Assembly: GCF_003254505.1 (NCBI RefSeq)
Contig: NZ_QFYP01000001.1
Coordinates: 914,001 to 978,000 of the forward strand
DNA length: 64,000 nt
Direction: 5' to 3'
From: Phenylobacterium hankyongense
GTDB lineage: Bacteria > Pseudomonadota > Alphaproteobacteria > Caulobacterales > Caulobacteraceae
Below, one piece after another: positions 1 through 64,000 of the stretch. Both the position numbers and the translations under genes were made by a program. The notes beneath the pieces are model-generated. The model was not told the DNA's origin, did no database searches, and was given only the letters and a program-made list of their open reading frames with translations. Numbering within the stretch: position 1 is the stretch's first letter; every line of letters starts with the position of its first letter.

Positions 1-1
1 G

Positions 2-616
2 GTCTCGCTCGACCGCGACATCCTGCGGCCGGTGGACGACCCCTTCCAGCCGGAAGGCGGCCTGCGCCTGCTCACCGGCGGCCTCGGGCGGGCGGTGATC
101 AAGACCTCGGCGGTCAAGCCGGCGCATCTGGTGGTCGAGGCCCCGGCCTTGGTGTTCGACGACCAGGACGACCTGCTGGCCGCCCACAAGCGCGGCGAGC
201 TGAACCGCGACTTCGTGGCCGTGGTCCGCTTCCAAGGCCCGAAGGCCAACGGCATGCCGGAGCTGCACTCCCTGACCCCGGCGCTCGGCGTCCTGCTCGA
301 CAAGGGGTTCAAGGTGGCGCTGGTCACCGACGGGCGGATGTCGGGCGCCAGCGGCAAGGTCCCGGCCGCCATCCACGTCACCCCGGAAGCGGTCGACGGC
401 GGGCCGCTGGCCCGGGTGCGCGATGGCGACATGATCCGGCTGGACGCCGAGAACGGCCTGCTGGAGATCCGGGTTTCGCAGGAAGAATTGATGAGTCGTG
501 CGCCGGCCGTGGCGCGGGCCTCGGGCTTCGGCTATGGGCGTGAGCTGTTCGGCTGGATGCGCCGCGCCGCCGGGCCCGCCGACGCGGGCGCCTGCAGTCT
601 GTTCGAGGCGGCTTAA
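2..616 (+). CDS. edd: Phosphogluconate dehydratase (Edd), C-terminal part, cut by the window edge
   Basis: The reading frame is open from the first bases, so the N-terminal part lies outside the window. Edd dehydrates 6-phosphogluconate to KDPG in the cytoplasmic Entner-Doudoroff pathway and belongs to the IlvD/Edd [4Fe-4S] dehydratase family. The visible 204 residues match the C-terminal half of that family: a glycine-rich [12 protein letters not shown] segment, [12 protein letters not shown], and the [12 protein letters not shown] motif. The identification is supported by context: glk starts directly after the stop codon and eda follows, which is the usual Caulobacter-type order. The genes are almost certainly co-transcribed. 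No anomaly is seen in the visible part. Confidence 0.95.
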
Positions 617-1585
617 GTGAAACCACAGTACGAAGGTCTGGTCGGCGACGTCGGCGGCACCAACGCCCGCTTCGCCCTGGTGGACGCCCAGGGCCACGTC
701 CGCCACCCCCGCAGCTTCCCGGCGCGCGACTACGCCAGCCTCGCCGACGTGATCGGCGAATACCTGGAGACCACCGCCGGCCGCAAACGCCCGCCGCGGG
801 CGGTGATCGCGGTCGCCGGGCCGGTGCTCGACGGCGAGATCGAGTTCACCAACCTCGACTGGCAGATCTCCGAGGGCGACCTCCTGGCACACTTCGAGTT
901 CGAGGCGGTGAAGCTGCTCAACGACTTCGCGGCCCAGGCGCTGGCCTGTCCGCTGCTGGAGCCGGACGCCCTGCGCCCGATCGGGCCGGTGATGCGGCCG
1001 GGCAGCGACTGCCCGCTGGTGGTGCTGGGCGCGGGCACAGGCTTCGGAGTGGCGGGCCTGGCGCGCGGCGACCGCGGCGACCTGGCCGTGGCCACGGAGG
1101 GCGGTCACGCCGCCTTCGCCCCCACCGACGAGGTGGAGGTCGAGGTCTGGCGCAGGCTGACCGCCCGGTATGGCCGGGCCTCCATCGAGCGGCTGCTGTC
1201 CGGGCCGGGACTCTTCGACCTCTACCAGGCGCTGGCGGACATGGAGCGGGTCAACGCCCCGCTGGCCGATGAGAAGGCGGTGATCGACGCGGCCGCCGCC
1301 GGCGACACCCTGGCCAACGCCACCCTCGACCGGTTCTGCGGCATCCTCGGCTCGGTGGCCGGCGACCTGGCGCTGAGCTTCGGCGCCCGCGGCGGCGTCT
1401 TCGTCTCCGGCGGCATCGCGCCCCGCATGGCCGACCGTCTGGCCTCGGGCGGCTTCCGCGCCCGCTTCGAGGACAAGGGGCGGCTGACCCCCTACGTGCA
1501 GCAGATTCCGACGTCGCTGGTGCTGCATCCCTATCCGGCGATCGTCGGCGCCGCGCGTGAACTCGGGCAGATGGAGCGCCTATGA
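617..1585 (+). CDS. glk: Glucokinase
   Basis: This 322-residue cytoplasmic kinase phosphorylates glucose to glucose-6-phosphate. It belongs to the bacterial Glk family rather than the ROK family. Visible signatures are the N-terminal phosphate-binding [10 protein letters not shown] (about residues 10-19), LND with the likely catalytic Asp103, [10 protein letters not shown] (138-147) and a late SGG motif. The start is a GTG immediately after the edd stop codon, and the last bases overlap the eda start by four bases. This arrangement implies translational coupling within an edd-glk-eda operon that feeds glucose into the Entner-Doudoroff route. Length is normal for the family. Confidence 0.95.
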
Positions 1586-2220
1586 CCCTCGACGAAATCC
1601 TGATGCAGGCGCCGGTCATCCCGGTGCTGATCATCGACGACGTGGCCCACGCCGTGCCGCTCGGCCGCGCCCTGGTGGCCGGCGGCCTGACGGTGCTGGA
1701 GATCACCATGCGCACGCCGGTGGCCAGCGCCAGCATCGAACGCATGGTCGGCGAGGTCGAGGGCGCGATCGTCGGCGCCGGCACCGTGCTCACCCCGGCC
1801 ATGCGCCAGGCGGTCGCCGACGTCGGCGGCGCCTTCGCGGTCAGCCCGGGGCTGATCGAGGGCGAGCGCGCGGACGGCCCCGTGCCGCTGCTGCCGGGGA
1901 TCGCCACCGCCACCGAACTGATGGCCGGCCTGGCCGCCGGGTTCGAGCGCTTCAAGCTGTTCCCGGCCAACATCGCCGGCGGCGTCGAGGCCCTGAAGGC
2001 CTTCGCCAGCCCTTTCCAGCAGGTGAAGTTCTGCCCGACCGGCGGGGTCAACGCCAAGAACGCCGCCGACTACCTGGCGCTGCCCAACGTGGTCTGCGTC
2101 GGCGGCAGCTGGGTCGCCCCCGCCGACGCGGTGCGGTCCGGCGACTGGGGCCGCATCACCGCGCTGGCCCGCGAGGCCGCGGCGCTGCGCCAGCGCGCGC
2201 CGGCGCCCGTCGCGGGCTGA
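1582..2220 (+). CDS. eda: KDPG aldolase (2-keto-3-deoxy-6-phosphogluconate aldolase)
   Basis: This 212-residue class I aldolase splits KDPG into pyruvate and glyceraldehyde-3-phosphate, the last step of the Entner-Doudoroff pathway. Active-site residues are all present: Glu40 and Arg44 in LEITMRTP, the GAGTVLTP loop, the Schiff-base Lys125 in FKLFPAN, and the TGGVN phosphate-binding motif near 153. It overlaps glk by ATGA and ends just before a small unknown gene, so it is the third member of a tight operon. Length and motifs are typical. Confidence 0.96.
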
Positions 2221-2225
2221 CGCCG

Positions 2226-2492
2226 ATGGCGGACGCGCCGCACCCCAACGAGCAGGTCCGCTGGCTGGTGACCGCCCGCGCCCGGCCGGGCGAGCCGGGC
2301 TCGGCGACGGTCAGCGTGCTGGCGCGCAACGCCATGGTGCCGGAACTGGCCTTCGACATGATGGTCGACTGGCACCTGGGCGCCGAGGCCCCCGACGTCG
2401 AGGGCCGGGCGCTGATCATCCTGTCGCTGCTGTTCAAGGAGCTGGCGGCCGAATGCGAACGCGCCGCCGGGACGCGCTTCCAGGAGGGGTAG
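2226..2492 (+). CDS. Small hypothetical protein (88 aa) at the end of the edd-glk-eda operon
   Basis: I do not recognise this family. The 88-residue product has no signal peptide or clear membrane segment. The C-terminal half contains a hydrophobic helix-like stretch (ALIILSLLFKELAAE) followed by charged residues, so it is probably a small soluble alpha/beta protein. The ATG lies five bases after the eda stop, so it is very likely co-transcribed and could be a sugar-operon accessory. The open frame extends upstream inside eda, but the ATG at 2226 is the only sensible start. It is followed by palindromic repeats that probably end the transcript. Confidence 0.6.
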   Translation: MADAPHPNEQVRWLVTARARPGEPGSATVSVLARNAMVPELAFDMMVDWHLGAEAPDVEGRALIILSLLFKELAAECERAAGTRFQEG

Positions 2493-2506
2493 TCCTCCGG
2501 CTCGTC

Positions 2507-2597
2507 ATCACCCGGCTCGTCCGGGTGATCCAACCCAAGGTCGATCTTCACCAGCTGCGGCCGGCGTCCTGGGCTGGATAGCCCGGACAAGCCGGGC
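2507..2597. repeat. Two small palindromic (REP-like) elements between convergent genes
   Basis: Two hairpins lie in the gap between the eda operon and the convergent crotonase gene. The first is ATCACCCGG, five bases, CCGGGTGAT (2507-2529). The second is GCCCGG, a short loop, CCGGGC (2581-2597). They resemble palindromes at 7781 and 55383 in this window and probably act as bidirectional 3' end structures. Neither is followed by a clean T tract, so rho-independent termination is not certain. Confidence 0.6.
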
Positions 2598-2630
2598 CAT
2601 GACGACAGCTTAGGAAGCAACACCTCGATA

Positions 2631-3413
2631 TCAGAGCCCCTTGAACACCCCCGCCCGCCGCTCCGCCACCGAGCGCACGCCCTCGGCGAAGTCGTCGGTC
2701 ACCCGCAGGATGGATTGCTCGCGGTGCTCGATCGCGGTCTGCGCGCGGACCTGGGCGGCCAGCCCCTGGCGCAGGGTCTTGCGGGTGGAGATCACCGCCA
2801 GCGGGGCGTTCTCGGCGATCTCGCCGGCCAGGCGCAGGGCGGCGGCGCGCAGCTCCGTCTGCGGAACAACTTCGTCCACCAGGCCCCAGGCGAGGCCCTC
2901 CTCGGCCTTGATCCGCCGGCCGGTGAGGAACATCAGGTTGGCCCGCTGCACGCCCACCAGGCGCGGCAGGGTGTAGGTCAGGCCGAACCCCGGGTGGAAG
3001 CCGAGCTTGACGAAGTTGGCGACGAAGCGGGCTTCCGGCGCGGCGACGCGGAAGTCGGCCACCAGCGCCAGGCCCAGGCCCGCGCCCACCGCCGAGCCCT
3101 GCACCGCCGCGACGATCGGCGTCTCCACCGAGAACAGCCGCACCGCCTGGTCATAGAGGGCCGAGACCCCGCCCATGCCGGAGGCGACGCTGTCGCCGGG
3201 GCTGGAAAAGTCGGCCCCGCCGCAGAAGGTCTTGCCCTGGCTCTGCAGCACGATGGCCCGCGCGCCGCGCGTGCCATCGACGGCCTCCAGGGCGTCGGCG
3301 AGGTCGCGCATCAGCTCCACGGAGACGAAGTTGTGCGGCGGCTTGTCGATGGTCGCCACCGCCACGTGGCCGTCCATGGCCACCGTCACATGGTCCCCGA
3401 ACGCGGATTTCAT
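2631..3413 (-). CDS. Crotonase-fold protein (enoyl-CoA hydratase/isomerase family) lacking hydratase glutamates
   Basis: This 260-residue protein has the crotonase fold: an oxyanion-hole region around CGGADFS (64-70), GSAVGAGLGLALVADF (106-121) and a LTGRRIKAEEGLAWGLVDEVV segment. Classical hydratases carry catalytic glutamates in PExxLG and AMEM. Here the corresponding positions are Phe134 (NFVKLG) and Leu160 (ANLM), so simple enoyl-CoA hydration is doubtful; isomerase, thioesterase-like or another CoA chemistry is possible. The start overlaps the stop of the upstream acyl-CoA dehydrogenase by four bases, so the two are translationally coupled. The frame stays open upstream inside the dehydrogenase, but that extension is a shadow; the ATG at 3413 gives the family's usual length. 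Confidence 0.85.
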   Translation of the reverse strand: MKSAFGDHVTVAMDGHVAVATIDKPPHNFVSVELMRDLADALEAVDGTRGARAIVLQSQGKTFCGGADFSSPGDSVASGMGGVSALYDQAVRLFSVETPIVAAVQGSAVGAGLGLALVADFRVAAPEARFVANFVKLGFHPGFGLTYTLPRLVGVQRANLMFLTGRRIKAEEGLAWGLVDEVVPQTELRAAALRLAGEIAENAPLAVISTRKTLRQGLAAQVRAQTAIEHREQSILRVTDDFAEGVRSVAERRAGVFKGL

Positions 3414-4576
3414 CGTCTCGTCCCCAGAAGGTTGCGGGCCACGACCATTTTGTGGACCTCGGTCGGGCCGTCGTAGATCCGCATGGTGCGCAGCCGCGAG
3501 GCCATCAGCTGCAGCGGCAGTTCCTTGGTCATGCCCATGGCCCCGAAGGTCTGCATGGCGCGGTCGACGACCTCCCAGGCCATCTCGGTGGCGTAGGCCT
3601 TGATCATCGAGATTTCCTGCCGCACGTCGCGGCCCTGGTCCAGTTTCCAGGCGCAGTCGTAGGTCATCAGCCGCGCGGCGTGGATGCGGGTGGCGGCGTC
3701 GGCCACCCACCACTGGATCGCCTGGCGCTCGGACAGCGGCAGGCCGAAGGTCTTCCGCTGCGGGGCGTACTCGCAGATCATGTCCAGCGCCCGCTGCGCC
3801 ATGCCGATCGACCACGACGCCATCTCGATCCGCCGGGTCCCGAGCCGCAGCTGCATCGGGGCGAAGCCCGCGCCCTCCTGCCCCAGGAGCTTCCAGCCCT
3901 CGACCCGGCAGTCCTCCAGCGCGATCTCGTAGGTCGCCGCCCCGCCGATCATCGGGATGCGCCGCAGCACGTTGAAGCCGGGCGTGCCCTTGTCGACCAG
4001 GAAGGCGGAGATGCCGCCGCGGGCCCGCTTCTCCCTGTCGGTCACCGCCATGACGATGGTGAAGTCGGCGTCCGCGGCGCGGCTTATCCAGGTCTTTCGG
4101 CCGTTGAGGATCCAGTCCTCGCCGTCGCGCTCGGCGCGGGTGACCATGCCGGCGGGATCGGCGCCCGCGCCCGGCTCGGAGATGCCGATCGCCGAGATCG
4201 TCTCGCCCCGGACATAGGGCTCGAGGTAGGCCTTGCGCTGCGGCGCGTTCACCGTGGCCATCAGCATCCGCAGGTTCGGGCTGTCGGGCGGCAGGGTGTA
4301 GGGCGTGACCGTGCGGCCCAGCTCCTCGTTGACGCCGACCATGGCCACCATCGGCAGGTCGGCGCCGCCGATGTCCTCCGGGGCGTCCAGGCCCCACAGG
4401 CCGAGCGCGCGGGAAACCTCGTCCAGCCGCTTGTGCTCGGCGGGGCCGAGACCCAGGCCCTCGCCGGCCGCCTCGCGGGCCAGCACCGCCGGCTCCAGCG
4501 GCAGGAGCTCGTCGCGGACGAACCGCGTGACCAGGTCCTTGAGCATGCGGTGCTCTTCGGAAACGTCGAAGTCCAC
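3410..4576 (-). CDS. Acyl-CoA dehydrogenase
   Basis: This 388-residue flavoprotein should oxidise an acyl-CoA to the trans-2-enoyl-CoA, passing electrons to ETF. It has the three-part acyl-CoA dehydrogenase layout: helical N-terminus, a middle beta domain with ISEPGAGADPAGM and WILNGRKTWIS, and a C-terminal helical domain with IYDGPTEVHKMVVARNLL. The YDG(P) form, in place of the YEGT of short and medium-chain enzymes, is characteristic of ACAD10/11-like or FadE17-like members, so the substrate may be long, branched or hydroxylated. It is the promoter-proximal gene of a two-gene unit with the crotonase and is divergent from a CoA-transferase gene. Confidence 0.93.
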   Translation of the reverse strand: MDFDVSEEHRMLKDLVTRFVRDELLPLEPAVLAREAAGEGLGLGPAEHKRLDEVSRALGLWGLDAPEDIGGADLPMVAMVGVNEELGRTVTPYTLPPDSPNLRMLMATVNAPQRKAYLEPYVRGETISAIGISEPGAGADPAGMVTRAERDGEDWILNGRKTWISRAADADFTIVMAVTDREKRARGGISAFLVDKGTPGFNVLRRIPMIGGAATYEIALEDCRVEGWKLLGQEGAGFAPMQLRLGTRRIEMASWSIGMAQRALDMICEYAPQRKTFGLPLSERQAIQWWVADAATRIHAARLMTYDCAWKLDQGRDVRQEISMIKAYATEMAWEVVDRAMQTFGAMGMTKELPLQLMASRLRTMRIYDGPTEVHKMVVARNLLGTRR

Positions 4577-4648
4577 TGGCTTCCCCCCGCATTCTTCGCG
4601 ATCTTATCAGCGATCATAACGGCCCAAGGCCGACAGGGGAGGACTAAG

Positions 4649-5869
4649 ATGGCGCGAGCCAAGCAGCTGGCGACGGAGGCCACCGGGCCGCTGGCCGGGA
4701 TCCGCATCCTGGACCTCACCAGCGTCGTCAACGGCGCCTACGCCACCCAGATCCTCGCCGACCAGGGCGCCGACGTGATCAAGCTGGAGGACCCGGGCTC
4801 CGGCCGCGGCGCCGGCGGCGACATCATGCGCTGGGCGGGCCATGTGCCGGACGGCGCGCCGCGCGACATGGGCCCGATCTTCCTGACCATCAACCGCAAC
4901 AAGCGCTCGGTGCTGCTGGACCTCAAGCAGGCCAGCGCCGTGCGGGCGCTGAAGCGGTTGATCCGCAGCTGCGACGTGTTCGCCGCGTCCGTGCGCTACG
5001 AGGGGCTGACGCGGCTGGGCCTGGGCTATGAGGACGTCAAGGCGATCCGGCCGGACATCGTCTACGTCCACGCCGCGGGCTACGGCTCGGACGGGCCCTA
5101 CGCCGGCGAGCCGGCCTACGACGACCTGATCCAGTCCGCCTCGGGCCTGGCCGACATCCTGCCGCGCACGGACGGCAATCCGGTCCCGCGCATCCTGCCG
5201 ACCCTGGTGGCCGACAAGGTCTCCGGCCTGTTCATGGCCCAGGCGGTGACCGCGGCCCTGCTGCACCGCGCCCGCACCGGCGAGGGCCAGTTCGTCGAGG
5301 TGCCGATGCTGGAGTGCGTCACCAGCTTCACCCTGGTGGAGCACCTCTACGACCACGCCTTCGAGCCGCCGACCGGCCAGTGGGGCTATTCGCGGGTGGT
5401 CAATCCGCACCGCAAGCCGTTCCGGACCCAGGACGGCTACATCGGACTTCTTCCGTATACGGACAAGCAGTGGGACCAGTTCTTCGAGGTCGCCGGCTGG
5501 GGCGACAGCCTCGCCAAGGACCCGCGGTTCTCCGACTACGCCGCGCGCGCCAAGCACACCCACGAGCTCTACGCCCTGGTGGAGACGGTCACCGAAACCA
5601 AGACCACCGACGCGTGGCTGGCCTTGCTCAAGCCGCTGTCGATCCCGGTGGTGAAGACCAACCGGCTGGACGACCTGGAGAGCGATCCGCACCTGGCCGC
5701 CGTCGGCCTCTTCGAGCAGTACGAGCACCCCGAGGTCGGGACCTACAAGGCGCTGCGCCCGCCGGTGCGGTTTTCCGCCACCCCCTCCAACATCCGCCGC
5801 CACCCGCCCCGCCTCGGCGAGCACACCGACGAAGTGCTGGCCGAGCTCGGCGAGGACGAGACGGCCTGA
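4649..5869 (+). CDS. Class III CoA-transferase (CaiB/BaiF family)
   Basis: This 406-residue protein should move CoA between carboxylic acids, or from a succinyl or acetyl donor. The family layout is clear: N-terminal GPLAGIRILDLTSVVNGAYATQ, GADVIKLEDP, NRNKRSVLLDL, and the AYDDLIQSASG segment carrying the family's catalytic Asp. The frame is open for over 1 kb upstream, antisense to the dehydrogenase, but ATG 4649, preceded by AGGGGAGG, gives the family length. It is divergent from the dehydrogenase-crotonase pair and probably makes or recycles the CoA thioester they use. The substrate cannot be told from sequence. Confidence 0.93.
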   Translation: MARAKQLATEATGPLAGIRILDLTSVVNGAYATQILADQGADVIKLEDPGSGRGAGGDIMRWAGHVPDGAPRDMGPIFLTINRNKRSVLLDLKQASAVRALKRLIRSCDVFAASVRYEGLTRLGLGYEDVKAIRPDIVYVHAAGYGSDGPYAGEPAYDDLIQSASGLADILPRTDGNPVPRILPTLVADKVSGLFMAQAVTAALLHRARTGEGQFVEVPMLECVTSFTLVEHLYDHAFEPPTGQWGYSRVVNPHRKPFRTQDGYIGLLPYTDKQWDQFFEVAGWGDSLAKDPRFSDYAARAKHTHELYALVETVTETKTTDAWLALLKPLSIPVVKTNRLDDLESDPHLAAVGLFEQYEHPEVGTYKALRPPVRFSATPSNIRRHPPRLGEHTDEVLAELGEDETA

Positions 5870-5877
5870 GACTGAAG

Positions 5878-6111
5878 TTCCTCCCCCGCTGGGGGAGGGG
5901 GACCGCGAAGCGGTGGAGGGGGTCGGCGCGAACCTCGGAGGACCCCCTCAGTCGGCTTCGCCGACAGCTCCCCCGGAAGGGGAGCAACTTGGTCGCTTAG
6001 TTCCTCCCCCGCTGGGGGAGGGGGACCGCGAAGCGGTGGAGGGGGTCAGCACGAACCTTGGAGGCCCCCCTCAGTCGCTTCGCGACAGCTCCCCCAAAGG
6101 GGGAGCAACTG
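5878..6111. repeat. Tandem pair of about 112-bp complex palindromic intergenic elements
   Basis: Two near-identical units (5878-5990 and 6001-6111) lie head to tail between convergent genes. Each starts TTCCTCCCCCGCTGGGGGAG, contains the internal dyad ACCGCGAAGCGGT, a GTGGAGGGGGTC block, a middle stretch that varies, a second dyad around CTTCGC, and ends in CTCCCCC...GGGGAGCAACT. The first 47 bases are identical in the two units. A diverged relative lies at 35534-35684. Such elements are common in intergenic DNA of Caulobacterales; their function is not established. They could fold into strong RNA stem-loops. Confidence 0.85.
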
Positions 6112-6118
6112 GGCGGCG

Positions 6119-6535
6119 CTAGGCCGGCGCGAACACCGGAACCGGCGGGCCGCCTTCGGTGTCCTGGAAGCGGACATTGACGCGCTGGCCGATGGTCAGG
6201 CCGTCGGGCGCCACGCCGACGAAGTTGGTCAGCACCGCCGGGCCCTCGTCGAGGGTCACGTAGCCGATGGCGTAGGGGCCGGTCGGCGAGCGATGCATCA
6301 CCGAGTAGCTGTAGATCACCCCCTCGCCCGGGCTCTCCTCCCACACCGTCTCGCCGGACATGCAGAACGGGCAGATGGCGCGCGGGTACCAGTGGGCCTT
6401 GCCGCAGGGGACGCAGCGCTTGATCAGGAAGCGGCCTTCGCGGGCGGCGTCCCAGAACGGCTGGCTCTCGACGTTGACCACCGGCGCGGGGATCGGCCGG
6501 GTCATCAGGGCGGGCTTCTCTTGGGTCTCTGACAT
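6119..6535 (-). CDS. DUF35 OB-fold protein with rubredoxin-like zinc ribbon
   Basis: This 138-residue protein has the two-part DUF35 layout: an N-terminal zinc ribbon with four cysteines (C41-x2-C44 and C55-x2-C58), then an OB fold (IYSYSVMH ... AIGYVTLDEGP). DUF35 proteins bind acyl-CoA and act as obligate partners of thiolase-like enzymes; in steroid side-chain degradation such a domain works with an Ltp-type thiolase-like retro-aldolase. The thiolase-like gene lies directly upstream, with its stop four bases before this ATG, strongly suggesting a complex. I chose ATG 6535 (MSETQEK) over the longer open frame because upstream residues overlap the partner gene and look non-coding. Confidence 0.88.
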   Translation of the reverse strand: MSETQEKPALMTRPIPAPVVNVESQPFWDAAREGRFLIKRCVPCGKAHWYPRAICPFCMSGETVWEESPGEGVIYSYSVMHRSPTGPYAIGYVTLDEGPAVLTNFVGVAPDGLTIGQRVNVRFQDTEGGPPVPVFAPA

Positions 6536-6539
6536 GTCC

Positions 6540-7715
6540 TTAAGCCTCCCGCTCGAGGATGACGGTGGCGGAGCCATGGCGCGTGCCGAGCGATCCGCCG
6601 GTGCCGTGGGCGATGGCCAGGTCGCAGTTGGGGACCTGCACCTTCGGGTGGGCTTCGCCGCGCAGCTGGCGCACCGCCTCGATCACCTTGGTGATGCCGC
6701 CGCGGTTGGTGGGGTGGTTGTTGCAGAGGCCGCCGCCGTCGGTGTTGAACGGCAGCTTGCCGACCCCGGAGATCAGGTTTCCGTCGGCGACGAACCGGCC
6801 GCCCTGGCCCTTCTCGCAGAAGCCCAGGTCCTCCAGCTGCATCAGCACGGTGATGGTGAAGCTGTCGTAGATCGAGGCGTACTTCATGTCGGCCGGGGTC
6901 ACGCCGGCTTCCGCAAAGGCGCGCGGACCGGACCAGACCGCGCCGGAGTGGGTGAGGTCGAGGTCGAGGCCGCCGCGCGGGCCCTTCGGCGCCTCGCCTG
7001 CCCCCATCACCTTGACCTTCGGCCGGTTCAGGCTCCTCGCCACCTCCGGCGAGGTGACGATCAGCGCGCCGCCGCCGTCGGTCACCACGCAGCAATCCAG
7101 GAGGTGCAGCGGGTCGGAGATCATCCGCGAGTTCACCACCTCCTCGACGGTGACCACGTTCTTCAGGAAGGCGTGCTCGTTCCACTGGGCGTGGTGCGAG
7201 GCCGCGACCTTGATCCAGGCCAGCTGCTCCGACGTGGTGCCGTACTCGTACATGTGGCGCATGGCGCACATGCCGTAGGTGTTGTGGGTCGAGCCGCCGT
7301 AGATGTTCTCGAAGCCGGCTTCCGGCGCGGGCTCGCCCCCGCCGCCGCCCCGCCCGCCGCCGCCCTTCTGCTGGCGCGGACGACCGGCCAGCGTGATCAG
7401 CGCCACCTGGCACTTGCCCGCGGCGATCGCCTGGGCCGCGTGGCCGACGTGGACGATGTAGGAGGAGCCGCCGGTCTCGGTGGAGTCCATGTGGCGGACG
7501 TTCTTCAGGCCCATGTAGTCGATCATCGACAGGGCCCCGAACCCCGGCGCGTCGCCGGCGCAGAAGAAGCCGTCGACGTCGTCCTTGGTCAGGCCGGCGT
7601 CCTCCAGCGCGCCGCGGGCGCACTCGGCGTGAAGCTGCGGGGTGGATTTGTCGGGGGCGTCGCGGAGCGGATGCTCATACGCCCCCATGATGTAGGCCTT
7701 GCCCTTGATGCTCAT
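6540..7715 (-). CDS. SCP2-type thiolase-like protein (lipid-transfer protein family), nucleophilic Cys missing
   Basis: This 391-residue protein has the thiolase fold of the SCP-x/Ltp family, seen in a late DxxxIYDSFT motif (about 278-287), DGGG near 326-329 and HGTGGSLGTRHG near the end. At the place of the nucleophilic cysteine of true thiolases it has STETGGSSYIV (78-88) with no Cys, which is what retro-aldolases of the Ltp type show. There is also a glycine-rich insert (KGGGGRGGGGG, 117-127). The downstream neighbour is a DUF35 protein, the usual partner. Together they probably cleave a side chain or a beta-hydroxyacyl-CoA rather than thiolyse a beta-ketoacyl-CoA; the substrate is unknown. 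A putative operator sits 11 bases upstream of the ATG. Confidence 0.88.
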   Translation of the reverse strand: MSIKGKAYIMGAYEHPLRDAPDKSTPQLHAECARGALEDAGLTKDDVDGFFCAGDAPGFGALSMIDYMGLKNVRHMDSTETGGSSYIVHVGHAAQAIAAGKCQVALITLAGRPRQQKGGGGRGGGGGEPAPEAGFENIYGGSTHNTYGMCAMRHMYEYGTTSEQLAWIKVAASHHAQWNEHAFLKNVVTVEEVVNSRMISDPLHLLDCCVVTDGGGALIVTSPEVARSLNRPKVKVMGAGEAPKGPRGGLDLDLTHSGAVWSGPRAFAEAGVTPADMKYASIYDSFTITVLMQLEDLGFCEKGQGGRFVADGNLISGVGKLPFNTDGGGLCNNHPTNRGGITKVIEAVRQLRGEAHPKVQVPNCDLAIAHGTGGSLGTRHGSATVILEREA

Positions 7716-7725
7716 AATCCTCGCC

Positions 7726-7740
7726 GAACAATCGTTTGAA
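7726..7740. promoter_or_regulatory. Putative operator, copy A of TTCAAACGNTTGTT
   Basis: GAACAATCGTTTGAA (reverse TTCAAACGATTGTTC) lies 11 bases upstream of the thiolase-like gene's ATG. Nearly the same sequence occurs upstream of an acyl-CoA ligase (9455) and between fadJ and an SDR gene (37845). The near-palindromic core CAAnCGnTTG and positions close to start codons suggest binding by a repressor, probably TetR-type. The regulator is not known. Confidence 0.5.
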
Positions 7741-7780
7741 GTATGCGGTGGGCTTAGCGCGGCCATCCCACGGCTGTCAT

Positions 7781-7811
7781 CCCGGAAAGCCGCGCCAGCG
7801 GCTTGTCCGGG
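7781..7811. repeat. Small palindromic (REP-like) element
   Basis: CCCGGA, A, AGCCGC, loop GCCA, GCGGCT, TG, TCCGGG form a long imperfect hairpin in the gap between the ligase (ending 7838) and the thiolase-like gene. It resembles the element at 55383-55414 (ATCCCGGG-AGCCG-CGCAA-CGGCT) and is a member of a dispersed family in this genome. Confidence 0.6.
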
Positions 7812-7837
7812 CCCATGAACACCGGCCGTGCGGGCGG

Positions 7838-9310
7838 TTACGCCGGCTCCGCGGCCTTGATCCGGGCGTCGCGCAGCGCGGTGCGGCGGACCTTGCCGGC
7901 GTCGTCGCGCAGCGGCTCGTCGACGAACTCGAATGAGCGCGGCTGCTTGTAGCTGACCAGCCGGTCGGCCAGGTGGGCCTTGAGCGCCTCCGGCGTCACC
8001 TCGCCCTTGGCGTTGACGATGGCGTGGATGCGGTTGCCGAGGTCGTCGTCGGGCAGGCCGATCACCGCGCAGGACTGCACCGCCGGGTGCTCCTCCAGCG
8101 CCGCCTCGATCTCGGCCGGATAGACGTTGGAGCCGCCGACCAGGATCATGTCGGTGCGCCGGTCGGCCAGGTAGAGGTAGCCGTCGGCGTCGAACCAGCC
8201 GATGTCGCCCAGGCTCTCCCAGCCCCCCGGCAGCACGTTGGCCTCGGCGCCCACGTACTGGTAGGTCGGCGGCGCGTCGGCGGCGCGGCGCATGTAGATC
8301 TCGCCGACCTCGCCCGGCGGCAGCTCGCGGCCGTCCTCGCCCACCGCCTTCATCTCGCCGGCGGTGACCCGCCCCACCGAGCCGCGATGCTCCAGCCACT
8401 CGGCGCCGGAGATGATGGTCACCGCCTGCGCCTCGGTGCCGGCGTAGAGCTCCATCACCTTCTCCGGCCCGACCCAGCGGATGAAGGCCTCCTTCAGCCA
8501 CGCCGGACAGGGCGCCGCCAGGTGCCAGAGGGTCTCCAGCGAGCCGATGTCGTATTGCGCGCGCACGGCGTCGGGCAGATGCCAGATGCGGTTCATCATG
8601 GTCGGCACCAGGTAGACCCAGGTGGCGCGGCGCCGTTCGATCTCGGCCAGCGTGGCCTCGGGATCGAACCTCGGCATCACCACCAGGTGGCAGCCCATGG
8701 CCACGGCGGCCATCATCATGCCGAAGCCGGCGTTGTGGTAGAGCGGCGCGGGCAGGACGGCGATGGAATCGGGCTTCAGCCGCCAGCCGCCGATCTCCGG
8801 CGTCTCCGACGCCGTGGTCCCCGGCTGCCCAGACAGGATCAGCTTCGGCCGGCCGGTGGAGCCGCCGCTGGTCGGCGCCTTGGAGATCGGCGCGGTCGCG
8901 TCCGGCAGGTCGCTGTCGTCGTCGGACTCCGCGGCGATCTCGGCGATGGAGACCAGCGGCCGGTCGATCTCATGCTTGAACTCGGCGATGACGATCGGCG
9001 TCTTGGCCAGCGCCATGATCGCCTCCAACTCGCCCTTCGGCAGGCGGAAGGACACCGGCTGCGGCGTCGCCCCCAGCTTCCAGATCGCGTAGCAGGCCTC
9101 CACGAAGCCGACGCCGTTCGGCAGGCCCAGCGTCACCAGGTCGCCGTGCTTGACGCCCAGCGCCTGCAGGCCGCGGGCGAGGCGATTGGTCCGTCGGTGC
9201 AGCTCGGCGTAGCTGTGGGTGGTGTCGCCGCAACTGACGGCCGGGGCGTTCGGCTGGAAGCGGGCGTGCTGCGCCAGCTTCGCGCCCAGGGAAATGAGCT
9301 CTTCGGACAT
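7838..9310 (-). CDS. Acyl-CoA synthetase (AMP-forming ligase)
   Basis: This 490-residue enzyme should activate a carboxylic acid to its CoA thioester with ATP. ANL-family motifs are present: the P-loop-like TSGGSTGRPKL, ELYAGTEAQ, the hinge region YLADRRTDMILVGGSNVYPAEIE, and the C-terminal lysine in DDAGKVRR. I chose ATG 9310 (MSEELISL) because GGGACGAG lies just upstream and the family begins here; the longer frame to 9595 overlaps the divergent ligase. It is on the same strand as the thiolase-like/DUF35 pair downstream and may belong to the same pathway. The substrate is not predictable, although the context suggests a fatty or alicyclic acid. Confidence 0.92.
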   Translation of the reverse strand: MSEELISLGAKLAQHARFQPNAPAVSCGDTTHSYAELHRRTNRLARGLQALGVKHGDLVTLGLPNGVGFVEACYAIWKLGATPQPVSFRLPKGELEAIMALAKTPIVIAEFKHEIDRPLVSIAEIAAESDDDSDLPDATAPISKAPTSGGSTGRPKLILSGQPGTTASETPEIGGWRLKPDSIAVLPAPLYHNAGFGMMMAAVAMGCHLVVMPRFDPEATLAEIERRRATWVYLVPTMMNRIWHLPDAVRAQYDIGSLETLWHLAAPCPAWLKEAFIRWVGPEKVMELYAGTEAQAVTIISGAEWLEHRGSVGRVTAGEMKAVGEDGRELPPGEVGEIYMRRAADAPPTYQYVGAEANVLPGGWESLGDIGWFDADGYLYLADRRTDMILVGGSNVYPAEIEAALEEHPAVQSCAVIGLPDDDLGNRIHAIVNAKGEVTPEALKAHLADRLVSYKQPRSFEFVDEPLRDDAGKVRRTALRDARIKAAEPA

Positions 9311-9454
9311 ATGTGTCTCGTCCCGATGCGGCGGGTTCGAGCCCGCGTCTGAAATAGCAGTCCGCCCAATGATCGGCGGGCCCTCACTGTCGACGGCCGA
9401 CTGCGGGTCCGCAAGGGGCTGACGCCGCCCCCCGCGCCGCGGTAAGGAAAATTC

Positions 9455-9469
9455 GAACAAACGTTTGGA
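9455..9469. promoter_or_regulatory. Putative operator, copy B of TTCAAACGNTTGTT
   Basis: GAACAAACGTTTGGA lies 11 bases upstream of the ligase ATG at 9480 and overlaps its ribosome-binding GGAG. Its core ACAAACGTTTG is close to a perfect dyad. It is in the intergenic region between two divergent ligases and so could control both. See copies at 7726 and 37845. Confidence 0.5.
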
Positions 9470-9479
9470 GCGCCTGCCG

Positions 9480-11039
9480 ATGTCGGTCGAAGAGATGCTG
9501 GCCCAGGAGTTCGGGACCCTGGCCGACGTGATCCGCGAGCAGGCGCGCGAGCTGAGCGACAAGCCGGCGCTGGTCGACGCCCGGCGCACCATCACCTACG
9601 CCGAGCTCGACGAGCTGATGGACCGGATCGCGGTGGCCCTGCAGCGCGAGGGGGTCGGCAAGGCCGACGTGGCGGCGATCTGCGCCAGCTCCTCGGCGGA
9701 GTACGGCGCGACCTTCTTCGGCATCCTGCGGGCCGGCGCGATCGTCGCGCCGCTGGCGCCCTCCTCGACCGCGGAGAGCCTGATCGTCCAGCTGAACGAC
9801 AGCGGGGCCAAGGTCTTCTTCCTGGACGCGGGCGTGGCGCAGGCCATGGCCGGCGTCATGGACCAGGTGACCGCCAAACGCGTCTCGCTGGACGGCTCCG
9901 ACGCCGGCGCGCCGTTCGAGCAGTGGCTCGCGCCGGCGGGCTCGAAACCGGCGCCGGTGGAGGTCGAGCCGGACCAGGGCTTCAACATCATCTATTCCTC
10001 CGGCACCACCGGCGCGCCGAAGGGCATCGTCCAGCCGCACCGGATGCGCTGGGGCCAGATCCGCCGCGGGGTCTATCCGGCCGACGCGGTGACCATGGTC
10101 TCCACGCCGCTCTATTCGAACACCACCCTGGTCTCCTTCCTGCCGACGCTGTCCAACGGCGGCACCGCGGTGCTGATGCCGAAGTTCGACGCCGAGCAGT
10201 TCCTGAAGCTGTCGGAGCGGCACCGCGCCACCCACGCCATGCTGGTGCCGGTGCAGTACCGGCGGCTGATGGAGCGGCCGGACTTCGACAGCTACGACCT
10301 CGCGAGCTACCGGATGAAGTTCTCCACCTCGGCGCCGTTCTCCGCCGCCCTGAAGGCCGACATCCTGAAGCGCTGGCCGGGCGGTCTGATCGAGTATTAC
10401 GGGATGACCGAGGGCGGCGGCTCCTGCGGCCTGGTGGCCCACGAATACCCCGACAAGCTGCACACCGTCGGCAAGCCCCTGCCCGGCCACGACATCCGGC
10501 TGATCGACGAGGACGGGCGCGAGGTCGCGCAGGGCGAGGTCGGCGAGGTGGTCGGCCGCTCCGGCGCGATGATGGTCGGCTACCACAACCAGCCCGGCAA
10601 GACCTCGGAGGCCGAGTGGTGGAGCCCGGAGGGGCTGCGCTACATCCGCACCGGCGATGTCGGCCGCTTCGACGAGGACGGCTTCCTGACGCTCATGGAC
10701 CGCAAGAAGGACATGATCATCTCCGGCGGCTTCAACATCTATCCCAGCGACCTGGAGGCCGAGCTCGGCCAGCACGAGGCGGTGCTGGAATCCGCCGTGG
10801 TCGGCGTGCCCTCCGACAACTGGGGCGAGACGCCGGTGGCCTTCGTGGCGCTGAAGCCGGGCCGCCCGATCGCCGCCGAGGCGCTGAAGGCCTGGCTGAA
10901 CGGCCGGGTCGGCAAGACCCAGCGGCTGGCCGACCTGCAGATCGTCGAGGCCCTGCCGCGCAGCCACATCGGCAAGGTCCTGAAGCGCGAGCTGCGCGAC
11001 GCCTACCAGGCCCCGGCGACCGCTCGGAAGGGGTCGTGA
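9480..11039 (+). CDS. Acyl-CoA synthetase (AMP-forming ligase)
   Basis: This 519-residue ANL-family ligase is distinct from the divergent one at 7838. Motifs: IIYSSGTTGAPKG, YYGMTEGGG, TGDVGRFDEDG, DRKKDMIISGGFNIYPSDLE and the catalytic-lysine region HIGKVLKRE near the C-terminus. The start is ATG 9480, preceded by GGAG at 9467; an in-frame TTG at 9465 is less likely. The stop overlaps the start of a hotdog thioesterase gene by one base, so activation and CoA-ester hydrolysis are coupled. The FNIYPSDLE form is common in long-chain and benzoate-type ligases; the substrate remains open. Confidence 0.93.
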   Translation: MSVEEMLAQEFGTLADVIREQARELSDKPALVDARRTITYAELDELMDRIAVALQREGVGKADVAAICASSSAEYGATFFGILRAGAIVAPLAPSSTAESLIVQLNDSGAKVFFLDAGVAQAMAGVMDQVTAKRVSLDGSDAGAPFEQWLAPAGSKPAPVEVEPDQGFNIIYSSGTTGAPKGIVQPHRMRWGQIRRGVYPADAVTMVSTPLYSNTTLVSFLPTLSNGGTAVLMPKFDAEQFLKLSERHRATHAMLVPVQYRRLMERPDFDSYDLASYRMKFSTSAPFSAALKADILKRWPGGLIEYYGMTEGGGSCGLVAHEYPDKLHTVGKPLPGHDIRLIDEDGREVAQGEVGEVVGRSGAMMVGYHNQPGKTSEAEWWSPEGLRYIRTGDVGRFDEDGFLTLMDRKKDMIISGGFNIYPSDLEAELGQHEAVLESAVVGVPSDNWGETPVAFVALKPGRPIAAEALKAWLNGRVGKTQRLADLQIVEALPRSHIGKVLKRELRDAYQAPATARKGS

Positions 11040-11458
11040 TGTCCGGGAACCGCGCCGAAGAGTTCGCCCGCCGGCAGGAGTCCACCCTGCCGGGCGAGCT
11101 CGGCATCCTCTGGGACGAGGTCGCCAAGGGGACGGCCCGCGGCCGCTTCACCGTGGAGCGCAAGCACATGGCGCCCAACGGCTTCCTGCACGCGGCCTCG
11201 GTGATCGCCCTAGTGGACTCCGCCTGCGGCTACGCCTGCATCGCCAGCCTGCCGGAGGGGGCGAGCGGCTTCACCACCATCGAACTGAAGGCCAACTACC
11301 TGGGCACCGCCAAGGAGGGCGAGCAGGTCTCCTGCGTCGCCCACATGCTGCACGGCGGCCGCATGACCCAGGTCTGGGACGCCGAGGCGCTGAACGAAAC
11401 CACCGGCAAGCCGATGGCGGTGTTCCGCTGCACCCAGATGATCCTCTATCCGCGCTGA
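11039..11458 (+). CDS. PaaI-type hotdog thioesterase
   Basis: This 139-residue protein has the hotdog fold of the PaaI/4HBT family: GRFTVERKHMAPNGFLHAAS with the conserved HxxxxNxxxHA-like pattern around the active site, VDSACGYA, and TTIELKANYLGTAKEG. Such enzymes hydrolyse acyl- or aryl-CoA and commonly release CoA from dead-end intermediates. Its ATG shares one base with the stop of the upstream ligase. The product is cytoplasmic, and the length is typical. Confidence 0.9.
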   Translation: MSGNRAEEFARRQESTLPGELGILWDEVAKGTARGRFTVERKHMAPNGFLHAASVIALVDSACGYACIASLPEGASGFTTIELKANYLGTAKEGEQVSCVAHMLHGGRMTQVWDAEALNETTGKPMAVFRCTQMILYPR

Positions 11459-11557
11459 GCGGCGCTGCGATCCGACGCTTGCGCTGTCAGGGTCGGATGA
11501 GTAGGTTCCGCGCCTCGCTCAGCGGGCCCCTCCCAAAGGCGCCCCACGCCGGCTTCA

Positions 11558-11647
<90 letters not shown>

Positions 11648-12184
11648 AGCAATTAAGTGCTTGTTTCTATTGGTTTAATTATGACGCGCAGTTGCTTTAG
11701 GACTTCCGCCCGTTAGGGGGCGTGGAGGCCCGTTTTTGCCGGCTGAGCCACCTCGAATTTCGGCTGAAAAGTGGGTGTTCATTGACCCCATTCTCTGGCC
11801 GTACCGAGCGAAGTGCCCCCTTCGGCCGAGAGGTCTCTCAGGAGAGCAATTAGCATCCGTCGTGGCTAGCGGCATTCCGCGTTGAAATTCGACGATTGGC
11901 GGAGCTCGTCGATCGCATCGACGCCCACGCCTCGAGCCGCTCGCAAATCATTCAACTGCTGTGAATCCAACCGCAGCGCACGGCGCACGGCGTCCAGCGC
12001 CATACTCTCCCGGTCGGTGCTGGGGGGAAGGACGTTGCGAACGGTACGGCGGCGCACTGCGTCCACCGCCATCCATTGCGCCCGCACCCCGCAATAAGCG
12101 GGGCTCCAGGCACGGTCGTAGCGGCTTTTTTGCGGGGCAGACGGTGAGACCACTTCGCCGGGCAAGACCACGGAAAGGGAAGCG
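11648..12184. other. Gene-poor stretch downstream of tRNA-Ser
   Basis: There is no convincing gene in these 537 bases. The first 50 bases after the tRNA are AT-rich compared with the window. The longest candidate is a minus-strand frame at 11866-12171 (101 codons) with no recognisable domain. Within it a 22-base direct repeat with two mismatches recurs at exactly 69 bases (11982-12003 and 12051-12072), so MA(V/L)DAVRR appears twice in frame. No integrase, no second copy of the tRNA 3' end and no IS is visible. It may be remnant DNA at a tRNA-linked insertion site. Confidence 0.5.
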
Positions 12185-12952
12185 ATGAGTCAGGGTCCGG
12201 TGCAATCTTCGAAGCCGCGGGCGATCACTCCGCGTCCCCGAGGGGCCGCCGATATGCAGCTCACGCGCGAGCAGGCGCTTGCGCGCAAATCGAAGAACCC
12301 CGGCCCGCTGGAGGAGATCTTCTATAGCCACGCAGGCCGGCCCGCGAACAAGTGGGCCCATTACCTGCCGTTCTATGACCGTGCGTTCGCGCCTTACCGC
12401 GGGTCTGCGGTCCGCATGCTGGAAATCGGGGTGTCCAAGGGCGGATCCTTGGACCTGTGGCGCAAGTACTTCGGGCCGGACGCGGTGTTGTTCGGCGTCG
12501 ACATCGATCCTGCCTGCGCGGGTCATGTCGATGCGCCGAGCCAGGTTCGCATCGGATCGCAGGCAGATCCGGGATTTCTGCGCGGTGTCGCAGGCGAGAT
12601 GGGCGGTATCGACATCGTGCTTGACGACGGTTCCCACGTCGCCAGTCACCAGCGCACCACGTTCCAGACGCTATGGCCGCTCTTAAGTCCCGGCGGCCTC
12701 TACGTGATCGAGGATATGCACACCGCCTATTGGCCCCACTGGGAGGGCGGACTTCGCCGGCCCGGCGCCGCCGTCGAGCTGGGCAAGGGGCTGATCGACG
12801 ACATGCACGCCTGGCACCATGCTGAGGACGAAGCGTGGGCGGCGCGCGACGAGGTCGGCACGATTCTCATCGGCGACTCGATCGTGGCCATCGAGAAGAT
12901 CGCCACCCGGCCGGCCCCCGGCCACGTCTGGGTCGGCGCACCACGAGAATAG
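12185..12952 (+). CDS. Class I SAM-dependent methyltransferase-like protein
   Basis: This 255-residue protein has a Rossmann methyltransferase core: motif I as MLEIGVSKGGS (about 78-88), an acidic VDIDP after strand 2, and IDIVLDDGSHV with SPGGLYVIED later. It resembles the cephalosporin hydroxylase/macrocin O-methyltransferase-like group, whose members modify sugars or natural products. The N-terminal 35 residues are basic and probably disordered. GGAAAGGGA precedes the ATG. It stands alone next to the tRNA, with no biosynthetic neighbours, so the substrate is unknown. Lower GC and location suggest it may have been acquired. Confidence 0.75.
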   Translation: MSQGPVQSSKPRAITPRPRGAADMQLTREQALARKSKNPGPLEEIFYSHAGRPANKWAHYLPFYDRAFAPYRGSAVRMLEIGVSKGGSLDLWRKYFGPDAVLFGVDIDPACAGHVDAPSQVRIGSQADPGFLRGVAGEMGGIDIVLDDGSHVASHQRTTFQTLWPLLSPGGLYVIEDMHTAYWPHWEGGLRRPGAAVELGKGLIDDMHAWHHAEDEAWAARDEVGTILIGDSIVAIEKIATRPAPGHVWVGAPRE

Positions 12953-12983
12953 TGGCCCCAGAGTTGCCATTCGGGCGCGGACG

Positions 12984-13511
12984 CTAGTGGTCGCCACCGT
13001 CCTCGTCGTCGTCATCGTCGTGATCGTGGTGTTCGTGATGCCGGTGGTGGCGCGGCTCGTAGCCTGAATCGTAACCGTAGCCGTCGTAGCCGGACGCGTA
13101 GGGCTGCTCGTAGTAGGGCGCCGGGTAGCTGTAGCCGCTGTAGGGCGCGTAGCCGTAATCGTAGGCCGGCGCCCTGCGGTAGACGTAGGCCGGGCGGCCG
13201 TACGCATATCGCGGCCCGCGGCAGCTGCTCTTGGTGCTGGAGCGGGCGATGTTGTTGCCCACCGCCGCGCCGGCTGCGGCCCCCAGCAAGGCGCCTCCAG
13301 TCCGGCCGCCGTGGTGGGACGCGAGGTTGGACCCGACAAGCGCGCCCGCCAGGCCGCCCAGGATCGCGCCGGTGGTTCCGTTGCCCCGGATCCGGTCCGT
13401 GCAACCATCGCCGTACCGACCATAGCGATAGTCCTGGGCGGAGCTGGCCGATGCGGCCGCCAGGGTGCTGGCGGCGGTGGCGGCGACCAGGACGATGGTT
13501 CTGATGTTCAT
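12984..13511 (-). CDS. Exported glycine-zipper (17 kDa antigen-like) protein with His/Asp-rich tail
   Basis: This 175-residue protein starts with a Sec signal peptide (about 25 residues ending ASASSAQ). A glycine-zipper segment follows (GAILGGLAGALVGSN and GALLGAAAGAAVGN), as in Rickettsia 17 kDa-type outer-membrane proteins. The next region is rich in Tyr, Gly and Pro (repeated YGY/YAPY). The extreme C-terminus is packed with His and Asp (HHRHHEHHDHDDDDD), which could bind metal ions. ATG 13511 is preceded by AGGAGGATC. It probably sits in the envelope. The middle and tail are low-complexity, so distant homology cannot be judged. Confidence 0.8.
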   Translation of the reverse strand: MNIRTIVLVAATAASTLAAASASSAQDYRYGRYGDGCTDRIRGNGTTGAILGGLAGALVGSNLASHHGGRTGGALLGAAAGAAVGNNIARSSTKSSCRGPRYAYGRPAYVYRRAPAYDYGYAPYSGYSYPAPYYEQPYASGYDGYGYDSGYEPRHHRHHEHHDHDDDDDEDGGDH

Positions 13512-13556
13512 GGGATCCTCCTGCGCCCAAGCTCGCGCCGCGCATCTGAACGACCC

Positions 13557-13751
13557 ATGAACCGGGACCAGGTCAGTGAACCCGAACGCTGCGTCGCCGA
13601 CCGCGCCCTGCACGACCGGGGGTCACAGGCCCTGACGGACATGGCCGACGCGGCCCGGCTCCAGAACCCGGTCCTCGCCGCCGACGCCGCCAAGCGCGAA
13701 CTCGATCTTGTGGACCTGCTGGAGGCCTATTTCAGCACCACGCACCGCTAG
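13557..13751 (+). CDS. Small hypothetical protein (64 aa)
   Basis: I do not recognise this protein. The 64 residues are predicted soluble and helical (ALTDMADAARLQNPVLAADAAKRELDLVDLLEAYF). The frame is open further upstream, opposite the glycine-zipper gene, but ATG 13557 is the plausible start. The gene is divergent from the glycine-zipper gene with only 45 bases between the start codons, so the two share a promoter region. Confidence 0.5.
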   Translation: MNRDQVSEPERCVADRALHDRGSQALTDMADAARLQNPVLAADAAKRELDLVDLLEAYFSTTHR

Positions 13752-13791
13752 GTCAGACGCCGCAACCGGCCTGCCGGAATGGCGGCCGGCG

Positions 13792-13980
13792 TCAGCCGCG
13801 CAGCTTGCGGACGCAGGCGCGCAGCAGTTCGGCGCGCTCGAACGAGAGGCCTGGCGCCTTCAGCTCTTGCTGGGCGCCTTCCAGCGCGAAGCCGCGGTGG
13901 CGCACGCCCAGCAGCCAGACCTCGGATCTGACGTCGGCGTCGGAGACCGACGCCGCGCGCAGCCACGACAGGATGCCCAT
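13792..13980 (-). CDS. Small hypothetical protein (62 aa)
   Basis: A 62-residue frame begins MGILSWLRAA and ends RACVRKLRG. There is no recognisable domain or signal sequence. The composition is reasonable for a coding gene and it is followed upstream by another very small same-strand gene eight bases away, so the two may be co-transcribed. Other small frames overlap this stretch in both directions; this one looks best because of its N-terminus and length fit to the gap. Confidence 0.4.
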   Translation of the reverse strand: MGILSWLRAASVSDADVRSEVWLLGVRHRGFALEGAQQELKAPGLSFERAELLRACVRKLRG

Positions 13981-13988
13981 GCCGGGCG

Positions 13989-14099
13989 CTACTTCTTACG
14001 CTCTGGATTCAGGTAGGAGTTCGCAGGGACCGCCGCCTTCGCCGCCGGCTGTTTCGGCTTGCGGACTTCCTTGTTGGATTTCTTCTGACCCTTGGCCAT
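13989..14099 (-). CDS. Lysine-rich 36-residue microprotein
   Basis: A short frame encodes MAKGQKKSNKEVRKPKQP, then AAKAAVPANSYLNPERKK. Lys and Arg make up about a third of the residues and nothing is hydrophobic enough for a membrane segment. The basic, low-complexity composition suggests a nucleic-acid- or ribosome-associated peptide, but I cannot name a family with certainty. It lies eight bases upstream of the 62-residue gene on the same strand. Its end (TAG) and clean N-terminus make it more than a chance frame. Confidence 0.55.
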   Translation of the reverse strand: MAKGQKKSNKEVRKPKQPAAKAAVPANSYLNPERKK

Positions 14100-14238
14100 G
14101 GCCCTGCTCCTGGCCGCCCGGGGCGGCCGCTGTCGACCACCCTCTCACAGAGGATGAGCCCGCAGACTACCACGCCCGGGCGCCGGCGCGGGCGAAATCG
14201 GGCCCCGGACCGCTGAGGGCCCGCCGATCGTCCCGCCG

Positions 14239-15534
14239 TCAGGGCGCCGGCTTGGCGGCCGGCGCGCCGTTGCCCACACGGTAGAGGATCGGCACGGTGA
14301 CGACGCCGCCGATCGTGGGCAGGCCTTCCACGGTCCACGTCGCCAGCCTGAATTTCGGCGCCAGGGCGAGCGCCGCCGCGGCCAGCCCGCTGGCGGCCGG
14401 CTGCTCGTTCTGGGCGGTGCAGCCGGCGACCGTGCCACCCGGCTGGACCTTGCACTTGAGGGTGACCCGCAGGTCGCCGGTCGCCTTGATGTCCTTGAAG
14501 GCGCCGTTGGTGTCCTCCACCGACGGCAGGCTCGCCCATTGCGGCTTGCCGATCACCGGCTCGCCGGACGCCAGCATGGCGGGATCGAAGGTGAAGGGCA
14601 GCTGGACGCTGGCCGGACCCGACTTTGGCGGCAGCGGATTGGCGCGGAATCGCTTCGCCAGCGCCTTGGCGGCCTCGGCGAACCCCTGTCCGCGCGGTTG
14701 CTCGCTGACCGTCGAGCAGTGCTGCAGGCGCCCGTCCTTCTCCAGGCTGCAGTCCAGGGTGGCGCGTCCGCCGGCGCCGCTGGCGCGCGCCTTGGCCGGG
14801 TAGGCGGCGACCACATCGGCATGGCTGGGCGCCTCGGGCCAGGCGATCGACGGATCGACGACCTTGCGCGAGCCGAAGGAGTCCTGGCGTCGGGGTCCGC
14901 CGGGCGCCTCGAAATTTATCGGGATGTTGACCATGGACACCACCGGCGCGCCCTTCAGGGTCGCCGGCTTCATCAGGAACTGCGGCGTCAGGGCGATCGC
15001 CGCCGCGCCGAAGTGTTCCCCGGCCGGCTTCTCGCTCAGCGTCACGCAATCCAGCAGCGCACCTTGGGTCGTGACCTGGCAGGCGATGATCGCCCGGCCG
15101 CCGAGCCCTTTCGCCCACGCCTGGGTGGGCCAGACCACCAGCATGTCGGCGGGGGTCGGCTTGCGCAGCCAATCCGCCGGCGTGTCCTGCCGGTACCAGT
15201 CCTCCGCCAGCATCACCTCACCATCCACCGCTTCGGCTTTGGCGGCCGCCGGCGACAGCTGATAGGCCGGCGCCAGGGCGAGCAGAGCAGCGCCGTAACC
15301 GTGGCCGGCGGGCGTCTCGTGGACCAGGCGACACGCCGACAGCCGTCCGCCGGCGTCGACCTTGCAGCGCGCGATGGCGGCGCCGCCGAAGCCTTGGCGA
15401 ACGGTCTCCGCGGGCAGGGCGTTGATCAGCTCCTGGTTCGAGGGATGGTGGATCCATCGCGACGGCGGACGCGCGTGCGCAGCGGCCGCGACGCTACCGA
15501 GCGCAAGAATTATGACCGCAGACCGCCAGCGCAT
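14239..15534 (-). CDS. Exported protein with four tandem TonB C-terminal-like domains
   Basis: This 431-residue protein begins with a Sec signal peptide (about 22 residues). The mature part is made of about four repeats of the TonB-C type, each with a pattern like xGxGGxAxxxCxVxxxGxLxxCxxxxExPxGxGFGxAAxxLAxxF. Cys pairs recur in each copy (ARCKV/SACRL, IACQV/LDCVT, LDCSL/QHCST, LKCKV/AGCTA), suggesting structural disulfides in the periplasm. There is no transmembrane anchor or proline-rich spacer as in a true TonB. It is probably a periplasmic envelope protein, perhaps binding TonB-linked partners. No clear operon partner is seen. Confidence 0.75.
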   Translation of the reverse strand: MRWRSAVIILALGSVAAAAHARPPSRWIHHPSNQELINALPAETVRQGFGGAAIARCKVDAGGRLSACRLVHETPAGHGYGAALLALAPAYQLSPAAAKAEAVDGEVMLAEDWYRQDTPADWLRKPTPADMLVVWPTQAWAKGLGGRAIIACQVTTQGALLDCVTLSEKPAGEHFGAAAIALTPQFLMKPATLKGAPVVSMVNIPINFEAPGGPRRQDSFGSRKVVDPSIAWPEAPSHADVVAAYPAKARASGAGGRATLDCSLEKDGRLQHCSTVSEQPRGQGFAEAAKALAKRFRANPLPPKSGPASVQLPFTFDPAMLASGEPVIGKPQWASLPSVEDTNGAFKDIKATGDLRVTLKCKVQPGGTVAGCTAQNEQPAASGLAAAALALAPKFRLATWTVEGLPTIGGVVTVPILYRVGNGAPAAKPAP

Positions 15535-15591
15535 GCTGATGCCTCCCCCCGGAAATCCGAGCGTCGCACAACTGGCGGGTGTGTTGAAGGC

Positions 15592-16200
15592 CTAGCTCTC
15601 CTGCGGCGGATAGGGCCCGGCGGCGGCGGCGGCGCGGGCGGCCCAGGCGAGGTTGCGGGCGGCGTTGCGGGCCAGGCGGTCGGAATAATCGTGGGCCTGG
15701 CCGGTCGCCGTGTAGTCCGGCCCGGGCCCCGGCCCGAGGTGCCAGTAGGTCCAGGCCTGGCCCGGCACGGTGAACCCCACGTCGATCAGCCCCTGGGCGA
15801 GCGTGCCGACGATGTGGTGCGCGCCGTCCTCGTTGCCGGTGACCACCATGCCGGCGACCTTGCCCATCGTCCAGCTGCGGCCCTGGTCGTCGGTCTCGCT
15901 GAGGATGGCGTCCATGCGCTCGAGCGCCCGCTTGGCGACGCTGGACATCTGGCCGAGCCAGGTGGGGGTGGCGATCACCAGGATGTCGGCGGTCCTGATC
16001 TTGCCGTGCACGGCCGGCCAGTCGTCGCCCGGGCCCTGGTCGGTCTTCACGCCCGGCCGGATGTCGAGGTCGACGAGGCGGACGATCTCGGTCTCGACGC
16101 CGTCGGCATCCAGCTGGCGCATGAGCACCCGGGCCAGGGCCTCGGTGTTCGAGGCCTCTGGCGAGGCTTTCAGAGTGCAGTTGAGGACAAGCGCCTTCAT
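15592..16200 (-). CDS. Flavodoxin-fold NAD(P)H-dependent FMN reductase
   Basis: This 202-residue protein has a flavodoxin-like fold: an FMN phosphate loop in NCTLKASPEASNTEAL, then ATPTWLGQMSSVAKRALERMD, and TGNEDGAHHIVGTLAQGL. These match NAD(P)H-dependent FMN reductases of the WrbA/ArsH-like group. It is probably cytoplasmic and transfers hydride to quinones or other electrophiles. Start ATG 16200 is the only good one. It is a single gene between a TonB-C-repeat protein and a small membrane protein. Confidence 0.85.
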   Translation of the reverse strand: MKALVLNCTLKASPEASNTEALARVLMRQLDADGVETEIVRLVDLDIRPGVKTDQGPGDDWPAVHGKIRTADILVIATPTWLGQMSSVAKRALERMDAILSETDDQGRSWTMGKVAGMVVTGNEDGAHHIVGTLAQGLIDVGFTVPGQAWTYWHLGPGPGPDYTATGQAHDYSDRLARNAARNLAWAARAAAAAGPYPPQES

Positions 16201-16264
16201 TCGGACCTCCGACAGAACATCGTGGCCTGAACGGCGAGGCTCGGGCGCTGTTCCCCGAACGCAA

Positions 16265-16292
16265 GAACCCCGCTCGCGGGGAGCGGGGCTCT
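16265..16292 (-). terminator. Hairpin terminator after the GlsB-type gene
   Basis: CCCCGCTC, a five-base loop and GAGCGGGG form a perfect eight-base-pair GC stem. On the minus strand it is followed by TTCTT, which fits a rho-independent terminator. It lies about 45 bases after the stop of the small membrane-protein gene on the same strand. Confidence 0.6.
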
Positions 16293-16333
16293 GCCGTTCG
16301 TGCTGGACGTGCGGGCCGCGGCCCGCAGCCGCG

Positions 16334-16591
16334 CTAGAGCGCGCGGCGACCCATCAGGGCATGGTAGATGAACAGGACCACCACGGCGCCGAGCGTGGCG
16401 ACGAGGATGCTGTAGAGGTTCAGGCCGGTGACGCCCGCGGCGCCGAAGCGGGTGAACAGGAAGCCGCCGACGAAGGAGCCGACGACACCCAGAACGAGGT
16501 CGAGCACGAGGCTGCCCCCGCTGCGGTTCACAAGCTTGCTGGCGATGAAGCCGGCTACCAGGCCCAGAATGATCCAGGCAAGAATTGACAT
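16334..16591 (-). CDS. GlsB/YeaQ/YmgE family small membrane protein
   Basis: This 85-residue protein has three hydrophobic segments (ILAWIILGLVAGFIASKLV, LVLDLVLGVVGSFVGGFLF and LYSILVATLGAVVVLFIYHAL), with the conserved RSGG loop between the first two. These are the hallmarks of transglycosylase-associated GlsB/YeaQ proteins of the inner membrane, often induced by stress. I chose ATG 16591; the upstream extension to 16693 is not homologous. A hairpin terminator follows. Confidence 0.88.
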   Translation of the reverse strand: MSILAWIILGLVAGFIASKLVNRSGGSLVLDLVLGVVGSFVGGFLFTRFGAAGVTGLNLYSILVATLGAVVVLFIYHALMGRRAL

Positions 16592-16779
16592 AGGCGTGTC
16601 TCCAATGGGGCCGGGCTTTGGGTCGAACCTGTAACCGGCGGATGTCCCAAAAAAGCCAATAACACCCCATCCGGTTCCGCCGGGGGCGAACACCGTTCAT
16701 TCGGGGCGCCGCGCGCAACCTCGGCCATGCCTGGGAGTTTAGCAGCGTGCGTGTCCGCGACGACGAAGGAGATTATCTC

Positions 16780-17088
16780 GTGCGCAACAAGCTCATCGCC
16801 ACGGCGACCCTGGTGTGCTCGGCCCTGGCCGTGGCCGCCGCGCCGATCTCGGCGGAAGCCCGCAGCCGGCACCGGGTGCTGGTCTGCCCCGACGTCCGGG
16901 CCTCGGCCAACACCGGAACCGTGGTCGGCGCCGTCGGCGGCGGCCTGCTGGGCAACGCCCTCTCCCATGGTGGCGGGCGCACCGGCGGCACCCTGATCGG
17001 CGCCGGCGTCGGCGCCGTGGCCGGCCACCAGATCGCCAAGCAGAACGCCAAGCACCGCAACTGCCACTACGTCTACCGCTACTACTAG
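16780..17088 (+). CDS. Exported glycine-zipper 2TM-type protein
   Basis: This 102-residue protein starts at a GTG preceded by a strong AAGGAGAT ribosome site at 16766-16773; the in-frame GTG at 16747 lacks one. The signal peptide (NKLIATATLVCSALAVAAAPISAEA) is followed by a glycine zipper (GTVVGAVGGGLLGNAL, GGTLIGAGVGAVAGHQIAK). This matches the 17 kDa antigen/Glycine-zipper-2TM domain seen in the protein at 12984, but here without the His/Asp tail. It is likely in the envelope, with function unknown. The C-terminus is a short basic/Tyr tail. Confidence 0.78.
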   Translation: MRNKLIATATLVCSALAVAAAPISAEARSRHRVLVCPDVRASANTGTVVGAVGGGLLGNALSHGGGRTGGTLIGAGVGAVAGHQIAKQNAKHRNCHYVYRYY

Positions 17089-17139
17089 GAGCGCTCCCCC
17101 CGGCAGGGGCGGCCGGGCCTTCCCGCCTGGAGAAGCCGA

Positions 17140-18762
17140 TCAGCGGCCCCTGACGCACATCCACCGCGCGCGGTGGAAGTTTTCCTCGTTGTCCACGAAG
17201 CCCGTGATCCGCGGGCTGACGAGGTTGCGGTTCACCACGAAAAAAACCGGGATCAGCGCCTCGTCGTCCAGCATGGCCTGTTCGGCGCTGGCGAGGATCC
17301 GCGCCCGCCTGGCGGCGTCCGGCTCGTTGTCGGCCGCCGCCAGCAGCGCGTCGTAGGCGGGGTTCCTGTAATCGCCGTAGTTCTGCGCCCCGGTGTCCGA
17401 CTTCAGCAGGCCCAGGAAGGTCACCGGATCGTTGAAGTCGGCGTACCAGCTCATGGCGCCCACCTGGAAATCGCGGTTGCGGTAGGCGGCGAAGGCCACC
17501 TGCCCCTCGTTCTGGACGAGCGTCGCATCGACCCCGATGGCATGCCAGTCGGCCTGGATCGCCTCCATCTGCAGGAGGGTGTCGGTGATGTTGGCGGTCT
17601 TGATCTCCACCTTCAGCGGATGCTCCGGCCCGTAGCCGGCGGCGCGCAGCAGGGCCCGCGCCTCGGCCTGCCGCGCCGCCAGCGGCTTGCCCGCCCAGAC
17701 GGTCTTCGGTCCGGCCACATAGTTGGCGGTCCTCGGCGGCACGAAGCTGTAGGCCGGGAGCTGGCCGGCGCGCATCAGCTTCGTGGTGATGAAATCGCGG
17801 TCGACCGCCTCCGACAGCGCCCGGCGGACCCGGAGGTCCTGGAAGGCCTTCACGTCGCGGGTGTTGAGCGACAGGTAGGCGGTGGCGAGGCCCACGTAGG
17901 GCCGCGCATAGCCGGGCATCTCGCGCCGCAGCCGCTCGATGCGGTTGGAATCGAAACGGGTGGTGAGATCCAGCTCCCCGCGCTGCACGCGACGCTCGGC
18001 GCTCACCAGGTCGGGCGTCGGGTAGTAGTTGATACGGTCGATGCAGACGTGAGCGGCGTCGAAGAAGCGCGGGTTCTTCTCCACCGTCACCTTGTCCCCC
18101 AGCCGCCAGGAGACCAGCCGGTAGGCGCCGTTGGAAACGTAGTGGCCGGGCTGCACCCAGGCGTCGCCGTACTTTTCGACCACGTGCCGCGGGACGGGGA
18201 AGAAGCTCTGGTGCTTGGTGAGCTCCGGCAGGTAGGGCGCGGGGTGGGCCAGGGTCAGCTGCAGGGTGCGCGCGTCGAGCGCCCGCACCCCCAGGCTCTC
18301 GGGCGCCGCCCTGCCCTCGTTCACCGCCTGGCCGTTCTTCAGGACATAGACCAAGTAGGCGTAGATCGAGGCGGTCTTCGGATCGAGGATCCGGCGGTAG
18401 GCGTAGACGAAATCGTCGGCGGTCACCGGCACGCCGTCGGACCAGACCGCCGGGCGCAGGTGGAAGGTCCACACTAGGCCGTCGCGGCTGGTCTCCCATG
18501 AGGTCGCCATGCCGGGCACGGGCGAGCCGTCCGGGGCGTCGGTGGTCAGCCCCATCATCAGGTCGCCGATGATGGTGAATTCGTCGAGCAGGTTGGAGGT
18601 CTGCGGGTCGAGCGTCGCCGGCTCGACGTTGTTGCCGTATTCGACGCAGACCTTGCCGGCGGGGCAGGCGGGCCGCTGGACCTTGCTCTGGCAGCCGCCG
18701 AGCAGCAGCGCCGCCGCGCCCAGCATGACGAGCGCGAGCCGGCGGGCGGGCGTAAACGGCAA
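17140..18762 (-). CDS. Peptide ABC transporter substrate-binding lipoprotein (OppA family)
   Basis: This 540-residue protein has a lipoprotein signal with Cys24 in LLGGC. The SBP-family-5 fold is clear: VEYGNNVEPATLDPQTSNLLDEFTIIGDLMMGL, MATSWETSRDGLVWTFHLR, and YVSNGAYRLVSWRLGDKVTVEKNP. It should bind oligopeptides in the periplasm and deliver them to an ABC permease. No permease or ATPase genes are next to it, so it must work with distant partners or in another role such as peptide sensing. The start is TTG (18762) with GAGG upstream. It follows usg by 67 bases on the same strand. Confidence 0.9.
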   Translation of the reverse strand: MPFTPARRLALVMLGAAALLLGGCQSKVQRPACPAGKVCVEYGNNVEPATLDPQTSNLLDEFTIIGDLMMGLTTDAPDGSPVPGMATSWETSRDGLVWTFHLRPAVWSDGVPVTADDFVYAYRRILDPKTASIYAYLVYVLKNGQAVNEGRAAPESLGVRALDARTLQLTLAHPAPYLPELTKHQSFFPVPRHVVEKYGDAWVQPGHYVSNGAYRLVSWRLGDKVTVEKNPRFFDAAHVCIDRINYYPTPDLVSAERRVQRGELDLTTRFDSNRIERLRREMPGYARPYVGLATAYLSLNTRDVKAFQDLRVRRALSEAVDRDFITTKLMRAGQLPAYSFVPPRTANYVAGPKTVWAGKPLAARQAEARALLRAAGYGPEHPLKVEIKTANITDTLLQMEAIQADWHAIGVDATLVQNEGQVAFAAYRNRDFQVGAMSWYADFNDPVTFLGLLKSDTGAQNYGDYRNPAYDALLAAADNEPDAARRARILASAEQAMLDDEALIPVFFVVNRNLVSPRITGFVDNEENFHRARWMCVRGR

Positions 18763-18829
18763 GGGCGACCTCGGCGGCGAATGTCAGGGCCGCATCACGC
18801 CTGCGTCAGGCCGCCTTGTCGAGCCGCCT

Positions 18830-19102
18830 TCAGTGCAGCCGGAACTCCGCGCCCAGGGCCTTCAGCTCGGCCGGCTTGATCAGCTTGCAATGGCCGACCG
18901 TCACCCTGAACAGCGGCCCCTCCAGGGTGCGGGTCCAGAACTCCAGGAACTTCTTCAGCGCGGGGAAGTCCGGGAAGATGTCGTACTCCTGCCAGATGTA
19001 GCTCTGCAGGATCGCCGGGTGGTCGGGCATCCGGTAGAGGATCTCCGCGGTGGTGAGACTGTAGCCTTCCAGCTGCTTGCGGAACTCAGGCGACGCTTTC
19101 AT
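18830..19102 (-). CDS. usg: Usg family protein
   Basis: This 90-residue protein matches the Usg family found next to trp genes in Caulobacter and other alphaproteobacteria: LEGYSLTTAEILYRMPDHPAILQSYIWQEYDI, then PALKKFLEFWTRTLEGPLFRVTV. The function is unknown. Here it is not next to trp genes; the downstream neighbour is an OppA-type lipoprotein. ATG 19102 has a GAGG eleven bases upstream; the longer frame to 19159 looks non-coding. Confidence 0.9.
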   Translation of the reverse strand: MKASPEFRKQLEGYSLTTAEILYRMPDHPAILQSYIWQEYDIFPDFPALKKFLEFWTRTLEGPLFRVTVGHCKLIKPAELKALGAEFRLH

Positions 19103-19241
19103 CTGCGAACCTCGACGCTGTTGATCCAGGCGCGGCGCACGCGTCGCCGCGCTTCCCAACGGTATGCGCGATTCGCTGAAAAGTTCCGTTAATTCCGCGG
19201 CTTAGCACTCGTCCCGCTGGTCTGCTGCCAAACCTGAACCG

Positions 19242-19625
19242 TCAGCCCTCGGCCGGCTTCGGCCGCAGCCTGACCGGCGCCGGCTCCGCCAGCGGCGTCC
19301 AGCCGCGGGCGGCGATGACGTCGTTGCTCTCCTTCGCGCTCCGCCCGGGACCCAGCGACCAGGTGATGTGGTAGGTCGAGCCATCCGGGCGATCGGTGCT
19401 CCCGCCGATCCGCACCACCAGCGCCTGCACGCCGGCCCCGTCGTCCGCCTCGCCGACGATCTCGCCTGCGGTCTCGGTCGGCGGCGTAGCCGCTCGGTCG
19501 CCGAACTTCTGGGTCACGTGGTGGGCGACCACCAGCGGGTAGCGGGGCGCGAACCGTTCCAGCAGCCGGGCGCGGTCGGCCGGATCGACCAGCCAGCCGG
19601 AATAGAAGCTCCTCGGATCGCCCAT
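19242..19625 (-). CDS. Small protein with two HxT motifs (possible 2H phosphoesterase-like fold)
   Basis: I do not recognise a named family. The 127 residues contain two well-spaced HxT motifs: H36-V-T38 in VVAHHVTQKFG and H86-I-T88 in TYHITWSLG. This is the signature of 2H phosphoesterases, such as the RNA 2'-5' ligase/cyclic phosphodiesterase group, which use two HxT/S motifs about 40-90 residues apart. Secondary-structure-like strand segments (PLVVAHHVT, QALVVRIGG, TYHITWSL) fit that fold. An N-terminal FYSGWLV segment is typical of capping. It would be cytoplasmic and single-gene. No cognate RNA-repair partner is adjacent. Confidence 0.55.
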   Translation of the reverse strand: MGDPRSFYSGWLVDPADRARLLERFAPRYPLVVAHHVTQKFGDRAATPPTETAGEIVGEADDGAGVQALVVRIGGSTDRPDGSTYHITWSLGPGRSAKESNDVIAARGWTPLAEPAPVRLRPKPAEG

Positions 19626-19678
19626 CCTGACCTCTCCCCGCGCCTGGCCTCGTCATAGGCCGCCACCTGCAAGGCCGG

Positions 19679-20947
19679 CTAGATGCTGACCGCGCGGGAC
19701 ACCTGGCCGCCGTCGCCGAATACCCTGCGGTAGCGGGCGATCTCGGCCGGATCGCCGGTCGCCTTCTCCGGATTGTCGGAGAGCTTCACCGCCGGCCGGC
19801 CGCCGGCCTCGACCACCTTGCAGACCAGGGAGATGCGCTCCAGGCCGGGCGCCTCGGCGCAGCCCTCCAGGTCGTTGGTGAGCTTGGTCCCCCAGCCGAA
19901 GCCGACCTCCACCCGGCCGCTGAACCGGCCGTGCAGGGCCACGATGTCCTCAAGGTCGAGGGCGTCGGAAAAGATCACCAGCCGCTCGCGCGGGTCGCGG
20001 CCGCGGGCGCTCCACCAGGCGATCAGCGCCTCCCCCGCTTCCGCCGGCGGCGCGGAGTCCGGGCGCACGCCGCGCCAGTCGGCCACCCACTCCGGCGCGT
20101 CGCGGAAGAAGGCCTCGCTGCCGAAGGTGTCCGGCAGGATGACCCGCAACCCGTCGTCATAGAGCTCCGCCCATTCCTCCAGCACCCGATAGGGCGCGCG
20201 TCTCAGCGCCGCGTCGTCCTGCGCCAGCGCGGCCAGCACCATGGGCAGCTCGTGGCCGTTGGTGCCGACGGGGGGCAGCCCCAGCTCCATGGCCAGCCGC
20301 AGGTTGCTGGCGCCGCGGAACGCCGGCCCCAGGCGATCGCGGAAGGTCTCCACCACCAGCCGCTGCCAGGCGAAGCTGTGGCGCCGGCGGGTCCCGAAGT
20401 CGGTGAGCGCCAGGCCGGGCAGCGCCTGCAGCCGCGCGGCCTTGGCCTCCAGCCGCCCGATCGCGCAGGCGTAGAGCACCTCGCGCTCCGCTTGGCCCAT
20501 GGCGTTCACGGCGCGGCGGGCGCGCAGGCCGGTGATCACGCACAGGGCGGGGATCTCCCACAGGGTGACCTCGGCCCACGACCCGTGGAACCGCAACTCG
20601 ACCTGGCCGTCGACCAGCTCGAGGTCGTAGGCCGGCAGCCGCAGGGTGGTCAGCCAGTCGAGGAAGTCCGGCGCGAACCGGTCGGTGCGGCCGTAGATCG
20701 GCGCGCTCGCCAGCCAGGCGCGCTCCTCAGGACTGATCGCGAGGGTGCGGACGTGATCGAGCTCGGCGCGCAGTTCGCCGAGATCGAGCTCCTCCGCCAG
20801 GCGCACGCGGCGGGTGCGGTTCACCAGCGAGAAGGTCACCGGCACGTCGCGATGCCGCCGCCAGATCAGCTGCAGCATCAGGAGCTTGTAGAGGTCGGTG
20901 TCCAGCAGGCTGCGCACCAGCGGCGCCCCGCGGCCGGCGTAATCCAT
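19679..20947 (-). CDS. pncB: Nicotinate phosphoribosyltransferase
   Basis: This 422-residue enzyme converts nicotinate and PRPP to nicotinate mononucleotide in the NAD salvage (Preiss-Handler) pathway, with ATP stimulation. The N-terminus has the family's LLDTDLYKLLMLQ; DFGTRRRHSFAWQ carries the phosphorylation-site region; and VIFSDALDLEDI and GFGWGTKLTND line the ribose-phosphate site. I chose ATG 20947 as the family start. The upstream Nudix gene is on the same strand five bases away, so both may be in one transcript and share a role in NAD or ADP-ribose turnover. Confidence 0.95.
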   Translation of the reverse strand: MDYAGRGAPLVRSLLDTDLYKLLMLQLIWRRHRDVPVTFSLVNRTRRVRLAEELDLGELRAELDHVRTLAISPEERAWLASAPIYGRTDRFAPDFLDWLTTLRLPAYDLELVDGQVELRFHGSWAEVTLWEIPALCVITGLRARRAVNAMGQAEREVLYACAIGRLEAKAARLQALPGLALTDFGTRRRHSFAWQRLVVETFRDRLGPAFRGASNLRLAMELGLPPVGTNGHELPMVLAALAQDDAALRRAPYRVLEEWAELYDDGLRVILPDTFGSEAFFRDAPEWVADWRGVRPDSAPPAEAGEALIAWWSARGRDPRERLVIFSDALDLEDIVALHGRFSGRVEVGFGWGTKLTNDLEGCAEAPGLERISLVCKVVEAGGRPAVKLSDNPEKATGDPAEIARYRRVFGDGGQVSRAVSI

Positions 20948-20952
20948 CACCC

Positions 20953-21522
20953 CTAGTCCGCGAACAGCTCGGGCCGGCGGACCTTCAGGACCAGCACCAG
21001 GGCGAGGGTCTTCAGGTCCTCGATCCGCCGGTCCTCGACCCAGGTCCACAGGTCGCGCAGGGGGACCTCCAGGACGGTGATGTTTTCTTGCTCGCCGTCC
21101 ACGCCGCCGCCCTGGCCGATGCGGTCGCGGGCGGCGTAGGGCGCCAGGTAAAGCTCGACCCGCTCACTGGAGACGCCGGGCGAGGCGAAGGCGGAGGCCA
21201 CCGGCTCCAGCGGCCCCAGGTGCACCCCGACCTCCTCCAGCGCTTCGCGGCGGGCGGTGGCCTCGGGATCGCCGTCGTCGATCATGCCGGCCGGCGCTTC
21301 GACGAGTTCCTGCGGTCCGCCGGCCCAGATCACCGGCGCGCGCGGCAGGCTGACCAGCAGCGCCACCCGCCGTTGCGGATCGTAGGGCAGCACGCCGACG
21401 GCATGGCCGTGATGCTCGATCTCGCGCTTGAACAGGCTGCCGTCGGGGGCGGCGAGCGTGGCCATCATCAGGGTGGAATAGCCCTGGTAGACGGTTTCCA
21501 CCTTGCGCAGCTCGACCGGCAT
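20953..21522 (-). CDS. Nudix hydrolase (ADP-ribose pyrophosphatase-like)
   Basis: This 189-residue protein carries a Nudix box: LVEAPAGMIDDGDPEATAR then REALEEVGV. The box is one residue shorter than the canonical GX5EX7REUXEEXGU spacing but retains RE..EE.G. VYQGYSTLMMATLAAPDG and HGHAVGVLPYDPQRRVALLVSLPRAPV resemble ADP-ribose/ADP-sugar pyrophosphatases. It lies five bases before pncB on the same strand, which suits a role in nicotinamide-nucleotide recycling. ATG 21522 was preferred over an upstream extension. Confidence 0.88.
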   Translation of the reverse strand: MPVELRKVETVYQGYSTLMMATLAAPDGSLFKREIEHHGHAVGVLPYDPQRRVALLVSLPRAPVIWAGGPQELVEAPAGMIDDGDPEATARREALEEVGVHLGPLEPVASAFASPGVSSERVELYLAPYAARDRIGQGGGVDGEQENITVLEVPLRDLWTWVEDRRIEDLKTLALVLVLKVRRPELFAD

Positions 21523-21604
21523 CACCCCTCCTCCTATCCGCCCACCGATAGCAGAGGCGCGGCGCGGCAGCTTGTCGGAACTGCGGACGCCCTTCGGCCT
21601 CCGG

Positions 21605-22084
21605 CTACTTCGAGCCGAGCGAGGCACGCAGCATCCAGGCGTGCTTCTCGTGGGCGGTGAGGCGATCGGCGATCAGGCTGGCGGTGACCTCGTCGGCGGC
21701 CTCCTGCGCCGTGGGCAGCGTCGCCCGGGCGGTGGCGATCAGGGTCTCGTGGTCGCGCACCAGTTCGGCCAGCATGCCCTCGGCGCCCTGCTCCGGGTCG
21801 CCGTCCTGCACGCCGGAGAGGTTGGCGAAGGTGCGGTAGCCCTGCGGGGCGAGCGCGCCCAGGGCGCGGATGCGTTCGGCCACGTCGTCGATGGCGGTCC
21901 ACATCTCGGTGTACTGCTCCATGAACAGGGCGTGGAGCGAGGCGAAGTTCGGGCCGCGGACGTTCCAGTGATAGCCGTGGGTCTTCAGATAGACCGCATA
22001 GGTGTCGGCCAGGAGCTTCGACAGCCCCGCGGCGACGTCTTCCCGCGCCCTGGGATCCAGGCCGGTGTTGATGGCGACGGACAT
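21605..22084 (-). CDS. dps: Dps family DNA-protecting ferritin
   Basis: This 159-residue protein matches Dps: LLADTYAVYLKTHGYHWNVRGPNFASLHALFMEQYTEMW with the inter-subunit ferroxidase residues (H, D and E of this helix pair) in the expected places, and DDVAERIRALG. Dps forms a 12-mer that stores iron and protects DNA from peroxide in the cytoplasm. It shares a strand with the small membrane gene upstream (18-base gap). It is likely induced by oxidative or starvation stress from the AT-rich promoter region at about 22320-22400. Confidence 0.94.
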   Translation of the reverse strand: MSVAINTGLDPRAREDVAAGLSKLLADTYAVYLKTHGYHWNVRGPNFASLHALFMEQYTEMWTAIDDVAERIRALGALAPQGYRTFANLSGVQDGDPEQGAEGMLAELVRDHETLIATARATLPTAQEAADEVTASLIADRLTAHEKHAWMLRASLGSK

Positions 22085-22101
22085 GGTGCTTTCCTTCTTG
22101 C

Positions 22102-22323
22102 TCAGGCGGTGAAGCCGCTCAGCGGCGGATGCGGGCGGTGGGCGAACGCGGCGCGATAGGCGGGTAGCCGCGCCTGCAAGGCGATGGCGATCCGCAGCAG
22201 CAGGGCCTGCAGGGCGCCGACGGCGAGCGCGGGTCGCCAGTCCCCGGTCAGGGCGTAGGCGGCGAGAAACCCGACCAGGACATTCAGGGTGGCGAAGATG
22301 GCGAGACGTGCGGGCGTGGCCAT
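22102..22323 (-). CDS. DUF2061-like small inner-membrane protein
   Basis: This 73-residue protein has two hydrophobic segments (ARLAIFATLNVLVGFLAAYALTG and LAVGALQALLLRIAIALQARL). The pattern R-x-AxFATxNxxxGFxxAYxLTG-Wx-ALAVGxxQALL resembles DUF2061. It is directly upstream of dps and probably in the same transcript. The frame extends upstream but ATG 22323, with CAGGGG before it, is the natural start. The function is unknown. Confidence 0.65.
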   Translation of the reverse strand: MATPARLAIFATLNVLVGFLAAYALTGDWRPALAVGALQALLLRIAIALQARLPAYRAAFAHRPHPPLSGFTA

Positions 22324-22366
22324 GACGGACCCCTGTTGCGAACGGTTCTCAACATAGGTCCAAGCG

Positions 22367-22396
22367 ATGGATGTTGCAATATCCATTGATAACATC
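22367..22396. promoter_or_regulatory. AT-rich double dyad in the dps / oxidoreductase intergenic region
   Basis: Two overlapping inverted repeats lie here: ATGGAT (22367-22372) with ATCCAT (22381-22386), and GATGTT (22370-22375) with AACATC (22391-22396). This is the most AT-rich patch in the divergent promoter region of the small membrane gene/dps unit and the luciferase-like gene. It could be a regulator site, for example for a peroxide or iron regulator, but matches no consensus I can name. Confidence 0.4.
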
Positions 22397-22489
22397 TTTT
22401 GCGAGAAACGGCGCGCTTGGCGCCGCGCCCATACGGGTTATCGTCGTTCAGATGACCGTCCATCAGAGGCGGCGCGGGAGGACGTGCGG

Positions 22490-23755
22490 ATGAAGTTCAC
22501 CTGGTTCAACCTGATGCCGTGGCCCGATCTGCCGGACGATTTCCGGGAGAAGAACCGCTCGGTCTGGGTCGACATCGACCAGAAGCTGTTCGATCCGGCG
22601 CGGAGCCACGAGGTCTACAACACCTACATGGACCTGCTGGAGTACGCCGCCACGGTGGGCTTCGACGGCATCGGGGTGAACGAGCACCACCAGAACGGCT
22701 ACGGCATCATGCCGAGCCCCAACATCATCGCCGCGGGCCTGGCGCGCCGGACCAAGGACGCGGCCATCGTGGTGCTGGGCAACTCCATCGCCCTCTACAA
22801 CCCGCCGGTGCGGGTGGCGGAGGAGTTCGCCATGCTGGACTGCATCTCCGGCGGGCGGCTGGTGGCGGGCTTCCCGGTCGGGACCTCGATGGACACCAAC
22901 TACTGCTACGGCCAGATCCCCAGCCTGACGCGGGAGAAGTACGCCGAGGCCCACGACCTGATCATCAAGGCCTGGACGACCCGCGAGCCGTTCGCCTTCA
23001 ACGGCCGCTACAACAAGCTGCGGCACGTCAACATCTGGCCGCGGCCGATCCAGCAGCCGCATCCGCCGGTCCACATCCCCGGCGGCGGGTCGGTGGAGAC
23101 CTACGACTTCTGCATCGACAACACCTATTCCTATTCCTACCTCAGCTTCTCCGGCTACCTGCGGGCCCAGGCGCTGATGAACGGCTACTGGCAGCGGGTT
23201 GAAGAGCGCGGCGCCCCCGACAAGAGCCCCTATCGGGCCGGCTTCGCCCAGACGATCTGCGTGGCCGAGACCGACGAGGAGGCGGAGCGGCTCTATTCCG
23301 AGCACGTCAGCTACTTCTACAACCGCTGCCTGCACGTCTATCCGGGTTTCGCCGACGCCCCCGGCTACCGGACCATCAAGACCATCCAGTCTGGCGCCCT
23401 GTCGCAGTACGCCCCGCCGCGCGGCGGCTACTCGCAGCTCAGCTGGAAGGACCTGGTGGAGGGCGGCCACGTGATCGCCGGCTCCCCGGAGACCGTCCGC
23501 CAGCGGATGGAGGAACTGATCAAGGGCCTGCACGTGGGCAACATCTTCTGCCTGATGCACGTGGGGAACATGCCGGCCGACAAGTGCATGTATTCCACCC
23601 GGCTGTTCGCCGAGAAGGTGATGCCGAAGCTGCGCGACATCTTCCCCGAGCACGCCGACGACGACCGGTTCTGGTGCAAGCCGCTGGCGCAGCGGGTCAC
23701 CGCCGGCTCGCTGCCGCCCGCGCCGATGCGCGCGCCGGCTTCGGCGCAAGCGTAG
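22490..23755 (+). CDS. Luciferase-like monooxygenase (LLM-class flavin-dependent oxidoreductase)
   Basis: This 421-residue protein has the TIM-barrel bacterial-luciferase fold: EYAATVGFDGIGVNEHH, LGNSIALYNPPVRVAEEFAMLDCISGGRLVAGFPVG and VIAGSPETVRQRMEELI at the C-terminus. These enzymes use FMNH2 or F420 and oxygen to oxidise diverse substrates. It lies 12 bases before an alpha/beta hydrolase gene on the same strand, which suggests an oxidise-then-hydrolyse pathway such as Baeyer-Villiger-type ring opening followed by ester hydrolysis. The start (ATG 22490) follows GGGAGGACG. The substrate is unknown. Confidence 0.9.
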   Translation: MKFTWFNLMPWPDLPDDFREKNRSVWVDIDQKLFDPARSHEVYNTYMDLLEYAATVGFDGIGVNEHHQNGYGIMPSPNIIAAGLARRTKDAAIVVLGNSIALYNPPVRVAEEFAMLDCISGGRLVAGFPVGTSMDTNYCYGQIPSLTREKYAEAHDLIIKAWTTREPFAFNGRYNKLRHVNIWPRPIQQPHPPVHIPGGGSVETYDFCIDNTYSYSYLSFSGYLRAQALMNGYWQRVEERGAPDKSPYRAGFAQTICVAETDEEAERLYSEHVSYFYNRCLHVYPGFADAPGYRTIKTIQSGALSQYAPPRGGYSQLSWKDLVEGGHVIAGSPETVRQRMEELIKGLHVGNIFCLMHVGNMPADKCMYSTRLFAEKVMPKLRDIFPEHADDDRFWCKPLAQRVTAGSLPPAPMRAPASAQA

Positions 23756-23767
23756 GGAGGCCGCGAG

Positions 23768-24544
23768 ATGGAGCTCAAGACCGTCGCCACCCCGCACGCG
23801 CCCGTCCGCTACTACGAAGGCGGCGCGGGCCCGGCGCTCGTCTACCTGCACGGCTCCGGCGGCCTGACCGCGACGGACCCGTTCCTGGCCGCGCTGGCCG
23901 AGAAGCATCACGTCTACGCGCCGCTGCTGCCCGGCTATGGCGACAGCGAGGAGGCGCCCGAGATCCGCGACATGCTGGATTTCACCCTCCACACCTGGGA
24001 CGTGGTGGAGGCGCTGGGGCTGAGGGATCCGATCCTGGTCGGCCACTCGATGGGCGGGATGATCGCCGCGGAGATGGCGGCGCTGGCGCCCAACGACGTC
24101 GGCCGCCTGGCGCTGATCGCACCCGCCGGGCTGTGGGACGACGAGCACCCGATCGCCGACATCTTCTCGATGCTGCCGTTCGAGATGCCGGCCCTGCTGT
24201 TCCACGACGCCGAGGCCGGCGCGGCGATGATGACCGCCGGGCGCAACGTCGAGGACCCGGGCTTCCTGCAGCAGTACCTGGTGGCCAACGCCCGCCAGCT
24301 CGGCATGGCGGGACGCATCCTGTTCCCGATCCCCGACCGCGGCCTGCGCCAGCGGCTCTACCGGATCAAGGCCAGGACCGTACTGGTCTGGGGCGACTCC
24401 GACCGGCTGATCCCGCCGGTCTACGCCCACGCCTTCAAGAAGGGCATCAAGGGCGCGGAGCTGGTCTCGATCCCCGAGGCCGGCCACATGGTCACCGTCG
24501 AGAAGACCGCGGCGGTCGTCGAGGCCGTAGGCCGCCTGGGGTGA
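23768..24544 (+). CDS. Alpha/beta hydrolase
   Basis: This 258-residue protein has the alpha/beta hydrolase fold with an oxyanion motif (YLHGSGG), nucleophile elbow GHSMGG (Ser94), acid residue in VWGDSDRLIPP and His in AGHMVTVEK. It resembles meta-cleavage-product hydrolases and esterases. Coupled to the luciferase-like gene, it probably hydrolyses the product (an ester or lactone). It ends one base before the convergent Old Yellow Enzyme gene's stop. Confidence 0.92.
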   Translation: MELKTVATPHAPVRYYEGGAGPALVYLHGSGGLTATDPFLAALAEKHHVYAPLLPGYGDSEEAPEIRDMLDFTLHTWDVVEALGLRDPILVGHSMGGMIAAEMAALAPNDVGRLALIAPAGLWDDEHPIADIFSMLPFEMPALLFHDAEAGAAMMTAGRNVEDPGFLQQYLVANARQLGMAGRILFPIPDRGLRQRLYRIKARTVLVWGDSDRLIPPVYAHAFKKGIKGAELVSIPEAGHMVTVEKTAAVVEAVGRLG

Positions 24545-24545
24545 G

Positions 24546-25646
24546 CTATTCCGCGGCGGCCGCCTCGGGTTCGGCGGCGACGAAGCCCGGCCAGGTCTGC
24601 ATGTAGCCGATGAAGGCCGGCCCCAGCCCCTCGCGGCGCAGGTAATCCGCCGTGACCGGCAGGGCCGTGGGCTCGAAGCCGGGATCGCGCCGCACCTGCT
24701 CGGGGTAGTCGTGGTGCAGGATCGCCGCGCGGCCGAGCAGGACGTAGTCGCAGCCGGCGTCGAGGGCGCCGGCCGCCTGCGCCGCGGTCATGATCTTGCC
24801 CGCCACGCCCAGCCGCACCGCGCCCCGGTCGAGCCCGGTGAAATAGGAGATCAGCGGCTCGGCGAACGCCTCTTCCTTCGGCTGCTTGGCGATGTCCCAG
24901 AGCGACATGTCGAGGTAGTCGATCTTCCCACGGCGCAGCACCTCGGCGGCGACCTCGCGCACCTCGGCGAGCCTCAGGCCGAAGCGTTCGGGCGACAGCC
25001 GCAGGCCGAGCTGGAAGTCGGGGCGGCAGCGGGCGCGCACGCCGTCGATGATCTCGAAGATGATCCGCGCGCGGTTCTCCAGGCTGCCGCCGTAGCGGTC
25101 CTCGCGCCGGTTGGTCTCGGCCGAGAGGAACTGGGTCAGCACATAGCCGTGGGCCCCGTGGATCTCGACGCCGTCGAAGCCAGCCGCCTCGGCGCGGAGC
25201 GCGGCGGCCACGAAGTCCTCGCGCAGCTGTTCGACTTCCGCCTGCGTCAGGCCTCGGGCGCCGGTTTCGGGGTCGTCGGAGGGGCCGACCGGCTGGCCCA
25301 CCAGGTCCTTCGGCGAGCGGATGCCGGCGTGGTGCATCTGCAGGGCGGCGATCGAGCCCTTGGCCTTGATGGCCGCGGCGAGCCGCGTCAGCCCTTCCAG
25401 ATGCTCGTCGCCGAACGCGCCGAGCTGGCCGGGAAAGCCCTGGCCGACCCGCTGCACGTGGGCTGCGCAGGTCATCACCAGGCCAAAGCCTCCCTCAGCC
25501 CGCAGGGTCAGCCAGCGGAACTCGTCATCCGACAGCACGCCGTCGGCACGGCTCTGCAGATTGGTGAGCGGAGCCAGCATGAAGCGGTTCTTCATCGCCG
25601 GCCCGTGCTGGAAGGTGAGCGGCATGAAGAGGTCGGCGACGGACAA
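24546..25646 (-). CDS. Old Yellow Enzyme family NADH:flavin oxidoreductase
   Basis: This 366-residue FMN protein has the OYE layout: [35 protein letters not shown], and [39 protein letters not shown] enzymes reduce activated C=C bonds using NAD(P)H. The start is taken as TTG 25646 ([12 protein letters not shown]) because it is preceded by GGGGGA and matches family N-termini; ATG 25625 is an alternative. The gene is convergent with the alpha/beta hydrolase, so it may act on the same substrate class. The C-terminus ends in a low-complexity Glu/Ala tail (EPEAAAAE). Confidence 0.9.
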
Positions 25647-25711
25647 ATTCGATCCCCCGGTGCGGTCCGGCGACTTTAGGGCCGCGCCCAAGGGCGGCAA
25701 CGCCAGGAAAT

Positions 25712-25912
25712 CTATGCGGGCTTCGTGTGTCCAGCGCCGGTCTCGCGCCGGGCGCGCTCGAGCTCTTCGGCCTCGGGACCGTCGAGCGCCTCTTCGGCCT
25801 CGTGCGCCTTCTGTTCGACGGGACCCTTCTTGGCGAACTCGGTTTCTTCCTTCTGGAAGCGGCGGCCGGCGTCGTAGTTGCCCTCGCCCTGGATCTGGTT
25901 GTTGTCGGCCAT
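25712..25912 (-). CDS. Small charged conserved hypothetical protein (66 aa)
   Basis: This 66-residue protein is rich in Glu, Lys and Ala ([51 protein letters not shown]). Similar small acidic/basic proteins occur widely in alphaproteobacteria without a known role. It is probably soluble and mostly disordered or helical. The gene is preceded by AAGGAGAGC and has its own transcript opposite the rubrerythrin promoter. It may be stress-related by context, but this is inference. Confidence 0.7.
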
Positions 25913-25983
25913 GGTCGGCTCTCCTTGCGTCTGGGCAGGAACCCCGGGGCGGCGCGCTGGTTCCGGGCTCCACGCTTTGGCAT

Positions 25984-26026
25984 AGATAAAATCAATGCTA
26001 AGTATAGGATATACCGATTGGCTCTA
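25984..26026. promoter_or_regulatory. AT-rich promoter region of the rubrerythrin operon
   Basis: The sequence around AGATAAAATCAATGCTAAGTA and ATAGGATATACCGATTGG is the most AT-rich part of this divergent intergenic region. It presumably holds the promoter and a regulator site for the rubrerythrin unit, and perhaps for the 66-residue gene on the other strand. No clear named regulator motif is seen. Confidence 0.35.
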
Positions 26027-26090
26027 TCTGCGCCGAGGTTCATAGTCCGCGCTCGCCGCGGTTCGCCGCCGGCGCCACAGGGAGACGACC

Positions 26091-26507
26091 ATGACACTCG
26101 CCAGCAGCAAGACCATCGAGAACCTGAAGGCCGCCTTCGCCGGCGAGAGCCAGGCGAACCGCCGCTACCTGTACTTCGCGCAGAAGGCGGACGTGGAAGG
26201 CTACAACGACGTGGCCGCCGTGTTCCGCTCGACGGCCGAAGGCGAGACCGGCCACGCCCACGGCCACCTGGAGTTCATGGAAGGCGTCGGCGACCCGGCC
26301 ACCGGCATGCCGATCGGCGGCACCTCGCTCAACCTGAAGGCCGCCATCGCCGGCGAGACCCACGAGTACACCGACATGTACCCGGGCATGGCGCGCACCG
26401 CCCGCGACGAAGGCTTCGACGAGATCGCCGACTGGTTCGAGACCCTGGCCAAGGCCGAGAAATCCCACGCCGGCCGCTTCCAGAAGGCCCTCGACACCCT
26501 CGACTAG
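26091..26507 (+). CDS. Rubrerythrin-like ferritin (diiron peroxidase)
   Basis: This 138-residue protein has the rubrerythrin diiron four-helix fold: [60 protein letters not shown] and [12 protein letters not shown]. The Glu/His ligands of each helix pair are present. The C-terminal rubredoxin domain of classical rubrerythrin is absent, so electrons must come from another protein. The next two genes encode an Fe-S oxidoreductase and DUF3501, which often accompany it and could supply or sense electrons. The role is likely peroxide detoxification. Confidence 0.93.
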
Positions 26508-26529
26508 GCCGTTCCCAGGCGGCGGCCCG

Positions 26530-27930
26530 ATGCCGCCGCCGCCCCTTCAGCCCGGCAGGTTCGAGTTGAGCGACAGCGTCAAAGACCCCGCGCGCGAGGG
26601 CAGCCTCGATGCCCCGTTCCGCCACCCGATCGCCTGGCGCGACGACGCCTATTACGACCTCGAGAAGGTCGAGGCGGAGATGCAGCGGCAGTTCGACGTC
26701 TGTCACACCTGCCGCCGCTGCTTCAACCTGTGCGACAGCTTCCCGAGGCTGTTCGACGCCATCGACGAGAGCCCGACCGGCGAGCTCGACAGCGTGCCGA
26801 AGGCGGCCTACGGCAAGGTCGCGGAAGCCTGCACGCTCTGCGACATGTGCTTCCTGACCAAGTGCCCCTATGTGCCGCCGCACCCCTTCGACATCGACAT
26901 CCCGCACCTGATCCTGCGCTACCGCGCGGCCAAGCGGCGGGCCGGCGAAGTGGAGTTCGTGCGCGAGCAGCTGGGCAAGACCGACCGCAACGGCAAGCTC
27001 GCCAAGCCGGTCGCGCGGCTCGCCAACTGGGCGACGGCGCGGGAGAACACGCCGCTGCGCAAGCTCCTGGAGGCGATCGCCCAGATCGACGCCGAGGCGG
27101 AGCTTCCCAAGTACCACTCGAAGACCGCCACCGACCGGCTGAAGGCGCCGATCCCGCCCAACCCCGCCGGCCCGGCCTTCGGCCTGCGGAAGGTGGCGCT
27201 CTATGCGACCTGCTTCGTCGACTACAACGAGCCGGACACCGCGGTCGCAGCGGCCCGGGTGCTGGCGCTCCAAGGCGTCGAGGTCCAACTGGTCTATCCG
27301 GAATGCTGCGGCATGCCGCAACTGGAGGCCGGGCATCTGGATGACGTGGCCGGCCGCGCCGAGCGGGTCGCCGCCCACTTCGCCTCCTGGATCGAGAACG
27401 GCTACGACGTGGTGGCGCTGACCGCCAGCTGCGGGCTGATGATGAAATTCGAGTGGCCGCTGCTGCTGCCGGAGAGCGCGGCGGTGAAGCGGCTGTCCGG
27501 CGCCACGCGCGACATCAGCGAATACGTGGTCGAGCTGTCGCGCGCCTACGGCCTGGCGGAGGGCCTGATGCCGGTCGAGGGCGGCGTCACCGTGCACCAC
27601 GCCTGCCACGCCCGGGCCCAGAACATGGGCGCCAAGTCGGCCGAGATGCTGCGGCTGATCCCCGACACCCGGGTCGAGCTGGTGGAGCGCTGCTCCGGCC
27701 ACGGCGGCACCTTCGGGGTGATGAAGGCGACCCATCCGGTGGCCCGCAAGGTCGGACGGCCCGCCGCCCGGCAGGTCGCCGCCAAGGGCCAGGAGAACCT
27801 CTGCTCGGACTGTCCGCTGGCCTGCAAGCACCTGGGCCAGCTGCTCAGCGCCGAGACCTCGCCCGACGCGGCCGCCTCGCCGCGCCAGGCCCATCCCATC
27901 GAAATCCTGGCCCGCGCCTACGCGCTTTAA
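26530..27930 (+). CDS. Heterodisulfide-reductase-like Fe-S oxidoreductase (CCG domains)
   Basis: This 466-residue protein has two N-terminal [4Fe-4S]-type cysteine clusters: C58-x2-C61-x2-C64-x3-C68, and C101-x2-C104-x2-C107-x4-C112-P with one extra spacer residue. Two C-terminal CCG-like domains follow ([13 protein letters not shown] and [12 protein letters not shown]); the second has Cys-Ser-Gly in place of Cys-Cys-Gly. The layout recalls GlpC/HdrD. It probably passes electrons to the rubrerythrin, whose gene is 22 bases upstream. Start ATG 26530 is taken; a TTG at 26566 is possible. It is cytoplasmic or loosely membrane-bound, since no membrane segment is seen. Confidence 0.88.
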
Positions 27931-27944
27931 TCCGGAGCCCTTCC

Positions 27945-28538
27945 ATGCCCGCCGCCCTGCGCCAGGTGACGTCCGCCGACATCCTGCCCGACGCCGAGTT
28001 CGCGCAGGTGCGCCGCGAGCGCCGCGCCGCCCTGCTGCCGATCAAGCGGCTGCGGCGGATCGAGCTCGGGCCGGTCTGCACGGTCTATTTCGAGTGCTAC
28101 GAGACCATGCTGTTCCAGATCCAGGAGATGCTGCTGACCGAGAAGGGCGGCGCCGCCCAGCTGCCGGACGAGCTCGCCGCTTATAATCCGCTGATCCCGC
28201 AGGGCTCGGAGCTGGTGGCGACGGTGATGTTCGAGATCGACGATCCGGTCCGCCGCGCCGCCACCCTGGCCCGGCTGGGCGGGGTCGAGGACAGGTTCTT
28301 CATCCAGGTGGGCGCCGAGCGCGTCATGGGCGTGCCCGAGGGCGACGTGGAGCGCACCCGCGAGGACGGCAAGACCTCCTCGGTCCACTTCCTGCGCTTT
28401 CCCCTGAAGCCGGAGCACATCGCCCTGTTCCGCGACCCGGCCACCGCCATCCACGTGGGCTGCGAACACGAGGCCTACAGCCACCTGGCGGGCCTGACCC
28501 CGGCCACCCGGGCGGAGCTGGCGAGAGATTTCGCATAG
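27945..28538 (+). CDS. DUF3501 family protein
   Basis: This 197-residue protein matches DUF3501: ADILPDAEFAQVRRERRAALLPIKRLRRIELGPVCTVYFECYETMLFQIQEM, ELVATVMFEIDDPVRRA, and TSSVHFLRFPL. DUF3501 genes commonly follow rubrerythrin and an Fe-S oxidoreductase in proteobacteria. Its chemical role is unknown. The ATG follows GGAGCCC and the upstream stop is 14 bases away, so it is the third gene of the rubrerythrin operon. Confidence 0.9.
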   Translation: MPAALRQVTSADILPDAEFAQVRRERRAALLPIKRLRRIELGPVCTVYFECYETMLFQIQEMLLTEKGGAAQLPDELAAYNPLIPQGSELVATVMFEIDDPVRRAATLARLGGVEDRFFIQVGAERVMGVPEGDVERTREDGKTSSVHFLRFPLKPEHIALFRDPATAIHVGCEHEAYSHLAGLTPATRAELARDFA

Positions 28539-28730
28539 CGGGAAATGCGAACCCCGTTCCTCGACCGCGTTACAGTTAGGCCAAACGCAGGCGGAATGTC
28601 GCCACTAAGGCGGGAATGTCGCGGCGGCGGACAACCAAGCGGACGATCTGCAACAAGCTTCACTCAACTGAAACTCTACTGTCACTGACGCCGCCCTAGA
28701 GCGCCGCCGTTCCTTTGGCTGGAGACGGTG

Positions 28731-31409
28731 ATGGCGGGTTCGAGACGGCTGGCCGCGCGTGGTGCGGTATTGATGACGGGGGCGGCGACGGCGGCTCTCT
28801 TGGCTCTGTCGCCGGGGCAGGCGCGGGCCGACGACGCGCCTCAGGTCAGCGAGATCGTGGTGACCGGCGAGGCCTACTCGATCCAGAAGGCGATCAACGC
28901 CAAGCGCGCCGCGACGGCGGTGTCCGACTCCATCTCGGCGAGCGAGATGGGCTCGATCCCGGAGTTCGGCCTCGGCGAGGCGCTGATGCGCGTGCCCGGC
29001 GTCGCCTTCCAGATCAACAACGGCCGCGGCGAAGCGCAGTTCATGACGCTGCGCGGCCTCAACCCCGACTACAATTCCGTGACCCTCGACGGGATCGCGC
29101 TGCCGTCAACCGAGGAGACGCGGCGGCAGGTGTCCTTCGACGTCCTGCCCTCGATCATCGCCGATCAGGTCAGCGTCTATAAGACCTACACCGCCGACCA
29201 GCCCTCGGACGCCATCGGCGGCGTCACCGACCTGAAGACCCACAGCGCCTTCGACCACCCGGGCCTGTTCGTCGCCGGCCACGTCGACTACGCCTCGTGG
29301 GACAACAAGCGGACGTTTCAGGACAATCCGCTGTCCGGCCAAGGCGACTTGCGGATCAGCAAGACCTTCGGCGCCAACGACCAGTTCGGCGTCCTCGCCC
29401 TGGCCAGCTACTACGTTCGCTACTCGAATTCGCTGAACAGCTATTCGCTTCCCTACTCCTACTACAACTACAGCGGGGCCGGCACGCAGACGGTGAACGC
29501 CACGGCGCTGACGCCGACCACCAATGTGAACGGCCTGACGCCGATCCCGGACCGCCGCCGCTGGTACTACTACGACAACCGCCGGATCCGGCCGGGCGGC
29601 TATCTCAAGTTCGAGTACGACGACCACGAGCGGTTCAGCGCCCACCTGTCCGGCGGCGCCTTCGAGCACACCAACGACGAGGATCGTTACTCGCAGTACG
29701 TCAACCGCGGGGCGGCCACGGCGACCTTCAACGGGCCGAACCAGGCGACCTTCGCCACCGGCAGCGCCGAGTCTGACTTCGACCTCTACCACCAGTACCG
29801 GAACATCACCTTCATCCAGGCGGACGCCGCCTACAAGCTGGACGAGGCCACCCGCCTGCAGGCGGTGGCCAACTACGCCCGCGGCTTCTATCGGCAGGAC
29901 ACCACCGAGGACGTGTTCACCACGCCGACCAACGCGACGTTCGCTCCGGTCTATGTGGGCAATGTGCAGGGCATTCCGCTGCTGTCGCCGGCCAATCCGG
30001 CGGCGTTCGGCAATCCGGCCAACTACCTGCAGAACTACCACCTGCTGGCGACCGACAAGAGCGTGACCAAGGTGCCCCAGGTCCGCATCGATCTGATCCA
30101 CGAGGCGGATGGCGACGGCTTCGGCTATCGCGTCGGGCTGAGCCACAAGGAGACCCGCCAGCAGTTCTCCTACAATGAGGTGCGGCTGAACGCGGCGCCC
30201 GGCGCCAACGTGACGCTGGCGCGGGCGGGTGTGCTCGACGGCTCCATCACGCCTCCCGACTCCAACGGCCAGGCGCTGACGTTCGTCGACCCGGCGGCGG
30301 TGGCGAGCTTCGTGGCCGCCAACCCGAGCCTCTACGTCCTCAACAACAGCACCGCGCGCAACACGCTGAACAACTTCTTCCTGCGCGAGAAGATCGACGG
30401 CGGCTACGCTGAGGCGTCCTACCGCTCGGGTCCGCTCTATCTGCAAGGCGGCCTGCGCTACGAGCGGACGACGGAGGAGATCACTAACTTCCAGCCCAGC
30501 CCGCTGACCAGCACCACCAACTTCGCCGCAGTGCAGTCGAACAGCGGCTACTCGAAGCCGCTGCCGGAGGTGAACGTCAGCTATGACCTGAGCGACACCG
30601 TGCGGCTGCGGGCCGCCGTCAGCCAGACGCTCGCCCGCCCGCGCTACTCCGACCTGGCGCAGAACGTGGCCCTGACGCTCTCCGGCTCGCAGGCCACCGA
30701 GACCGTCGCCAATCCCGGCTTGCAGCCGCGGGAAGCGATCAACTACGACCTGTCCTTCGAATGGTACCCGCAGGCCGGCGCCTCGGTGTCGGTGGCGCTG
30801 TTCGAGAAGGATATCCAGCACGAGATCTTCGCGCTCACGACTACCCAGCAGGGCGTCCCCCTGCCCGGCCAAACCGGGACCTTCACCCTTACGACCACGA
30901 GGCCAAGCAACCTCGGCGACGCCAAGGTTCGCGGCATCGAGTTCGGGGTGAACCTCGCGCGGCTGGACTTCCTGCCGGGCCGGCTCGCCAACCTCGGGGT
31001 CTCGGCCAACGCCACCCTGATCCAGATGGACGCGCCGTCCATGCAGATGGCCGACGGCGTCACCTACCGCCAGCTGCCGCAGCTCCTAGAGTCGGCAAAG
31101 GACGCCGAGAACCTCACCGTCTTCTACCACGAGGGCAAGCTGAGCGGCGAAGTGGCCTACAACCACACGGGCAAGATGCCGCTCGCCTTCGACCGCACCA
31201 ATGCGGTGAACGACCAGTGGTACCGCGCCACCGACACCCTTGACGCCCAGCTGAGCTACCAGATCCGCCGCGGCCTTGAGCTGCGGCTGCAGGCGAAGAA
31301 CCTGACCAACGAGACCAACCAGAAGATCGTCGGGCCCGGACAGAACCTGAACTACTCGCTGCTCGAGAACGGCCGGGCCTACTACGCGGGCGTGAGCTTC
31401 GCGTTCTGA
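28731..31409 (+). CDS. TonB-dependent receptor (outer membrane)
   Basis: This 892-residue protein has a signal peptide, an N-terminal TonB-box-like VSEIVVTGEAYS, a plug domain (IPEFGLGEALMRVPGVAFQINNGRGEAQFMTLRGLNPDYN...) and a long beta-barrel ending in F (YYAGVSFAF). It should take up a bulky substrate across the outer membrane using TonB energy. The ATG 28731 follows GGAG with the usual spacing; a GTG at 28728 is less likely. The stop overlaps the start of an exported phosphodiesterase gene by one base, so the substrate is probably a phosphodiester or phosphoester compound. Confidence 0.95.
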   Translation: MAGSRRLAARGAVLMTGAATAALLALSPGQARADDAPQVSEIVVTGEAYSIQKAINAKRAATAVSDSISASEMGSIPEFGLGEALMRVPGVAFQINNGRGEAQFMTLRGLNPDYNSVTLDGIALPSTEETRRQVSFDVLPSIIADQVSVYKTYTADQPSDAIGGVTDLKTHSAFDHPGLFVAGHVDYASWDNKRTFQDNPLSGQGDLRISKTFGANDQFGVLALASYYVRYSNSLNSYSLPYSYYNYSGAGTQTVNATALTPTTNVNGLTPIPDRRRWYYYDNRRIRPGGYLKFEYDDHERFSAHLSGGAFEHTNDEDRYSQYVNRGAATATFNGPNQATFATGSAESDFDLYHQYRNITFIQADAAYKLDEATRLQAVANYARGFYRQDTTEDVFTTPTNATFAPVYVGNVQGIPLLSPANPAAFGNPANYLQNYHLLATDKSVTKVPQVRIDLIHEADGDGFGYRVGLSHKETRQQFSYNEVRLNAAPGANVTLARAGVLDGSITPPDSNGQALTFVDPAAVASFVAANPSLYVLNNSTARNTLNNFFLREKIDGGYAEASYRSGPLYLQGGLRYERTTEEITNFQPSPLTSTTNFAAVQSNSGYSKPLPEVNVSYDLSDTVRLRAAVSQTLARPRYSDLAQNVALTLSGSQATETVANPGLQPREAINYDLSFEWYPQAGASVSVALFEKDIQHEIFALTTTQQGVPLPGQTGTFTLTTTRPSNLGDAKVRGIEFGVNLARLDFLPGRLANLGVSANATLIQMDAPSMQMADGVTYRQLPQLLESAKDAENLTVFYHEGKLSGEVAYNHTGKMPLAFDRTNAVNDQWYRATDTLDAQLSYQIRRGLELRLQAKNLTNETNQKIVGPGQNLNYSLLENGRAYYAGVSFAF

Positions 31410-32683
31410 TGCCGAAGGGATCCTCGATGACAATCGACGAGACCTGGCGCGGGCTGGTGCGGTGGGCGGGCGCGGCGCTGGCCGCGGCGGCCTTCGTCGC
31501 CGCCGGTCCCGTTTCGGCGGCGCCCGCGCACCACAAGGTGCTGGTGGTCTCCGTCGACGGCCTCGACTGGCGCTACCTGCGCGACCGCGACCAACTGCAT
31601 CTGGCGATCCCCAACCTGCGCCGCCTGATGGGCGAGGGCTGGACGGCGGACGGCGTGATCGGCGTCTGGCCGACGGTCACTTGGCCGTCGCACACCTCCA
31701 TTCTCACCGGCCTGAGGCCCGATCAGCACGGGGTGCTAGGCAACCAGCGGCCGAAGGAGGAAGGCGGCGACTACTACTGGACGCCGAGCTTCATCCACGG
31801 CGAGCCGCTGTGGGCCTGCGCCGCCGACGCCGGCCTGACCACCGCTTCCGTCACCTGGCCGGTGACCAAGGACGCGAAGATCACCTGGGACCTGCCGGAG
31901 TACTTCCGCCGCCGCAACGGTGGCTCCATGGACCTGGCGACCGCCGCCAGCGACGCCACGCCCGGCCTGGTCGAGGGAATCTCGGCCATGTTCCCATCGT
32001 TCCCGCAGCAGTGGATCGACGACCGCACGCGGACCCAGGCGGTGCTCTACCTGCTGAAGACCAAGCGGCCGGACCTGATCCTGCTCCACCTCGTCGACCT
32101 CGACTCCGAGGCGCACGACCAGGGTCCGTTCGAGGTCAACGCCAACGCGGTGATGGAACGCACGGATGCGCTGATTGGCGAGCTGGCGCGGGCCCTGCCA
32201 GCCGACTACGACCTGGTCGTCACCTCCGACCACGGCTTCGAGCGACTCGACCACATCGCCAACCTCGGCGTGCTGATGGCCGAGGCCGGCGTGAAGGGTG
32301 ACCTGCAGCCGATGGGCGGGGTGGTGGTGGCGCGCGACCAGGCGGCGGCCGGCTTCCTGCGTGGTCTGGCCGCGAAGGGGCAGGACGGGCTGGGCCGGGA
32401 AATCCCGCCCGCGGAGCTGGCCCGCTATGCGCCGAAGCTGGCCGGCGCGATCGCCGCCTTCGAGCCCGCGCCGCACTACATGTTCGGCCGAGCGGAGACC
32501 GGTCCCTACCTCACCGCGCCGCGCGAGCGGGGCGAACACGGCTTCTGGCCGCTCCGAAGCGACTACCGCAGCATCTACATCGCGAGCGGCCCGGGCGTTC
32601 CACCGGGCCTCGGCCCGACCATCGAGATGGTCTCGCTGAAGGCGCGGCTGGCGGGCCTGATGGGTCTGCACTGCCGGGACTAG
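31409..32683 (+). CDS. Exported alkaline phosphatase-like phosphodiesterase/nucleotide pyrophosphatase
   Basis: This 424-residue protein belongs to the alkaline-phosphatase superfamily (type I phosphodiesterase/nucleotide pyrophosphatase). The first metal Asp and nucleophile Thr are in VVSVDGLDWR and WPTVTWPSHTSILTGLRPDQHGV; other metal ligands are DLDSEAHDQ, SDHGFERLDH and GEHGF. An N-terminal signal peptide (about 36 residues from the first Met) directs it to the periplasm. Its start ATG lies within the receptor's stop codon. It should release phosphate or an organic moiety from an imported phosphodiester. A hairpin follows the stop (32698-32712). Confidence 0.9.
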   Translation: MPKGSSMTIDETWRGLVRWAGAALAAAAFVAAGPVSAAPAHHKVLVVSVDGLDWRYLRDRDQLHLAIPNLRRLMGEGWTADGVIGVWPTVTWPSHTSILTGLRPDQHGVLGNQRPKEEGGDYYWTPSFIHGEPLWACAADAGLTTASVTWPVTKDAKITWDLPEYFRRRNGGSMDLATAASDATPGLVEGISAMFPSFPQQWIDDRTRTQAVLYLLKTKRPDLILLHLVDLDSEAHDQGPFEVNANAVMERTDALIGELARALPADYDLVVTSDHGFERLDHIANLGVLMAEAGVKGDLQPMGGVVVARDQAAAGFLRGLAAKGQDGLGREIPPAELARYAPKLAGAIAAFEPAPHYMFGRAETGPYLTAPRERGEHGFWPLRSDYRSIYIASGPGVPPGLGPTIEMVSLKARLAGLMGLHCRD

Positions 32684-32862
32684 CAAGGTGAAGGCTCGCT
32701 CTCCGGGAGAGCCCTCACTGCCCGCGGCGCTGAGCGAGCGACGGCGCGCAGGACCACTCTTTCCGATATGGAACCAGTGTTCTCTCCCGTTCGGCCATTA
32801 TCGACTGGGCCGTTAAGGCGCATCTGGGCGGCTTCGCCTTTCGTCCCTCCGGGAGTTCATCC

Positions 32863-33480
32863 GTGATCCGTATCTTTTCGTCGGCGGCCCTTGGCCTCGC
32901 CGCCGCGCTCCTCGTCGCCGCGTCCCCCCTCCAGGCCCAGACCACCCAGGCGCCCGCCGAAGTCCACGCCGGGAGCTACAAGCTCGATCCCAGCCATTCG
33001 AAGATCACCTGGTCGGTGACCCACTTCGGCTACTCGACCTACATCGGCCAGTTCGCCAGCGTGAACGGCGCCCTGAAGCTGGACCCCAAGGCGCCGGCGA
33101 CCTCCGATCTGCAGGTGACCGTCGACACTCCGTCGCTGGGCACGCTCAATCCGGCGCTCGACACTCACCTGAAGTCGCCCGACTTCCTCGACGTCGCCAA
33201 GTTCCCCACCGCCACCTTCAAGGCCACCAGCGTCAAGGTGACCGGCGCGCGCACGGCCGACATCGCCGGCGACCTGACCCTGCACGGGGTGACCAAGCCG
33301 GTGACCCTGCAGGCCACCTTCAACCAGGCCGGCGTCAACCCGCTCGACAAGAAATACACCCTGGGCTTCGCCGGTGCGGCGAAGATCAAGCGCTCGGAGT
33401 TCGGCATCACCTCCTACGTGCCGGCGATCAGCGACGACGTCACCCTGACCGTCGAGGCGGAGTTCAAGGCCGTCTCCTGA
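32863..33480 (+). CDS. YceI family periplasmic protein, copy 1
   Basis: This 205-residue protein has a signal peptide and a YceI lipocalin-like domain: GSYKLDPSHSKITWSVTHFGYSTYIGQFASVNGALKLDPK, TATFKATSVKV, and EFGITSYVPAISDDV. YceI proteins bind polyisoprenoids or fatty-acid-like lipids in the periplasm and often respond to stress. Start is GTG 32863 with GGGAG upstream. A near-identical gene lies 157 bases downstream, so this is a tandem duplication. The two differ mainly in the signal peptide and a short insert. Confidence 0.92.
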   Translation: MIRIFSSAALGLAAALLVAASPLQAQTTQAPAEVHAGSYKLDPSHSKITWSVTHFGYSTYIGQFASVNGALKLDPKAPATSDLQVTVDTPSLGTLNPALDTHLKSPDFLDVAKFPTATFKATSVKVTGARTADIAGDLTLHGVTKPVTLQATFNQAGVNPLDKKYTLGFAGAAKIKRSEFGITSYVPAISDDVTLTVEAEFKAVS

Positions 33481-33636
33481 CCTGGGCGCGGAGCGGGTGG
33501 CCGCAGTCGAGACCGGCCACCCGATCCCCCAAGCGGCGCGCGATTTCAGCTGATCATTTCCGGCGCGGAACAATCTAGGTCCGCCAGCGTGCGATTGTCG
33601 CTCAGCCGTGAAGGCGCATCTGGGGGAAGACACATC

Positions 33637-34251
33637 GTGACTCACAAGCTCAAGTTCGCCGCCATCGGGCTCGCCTCCGCCCTGGTCGTCTGCGTTGGCG
33701 CGGCGCAGGCGCAGACCACTCAGGCGCCCGCCGAAGTCCGCGCCGGGACCTACAAGCTCGACCCGAACCATTCGAAGATCACCTGGTCGGTGAGCCACCA
33801 GGGCTTCTCGACCTACGTCGGCCAGTTCGCCAGCGTGAACGGGACCCTGACGCTGGATCCGAAGGCGCCCGCCGCCTCGGCCCTGGAGGTCACCATCGAC
33901 ACCGCGTCGCTGGGCACGCTGAACCCGGCGCTGGACACCCATGTCAAGTCGGCCGCCTTCCTCGACGTGGCCAAGTTCCCCACCGCCACCTTCAAGGCGA
34001 CCCGCGTGAAGGTGACCGGCGCGCGCACCGCCGACATCACCGGCGACCTGACGCTGCATGGCGTCACCAAGCCGGTGACCCTGCAGGCCACCTTCAACCA
34101 GGCGGGCGCCGGCTCGGGCGGCAAGTACACGCTGGGCTTCGCCGGGGCCGCGCACCTCAAGCGTTCGGAGTTCGGCATCACCTCCTTCGTGCCGGCGGTC
34201 AGCGACGACGTGACCCTGCAGATCGAGAGCGAGTTCAAGGCCGTCCCCTGA
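33637..34251 (+). CDS. YceI family periplasmic protein, copy 2
   Basis: This 204-residue paralogue of the preceding gene keeps QTTQAPAEVRAGTYKLDPNHSKITWSV..., with most of the mature sequence conserved. Start GTG 33637, following GGGGGAAGA, gives a signal peptide (KLKFAAIGLASALVVCVGAAQAQ). An earlier in-frame GTG at 33589 would add non-homologous residues. Upstream of both copies lies a shared leader block (AAGGCGCATCTGGG), showing that the duplication included 5' DNA. The two may bind different lipids. A bidirectional terminator follows. Confidence 0.92.
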   Translation: MTHKLKFAAIGLASALVVCVGAAQAQTTQAPAEVRAGTYKLDPNHSKITWSVSHQGFSTYVGQFASVNGTLTLDPKAPAASALEVTIDTASLGTLNPALDTHVKSAAFLDVAKFPTATFKATRVKVTGARTADITGDLTLHGVTKPVTLQATFNQAGAGSGGKYTLGFAGAAHLKRSEFGITSFVPAVSDDVTLQIESEFKAVP

Positions 34252-34253
34252 CG

Positions 34254-34285
34254 AAAAAGGGCCGCCCTCGCGGGCGGCCCTTCAA
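34254..34285. terminator. Bidirectional hairpin terminator after the YceI pair
   Basis: GGGCCGCCC (34259-34267), loop TCGC and GGGCGGCCC (34272-34280) form a perfect nine-base-pair GC stem. AAAAA precedes it and TT follows. It lies between the second YceI gene and the convergent thiolase gene and could end both transcripts. Confidence 0.8.
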
Positions 34286-34304
34286 GTCGTGATCGTCTCG
34301 CGAC

Positions 34305-35510
34305 CTAGAAGATCTCGAACAGACCCGCCGCGCCCATGCCGCCGCCGACGCACATGGTGACGACGCCGTACTTGGCCCCGCGGCGCTTGCCTTCATAGAG
34401 CAGGTGGGCGGTGCAGCGGGCGCCGGTCATGCCATACGGGTGGCCGATGGAGATCGAACCGCCGGAGACGTTCAGCTTCTCCTGCGGGATGCCGAGCTTG
34501 TCGCGGCAGTAGAGCACCTGGCTGGCGAAGGCCTCGTTCAGCTCCCACAGGTCGATGTCGTCCATGGTCAGGCCGTTGCGCTCCAGCAGCTTAGGGATCG
34601 CGAACACCGGGCCGATGCCCATCTCCTCCGGCCCGCAGCCGGCCACCGCCATGCCGCGGTAGGCGCCCAGCGGGCTGAGGCCCCGGCGCTCGGCTTCGGC
34701 GCGCTCCATCATCAGCACCGCGGCGGAGCCGTCGGAGAGCTGCGAGGCGTTGCCGGCGGTGACGAACTTGCCTTCCTGGACATAGCGGCCGCCCTTGAAC
34801 ACCGGGTTCAGCTTCTTGAGATCCTCCAGCGTGGTCTGCGGGCGGTTGCCCTCATCCATGCGGACGGTGATCTCCTTGTCCTGGGTCTCGCCGGTCTCCT
34901 TGTTGACCACCACCTTCATGACCGTGGTCATCGGCACGATCTCGTTGTCGAAGCGGCCTTCGGACTGGGCCTGGGCGGTGCGCTGCTGGGACATCAGCGC
35001 ATACTCGTCCTGCGCCTCGCGGGAGACGCCGTAGCGCTCGGCGACGATCTCGGCGGTCTCGATCATCGAGGTCTGCAGTTCCGGCACATGCTCGCGCAGC
35101 CAGGGATCGCCGGCCATGAAGCCGTTCATGTGGCCGTTCTGCACGAGGCTGATCGACTCGACGCCGCCGCCGATGGCGATCGGGGCGCCGTCGTTGATGA
35201 TGTATTTGGCGGCCGTGGCGATGGCCATCAGGCCCGAGGAGCACTGCCGGTCCATGGTCATGCCGGAGACGGTCTTCGGCAGGCCGGCGCGCAGCGCGGC
35301 CTGGCGGGCGATGTTGTTGCCCGTGGTGCCCTGCTCCAGCGCGCAGCCCATGGCCACGTCATCGATCTCGCCGGGATCGATCCCGGCCCGCTCCACCACC
35401 GCGGCGATCGAGTGGCCGGCGAGGGTCGCGCCGTAGGTGTTGTTGAAGGCCCCCCGATAGGCCTTGCCGATGGGAGTGCGGGCGGCGGAGACGATGACGG
35501 CTTCACGCAT
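34305..35510 (-). CDS. Acetyl-CoA C-acyltransferase (thiolase)
   Basis: This 401-residue enzyme is a true thiolase. The nucleophilic Cys90 is in [11 protein letters not shown], the active-site His in [10 protein letters not shown], and the second Cys in [11 protein letters not shown]. It should cleave beta-ketoacyl-CoA, the last step of beta-oxidation. The longer open frame upstream is not coding; ATG 35510 gives the family start. It lies downstream of a fadJ-type gene on the same strand, separated by a palindromic repeat, and the pair resembles fadBA. Confidence 0.95.
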
Positions 35511-35533
35511 GCGAATAGGTCCTTGGCTTGAAT

Positions 35534-35684
35534 TTTCCTCCACCGCGCTGCGGGGGAGGGGGACCATCGGCCAACGAGCCGATGGTGGAGGGGGCGAGGT
35601 CAGGCGCCGGAGTCGCGGCCGCCCCTTCCACCACTCGCTCTTCGGCGAGCGGTCCCCCTTCCCCGCGAACGGGGAAGGAAGATG
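35534..35684. repeat. Complex palindromic intergenic element, third copy
   Basis: TTTTCCTCCACCGC, GGGGGAGGGGGACC, ATCGGC...GCCGAT, GGTGGAGGGGGC at the left end and GGTCCCCCTTCCCCGCGAACGGGG at the right resemble the tandem elements at 5878-6111, though diverged in the middle. It sits between the fadJ-type gene and the thiolase gene and may fold in the shared transcript. Confidence 0.6.
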
Positions 35685-35699
35685 GCGGGGCGCGGAACA

Positions 35700-37784
<2,085 letters not shown>

Positions 37785-37844
37785 GCGGAGCTCCCTGGAA
37801 ATGGCTGGCGGACCGCTCGTTGAAATGGGGCGGCGATCTCGAAA

Positions 37845-37860
37845 TTCAAACGCTTGTTAC
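37845..37860. promoter_or_regulatory. Putative operator, copy C of TTCAAACGNTTGTT
   Basis: TTCAAACGCTTGTTAC lies in the divergent region between fadJ-type (start 37784) and SDR (start 37954) genes. It is the third copy of the motif seen upstream of two acyl-CoA loci at 7726 and 9455. The location suggests control of the beta-oxidation operon, and possibly of the SDR. Confidence 0.5.
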
Positions 37861-37953
37861 AGGCCACACTGGACCCCTCCAAGTCAAATGTGCGAGGGGA
37901 ATGGGCCGCGCCTGCGCGCCGGCCGAGCCACAACAATCAAGGGGAGGCGCGCC

Positions 37954-38730
37954 ATGGCGTCGGATCTGTTCTCACTGCAGGGCCGCACCGCCCTGATCAC
38001 CGGCGGCTCGCGCGGGATCGGCAAGATGATCGCCGCCGGCTTCATCGAGCAGGGCGCCAAGGTCTACATCTCCTCGCGCAAGGCCGACGCCTGCGAGGCG
38101 GCGGCCCAGGAGCTGGGCCCCAACTGCATCCCGCTGCCGCAGGACGTCTCGACGGTGGACGGGGTGAAGGCCCTGGTGGCGGCGTACCTGGCGAAGGAAT
38201 CCAGGCTCGACATCCTGGTCAACAACGCCGGCGCCGCCTGGGGCGCGGCGTTCGACGAGTTCCCGGAGAGCGGCTGGGACAAGGTGATGAACCTGAACCT
38301 GAAGTCGCCCTTCTTCCTGACCCAGGCCCTGCACGAGACGCTGACCAAGTCGGCCACGCCCGAGCGGCCCGCCAAGGTGATCAACATCGCCTCGATCGAC
38401 GGCATCCGGCTCAATCCGCAGGAGACCTATTCCTACCATGCGTCGAAGTCGGCGCTGATCTACCTGACCCGCCGGATGGCGGCGCGGCTGATCGCCGACA
38501 ACATCGTGGTCACCGCCATTGCCCCCGGGGCCTTCGCCTCGGAGATGAACCGGGTGGCCCGCGACCACGGCGAGGAGGTGGCCAAGCGCATCCCCGCCCG
38601 CCGCATCGGCCGCGACGAGGACATGGCGGCGGCCGCCATCTACCTGGCCAGCCGGGCCGGCGACTACGTGGTGGGCGACACCATCGCGGTGGACGGCGGC
38701 GTGGCCTACGCGAGCCTCGGTTCGCTGTAG
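37954..38730 (+). CDS. Short-chain dehydrogenase/reductase
   Basis: This 258-residue SDR has the NAD(P)-binding TGGSRGIG (16-23), NNAG (90-93), catalytic Ser147 and Tyr161-x3-Lys165 (YHASK). The sequence resembles the RhlG/FabG-like group in the substrate loop. It is divergent from the fadJ-type gene and could interconvert a 3-oxo and hydroxyl substrate of lipid metabolism. ATG 37954 follows AGGGGAGG. Confidence 0.93.
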   Translation: MASDLFSLQGRTALITGGSRGIGKMIAAGFIEQGAKVYISSRKADACEAAAQELGPNCIPLPQDVSTVDGVKALVAAYLAKESRLDILVNNAGAAWGAAFDEFPESGWDKVMNLNLKSPFFLTQALHETLTKSATPERPAKVINIASIDGIRLNPQETYSYHASKSALIYLTRRMAARLIADNIVVTAIAPGAFASEMNRVARDHGEEVAKRIPARRIGRDEDMAAAAIYLASRAGDYVVGDTIAVDGGVAYASLGSL

Positions 38731-38794
38731 CGGCGCCACGGTTTGGCTCGGTTCGCGCTATCAGGTCTCCTGACGTGAGCCGAGCCGCCCGATC

Positions 38795-41773
38795 TTGACC
38801 GACGCCCGACCCGCAACCCCCGCCCGCCGCCTGCGCCTGATCCTGGCGCTGGTCGGCGTGGCCGTGGCGGTGCTGGCGCTCGCCCTCTACGCGGCGCGCA
38901 AGGTGATCGCCCGCGAGGCGCTGGTGAGCTGGCTGCACGCCAAGGGGATCGCCGCCGACGCGCAGGTCGAGAGCTTCGGGCCGTCGGGCTTCACCGGCCG
39001 CTTGCGGATCGGCGATGCCAAGCGCCCCGACTTCACCGCCGCCCGCGCCGAGGTGGGGTACGGCTTCAGGGGCTTCGGCCTCGACGTCCGCTCGGTGACG
39101 CTGCGCCAGCCGGTGCTCCGCGCCCGGCTGCACGACGGCAAGCTGAGCCTCGGGTCGCTCGATCCGCTGATCGAGGAATTCCGCAGGAAGCCGCCGCGGC
39201 CCGACGCCACCAAGCCCTCGATCCGGATCGACCAGGGCCTGCTGCTGCTCACCACCGACTACGGCCCCATGCAGCTGCGGGCCGACGCGCGGGTGCGCGA
39301 TGACAAGCTGATGTCCCTGGACGCCGCCGCCGCGCCGGCCCGGCTGCGCGGGCCGGGCTTCGACGCCAGCCTCGGGGCGAGCGCGGTGACGCTGCGCACC
39401 CACGGCGACCGGGTGGCGATCACCCTCGACGCGCCGCTCGCCCAGGCCACGGCCGGCCCGGTCAGCGCGGAGGCGGGGCGGCTCAGGCTCACCGCCGCCG
39501 CGCCTTACCCGGACCTCCAGCATCGGCGCGGCGACGGCGCGGTGGTGGCGCAGGCCAATCTCACCGGCCGCCGGATCGCCCTGGCCGGCCAGGGCGTCGA
39601 GGACGCTCAGCTCGCCGCCGCCTTCACCGGCCAGGCGACCGGCTGGATCCCGGACCTGACCGTGCGCGGCCGCGCGGTCGCCGATCTGCGCGCCGCCTCC
39701 GCGGCCCTGGCCGGCGGCCGCGCCGGGACCCTGCGGGCGGCGCTCACGGCCGACGACCTCAGCTGGACTCGCAAGGGCGGCGATGCGGTCTCCGGCGTGC
39801 TGAAGCTGGCCGGCGGGGCGGACAGCTACGCCCTCGCCGAGCTGCGGCTGCAGGGCGTCACCGCCGCCGCGCAGGGTCCGTTCTCGGCCAGCGCGAAACG
39901 GGTCTCGCTGCGCCTGACCGGCAGCGCGCTCGGCCACGGCGCCTGGATGGGGCTCGGCGCGCCGACGGCCGGCGACTCCACCGAGATCGCCGCCGCCAAA
40001 CGGGCCGCCCGCGGCTTCCGGTTCGCCGCGCCGGGCGTGACCTTGGCCAGCGACGGCGGCGCAGCGCGGATGGCGTTGGCCCAGCCCGTGCGCCTCAGCC
40101 CCGATCGCGGCGGCGCGGTGACGTTGGCCCAGCGGGGGAGCGGCTATCGCCTGACCGCCGCGGGCGGCGGCCTGCCCAAGGTCGAGGCCGACGTCGACCA
40201 GTTCGCCCTGGTCCCGGGCGGCGCGACCGCCGATGGCCGGATCAGGGCGGCGCTGTCCATCGGCCCGATCCAGCACGGGGTGTTCGACGCCTCAGGGACC
40301 TTAAGGATCGCCGACGGGGCCGTGAGCTTCACGGGCGACCGCTGCGCCTCGGTGCGGGCCGAGCGGCTGGAGCTCGGCGTCAACGACGTGGCCCACCTCG
40401 CCGGCCAGCTCTGTCCGGAGGGCCGGCCGCTGCTGACGCTCGGCCACGGCGACTGGCGGATCGTCGGCCGCGCCCGGGGCGTCTCCGCCGAGGTTCCCTT
40501 CCTGCAGGCCACGGTGACCGGCGGCTCCGGCGCGGCGGACCTCGGTCAGACCGGGGGCCGGCTCAACGCCACGCTCACCGTCGCCTCGGCCCAGGTGGAG
40601 GACATCGCTCCGGCCAGCCGCTTCCGGCCGCTGACGATGTCCGGCAAGGCGGCGCTGGCCCGGGACCAATGGATCGCCGGCCTCGACGTCCGGGACATCG
40701 GCGGACGCCCTGTGGGCCATGCCGAGCTGCGTCATGACGGTCGGGCCGGCGTCGGCCGCGTCGACCTCGACAGCGGCGTGCTGACCTTCGCCGAGGGCGG
40801 CCTGCAGCCAGCGCAACTGTCGCCGCTCGCCGCCGCCCTCGGTTCGCCGGTGCAGGGCTCGGCGCGGTTCGTGGGCGCCTTCGCCTGGACGCCCGCGGGG
40901 GCGACCAGCGGCGGCACGCTGAGCCTGCCGGGCCTGGACTTCCAGAGCCCGGCCGGCCGGATGACCGGCCTGGCCGGGACGGTGGTCTTCACCAGCCTTG
41001 CGCCGCTGACCGTAGCCCCCGGAGGAGTCCTGCGGGCGGATGCCCTGGCCGCCATCCTGCCCCTCACCGGCCTCAGCGCCACCTTCGGCCTCGACGCGCA
41101 CGCCCTGCACGTCTCCGGCGGCGAGGCGGCGGTGGGCGGCGGCAAGGTCCGGCTGGCGAGCCTCGATGTGCCGCTGCAGCCCGGCGCGCCCACCCGCGGC
41201 GTGCTCGACGTCGAGGGTGTCGAGCTGCACGACCTGGTGGCCGCCTCGCCGTTCAAGGACCGGGTCAGCCTGGACGCCAGGGTGAGCGGGCGCGTGCCGT
41301 TCGAGACGCAAGGCGGCAAGGTGCAGGTGAGCGGCGGCGAGCTGCACGCCATCCAGCCCGGCCGGCTGTCGATCCAGCGCACGGCGCTGAGCGCGGTGTC
41401 GGCGAGCGGGGCGATCGAGGCGCCCAAGGCCGCGCCCGCGCCGGTCGCCTCCACCGACACCTTCACCGACTTCGCCTATCAGGCCATGGAGAACCTGGCC
41501 TTCGACAAGCTCGACGCGACGCTGGACAGCCGGCCCGGCGGCCAGCTCGGCGTGCTGTTCCATGTGGTCGGCCGCCACGATCCGCCGCAGCGCCAGGAGC
41601 TTGCCGTCACCTGGCTCGACCTGATCCGCCGCAACTTCATGAACCGCAAGCTGCCGCTGCCGTCCGGCACCGAGGTCGACCTGACGCTGGACACCAGCCT
41701 GAACCTGGACGATCTGCTGAAGGACTACGCCGACTACCAAAAGCTGCGCAGTTCACGCCCGGTTCAGCCGTGA
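38795..41773 (+). CDS. ydbH: YdbH family intermembrane phospholipid transport protein
   Basis: This 992-residue protein has an N-terminal membrane anchor (LRLILALVGVAVAVLALALYAA, about 13-35) and a very long periplasmic part of repeated beta-strand segments typical of AsmA-like/YdbH proteins. The C-terminus (FDKLDATLDSRPGGQLGVLFHVVGRHD ... NRKLPLPSGTEVDLTLDTSLNLDDLLKDY) matches the YdbH/dicarboxylate-transport-C region. In E. coli YdbH forms a bridge with the lipoprotein YnbE for phospholipid transport between membranes. The downstream genes here are ynbE-like and ydbL-like, so the module is conserved. The start is TTG 38795. Confidence 0.88.
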   Translation: MTDARPATPARRLRLILALVGVAVAVLALALYAARKVIAREALVSWLHAKGIAADAQVESFGPSGFTGRLRIGDAKRPDFTAARAEVGYGFRGFGLDVRSVTLRQPVLRARLHDGKLSLGSLDPLIEEFRRKPPRPDATKPSIRIDQGLLLLTTDYGPMQLRADARVRDDKLMSLDAAAAPARLRGPGFDASLGASAVTLRTHGDRVAITLDAPLAQATAGPVSAEAGRLRLTAAAPYPDLQHRRGDGAVVAQANLTGRRIALAGQGVEDAQLAAAFTGQATGWIPDLTVRGRAVADLRAASAALAGGRAGTLRAALTADDLSWTRKGGDAVSGVLKLAGGADSYALAELRLQGVTAAAQGPFSASAKRVSLRLTGSALGHGAWMGLGAPTAGDSTEIAAAKRAARGFRFAAPGVTLASDGGAARMALAQPVRLSPDRGGAVTLAQRGSGYRLTAAGGGLPKVEADVDQFALVPGGATADGRIRAALSIGPIQHGVFDASGTLRIADGAVSFTGDRCASVRAERLELGVNDVAHLAGQLCPEGRPLLTLGHGDWRIVGRARGVSAEVPFLQATVTGGSGAADLGQTGGRLNATLTVASAQVEDIAPASRFRPLTMSGKAALARDQWIAGLDVRDIGGRPVGHAELRHDGRAGVGRVDLDSGVLTFAEGGLQPAQLSPLAAALGSPVQGSARFVGAFAWTPAGATSGGTLSLPGLDFQSPAGRMTGLAGTVVFTSLAPLTVAPGGVLRADALAAILPLTGLSATFGLDAHALHVSGGEAAVGGGKVRLASLDVPLQPGAPTRGVLDVEGVELHDLVAASPFKDRVSLDARVSGRVPFETQGGKVQVSGGELHAIQPGRLSIQRTALSAVSASGAIEAPKAAPAPVASTDTFTDFAYQAMENLAFDKLDATLDSRPGGQLGVLFHVVGRHDPPQRQELAVTWLDLIRRNFMNRKLPLPSGTEVDLTLDTSLNLDDLLKDYADYQKLRSSRPVQP

Positions 41774-41810
41774 GGGCCCATCCTGGCCCGATGAGAGTGG
41801 AGACGACCGC

Positions 41811-41996
41811 ATGATCGCGACACGATCGCTGGCCGCCCTGGGGGCGCTGACGCTGCTCGGCCTGGGCGCCTGCGCGCCGACCGTCCACGTGAAGGTCGAC
41901 CCGATCACCATCTACGCCAAGCTGGACGCCAACGTCCGGCTGAGCCTGGACGAGGACGTGAAGGCCTTGATCCAGAAGAACCCGAACCTCTTCTAG
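41811..41996 (+). CDS. ynbE: YnbE family outer-membrane lipoprotein
   Basis: This 61-residue protein has a lipobox (LGAC, Cys21) after a short signal peptide, and the short mature part PTVHVKVDPITIYAKLDANVRLSLDEDVKALI is the YnbE family pattern. In E. coli, YnbE stacks at the C-terminus of YdbH to form a continuous beta-strand bridge to the outer membrane. It lies 37 bases after ydbH and four bases before ydbL. The start ATG 41811 follows GTGGAGACG. Confidence 0.9.
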   Translation: MIATRSLAALGALTLLGLGACAPTVHVKVDPITIYAKLDANVRLSLDEDVKALIQKNPNLF

Positions 41997-42000
41997 GAGC

Positions 42001-42369
42001 ATGACCATGCAGACCAGAGACATGCTCGGGATCGGCGCGGCCGTCATGGCGGCGCTCGTCCTGCCCACCGCGGGCTTCGCCCAGAGCGCCGCCGCCAAGG
42101 CCGCAGTCGACGCCGCCAAGGCCGCCGGCATCGTCGGCGAACAGGCCGACGGCTTCCTGGGGTTCGTGGTCGCCTCCCCCGATCCGGCGCTGAAGGCGGC
42201 GGTGGCGGAGATCAACGCCGGCCGCGCCCAGCTCTACCGCGAAGCCGCGGCGAAGAACGGCGTCTCGCCCGAGGCCGCCGGCGCCTCGGCGTTCCGGCAG
42301 GTGGTGCAGGCCAAGCTGAAGCCGGGCGAATACTTCAAGCCGGCCGGCGGCGGCTGGGTCAAAAAATAG
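42001..42369 (+). CDS. ydbL: YdbL family (DUF1318) periplasmic protein
   Basis: This 122-residue protein has a signal peptide and the DUF1318 pattern: AKAAGIVGEQADGFLGFVVASPDPALKAAVAEINAGRAQLYREAAAKNGVSPEAAG. In E. coli YdbL prevents improper multimerisation of YnbE. Being third in a YdbH-YnbE-YdbL operon confirms the assignment. ATG 42001 or 42007 are both possible starts. Confidence 0.9.
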   Translation: MTMQTRDMLGIGAAVMAALVLPTAGFAQSAAAKAAVDAAKAAGIVGEQADGFLGFVVASPDPALKAAVAEINAGRAQLYREAAAKNGVSPEAAGASAFRQVVQAKLKPGEYFKPAGGGWVKK

Positions 42370-42370
42370 C

Positions 42371-42420
42371 GCGGGCGACCGGCCGGGAACGTGGCGACGC
42401 GGTCCGGCCGGTCCTCCCGC
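42371..42420. terminator. Hairpin between convergent ydbL and aceB
   Basis: GACCGGCCGG (42377-42386) pairs with CCGGCCGGTC (42404-42413) over a 17-base loop, with outer GCGGG/CCCGC pairs. There is no U tract, so it may act as a bidirectional end structure or rho-dependent region. Confidence 0.4.
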
Positions 42421-42427
42421 GCCAGCC

Positions 42428-44029
<1,602 letters not shown>

Positions 44030-44066
44030 GGAACGTCTCCGGGCGGAGGTCTGCGGGCGGGCGACT

Positions 44067-44090
44067 AATATGGTCCCGAATATGGTCCCG
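44067..44090. promoter_or_regulatory. Perfect tandem 12-bp repeat upstream of aceB
   Basis: AATATGGTCCCG occurs twice, directly adjacent (44067-44078 and 44079-44090), 38 bases upstream of the aceB ATG. A tandem operator or replication slippage are both possible. It lies between the hairpin at 44097 and aceB. Confidence 0.5.
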
Positions 44091-44131
44091 AAAAGTGGCT
44101 CCCCGCCATGGCCATGTGGCGACGGGGAGCC
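44091..44131 (-). terminator. Hairpin between DUF4170 gene and aceB
   Basis: GGCTCCCCG (44097-44105) pairs with CGGGGAGCC (44123-44131). On the minus strand it is followed by ACTTTTC. It could end the aceA-DUF4170 transcript or attenuate read-through into aceB. Confidence 0.55.
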
Positions 44132-44163
44132 GTGGTCTTCGGGCGACCTAGTCTTTTGGCGAC

Positions 44164-44364
44164 CTAATTCGGCAACACCAGTTGTTCGGCGGCGATGGCG
44201 TAGCGGGCGGTGGCGCAGCTGCGGGTCTCTTCGGAGATCCGCCGCCACACGGCGCGGGCTTCGTCGCGGCTGTCGAAGGGGCCCAGCACCTGCGGCGGCC
44301 CGTTCTTCAGCGCCTTGAAGGCGAGGCAGCTGTACTCGCCGCCGACGACCCAGAAGCGTTCCAT
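44164..44364 (-). CDS. DUF4170 family small protein
   Basis: This 66-residue protein matches DUF4170: [45 protein letters not shown]. It is found in alphaproteobacteria, with unknown function. Here it lies between aceA and aceB: the aceA stop is 14 bases before the start, with GGAGAG in between, fitting ATG 44364 with six bases of spacing. The in-frame ATG 44370 would be too close to that site. Confidence 0.85.
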
Positions 44365-44378
44365 GCTCATCTCTCCGC

Positions 44379-45971
44379 TCAAGCGAACTGGTTCATGGTG
44401 TTGTGGACGCCGCCGGCCTTCAGCGCCGCTTCGCCGGCGAAGTATTCCTTGTGGTCGTCGCCGATGTCCGAGCCGGACATGTTCTGGTGCCGGACGCAGG
44501 CGATGCCCTGGCGGATCTCCTGGCGCTGGACGTTGAGGACGTAGCCCAGCATGCCCGCCGCGCCGAAGTACTCCTTGGCCAGGTTGTCGGTGGACAGCGC
44601 GGCGGTGTGATAGGTCGGCAGGGTGATCAGGTGGTGGAAGATCCCCGCCCGCTTTGCGCCGTCGGCCTGGAAGTTGCGGATCCGCTCGTCGGCCTCGATC
44701 GCCAGGTCGGTGGTGTCGTAGTCGACGCTCATCAGCCTGGCGCGGTCGTAGGCCGACACGTCCTTTCCGGCCGCGACCCAGGCGTCATAGACCTGCTGGC
44801 GGAAGTTCAGCGTCCAGTTGAACGACGGCGAGTTGTTGTAGACCAGCTTGGCGTTGGGGATGACCGCGCGGATGCGGTCCATCATGCCGGCGATCTGCTC
44901 GACGTGCGGCTTCTCGGTCTCGATCCACAGCAGGTCCGCGCCGTTCTGCAGCGAGGTGATGCTGTCCAGCACGCAGCGGTCCTCGCCGGTGCCGGGCCGG
45001 AACTGGAAGAGGTTCGAGGGCAAGCGCTTGGGCCGCAGCAGCTTGCCGTTGCGGTTGAGGATCACGTCCCCGTTGCTGAGCTTGTCGGGCGTGATCTCCT
45101 CGCAGTCGAGGAAGCTGTTGTACTGGTCGCCCAGGTCGCCCGGCGCATGGCTGACGGCGATCTGCTTGGTCAGGCCAGCGCCGAGCGAGTCGGTGCGGGT
45201 GACGATGACGCCGTTGTCGACGCCCAGTTCCAGGAAGGCGTAGCGGCAGGCGCGGACCTTGGCGAGGAAGTCCTCGTGCGGGACGGTGACCTTGCCGTCC
45301 TGGTGGCCGCACTGCTTCTCGTCGGAGACCTGGTTCTCGATCTGCAGGGCGCAGGCCCCCGCCTCGATCATCTTCTTGGCCAAGAGGTAGGTCGCCTCGG
45401 CGTTGCCGAAGCCGGCGTCGATGTCGGCGATGATCGGCACGACGTGGGTCTGGAAGTTGTCGATGGCGTCCTGCAGCGCCTCTTCCTTCGCCGCGTCGCC
45501 GGCCGCGCGGGCGGCGTCGAGGTCGCGGAACAACATCCCCAGCTCGCGGGCGTCGGCCTGGCGCAGGAAGGTGTAGAGCTCTTCGATCAGCGCCGGCACC
45601 GAGGTCTTCTCGTGCATCGACTGGTCCGGCAGCGGGCCGAACTCCGAGCGCAGCGCCGCGACCATCCACCCCGACAGGTACAGGTACTTACGGTCCGTGG
45701 TCCCGAAGTGCTTCTTGATGGAGATCATCTTCTGCTGGCCGATGAAGCCGTGCCAGCAGCCCAGCGACTGGGTGTAGTTGGCCGAGTCCGCGTCATAGGC
45801 GGCCATGTCCCGGCGCATGATGTCGGCCGTGTAGCGGGCGATCTCCAGGCCGGTCTTGAAGCGATTCTGGAGCCGCATGCGGGCCACCGATTCCGCATCG
45901 ATGCCGTCCCACGTGCCGTTCTTGCTTTGGATGAGCTGGCTCATCTCGATGATGTGGTCCTGGTAAGCCAT
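44379..45971 (-). CDS. aceA: Isocitrate lyase
   Basis: This 530-residue enzyme cleaves isocitrate to glyoxylate and succinate, the first glyoxylate-shunt step. The catalytic motif is KQCGH (Cys221), the form seen in the longer isocitrate lyases of Pseudomonas and Caulobacter rather than KKCGH. Other motifs: [27 protein letters not shown], and [11 protein letters not shown]. It leads a unit with DUF4170 and perhaps aceB, and is divergent from a RamB/ScfR-type regulator. Confidence 0.97.
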
Positions 45972-46045
45972 GTGCCTCTTCCGCGATCAGACGTACAAAT
46001 GCCCGGCCGCCGCTGTGACAAGCCTTGCAGTGGTTTAACTCTTGA

Positions 46046-46130
46046 TTTCGCTAAAGGGACAGGCGCGCCGCGTTGCGAAAAGGCGTGGGTGTCACACCCG
46101 AACCTTGTCACTATTGTAAATCTGTGACAA
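46046..46130. promoter_or_regulatory. aceA / regulator divergent operator region
   Basis: Three dyads lie here: TTTCGC (46046) with GCGAAA (46075); GGGTGT-C-ACACCC, a perfect palindrome (46087-46099); and TTGTCAC (46105-46111) with GTGACAA (46124-46130), a perfect seven-base inverted repeat spaced by 12, just upstream of the regulator's ATG at 46141. The last may be the regulator's own site. RamB-type regulators bind AT-rich sites containing TTTGC-type half sites, and the first dyad resembles these. Confidence 0.55.
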
Positions 46131-46140
46131 TCACACAGGC

Positions 46141-47577
46141 ATGGCCTTAGCCGCGACTGACCGAAAGCTGTTCCTGGGCGCCCGGATGAAACGCCTGAGG
46201 CGTGACCTGGGGCTCACCCAAACCCGCATGGCCGAGGACCTGGGCGTGTCGCCGAGCTACCTGAACCTGCTGGAACGCAACCAGCGGCCGGTGACGGCGC
46301 AGGTGCTGCTGCGGCTGGCCGAGACCTATGACCTGGATCTCAAGAGCCTGTCGTCGGATCCGGAGTCGGCCAGCGCCACGGGCCTGGCGGAGGTGTTCTC
46401 CGACCAGATGTTCCGCGACCTGGCGGTGGCCCGCCACGAGGTCGCCGAGGTCGCCGACAGCGCGCCGGGCGTCTCCGAGGCGATCGTGCGCCTCTACCGG
46501 GCCTATCTCGACCAGCGCCGGATGACCGACCTCGGCGCGGTCGGCCGGCCCGAGGACGGCGCGCCGCAGCCGGTGGTGATGCCGTCCGACTGGGTGCGCG
46601 ACTTCATCCAGGCCCAGAAGAACTATTTCGGCGACCTGGAGGAGGCCGCCGATGCGCTCTCCGCCGAGCTGAAGCCCGAGCCGCAGGACTTCGCCGGCGC
46701 GGCGCGCGCCCGGCTGGCGGCCAGGCACGGCATCCAGGTGCGGGTGGTGCCGGTGGATGTGCTGCCGGAGAGCGTGCGCCGGTTCGACCACCATCGCCGC
46801 CGGCTGTTCCTGTCCGAGGTGCTGACCGGGGCCGGCCGCGCCTTCTCGCTGGCCTACCAGCTGGCGGTGCTGGAGAACGGCGAGCTGCTGGAGGCCCTGG
46901 CCGAGCGCGCCGCGCCCCCCGACCGGCCGACCCGCAACCTCTTGAAGGTCAGCCTCGCCAACTATCTGGCCGCCGCGGTGCTGATGCCCTACGCCGCCTT
47001 CCACGACGCGGCCGAACACACCGCCTACGACATCGAGCTGATCCGCGCCCGGTTCGGGGTCTCGTTCGAACAGGCCTGCCACCGGCTGACCACGATGGCG
47101 CGGCCGGGCGCGCGGGGCGTGCCCTTCTTCATGGTGCGGGTGGATTCGGCCGGCAACATCTCCAAGCGGTTCGCGGGCTCGGCCTTCCCGTTTTCGCGCT
47201 TCGGCGGCGCCTGCCCGCGCTGGAACATCCACTCCAGCTTCCGCACCCCCAGCCGCATCGTCACCCAGATCGTCGAGACGCCGGACGGCCAGCGCTACTT
47301 CACCATGGCCCGCACCGTGGCGCGCATCGCCACCCCCTACGCGGGCGAGGATTCCGAGCTCGCCATCGGCATGGGCTGCGAGCTGAAATACGCCGAGCGC
47401 CTGGTCTATTCGCGCGGCCTCGACCTGAAGGAGCCGGTGGCCACCCCGATCGGGCCGGCGTGCCGGATCTGCGAGCGGCCGGCCTGCCCGCAGCGCGCGG
47501 CCGAGCCGATCAGCCGTACGCTGACGGTGGACGATTTCACCAAGTCGATCTCGCCCTACCCGTTCGCCTCGACCTGA
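46141..47577 (+). CDS. RamB/ScfR-type transcriptional regulator (XRE HTH + short-chain acyl-CoA sensor domain)
   Basis: This 478-residue protein has an N-terminal XRE helix-turn-helix (MKRLRRDLGLTQTRMAEDLGVSPSYLNLLERNQRP), then an IrrE-like (M78) region and a C-terminal DUF2083-type domain with a Cys-rich CRICERPACPQR motif. This is the family of short-chain fatty acyl-CoA regulators (RamB, MccR, ScfR) that control glyoxylate and methylcitrate genes. Position divergent from aceA strongly suggests that it regulates the glyoxylate shunt. Confidence 0.92.
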   Translation: MALAATDRKLFLGARMKRLRRDLGLTQTRMAEDLGVSPSYLNLLERNQRPVTAQVLLRLAETYDLDLKSLSSDPESASATGLAEVFSDQMFRDLAVARHEVAEVADSAPGVSEAIVRLYRAYLDQRRMTDLGAVGRPEDGAPQPVVMPSDWVRDFIQAQKNYFGDLEEAADALSAELKPEPQDFAGAARARLAARHGIQVRVVPVDVLPESVRRFDHHRRRLFLSEVLTGAGRAFSLAYQLAVLENGELLEALAERAAPPDRPTRNLLKVSLANYLAAAVLMPYAAFHDAAEHTAYDIELIRARFGVSFEQACHRLTTMARPGARGVPFFMVRVDSAGNISKRFAGSAFPFSRFGGACPRWNIHSSFRTPSRIVTQIVETPDGQRYFTMARTVARIATPYAGEDSELAIGMGCELKYAERLVYSRGLDLKEPVATPIGPACRICERPACPQRAAEPISRTLTVDDFTKSISPYPFAST

Positions 47578-47641
47578 AGGCGCATCCCCTCTGGCGCCAC
47601 GCCCGCCGGCCGTGCACAAAGAGGGCTCAACGGGGGAGACC

Positions 47642-48868
47642 ATGGCGCGCAGTGCGGTCCGATCGACCGACCGGTTCGAACGCAAGCGCGAGGCGATCCT
47701 CGACGCGGCGACGGAGATCCTCAACCGCCAGGGCGTCAAGGGCCTGACGCTCAGCGTGGCGGCCGCGGCGGTGGACCTCTCGACCACCAGCGTCACCTAC
47801 TATTTCAAGCGCAAGGACGACCTCGCCGCCGCCTGCCTGATGCGCGGGGTCGACGCCCTGCAGCAGATGCTCGACGCGGCGCTGGAAGCCCCGACGCCCG
47901 CCGAACGGCTGCACGTCCTGCTCGAGCTCTACCTGGAGCGCGTGCGGCTGACGACGGTGGGCGAGGCGCCGCCGCTGCCGGTGCTGGCCGACATCCGCGC
48001 GCTCAACCAGCCGCGCCGCGGCGAGGTGTCCAAGGCGTTCGGCAAGATGTTCCGCCGCACCCGGGAGATCTTCGAGGCCGAGTCGCTGTCGTGGCTGTCG
48101 CGCGGCCGCCGCACGGCGCGCACCCACATGCTGCTGGAGCAGCTGTTCTGGGCCGGCGCCTGGCTGCCGAAGTACGACCCGGAGGACTACCCGCGCATCC
48201 GCGAGCGGATGTACGACATCCTGATCGGCGGCATGGCGGCGGAGACCTCCAGCTGGGGCCCGACGCCGATCCCGATGACCGAGCTCGCCCCGCGCGACCG
48301 CCAGGAGATGAGCCGCGAGACCTTCCTCCTGGCCGCCACCCGGCTGATCAACTCCCGGGGCTATCGCGGCGCCTCGGTGGACAAGATCTCCGCCGAGCTG
48401 AACGTCACCAAGGGCAGCTTCTACCATCACAACGACGCCAAGGACGACCTGGTGGTGGCCTGTTTCGACCGCACCTTCGACGTCATGCGGCGGGTGCAGA
48501 GGCTGGCCATGGCGCTGCCCGGCGACGAGTGGACCAGGCTGTCGAGCGCCGCCGCCGCCCTGGCCGAGTTCCAGCTTTCCGAGCACGGCCCGCTGCTGCG
48601 GAGCTCGGCCCTGACCGCCCTGCCCGAGCCGATCCGGCTGGAGATGGTGCAGCATTCCAACCGGGTGTCCGACCGCTTCGCCTCGATGATCTCCGACGGC
48701 ATCGCCGAGGGCTCGCTGCGGCCGGTGGACCCGTTCATCGCCGCGCAGATGCTGAACGCCACCCTGAACGCCGGCGCGGAGCTGGGCTTCTGGGTGCCCG
48801 GGGTCAGCCAGAAGGCGGCGCCGGCGGTGTTCGCCCGGCCGCTGCTGATGGGAATCTTCGAGAAGTAG
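47642..48868 (+). CDS. Fused double TetR-family transcriptional regulator
   Basis: This 408-residue protein carries two TetR helix-turn-helix domains in one chain. The first (about 37-56) is LTLSVAAAAVDLSTTSVTYYF and the second (about 243-263) is ASVDKISAELNVTKGSFYHH, each followed by ligand-domain-like helices. Single TetR proteins are about 200 residues, so this is an in-frame fusion of two. It could form an intramolecular pseudo-dimer. ATG 47642 follows GGGGGAG. The downstream neighbours are a convergent symporter gene and TonB receptor; it may control those or the acyl-CoA loci. Confidence 0.85.
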   Translation: MARSAVRSTDRFERKREAILDAATEILNRQGVKGLTLSVAAAAVDLSTTSVTYYFKRKDDLAAACLMRGVDALQQMLDAALEAPTPAERLHVLLELYLERVRLTTVGEAPPLPVLADIRALNQPRRGEVSKAFGKMFRRTREIFEAESLSWLSRGRRTARTHMLLEQLFWAGAWLPKYDPEDYPRIRERMYDILIGGMAAETSSWGPTPIPMTELAPRDRQEMSRETFLLAATRLINSRGYRGASVDKISAELNVTKGSFYHHNDAKDDLVVACFDRTFDVMRRVQRLAMALPGDEWTRLSSAAAALAEFQLSEHGPLLRSSALTALPEPIRLEMVQHSNRVSDRFASMISDGIAEGSLRPVDPFIAAQMLNATLNAGAELGFWVPGVSQKAAPAVFARPLLMGIFEK

Positions 48869-48884
48869 CGCCCCGCCCTCGCGC

Positions 48885-50378
48885 CTAGCCCACCCGCTCC
48901 ACCGCCCCGCTTGCGCCGACCTCCAGGCGCGCGGCCTCGGCCAGCGCCGCGGCGTCGCGCAGCCGTTCCAGGTTCCGCTCATGGGTGGCGCGGTCGATCT
49001 TGTAGAGGTTGAGGACGGCGATCGAGGCGCCGCTCAGCAGCGCGATGGCCGGCAGGTAGATCAGCGCCAGGTGGCGCACGATGGCAGGGTCCACCGTGCC
49101 CGGCAGGGCGTGGGCTGGGAACTTCACCAGGCTGATCATCAGGCCGGCCAGGAAGGCGCCCAGGCCGGTGGTGATCTTCGGCACCAGGCCGTTGGCGGCG
49201 AACAGCACGCCCTCCGACCGCACTCCCGACTTCACCGCATGGTCCTCCACCACGTCGGCGGTCATCGAGGTGAGGATCACATAGGCCATCAGGGCGAGCG
49301 CGGCGGTGACCACCACGTCGATGAACAGCAGGACGTAGAGCACGCCCGAGCCGTTGGGCGGCATGACGCCCGCCATCCGCGCCGCGATCGGCATCAGCGA
49401 GGTCACCAGGGAGACCGAGAACAGGCCGACCATGGCCTCCTTCTTGCCGAACCGCTTGGCGATCGCCGGGGCCAGGAAGACGCCGATGACCGACGCCAGC
49501 AGCCCGCCCGAGGCCAGCGGGCCGATGGCCTGCGGCTTCAGCCCCCAGAGGTGCAGGTAGAAATAGGTCGAGAGGCCGGTGGTGATGCCGTAGGCCGCGC
49601 CGCCGAGCACGCTGGCCCCCATGATGGTGAGCAGCGACGGGTTGGCGAAGGTGGCGGCGATCTCGCGGAACGTCTCGACCACGCTGAGCTTGCGCGCCGG
49701 CGGCTGGTGCAGGCCGCGGATGCGGTTGTGGGTGGCCGCGGTCGAGGCGAGGATGGCCACCAGGATCACTCCGGCCGACAGCGTCCCGAACCGGGCGTAG
49801 GCGTCGCGGTTCAGCGCCCCGAGCGGGTTGGCCGCGTCCTGCCGCAGGAACACCGAATAGAGCAGGATGCCCATCACCGCGGCGGTGGCGATCATGAAGA
49901 ACCACCGGTAGGCGAACAGCGAGGTGCGCTGGTCGTAGTCCGGCGCGAGCTCGGGCCCGAGCGCCGTGGACGGGATCTCGTAGCTGGCCAGCGAGATGCG
50001 CACGCCGATCAGCATCAGGATCGCGAAGGCGAAGGCCTCGGTGGCGCCCAGGCCCCGCGGCGCATGCCAGAGCAGGTAGAAGAACCCCGCCGCCGGCAGC
50101 GCCGAGCCGTACATGAAGGGGTGGCGTCGTCCCCACCCGGACCTCAGGTTGTCGGACCAGCGTCCGATCAGCGGATCGACCACCGCGTCGACGCACAGCG
50201 ACAGCATGATGGCCGCGCCCACCCAGACGCCGGGGATGCCGATCACCTGGTTGAAATAGAGCTGCAGCACCGAGGCCGACAGCACCGCCAGCGACACCCC
50301 GTAGGAGATCGATCCGAGGCCGTAGCTGAGCTTGAGCGGCAGGGAGATGGCCGGCGCCGCCGGCTGCGAAGTGCTCAT
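48885..50378 (-). CDS. GPH-type sugar:cation symporter (MFS)
   Basis: This 497-residue inner-membrane protein has about 12 hydrophobic segments and the GPH (melibiose-type) signature region: DAVVDPLIGRWSDNLRSGWGRRHPFMYGSALP. It should co-transport a sugar or glycoside. It lies about 185 bases downstream of a TonB receptor gene on the same strand; between them is a long hairpin. The pair likely forms an outer and inner membrane uptake path. The TetR fusion gene is convergent. Confidence 0.9.
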   Translation of the reverse strand: MSTSQPAAPAISLPLKLSYGLGSISYGVSLAVLSASVLQLYFNQVIGIPGVWVGAAIMLSLCVDAVVDPLIGRWSDNLRSGWGRRHPFMYGSALPAAGFFYLLWHAPRGLGATEAFAFAILMLIGVRISLASYEIPSTALGPELAPDYDQRTSLFAYRWFFMIATAAVMGILLYSVFLRQDAANPLGALNRDAYARFGTLSAGVILVAILASTAATHNRIRGLHQPPARKLSVVETFREIAATFANPSLLTIMGASVLGGAAYGITTGLSTYFYLHLWGLKPQAIGPLASGGLLASVIGVFLAPAIAKRFGKKEAMVGLFSVSLVTSLMPIAARMAGVMPPNGSGVLYVLLFIDVVVTAALALMAYVILTSMTADVVEDHAVKSGVRSEGVLFAANGLVPKITTGLGAFLAGLMISLVKFPAHALPGTVDPAIVRHLALIYLPAIALLSGASIAVLNLYKIDRATHERNLERLRDAAALAEAARLEVGASGAVERVG

Positions 50379-50512
50379 CGCTGGATGCCTCCCGCCGCGA
50401 GCGAGCGCGGTTCTTGTCCGGCGACGGTGGGCGAGGCCTCGGGAGCCGTCAACGGCTATGATCCCCGACCCCGGCATTTTTCGAATAATCGGCATGCTGG
50501 GGGCCATAGCAA

Positions 50513-50542
50513 ACGGGGCGCGCCGTCGCCGGCGCGCCCCGT
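50513..50542 (-). terminator. Long GC hairpin terminator between TonB receptor and symporter
   Basis: ACGGGGCGCGCCG, loop TCGC and CGGCGCGCCCCGT make a perfect 13-base-pair stem. On the minus strand it is followed by TTTGC. It lies just after the TonB receptor stop and probably ends or attenuates that transcript. Confidence 0.75.
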
Positions 50543-50563
50543 CCGCCGCAAAGAACGCCGAAC

Positions 50564-53296
50564 TCAGAAGAACTTGTACTGCAGCTCCACGCCGACGGTC
50601 CGCGGCGGGGTGAGCTCGAGGTTCTGGGCCCCGTTCGCGAAGTTGAGGTTGCGCTGCGACCCCTGCACCGCGGCGTCATAGCCTTCCGTATCGAACACGT
50701 TGCGCACGTAGGCGATGATCACGTACTTGCCGTCGCGGGCGGTCCAGTTGGCGCGCAGGTCCACCTGGTCCCAGGCCGGAGCCTCGTTCCAGGGCCGCGA
50801 GAAGATGTTGGCGTAGGCCTTGGCGCGATAGATGTAGCTGGCGTTCAGGGTCAGCGTGCCCGGCGACAGGAAGAACGAATAGCCGGCGTTGAGGGCCACC
50901 TTGTGCTCCGGCGCCTGCGGCAGCCGGTTGCCGACCACGCTCACCGGCGTCGTCACCACGTTGTCGTTCACGTCCGAATAGACGCCGCTCTTCTCGATGC
51001 GGGTGTGGTCGAACGAGTAGTCGAGCGAGACCCGCAGCGGCTGGATGGGTTGCCAGATGGCGTCCACCTCCAGCCCGTCGGACAGCGACTCGGCGATGTT
51101 GATGAACTGGGTGACCGTGGTCGGCCCGATCTTCACCGACACCGGCGCCTGCAGGTTGTGATACTGCAGGTAGTAGACCGCGGCGTTGACCTGCAGCGTC
51201 GGGCCGAAGTTCTTCTTCAGGCCGATCTCGTAGGCGTCGACTGTCTCCGGAGCCGCCTCGGGGTTGGCGAGGCCGCTGCCGGCCGCCAGGCCGAAGGCCT
51301 TGTAGCCGCGGCTGTAGCGGGCGTAGCCCATGGTCCCTTCGCTCGGATCCCATTGCACGCCGAGGGTGCCGGTCCAGGCGTCGGAGGTGTCGCCCAGGTG
51401 GCGGACCATGTTCCCGGTGACCGGATCGATCTTGTACTGGGTGCAGACGCCGGCGGCGGTGCAGGTGACCGGGTCGGTGACGCCCTTGGCGCCCGCGGCG
51501 GTGGTGGTCGGGGCAAGCGTGGTGGTCAGGTCGAAGGCGCCGTTGCCGAGGCCGGTCAGCGGGGCCAGGGCGTTGCCGAGGCCCAGCGCCTGCCCGATGC
51601 CAGGCAGGGCGTTGATGTTGCCGAGCAGGCTGCCCCAGTTGGCCGCCGTGCCCGGACCAAAGCCGCCCAGGCCCAGCGCCGCATAAAGCCCCGGCATGCA
51701 GACGTCCGAGAAGCAGACCACCCGCTTGTATTCGGTGCCGTACTTGCGGTCCTTGGTGTAGCGCAGGCCGGCGGTGAACTTCAGGGTGTCGGTGGCCTTC
51801 CAGTCCAGCTGGCCGAAGGCGGCCTTGCTCTCGGTGGTCATGTCGTAGTCGCCGAGGTTCCAGGCGCCGCTCGGGTTCGGCGCGGCGCCGAGGACCGGAT
51901 GCTGCAGCTGGGCGTTGTTCGGCTCGAAGAGGTCCGGCGACGGCGTCGAGGCCTGATATTTCTCGTGGTACTGGTAGAGGCCGAAGATCCATTGCAGCGG
52001 GGAATCGCCGGTCGAGGTGATGTTGATCTCGTTGCTGAACCACTTCGGGTGCTCGAAGTAGTGGTAGGTGTCCAGCCCGTCGACGGTCAGCGGTGCGCAG
52101 TCGGTGGGCGCGCGGCCGATCGAGAACAGAGTGTGGATCGTGTTGCAGATCGAGGTCGGCGCCAGCGGGATCTGGTAAGACTTGACGTTCGAGGCGTCGC
52201 CGTCGCCGTTCAGGTCGTAGTTATAGTTCTGCAGGCCGCCGATGTACTTAATGTCAAAGGTCGGCATGTGGTAGACGAAGCTGCCCGCCAGCACGTGGAC
52301 GTTGTCCAGCGAGACGTGCAGCGGCGTGTTGGTGTTGAACTTGTGGGAATCCTGCAGGGCCGGGTTGGTGGTGGTCGTGCCGCCGTTGAACTGCTGCAGG
52401 CTGCCGGGAACGATGCCGCTCAGCCCGGTGTCCGGGGTGTAGCCGTGGACCGGGTTGTAGATGACCGGAAAGGCCGGATCCAGGAGGCCGGTCTCGTAAG
52501 GGGAATTCAGGTAGCCTGAGCGCGCGCCCGGGCCGCCGCGGTCATCCCATTTCAGGGACTCGTACTTGATCCAGGCCTCGGCGTGCTCGCCAAGGTTGGC
52601 GTCGATCTGGAACTGGTATTCCCACTCGTTCCGCTTCGAGCCTTCCGAGGGCATGCCCGGATTGACGTTTTCGAAGTAGCCGTCGCGCTGATCGAGCTTA
52701 TAGCCGGCGACGCGGACCCGCAGGTTGTCGGTGATCGGCCCCGAGGCCGCAGCCTGGAAGTTGGTGTAGCCGTAGTTCTCGCCGATCGCCCGGACCTCCG
52801 CATAGGGATGGTCGGTCGGCCGCGGGGTGATGATGTTGATCGTGCCGCCGATGGCGTTGCGCCCGTAGAGGGTGCCTTGCGGGCCGCGCAGGACCTCCAC
52901 CCGATCGGTCTCCAGCGGCGGGCCGCCGGCCAGGACCGTGGAGGTGGTGAACACCCCGTCGATGTAGATGGCCACCGCCGCGTCGACGGCGTGGATGTTG
53001 CTCAGCCGCCCGATGCCGCGGACGCTCGCCCGGTCCGAGAAGGTCGAATAGACCAGGCCCGGGGTGAAGTTGGTGTAGTCCTGGATCGTGGTGATCCCGA
53101 GCAGGTCGCGCTGCTTGCTGGTGAAGGCCGAGATGGCCACCGGCACGTCCTGCAGGCTCTGCTCCCGCTTCTCAGCCGTGACGACCAGTTCCTCGATGGT
53201 GTTGGAGCGTTGCGGGGCCGGCTGAGCGTGAGCCGCGCCCGCAATGAGGGCGACGGCCAGCGTGCTGGACGCCAGAAGGCGAGCCTTGGTGTTCAA
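50564..53296 (-). CDS. TonB-dependent receptor (outer membrane)
   Basis: This 910-residue receptor has a signal peptide, the TonB box-like IEELVVTAEKREQSLQDVPVAIS, a plug domain (QDYTNFTPGLVY, RGPQGTLYGRNAIGGTINIITPRP) and a C-terminal barrel ending in F (ELQYKFF). This type is abundant in sphingomonads and Caulobacterales and usually imports aromatic, steroid or plant-derived compounds. With the symporter downstream it forms an uptake pair. Its promoter region has two palindromes (see 53354 and 53377). Confidence 0.95.
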   Translation of the reverse strand: MNTKARLLASSTLAVALIAGAAHAQPAPQRSNTIEELVVTAEKREQSLQDVPVAISAFTSKQRDLLGITTIQDYTNFTPGLVYSTFSDRASVRGIGRLSNIHAVDAAVAIYIDGVFTTSTVLAGGPPLETDRVEVLRGPQGTLYGRNAIGGTINIITPRPTDHPYAEVRAIGENYGYTNFQAAASGPITDNLRVRVAGYKLDQRDGYFENVNPGMPSEGSKRNEWEYQFQIDANLGEHAEAWIKYESLKWDDRGGPGARSGYLNSPYETGLLDPAFPVIYNPVHGYTPDTGLSGIVPGSLQQFNGGTTTTNPALQDSHKFNTNTPLHVSLDNVHVLAGSFVYHMPTFDIKYIGGLQNYNYDLNGDGDASNVKSYQIPLAPTSICNTIHTLFSIGRAPTDCAPLTVDGLDTYHYFEHPKWFSNEINITSTGDSPLQWIFGLYQYHEKYQASTPSPDLFEPNNAQLQHPVLGAAPNPSGAWNLGDYDMTTESKAAFGQLDWKATDTLKFTAGLRYTKDRKYGTEYKRVVCFSDVCMPGLYAALGLGGFGPGTAANWGSLLGNINALPGIGQALGLGNALAPLTGLGNGAFDLTTTLAPTTTAAGAKGVTDPVTCTAAGVCTQYKIDPVTGNMVRHLGDTSDAWTGTLGVQWDPSEGTMGYARYSRGYKAFGLAAGSGLANPEAAPETVDAYEIGLKKNFGPTLQVNAAVYYLQYHNLQAPVSVKIGPTTVTQFINIAESLSDGLEVDAIWQPIQPLRVSLDYSFDHTRIEKSGVYSDVNDNVVTTPVSVVGNRLPQAPEHKVALNAGYSFFLSPGTLTLNASYIYRAKAYANIFSRPWNEAPAWDQVDLRANWTARDGKYVIIAYVRNVFDTEGYDAAVQGSQRNLNFANGAQNLELTPPRTVGVELQYKFF

Positions 53297-53344
53297 ATTT
53301 TCCTCCCCAGAGGTCTGTCAGAATAATTGACATTTCTATGTTTT

Positions 53345-53395
53345 TTTTCAGCCTGACGCAGGCGTCAACCTGCGTCAACAGCCTTGGCTGTTTTT
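53345..53395 (-). promoter_or_regulatory. Promoter/operator region of the second TonB receptor
   Basis: Two palindromes are adjacent: TGACGCAGG (53354-53362), CGTCAA, CCTGCGTCA (53369-53377), a perfect nine-base inverted repeat; and AACAGCC (53377-53383), TT, GGCTGTT (53386-53392). On the minus strand TTGACGC and GCTGAAAA nine bases apart resemble Caulobacter housekeeping promoter elements (TTGACGS, GCTANAWC), though the spacing is shorter than usual. They lie about 50-95 bases upstream of the receptor's ATG. The second could also be a terminator-like hairpin. Confidence 0.5.
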
Positions 53396-53462
53396 GACGT
53401 CTGGTTCGAAAAATCGGTTTGGCGCGGGGCCGGCACCGGCTCCGCGGGCGGCGCGCGGGCGC

Positions 53463-54449
53463 CTAGGGGACGAGCACGATCTTGCCGACGTGGTCGCCGC
53501 TCTCCAGGTAGGCGTGGGCCTGGGCGGCCTCGGCCAGCGGGAAGGTGCGGTCCACCTGCGGCTTGACCTTGCCGGCGGCGATCCACGGCCAGACCACCCG
53601 CTCGACCTCGGCGGCCAGCCGCGCCTTCTCGTCGGCGTCGCGGGGGCGCAGGGTCGAGCCGGCCACCACCGCCCGCTTCTGCATCAGCCGGTAGATCGGC
53701 AGGGTGACGTCGCCGCCGGCCTGGGCGGCGATGAACACGATGCGGCCGCCGGTCTTCAGCGCATCCAGGTCCTTGGCGAAATAGTCGCCGCCGACCATGT
53801 CGAGCACCACGTCGACCCCGCCCTCGCGCTTGGCGGCCTCGGCGAAGTCTTCGGCGCGGGCGTCGACGGCCACATCGGCGCCCAGGGTCAGGGCAGCGGC
53901 GGCCTTGTCGGCCCCGCGGGCGGTGGCGATCACCTTGGCGCCGGCGGCCTTGCCGAGCTGGATCGCCGTCGTCCCGATCCCGGACGTGGCGCCGTGCACC
54001 ATCAGCGTCTCGCCGGCCTTCAATGCGCCGTGCTCGAAGACGTTGGCGTAGACCGTGAACACCGTCTCCGGCAGGGCCGCGGCCTGGACGAAGTCGAGGC
54101 CGTCGGGGATCGGCAGCGCGTGGCGGGCGTCGCACACCGCGTACTCGGCGTAGCCGCCGCCGCCCAGCAGGGCGCAGACCCGGTCGCCGGCCTTCCAGCG
54201 GCCGGCCGCCTCGACCACCTCGCCGGCGATCTCCAGCCCAAGCGTGTCCGGCGCCCCCGGCGGCGGCGGATAGCCGCCCACCCGCTGCAGGATGTCGGGG
54301 CGGTTGATGCCGGCGGCGCGCACCCGGATCAGCACCTGGCCGGGACCGGGCGTCGGCCGCGCAATCTGCACCGGCCGCAAAGCCTGGGCCGGACCCTTGC
54401 CGCCCTCGATGCCGACGGCGGTCATGGTGGGCTGGTCGGATTGGCTCAT
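53463..54449 (-). CDS. NAD(P)H:quinone oxidoreductase (MDR family, zinc-less)
   Basis: This 328-residue protein belongs to the medium-chain dehydrogenase/reductase group of quinone oxidoreductases: VRAAGINRPDILQRVGGYPPPPGAPDTLGLEIAGEVV, and the NADPH-binding VHGATSGIGTTAIQLGKAAGAKVIATA. No zinc-ligand pattern is seen. It should reduce quinones with NADPH. It is divergent from the DUF1192-rcdA locus. Start ATG 54449 is the family start. Confidence 0.92.
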   Translation of the reverse strand: MSQSDQPTMTAVGIEGGKGPAQALRPVQIARPTPGPGQVLIRVRAAGINRPDILQRVGGYPPPPGAPDTLGLEIAGEVVEAAGRWKAGDRVCALLGGGGYAEYAVCDARHALPIPDGLDFVQAAALPETVFTVYANVFEHGALKAGETLMVHGATSGIGTTAIQLGKAAGAKVIATARGADKAAAALTLGADVAVDARAEDFAEAAKREGGVDVVLDMVGGDYFAKDLDALKTGGRIVFIAAQAGGDVTLPIYRLMQKRAVVAGSTLRPRDADEKARLAAEVERVVWPWIAAGKVKPQVDRTFPLAEAAQAHAYLESGDHVGKIVLVP

Positions 54450-54538
54450 GGGTGTGGCTCCGCTGAACTTGCGCAATCGCGCCTTGCGAGGTTGGATAGC
54501 GCCGGAGCGGGGGCCCGCAAAGGAGGCTCGCGAGAGTC

Positions 54539-54745
54539 ATGGACGAACCGGCGGAAGTGCGGATCAGCCGCGGCCAGCGGCTGGTCGAGGCTGTGCGTGA
54601 GGACCTGGAGCTGTTCGGCGTCGCGGAGCTTGAGGAAAGGATCGACGTGCTGCGCTCGGAGATCGCCCGGGTGCAGGCGCAGATCGAGCGCAAGCGGGCG
54701 GGTCGGGCCGCAGCCGATGCGCTGTTTTCGTCGCGCTCAGCCTGA
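54539..54745 (+). CDS. DUF1192 family small protein
   Basis: This 68-residue protein matches DUF1192 with a central coiled-coil-like helix (LELFGVAELEERIDVLRSEIARVQAQIERKR). It commonly lies next to rcdA (DUF1465) in alphaproteobacteria. It is probably cytoplasmic, possibly interacting with cell-cycle or proteolysis machinery by context only. AAGGAGG lies upstream of the ATG. Confidence 0.88.
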   Translation: MDEPAEVRISRGQRLVEAVREDLELFGVAELEERIDVLRSEIARVQAQIERKRAGRAAADALFSSRSA

Positions 54746-54845
54746 GCTTTTTCGGGTAATGGGCGTGGCACGGCGGTTGCACAGGACCGCACCGAAACCG
54801 ACGACCGTCCTGCGGCAGGAAAGCTGAAGGGCCTTAGGGACCGAA

Positions 54846-55364
54846 ATGAACAACGCAAACACCGTCCTGCCCTGGCGCGCTGGCGTGATTCAGGATTTCG
54901 CCCGCTCGGAGCTGTTCGAGCGGACCTTCCAGGAAGGGATGGACCTGGTCGAGGAGACCGCCGGCTATCTCGACGGCCCGGGCCGCCAGGAATCCAAGCT
55001 CCTGTCGCGCAACGCCGCCCTGGCCTACGCCTCGGAGAGCATGCGCCTCACCACACGGCTGATGCAGGTGGCCTCGTGGCTGCTGGTGCAGCGCGCGGTG
55101 CGCGAGGGGGACATGGCGCCCGACGCGGCCTGCGAGGACCGCTACCGCCTGTCGGCCGAAGAGGTGTGCCGCGGGGTCCCCGAGGAACCGGCCGAGGACG
55201 ACCTGCCGGCCGGCCTGCTGATGCTGCTCGATCGGTCGGAGCGGCTCTACGAGCGGGTCCGCCACCTGGACCGGCGCATGTATGTCGAAGCCACCGTCGA
55301 CGAGACGCCGCACCCGGTGCTCTCCCAGTTCGACCGCCTGAAGAGCGCGCTCGGCGGGTTCTGA
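54846..55364 (+). CDS. rcdA: RcdA, adaptor for ClpXP degradation of CtrA (DUF1465)
   Basis: This 172-residue protein matches DUF1465/RcdA: FARSELFERTFQEGMDLVEETAGYLDGPGRQESKLLSRNAALAYASESMRLTTRLMQVASWLLVQRAVREG. In Caulobacter, RcdA works with CpdR and PopA as an adaptor that brings CtrA to ClpXP during the cell cycle. The helical bundle is recognisable and the length (171-172) is right. A disordered C-terminal tail (after about 150) is typical. It lies 100 bases after DUF1192. Confidence 0.93.
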   Translation: MNNANTVLPWRAGVIQDFARSELFERTFQEGMDLVEETAGYLDGPGRQESKLLSRNAALAYASESMRLTTRLMQVASWLLVQRAVREGDMAPDAACEDRYRLSAEEVCRGVPEEPAEDDLPAGLLMLLDRSERLYERVRHLDRRMYVEATVDETPHPVLSQFDRLKSALGGF

Positions 55365-55382
55365 GCTGACCCTCACCTTGTG

Positions 55383-55501
55383 ATCCCGGGAGCCGCGCAA
55401 CGGCTGTCCGGGATGACGGCGTTTGGGGGGAGGCCAGATACACAAACGCCGCGGACCTGTTGGGGCCGCGGCGCGCATGGACCCCCGGGACAGGCCCGGG
55501 G
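55383..55501. repeat. Palindromic (REP-like) elements between rcdA and rpmE
   Basis: Two hairpins lie between convergent genes: ATCCCGG...CCGGGAT (55383-55414) with an inner AGCCG/CGGCT stem, and CCCCGGG-ACAGG-CCCGGGG (55483-55501). They resemble the elements at 2507-2597 and 7781-7811. They may act as transcription ends for both genes. Confidence 0.65.
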
Positions 55502-55517
55502 ATGACGTCGTTCAAGC

Positions 55518-55742
55518 CTACTTCCGCGTGAAGGCGCCGAACTTGGCGTTGAAGCGCGAGACCCGGCCGCCGCGGTCGAGCAGCTGGTGGCCGCCGCCGG
55601 TCCACGCCGGGTGGGTCTTCGGATCGATGTCCAGGTTCAGGGTCGCGCCTTCCTTCCCGTAGGTGGAGCGCGTCTTGTAGGTGGTGCCATCCGTCATCAC
55701 CACGGTGATGAAGTGGTAGTCGGGGTGGGTGTCTTGTTTCAT
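55518..55742 (-). CDS. rpmE: 50S ribosomal protein L31 (cysteine-free type)
   Basis: This 74-residue protein matches bacterial L31: [45 protein letters not shown]. It has no cysteines, so it is the zinc-free (C-) type typical of alphaproteobacteria. It is divergent from the ABC exporter gene. Position beside rcdA is common in the family. Confidence 0.97.
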
Positions 55743-55859
55743 CGCGCGGGCGCCTGACGTAAAGGAGCGGCCAAAGTGGAACGGCCGCCGGTGAGGGCGG
55801 CCTTTCAGGAAGCCGGGCGTATAGCCGAAAGCCCGGTCGAAATGCAAGGTGTGACGCGT

Positions 55860-57719
55860 ATGAGTGAGCCAGCGGCCGCAGCCCCCCCATCGGACGCGGC
55901 GGCGCCGGGGCGGCCGAGCGCCGGCCAGTCCATGGTCCAGACGCTGGCCGAAGAGGCCACCCGGCGCGGTCGCAGCCGCAATATCGGGGCGCTCCGCCGC
56001 CTCGCCCCCTTCATCAGCCGCCACAAGCCCGACGCCGCCCTGGCGCTGGTCTTCCTGCTGTTCGCCACCGGGACCACCCTGTGGCTGTCCGGCGCGGTCC
56101 GGCTGCTGGTCGACCACCTCACCGGCCCCAACGCCACGCCGCGGCAGATCGACCGCTGGTTCCTGATCATGGGCGCCACCGCCGTCGGCCTCGGGATGGC
56201 CTCGGCGCTGCGCTACTACTTCACCACCAAGCTCGGCGAGCGGGTGGTGGCGGACCTGCGCAAGGCCACCTACGCCCACATCCTGACGCTGGACCCCGCC
56301 TTCTTCCTGGCCACCCGCACCGGGGAGGTGCTGTCGCGGCTCACCACCGACATCCAGATCGTCGAGAGCCTGATGGCCGCCTCGGTGTCGGTGGCGCTGC
56401 GCAACTTCCTGATGCTGCTGGGCGCGCTGGGCTTCCTGCTGGTGGTCAGCCCCCACCTCACCGGCCTGGTGCTGCTGCTGTTCCCGGTGGTGATCGTGCC
56501 GCTGTTCCTGTTCGGCCGCCGGGTGCGCAAGCTGACCGCCTCGGCCCAGGACCAGTTCGCCGAAGCGGTGGGCTTTGCCGGCGAGAGCCTGGACGCCCTG
56601 GAGACCGTGCAGGCCTTCGGCCGCCAGACCTCCGCCGCCGGCCGGTTCGCCGCCGCGGTGGAGCAGGCCTTCGCCACCTCGCTGCGGCGGATGCGGGCGC
56701 GGGCCTTCATGACCGCCCTGGTGATCAGCCTGGTGTTCGGCGGCGTGGTGGTGGTGTTCTGGCTGGGCGTCCACCAGGCGCTGAACGACCACCACTGGGG
56801 CAGCCTGTTCCAGTTCGCCTTCCTCTCCGTCCTGGCCGCCAGTTCGGTCGGCGCGCTGGGCGAGACCTGGGGCGACGTGCAGAAGGCGGCCGGCGCCATG
56901 GAGCGCGTCGGCGCCCTCCTAGACGCCCGGCCCGGCGTCGCCGCCCCGGCCCACCCCACCCCGCTGCCGCAGCCGCCGCGGGGCGAGGTGGCGTTCGAGA
57001 ACGTCACCTTCGCCTATCCCGGCCGGCCCGACCTTCCGGCGCTCCGAGGCTTCAACCTGGCGGTGCGGCCGGGCGAGCGGGTGGCGCTGGTCGGTCCGTC
57101 GGGGGCGGGCAAGAGCACGGTCTTCCGCCTGCTGCTGCGGTTCTACGATCCGCAGGGCGGGCGCGTGCTGATGGACGGGGTCGACCTGCGCGACGCCGAT
57201 CCCGCCGAGGTCCGGGCGCGCATGGCCCTGGTGGCGCAGGACTCGCCGCTGTTCTCCGGCTCCGCGCTGGACAACGTCCGCTTCGGCCGCGAGGACGCCA
57301 ACCCCGAGGACATCCGCGACGCCATCCGCGCCGCCCAGGCCGAGGCCTTCCTGCAGGCCCTGCCGCAGGGGGCCGAGACCACCGTGGGCGAGCGGGCCCG
57401 CAGCCTCTCCGGCGGCCAGCGCCAGCGGCTGGCGATCGCCCGGGCCCTGGTCCGCGAGGCGCCGATCCTGCTGCTCGACGAGGCCACCAGCGCGCTGGAC
57501 GCCGAGAACGAGCGGTTGGTGCAGCGCGCCCTCGACCAGGCCATGGTCGGCCGCACCACCCTGGTCATCGCCCACCGGCTGGCGACGGTGCTCAAGGCCG
57601 ACCGCATCGTGGTGATGGACGAGGGCCGGGTGGTGGAGGAAGGCGCGCACGCCGAGCTGGTGGCGCGCAACGGCCTCTACGCCCGCCTCGCCGCCCTGCA
57701 GTTCGGCGAAGCGGCTTAA
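55860..57719 (+). CDS. ABC exporter half-transporter (MsbA/lipid or multidrug type)
   Basis: This 619-residue protein fuses a six-helix transmembrane domain to an ATPase. The Walker A is GPSGAGKST, signature LSGGQRQRL, Walker [13 protein letters not shown], with an A-loop and H-loop (IAHRLAT). It matches ABCB-type exporters such as MsbA and should work as a homodimer. A basic/proline-rich N-terminal tail (about 40 residues) is likely cytoplasmic. Start ATG 55860 is chosen; upstream in-frame ATGs at 55776 and 55842 are possible. The stop shares bases with the convergent GlpQ-type gene's stop. Confidence 0.92.
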
Positions 57720-58783
57720 CCGCGCGAGGCGACCGCCAGGCCGGGGAAGTCGCTGAACAGCCCGTCGACGCCGCTGGCCCACAGGGCGCGGTAGACCGCG
57801 TCGACGTCGCCGTGCTCCGTAGGCGAGGTCCCGCGCCACAAGCCTCGGGGCAGGAAGAAATTCTCCGCCCGCACCGTCCAGGGGTGCACCGCCAGCCCGG
57901 CGGCATGGGCGTCGCCTACCAGGGACGAGGCCGGACCGAGCGCCCCTTCGGGCGTGGCGGGGATCACCAGCGGCCATTCCGGACCGAGGCCGTCGGCGTA
58001 GGCCGCCACCGCCTGCAGACCGCCCGGCGTGATCATCTCGCGGTAGGTGACGGCGGGCAGGTCGGCGGGGCCGCCGGCGGCGGAGACCAGCTGGATCAGG
58101 CGCGCCCTGGACAGCGTGCGGAAGGTCTTCAGCGCCCCGACCTCGAAGCACTGCACGAAGACCGGGGCGGCGCGGCTGTCCAGGCCGTTGGCCTTCAGGG
58201 TGTCCAGCAGCCGGTGTTCGAGCCGCAGGCCGATGGAGGCGAAATAGGTCGGGTGCTTCATTTCCGGATAGGTGCCGATCGTCCGCCCCAGCCGGCGGCT
58301 CTCCACCTTCGCCAGGTCGAGCATCTCCTGGTAGGTCGGGATCGCCTCGCGGCCGTCGAAGGCGGCGCTGGCGGGCCGCAGCTGCGGCAGGCGCTCGCGG
58401 GCCCGCAGGGTCTTCAGCTCGGCGAGGGTGAAGTCCTCGGTGAACCAGCCCTCGATCGTCTGGCCGTCGATCACCTTGGTCGCCTTGCGGGCGGCGAACT
58501 CGGGGTGGCTGGCCACGTCGGTGGTGCCGGAGATCTCGTTCTCGTGGCGGACCACCAGGTGACCGTCCTTGGTGGGCACCAGGTCGGGCTCGATGAAGTC
58601 GGCGCCCTCGGCGATCGCCAGCCGATAGCCCATCAGGGTGTGCTCGGGCCGCTCGCCGCTGGCGCCGCGGTGGGCGATCACGATGGGTCGGGGCTTGGGC
58701 GATCCGGCCTTGGGCTGGGCGGCGGCGGGCATGGCGGCGAGGGCGGTGGCGGCGGCGAGCGCGCGGCGGCGGGTGAGGCTCAT
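57716..58783 (-). CDS. Exported glycerophosphodiester phosphodiesterase (GlpQ type)
   Basis: This 355-residue protein has an N-terminal signal with twin arginine (LTRRRALAAATALAAMPAAA), suggesting Tat export. The GDPD motifs are clear: IAHRGASGERPEHT, GADFIEPDLVPTKDGHLVVRHE, then VDGLFSDFP near the end. It hydrolyses glycerophosphodiesters to glycerol-3-phosphate and an alcohol in the periplasm. The stop (TTA on the plus strand) overlaps the ABC gene's TAA, so the two convergent genes share TTAA. Confidence 0.93.
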   Translation of the reverse strand: MSLTRRRALAAATALAAMPAAAQPKAGSPKPRPIVIAHRGASGERPEHTLMGYRLAIAEGADFIEPDLVPTKDGHLVVRHENEISGTTDVASHPEFAARKATKVIDGQTIEGWFTEDFTLAELKTLRARERLPQLRPASAAFDGREAIPTYQEMLDLAKVESRRLGRTIGTYPEMKHPTYFASIGLRLEHRLLDTLKANGLDSRAAPVFVQCFEVGALKTFRTLSRARLIQLVSAAGGPADLPAVTYREMITPGGLQAVAAYADGLGPEWPLVIPATPEGALGPASSLVGDAHAAGLAVHPWTVRAENFFLPRGLWRGTSPTEHGDVDAVYRALWASGVDGLFSDFPGLAVASRG

Positions 58784-58816
58784 GGCCCCACCTTAGCTAG
58801 TCCGATGGCCGTCTGC

Positions 58817-59611
58817 CTATTTGGCCGCGCGCAGGCGCTCGATCAGCTGCGGATGGATCTCGAGGTTGGCGGCGCAGATCGAGCCGGTGACCAGCGGGTC
58901 GACCTGGCCCTCGGCGTCGGTGACCTTGCCGCCGGCCTCGGTGACCAGCAGGATCCCGGCCGCGATGTCCCAGCTCTGCAGGTCGCGCTCCCAGTAGCCG
59001 TCGTAGCGGCCGGCCGCGACCCAGGCGAGATCCAGCGCCGCGGAGCCGAAGCGGCGGACGCCGGCCACCCGCTGGCTGACCTGGTGCAGCTCCTTCAGGA
59101 AGGTGGCGTGCTGGCCGTGGCCCAGGAAGGGGATGCCGGTGGCCAGCACCGACTCGTCCATCCGCGTCCGCGCCGCGACCCGCAGCCGCTTGTCGTTGAC
59201 GAAGCAGCCCTTGCCCTTCTCGGCCCAGAACAGCTCGTTGGTGACCGGGTTGTAGGTCACCGCGGCGACCACCGCGCCTTCGCGTTGCAGGGCGATGTTG
59301 ATGGCGAAGTGCGGGATGGCGTGCAGGAAGTTGGTGGTGCCGTCCAGCGGGTCGACGAGCCAGGTGTGGGTCTTGTCGGTGCCCTCGATCATGCCGCGCT
59401 CTTCGCCCAGGAAGCCGTAGCCGGGACGGGCCTTAGTCAGCATCTCGAAGATGGTCTGCTCGGCCTTCAGGTCGGCGGCGGAGACGAAATCGGCCGGCGC
59501 CTTCTTGGCGACCTGCAGCTCGGCCAGCTCCCCGAAGTCGCGGTTGAGGCCGCGCGCCGCCTTGCGGGCGGCGTCGGACATGACCTTCAGCAGAGCCGAT
59601 TGGGTGGACAC
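58817..59611 (-). CDS. suhB: Inositol monophosphatase family protein (SuhB type)
   Basis: This 264-residue phosphatase has the lithium-sensitive fold motifs: GEER, WLVDPLDGTTNFLHAIPHFAINIAL and WDIAAGILLVTEAGG. It should dephosphorylate inositol-1-phosphate or a related sugar phosphate using Mg2+; SuhB also has an RNA-related role in E. coli. It is a separate gene with its own start, between the GlpQ-type and ThiE genes on the same strand. Confidence 0.93.
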   Translation of the reverse strand: MSTQSALLKVMSDAARKAARGLNRDFGELAELQVAKKAPADFVSAADLKAEQTIFEMLTKARPGYGFLGEERGMIEGTDKTHTWLVDPLDGTTNFLHAIPHFAINIALQREGAVVAAVTYNPVTNELFWAEKGKGCFVNDKRLRVAARTRMDESVLATGIPFLGHGQHATFLKELHQVSQRVAGVRRFGSAALDLAWVAAGRYDGYWERDLQSWDIAAGILLVTEAGGKVTDAEGQVDPLVTGSICAANLEIHPQLIERLRAAK

Positions 59612-59682
59612 TTGTGAGGCTGCTTTCTCGGGAATTCGGGCGCGGAACCTAGTGGTCGCACCCTCTTAAGGCAAGCTGACGG

Positions 59683-60333
59683 TCAGCCGCGCTCCGCGAC
59701 GCCGGCCGCGATCTCGGCGTTCAGCGCCTTCGCCGCCGCCGCCGGACCCTCGCCATAAGACCAGACGCCGGCCGAAACCGCCACGAAGTCCGCCCCCGCC
59801 TTGGCGATCCCGCGCGCGGTCTCGACGGTGATCCCGCCGATCGCCACGCAGGGCACCTGCATGGTCTCCTGCCAGATGGTCAGGATCTCCGGCTCGGCGT
59901 GGGTGGGGGCTTCCTTGGTGGCGGTGGGGAAGAAGGCCCCGAAGGCCACGTAGTCGGCGCCGGCCTCGGCGGCCTCCATGGCCAGGTGGCGGCTGTCGTG
60001 GCAGGTGACGCCGACCATCCGGTCCTTGCCCACCAGCCGGCGGGCCTCGGCGTAGGAGCCGTCGTCCTGGCCGATGTGCACCCCGTCGCAGCCGAGGCTG
60101 GCGGCGAGGTCGGGGCGGTCGTTGAGGATCACCGCCACCTCGCGGGCCTGGGCGATGGGCGCCAGCGCATCGACCGCGGCGGCGACCACCTCGTCGGGGA
60201 CCTCCTTCAGCCGGATCTGCAGGGCGGCGACATCGCCGGCGTCGAGCGCCTGGGCGAGCACACGGCCGAACGCGGCCAGGTCGTCGAGCCTGGGCGGGGT
60301 GATCAGGTAGAGGCGGCAAAGGGGCGTGACCAT
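59683..60333 (-). CDS. thiE: Thiamine-phosphate synthase
   Basis: This 216-residue TIM-barrel enzyme joins the pyrimidine (HMP-PP) and thiazole phosphate to give thiamine phosphate. Motifs: LILNDRPD-like ([26 protein letters not shown]), [31 protein letters not shown], and AIGGI. Only about 16 bases separate its start from the next gene, so no TPP riboswitch can fit directly upstream; it is likely the distal gene of a cioAB-DUF2474-thiE unit. Confidence 0.93.
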
Positions 60334-60349
60334 CCCGCGCCGTAGAGCA

Positions 60350-60496
60350 TCATCGGAGCATCGCCTTCAAGAGGTAGGCGACGGCGGCGGTCCCGAAGGC
60401 GGCGCCCAGCGACAGCGCGGCGAACCACGCCAGCCGCTTCCAGAGCGGGGCCAGGGGCGCGCCCGGCTCGGGCGGCGGCTCAATGATAGCCCGCAT
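60350..60496 (-). CDS. DUF2474-like single-pass membrane subunit of the bd oxidase
   Basis: This 48-residue protein has a Pro-rich N-terminus and one hydrophobic helix ([30 protein letters not shown]), matching DUF2474, the small subunit often next to cyanide-insensitive bd oxidases (analogous to CydX). The ATG lies within the end of the cioB-type gene, overlapping by 17 bases, so translation is coupled. The other frame extending upstream is a shadow. Confidence 0.85.
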
Positions 60497-61505
60497 CGGC
60501 CCCCACCTTGCCGCGGAACAGCCAGTAGACCCACACCGTGTAGCCGAGGATCGCCGGCAGCAGGATGGCCGCGCCCAGCAGCAGCAGGGCCAGCGCATTG
60601 TCGGCGTTGGCCGCCTGCCGGAAGGTCATCGCGTAGGGCACGATGTTGGGGAAGAACCCCGCCGCCAGGCCGAGGTAGCCGGAGAGGAAGACCAGGTAGG
60701 CGCCGACGAAGGGCATGCGGTGGGCCTGGCGGCGGAGACCGAGCGCCACCAGCCCCAGGCCGACCAGGCCCAGAAGCGGGATCGGCGAAAGCGTCGCGAG
60801 CCGGCCCAGGTCGACGGCTCCGCCTTCGAAGCCCCAGCGCGCCGCCACCCGCGGCAGCCGCAGCAGGGTGGCGAGGCTGACCGCCGCCAGCAGGACGGCG
60901 GTGGCGGCCGCGGCCATCGCGGCCCAGCGCCGGGCGCGGCCATGCAGGGCGTCCTCGGTCTTCAGCACCAGCCAGCAGGCGCCGAGCAGGGCGTAGCCCG
61001 CCACCAGGCCCGCGGCGACCAGCAGGCTGTAGGGCGTCAGCCAGTCGAAGGTCCCGCCGGCGAACTGGCCGCCGCGCAGGGTCACGCCCTGGATAAAGCC
61101 GCCGAGCACCAGCCCCTGCGCCACCGTCGCCGTGAACGAGCCGCCGGCGAAGGCGGCGGTCCAGAACCGCTTGCCGCGCCGGCGTCCCCGCAACCGGAAC
61201 TCGAACGCCACGCCGCGGAAGATCAGCGCCATCAGCATCAGCAGGATCGGCGCGTAGAGGGCCGGCAGGATGGCCGCGTAGGCGAACGGGAAGGCCGCGA
61301 ACAGGCCGGCGCCCCCCAGCACCAGCCAGGTCTCGTTGCCGTCCCAGATGGGCGCGACGGTGTCCATCATCACGTCGCGCTCGTGCGGCGAGCCGGCGAA
61401 CGGGAACAGGATGCCGATCCCCAGGTCGAAACCGTCCAGCAGCACGTACATCAGGACCGCGACCGCGATGATGCCGGCCCAGATCAGCGGCAGGTCGAGG
61501 GTCAT
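60480..61505 (-). CDS. cioB: Cyanide-insensitive quinol oxidase subunit II (CydB/CioB)
   Basis: This 341-residue inner-membrane protein has the CydB fold with about eight hydrophobic segments: IIAVAVLMYVLLDGFDLGIGILFPF, DTVAPIWDGNETWLVLGGAGLFAAFPFAYA. It forms the bd-type quinol oxidase with CioA and reduces oxygen to water. It overlaps the cioA stop by four bases and the DUF2474 start by 17. The Cio assignment rests on the short Q-loop of its partner and on DUF2474. Confidence 0.93.
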   Translation of the reverse strand: MTLDLPLIWAGIIAVAVLMYVLLDGFDLGIGILFPFAGSPHERDVMMDTVAPIWDGNETWLVLGGAGLFAAFPFAYAAILPALYAPILLMLMALIFRGVAFEFRLRGRRRGKRFWTAAFAGGSFTATVAQGLVLGGFIQGVTLRGGQFAGGTFDWLTPYSLLVAAGLVAGYALLGACWLVLKTEDALHGRARRWAAMAAAATAVLLAAVSLATLLRLPRVAARWGFEGGAVDLGRLATLSPIPLLGLVGLGLVALGLRRQAHRMPFVGAYLVFLSGYLGLAAGFFPNIVPYAMTFRQAANADNALALLLLGAAILLPAILGYTVWVYWLFRGKVGADAGYH

Positions 61506-62914
61506 GGCAGAGCCTCCGGGTCCGGCTCGTCCGGGGCCGCGCCGAGGGCGTAGCCCGGCGGGCGCGGCTTGGCCGGCGCGGCGGCGTCGGGCTCCGCCCG
61601 GGCCTGCGGTCCGTCGGCGATCAGGCGGAAGATGTAGAGCACGCCGGCGCCGAAGATGGTCGCGTAGACGATCATGAACGCCAGCAGCGAGGCCGAGACC
61701 GGGCCCGCCCCGACCGGTGAGACGGCGTCGGCGGTGCGCACCAGGCCGTAGACCACGTAGGGCTGGCGACCGACCTCGGCCACGGTCCAGCCGGCCACCA
61801 CCGACACGAAGCCCGCCGGGCCCATGGCCACGCAGGCGCGCAGGAACCATCGGGAATGCTCAGGCCCCGCGGTGCGCCAGATCAGCCACGCGCCCCACAG
61901 GCCCAGGCCGATCATCGCCAGCCCCAGGCCGACCATCACCCGGAACGCCCAGAAGACGATGAACACCGGCGGCCGGTCCCGCGGCGCGAAGGCTTTCAGC
62001 CCCTTGATCTCGGCGTCCATGCGGCCGGCGGTGATGAAGCTGCCGAGCTTGGGGATGGAGATTTCCCAGCGGTTGCCCGCCCGCGCCCGATCCGGCCAGG
62101 CGACGATGTGGAAGGCCTGCCCGGCGCGGGTCTCCCAGAACGCCTCGATGGCCGCGAGCTTGGCGGGCTGTACGTGGAGCAGCATCTTGCCGGAGGCGTC
62201 GCCGACCAGCAGCTGCAGCGGCGCGACGACGGCGAACATGCCGATCGCCATCTTCAGGGCGATGCGAGATTCCGCCTCCTGCGGGGTCTTCAGCAGCCGC
62301 CAGGCCGAGGCCGCGCCGACCACCAGCGAGGTGGTGAGATAGGCCGCCAGCACCATGTGGACGAAGCGCGGCGCAAAGCTCGGCGAGAAGATCACCTGCA
62401 TCCAGTTCACCGCCCGCAGCGCGCCGTCCGCCAGGCGGACGTAGCCGCTGGGCGATTGCATCCAGCTGTTGGCCGAGATGATCCAGAAGGCGGAGATGAC
62501 GGTGCCGACCGCCACCAGGGCGGTGGCGGTGAAGTGCAGCCGCGGCCCGACCTTGCGCCAGCCGAACAGCATCACGCCCAGGAAGCTCGCCTCGAGGAAG
62601 AAGGCGGTCAGCACCTCGAAGGCGAACAGCGGCCCGATGACCGGGGCGACGGTCGCCGCATAGACGCTCCAGTTGGTGCCGATCTCGTAGGAGATCACCA
62701 CGCCGGTGACGACGCCCATGCCGAAGGAGATGGCGAAGATCTTGATCCAGAACAGATAAAGGGTTTTGAACGCCTCTTTCCCGGTGCTCAGCCAGAGCCC
62801 TTCGAGCACCGCCAGGTAGCTGGCGAGACCAATGGTGAAGCTTGGAAAGATGATGTGGAACGCGATCGTGAAGGCGAACTGCAGCCGCGATAACAAAAGC
62901 GCGTCGAGTTCCAT
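61502..62914 (-). CDS. cioA: Cyanide-insensitive quinol oxidase subunit I (CydA/CioA)
   Basis: This 470-residue membrane protein binds the hemes of the bd-type oxidase. The heme ligand His is in LQFAFTIAFHIIFPSFTIGLA (His20), and GVVTGVVISYEIGTNW and the GWxxxEVGRQPY motif (GWTVAEVGRQPYVVYG) are conserved. The Q-loop is short, as in the CioA type. The C-terminal tail is acidic/Pro-rich. Start ATG 62914 is the family start; upstream extensions are shadows. It leads the cioAB-DUF2474 unit, useful under low oxygen or respiratory inhibition. Confidence 0.94.
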   Translation of the reverse strand: MELDALLLSRLQFAFTIAFHIIFPSFTIGLASYLAVLEGLWLSTGKEAFKTLYLFWIKIFAISFGMGVVTGVVISYEIGTNWSVYAATVAPVIGPLFAFEVLTAFFLEASFLGVMLFGWRKVGPRLHFTATALVAVGTVISAFWIISANSWMQSPSGYVRLADGALRAVNWMQVIFSPSFAPRFVHMVLAAYLTTSLVVGAASAWRLLKTPQEAESRIALKMAIGMFAVVAPLQLLVGDASGKMLLHVQPAKLAAIEAFWETRAGQAFHIVAWPDRARAGNRWEISIPKLGSFITAGRMDAEIKGLKAFAPRDRPPVFIVFWAFRVMVGLGLAMIGLGLWGAWLIWRTAGPEHSRWFLRACVAMGPAGFVSVVAGWTVAEVGRQPYVVYGLVRTADAVSPVGAGPVSASLLAFMIVYATIFGAGVLYIFRLIADGPQARAEPDAAAPAKPRPPGYALGAAPDEPDPEALP

Positions 62915-63080
62915 GTCGCAGCCTCCCGTCCGACTGTAGAACACCTGGCGGAGGCGGTCGACGTTTGCGACATTCCGGTCGCGGGTCGGGCGCCGACCGG
63001 TCACGGCGCAACAAGCTGTGCCGGAACCAAGCGGATGGTCCGGGGATTTGCACGACGGGAATGATCGCGGGAGGCGAGGA

Positions 63081-63635
63081 ATGCAAGCCAGCGTGCGCGA
63101 GGCCGTCGACAGCCTCGCCAACAGCCGCGGACGTTCGACGCGGCACATCCTGGTGGGCCTTGGCCTGACCGCCGGCGCCGTGCTGGCCTCCGCGGCCATC
63201 GCCCGGATCTACGCCCCCGCCACCGACAACCCGGAGGTCTACTCCGACTACGAGGAGCTGGAGGAGCCCTCGTCGAAGCCGCCGCGGGCGGTGTTCTCGC
63301 TGATCTGGCCGCCGCTGTTCATGGCGCTGACGCTGTCGGGCCTGCGCATCTGGAACGCGCCGAAAAGCGCGGCCCGCACCCAGGCCCTGACCCTCTGGGG
63401 CGTGGTGCAGGGGCTGAACGCGGTGTGGATGGCGCTCGGGCCCCGCCGGCTGGGCGGCCAGCTGACCACGGCGGTGGCTTCGCTGGGCACCGCCGGCGCC
63501 TATGTGTGGCGCGCCCGGCGGGTCGATCCCCCGGCCGCGAACATGGTGGCCCCCTATGTCGGCTGGATCGGCTTCGCCAACGTGCTGTCCGAGGAGCTAT
63601 GGCGCCGGAACGCGACGGCCGCGACGCTCCACTAG
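63081..63635 (+). CDS. TspO/MBR-like membrane protein
   Basis: This 184-residue protein has about five hydrophobic segments and TspO-like signatures: KPPRAVFSLIWPPLFMALTLSGLRIW, WGVVQGLNAVWMALG, and VAPYVGWIGFANVLSEELWRRN. Compared with classical TspO it has a longer N-terminus (about 50 residues, with an acidic EELEEP patch), so it is a divergent member. TspO binds porphyrins and sterol-like ligands. ATG 63081 follows GGCGAGGA; the longer frame from 63018 is less likely. It is divergent from the cio operon. Confidence 0.7.
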   Translation: MQASVREAVDSLANSRGRSTRHILVGLGLTAGAVLASAAIARIYAPATDNPEVYSDYEELEEPSSKPPRAVFSLIWPPLFMALTLSGLRIWNAPKSAARTQALTLWGVVQGLNAVWMALGPRRLGGQLTTAVASLGTAGAYVWRARRVDPPAANMVAPYVGWIGFANVLSEELWRRNATAATLH

Positions 63636-63705
63636 GACCATTGCCACGCTCCGCGCGGCGCCCCTAGGCTCCACGCCAAGAACATAAGCCTGTGGGAGCG
63701 GGGCG

Positions 63706-64000
63706 ATGGCGACGTTGACGGACGGAGTGCGGACGCGCGCGGGCGGCGACCGGCTGGTGATCGCCGGGGCCTCCGCGGGCACGGTGTTCGAGTGGTACGA
63801 CTTCTACCTGTACGGCTCGCTGGCGAGCTTCATCACCCAGCACTTCTTCTCCGGGGTCAACGCCACCACCGGCTACATCTTCGCCCTGCTGGCCTTCGCC
63901 GCCGGCTTCGCGGTGCGGCCGTTCGGAGCCCTGGTGTTCGGGCGGCTGGGCGACCTGTGGGGCCGCAAGAACACCTTCCTGGTGACGATGATGCTGATGG
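63706..64000 (+). CDS. MFS transporter, MHS (metabolite:H+ symporter) type, N-terminal part, cut by the window edge
   Basis: The visible 98 residues (MATLTDGVRTRAG then VIAGASAGTVFEWYDFYLYGSLASF) match the N-terminus of MHS-family permeases such as KgtP/ProP-like dicarboxylate or osmolyte symporters; FEWYDFYLYG and FGRLGDLWGRKNTF are signatures. GGAG lies upstream of ATG 63706. The substrate is unknown and the remaining sequence is outside the window. Confidence 0.88.
   Translation, partial: MATLTDGVRTRAGGDRLVIAGASAGTVFEWYDFYLYGSLASFITQHFFSGVNATTGYIFALLAFAAGFAVRPFGALVFGRLGDLWGRKNTFLVTMMLM

Follow-up and report, generated by a model that had tools for sequence, protein, structure and literature searches.

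Which reaction does a thiolase-like protein catalyze if it lacks the thiolase nucleophile? In the genome of Phenylobacterium hankyongense (3.84 Mb), such a protein is encoded next to a DUF35 gene, within a stretch of 64,000 nucleotides that we analyzed as a whole (the window). Public labels for these proteins and their relatives, such as "thiolase domain-containing protein" or "acetyl-CoA acetyltransferase," invite an assignment to thiolysis where the needed cysteine is missing. A first-pass annotation of the window proposed instead that the pair is a retro-aldolase. From sequence comparisons, a predicted fold, and the gene neighborhood, we think it fairly likely that the pair forms a heteromeric retro-aldolase, in which a subunit with the thiolase fold is joined by a DUF35 subunit. 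The point of interest is the invariant set of residues in this protein's own clade, not the missing cysteine alone. The features that we discuss are listed in Table 1.

Table 1. Genes and active-site codons at the locus (positions within the window)
Feature	Position	Strand	Length	Remarks
Thiolase-fold protein, PRK08142 subfamily	6540..7715	-	391 aa	Predicted (by sequence) catalytic subunit of a retro-aldolase
DUF35 / ChsH2-type partner gene	6119..6535	-	138 aa	Zinc ribbon CxxC-x10-CxxC and OB fold
Gly83 codon	7467..7469	-		Column of the thiolase nucleophilic Cys; Gly in 116/116 of the clade
Gly-rich run KGGGGRGGGGG	7335..7367	-		Residues 117-127, within the variable loop between beta4 and alpha4
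Tyr283 (YDSF) codon	6867..6869	-		Equivalent to base Tyr294 of TcLtp2 and Tyr302 of CtSal
Ser285 codon	6861..6863	-		Column of CtSal acid Cys304 and TcLtp2 His296
Cys331 codon	6723..6725	-		Invariant in the clade; Ser in 34/44 more distant homologs
His334 (NNHP) codon	6714..6716	-		Column of TcLtp2 acid Tyr344, CtSal Gln352, and the His of the thiolase GHP motif
First acyl-CoA synthetase, immediately before the pair	7838..9310	-		Start chosen by similarity to the homolog at locus L036
Second, divergent acyl-CoA synthetase	9480..11039	+		Start chosen by eye
Small ORF after the second synthetase	11039..11458	+		Possible thioesterase, by look alone; homologs in 5/20 loci
Family III CoA-transferase (CaiB type)	4649..5869	+
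Acyl-CoA dehydrogenase	3410..4576	-
Enoyl-CoA hydratase family protein	2631..3413	-

The TAA stop of the thiolase-like gene and the ATG of the DUF35 gene are separated by four bases (GGAC, 6536-6539), exactly as in the first-pass annotation. That annotation also described the thiolase-like protein as cysteine-less, with STETGGSSYIV (residues 78-88) at the nucleophile position. This is accurate for the catalytic columns but not for the protein as a whole, which contains nine cysteines (residues 32, 52, 102, 150, 208, 209, 300, 331, and 364). None of these lies in the nucleophile column, which both HMMER and MAFFT alignments assign to Gly83, or in the column of the catalytic Cys304 of CtSal, a bile acid side-chain aldolase. 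To describe the clade, we used 116 distinct sequences (70 from genome contigs, 38 from genome-search matches, and 8 from plasmids), with loci assigned to the clade by our own profile at 500 bits or above; this set is weighted towards Phenylobacterium and Bradyrhizobium. Nine active-site residues are invariant across all 116 sequences: G83, Y147, Y283, D284, S285, F286, C331, N333, and H334.

In SCP2-type and biosynthetic thiolases, the N-terminal active-site helix begins at the nucleophilic Cys, where this protein has Gly83, and the His-Asp-x-Phe motif of SCP2-type thiolases is YDSF here. The matching nucleophile motif contains Cys in PDB entries 7yvy, 7pxp (BbsB), 6esq, and 6hsj, and the ordinary thiolase that is encoded in the same window (34305-35567) keeps its Cys as well (MDRQCSSG). 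We compared these two positions across 44 more distant homologs and four PDB sequences. The His-Asp motif is found in all nine sequences with Cys in the nucleophile column; in the other 39, the His is replaced by Tyr (38 sequences) or Phe (1 sequence). Three further PDB thiolases (7pxp, 6esq, and 6hsj) fit the same rule. Since these changes correspond to essentially one split on the tree, we consider the coupling between loss of the Cys and the switch from HD to YD to be a consistent marker and not a series of many independent events.

Two related aldolases have assigned catalytic residues. TcLtp2 is reported to use Tyr294 (in YDHF) as the base and Tyr344 as the acid, and CtSal is reported to use Tyr302 as the base and Cys304 (in YDCY) as the acid, with Gln352 in the column of Tyr344 and a Gly where thiolases have their nucleophile (PMC12329534). 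We mapped these residues by counting along pairwise alignments, which reproduces the published numbers for both proteins. The base is retained as Tyr283, but neither acid is. Tyr344 is replaced by His334 throughout the clade, so the acid of Ltp2 would be unusable. The CtSal dyad is reduced to its Tyr, with Ser285 instead of the Cys; since changing Cys304 to Ser is reported to abolish the activity of CtSal (PMC12329534), the clade could not use that dyad as described, and a different acid must be assumed. By sequence, the obvious candidate for the general acid is His334, which is retained from the GHP position of thiolases, and Cys331 is the alternative. The residues of the PRK08142 clade are thus a third set, unlike that of Ltp2 and unlike that of Sal. 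The first-pass annotation had noted that a Cys in the active site would argue against an aldolase; neither catalytic column has one, but the invariant Cys331 is just three residues before His334. Among 36 more distant Cys-free homologs, the column of His334 contains His in 15 and Tyr in 15.

The protein belongs to an existing subfamily that has no functional name. It matches the NCBIfam model PRK08142 (NF006010) over positions 1-388 of 388 with 737.8 bits (the cut-off is 462), and it is well below the cut-off for PRK07855, the Ltp2 subfamily (219.6 versus 469 bits). To our knowledge, no activity has been described for any member of PRK08142. A literature search for PRK08142, NF006010, or 4U4E found no relevant paper; most subscription papers were outside its scope.

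We examined the placement of the subfamily with a quick tree (70 rows, with a warning about long branches) and a careful tree (60 rows, after dropping 10 long rows; the warning remains for three joins). In the careful tree, the thiolases with Cys form one group (support of 100/100), Ltp2 lies in another (100/97), and Sal lies in a third (97/88). The PRK08142 clade (100/100) and 4u4e, a putative thiolase from Sphaerobacter thermophilus, fall inside the group with Sal, which places the clade in the Cys-free half of the tree (100/100) and closer to Sal than to Ltp2. A clade that joins the PRK08142 group with TcLtp2 and IpfD is rejected on the 70 rows by the approximately unbiased (AU) test (p = 5e-89). 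Given this result, the subfamily scores, and the replacement of the acid Tyr344 by His334, the label "Ltp-type" from the first-pass annotation should be dropped. Clustering with true thiolases, which that annotation had named as evidence against its proposal, appears in neither tree, but the AU test, run on the 70 rows, fails to reject a union of the clade with the Cys thiolases (p = 0.169), and this cautions against over-reading the tree.

An AlphaFold2 model of the single chain, built with 25 close sequences, has the thiolase fold (pTM 0.83, mean pLDDT 74) and matches 9myr, the CtSal-CtShyDUF35 structure, at 3.0 Å over 367 residues. The catalytic loops at 82-84 and 328-337 are of low confidence (pLDDT under 50). 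By sequence, the closest solved chains are 4u4e (299 bits), 9myr (179 bits), and 6ok1, which is TcLtp2-ChsH2DUF35 (158 bits), with the best thiolase at 149 bits; the Foldseek ranking begins in the same order. The VIA Z scores of the model differ little: 43.3 for 9myr, 41.9 for 6ok1, 41.9 for 4u4e, and 40.1 for the best thiolase.

Each of these structures resembles the pair in some respects and differs in others. Like our protein, CtSal has a DUF35 partner, Gly in the nucleophile column, the base Tyr (Y302, our Y283), and Tyr165 (our Y147), and the careful tree puts it in one group with the clade; but its acid Cys304 is Ser285 here and its Gln352 is His334. Also, the zinc site of the Shy DUF35 is C3H1, versus C4 by sequence here, and our DUF35 is encoded by a separate gene. 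TcLtp2 and IpfD share the fold, the DUF35 partner, the Gly, and the base (Y294), but they form a separate clade, with Tyr344 in place of His334 and His296 in place of Ser285. The best match by sequence in the PDB, 4u4e, whose entry title assigns it no function, has YDSF, HP, and the Gly, but it has Ser in the column of the clade's Cys331, and its neighbor on the tree is a PRK06158-like paralog from the host genome. The fold is common to BbsAB (7pxp, benzoylsuccinyl-CoA thiolase), 6esq (archaeal acetoacetyl-CoA thiolase), and 6hsj (SCP2-thiolase), and the first two have DUF35 partners as well; but all three have the Cys nucleophile and the His-Asp motif that the PRK08142 protein lacks.

The partner passes the Pfam cut-offs for both domains of DUF35 (OB_ChsH2_C, 74.7 bits versus 27.1; zf-ChsH2, 45.2 bits versus 23.2). 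By domain coordinates, a DUF35 gene is directly downstream in 115 of the 116 distinct clade sequences, and in the exception, Variovorax sp. WDL1, a zinc-ribbon OB-fold gene lies about 5 kb away. Instead of the Cys3His1 zinc finger of Sal, the motif CxxC-x10-CxxC is found here and in 131 of 136 DUF35 genes of the clade (a count that includes overlapping loci). In three loci (L054, L061, and L096), the DUF35 gene has lost three of the four zinc-ribbon cysteines while the PRK08142-type pairing is kept. Such partners are reported to be important for some aldolases: in C. testosteroni TA441, aldolase activity requires DUF35 (PMC12502768), and in M. neoaurum, a stand-alone DUF35 of 138 amino acids is the key partner gene beside the aldolase Atf1 (PMC10398937). 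The predicted complex would probably be an alpha2beta2 heterotetramer. But DUF35 subunits are also reported in benzoylsuccinyl-CoA thiolase, archaeal acetoacetyl-CoA thiolase, and the acylase PhlABC (PMC12329534). Because DUF35 serves true thiolases too, it reveals the architecture and not the reaction, and we rejected the pairing as proof of an aldolase; it does not argue for one, as the first-pass annotation had supposed. The proposal of a retro-aldolase rather than a thiolase is supported by the absence of the Cys, the Tyr of the YDxF motif, and the coupling between the two.

The Gly-rich run in the thiolase-like protein had been singled out as an unusual insert. It turns out to be part of a loop that varies across 30 orthologs and, in the 113 clade sequences that fit our search pattern (three of the 116 did not), ranges from 15 to 36 residues in length and from 0 to 44% Gly. 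The loop is probably disordered as well as hypervariable: the model has pLDDT under 50 at residues 113-144, which span it, and part of the matching loop in CtSal (127-135) is reported to be disordered in the crystal (PMC12329534). Given this variability, the low pLDDT, and the well-conserved flanks, we do not consider the insert to be a functional module, and it is nothing new. Among the loops listed, the eight richest in Gly all belong to Phenylobacterium or to other members of its family.

The ortholog is nearly universal in Phenylobacterium: it is present in 36 of 39 sampled genomes, including this one (E ≤ 4e-127). Of the other three, one has only a 41% identical paralog and two have no match. 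(Another 51 genomes without a match were taken to be from other genera, based on the order in which they were listed.) When 398 genomes from the phylum were sampled, 24 had a PRK08142 member that scored above the NCBIfam cut-off, and none of 14 control genomes had one. The clade also includes many loci from Bradyrhizobium and plasmid-borne genes from Variovorax, Delftia, Methylobacterium, Rhodococcus, Phaeobacter, Rhizobium, and the haloarchaeon Halomarina. Matches on plasmids of Cupriavidus are 69-75% identical.

The genes around the pair in this genome have counterparts at other loci. Near the pair in ten loci from the same genus (L036-L044 and L046), we found homologs of the CoA-transferase, the dehydrogenase, and the hydratase in eight each, of the upstream synthetase in six, and of edd, glk, or eda in seven. 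We also counted neighbors within 8 kb using tblastn; these counts include overlapping copies of some loci and incomplete contigs. Among 28 Phenylobacterium-type loci (a few of which are from other Caulobacteraceae), 21 have the CoA-transferase, 19 a synthetase, 17 the dehydrogenase, and 14 the hydratase; just one has a short-chain dehydrogenase (SDR) and none has a FadB-type protein. This set provides for activation, desaturation, and hydration, with no 3-hydroxyacyl dehydrogenase nearby, a combination that fits aldol cleavage. In the Bradyrhizobium group (47 loci within L092-L142, other taxa included), 43 have an SDR, 42 a MaoC hydratase, and 3 an acyl-CoA dehydrogenase. The 24 other loci, which include L068, L079, L080, L081, and L087 from Phenylobacterium or Caulobacteraceae, have an SDR in 10, a synthetase in 8, and the dehydrogenase, the hydratase, and the CoA-transferase in 7 each. 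We had hoped to guess the substrate from the two synthetases, but we dropped this because the best 25 of 104 and of 107 NCBIfam models all scored below cut-off.

Elsewhere in the window, an ordinary thiolase and a FadB-type 3-hydroxyacyl-CoA dehydrogenase/hydratase (34305-37784, minus strand) form a standard beta-oxidation pair. Malate synthase and isocitrate lyase of the glyoxylate shunt (minus strand) are at 42428-47577, beside a short-chain fatty acyl-CoA regulator (plus strand). Between the CoA-transferase and DUF35 genes, 5876-6113 contains a 79-nt direct repeat in two copies (95% identical) and a 31-nt repeat, also in two copies. The core of these repeats occurs nowhere else in the window, and the whole resembles an intergenic REP-type element.

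Our best reading is that the pair acts in an acyl-CoA pathway for a non-steroid substrate that is nearly universal in Phenylobacterium. What follows is our inference as to the chemistry, the roles of acid and base, the complex, and the order of the steps. The neighboring synthetase or the CoA-transferase would form the acyl-CoA, which the acyl-CoA dehydrogenase would desaturate and the hydratase would convert to a beta-hydroxyacyl-CoA. Tyr283 would then take the proton from the beta-hydroxyl group and the Calpha-Cbeta bond would break, with no covalent acyl-enzyme. The resulting acyl-CoA enolate would be protonated, most likely by His334, and the products would be acetyl-CoA or propionyl-CoA and an aldehyde or a ketone.

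A non-steroid substrate is plausible because the host genome has no member of the Ltp2 subfamily (PRK07855) above the cut-off and because a DUF35-paired member is reported to carry out a retro-aldolase cleavage in the degradation of ibuprofen, which yields propionyl-CoA and 4-isobutylcatechol (PMC9195938). The corresponding gene on pIBU218 is putatively ipfD, judging from the plasmid, the flanking IS6100 elements, and the annotation. The encoded protein belongs to PRK07855 (583.2 bits) and scores 475 bits against TcLtp2, which implies that Ltp2-type chemistry has already been reported outside of steroids. The pair on pIBU218 also adjoins CaiB and hydratase genes, as the pair does here.

Could the pair instead act on a 3-ketoacyl-CoA or a similar compound without a covalent intermediate, by hydrolysis, decarboxylation, or a Claisen-type condensation? 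In many relatives, SDR genes adjoin the pair or lie close to it; these enzymes could form the keto substrate, and such SDR-rich sets would fit this idea. Also, the Cys-free TbSLP is reported to decarboxylate malonyl-CoA, but at just 0.005 per second, and CtSal is reported to lack that activity (PMC12329534). Given that SDR and FadB-type genes are rare or absent at the Phenylobacterium-type loci and that the base Tyr is the one found in aldolases, we consider this reading unlikely; the SDRs in related clusters could also convert the product, whether an aldehyde or a ketone. It seems quite improbable that the protein is still a thiolase with another nucleophile. Cys331 is conserved throughout the clade near His334, but this is no mark of a replaced nucleophile, since that column is also Cys in three of eight homologs that have the ordinary Cys nucleophile (and Ser in four). 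The other candidate is residue 84, which is Cys in 42 of the 116 clade sequences (all from loci of the Bradyrhizobium group), but it is Ser in 72, including this protein. The switch from HD to YD that accompanies the loss of the Cys also argues against thiolysis.

The fold and the DUF35 partner are the same as in Ltp2 and Sal, so might the pair be a close functional equivalent that acts on steroid side chains? This is very improbable, as the clade is separate from Ltp2, its residues in the acid columns differ from both, it is found in nearly the whole genus and in many Bradyrhizobium, and the host genome lacks an Ltp2-subfamily gene above the cut-off. Also, among 20 further proteins from the window that we scanned with general Pfam models, we recognized no names from steroid-ring degradation. 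As for a catalytically dead scaffold or a lipid-binding protein, "lipid-transfer protein" is a common label among the relatives. We give this almost no credence, because the invariance of Y283, D284, S285, F286, N333, and H334 would not be expected at a dead site.

We return to the retro-aldolase. A broader proposal, about which we have slightly more doubt than belief, is that the clade represents a third catalytic solution in the thiolase-fold DUF35 aldolases, with Tyr283 as the base, His334 as the acid, and possibly help from Cys331 and Ser285, and that it ends a widespread, non-steroid, aldolytic shortcut of beta-oxidation, from Alphaproteobacteria to haloarchaea. If the retro-aldolase reading is right, ordinary acyl-CoA catabolism includes aldol cleavage by a widespread family, which is due for re-annotation. 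It would also offer a biocatalyst for forming C-C bonds whose active-site chemistry is distinct from that of Ltp2 and Sal, and it would indicate that the His of thiolases can take on a new use after the Cys is lost.

Other thiolase-like proteins came up in these searches. The P. hankyongense genome encodes a second Cys-free paralog about 110 kb away (7055-8263 of locus L145, or 805144-806253 of the contig), which is 40% identical and has the motif YDAF; it is closest to PRK06158 but below the cut-off (380.3 versus 421 bits, with part of the protein scored). A record labeled "Frankia sp. RB7" (L093) contains a 75% identical member that falls amid matches from Bradyrhizobium and shares their Cys84, so it might be mislabeled or reflect a transfer. 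One Phenylobacterium genome (G178) has at least nine thiolase-like homologs at E ≤ 1e-20 (9 of 30 candidates were scored), which is the highest number among the genomes listed, and these include several different variants of the YDxF motif.
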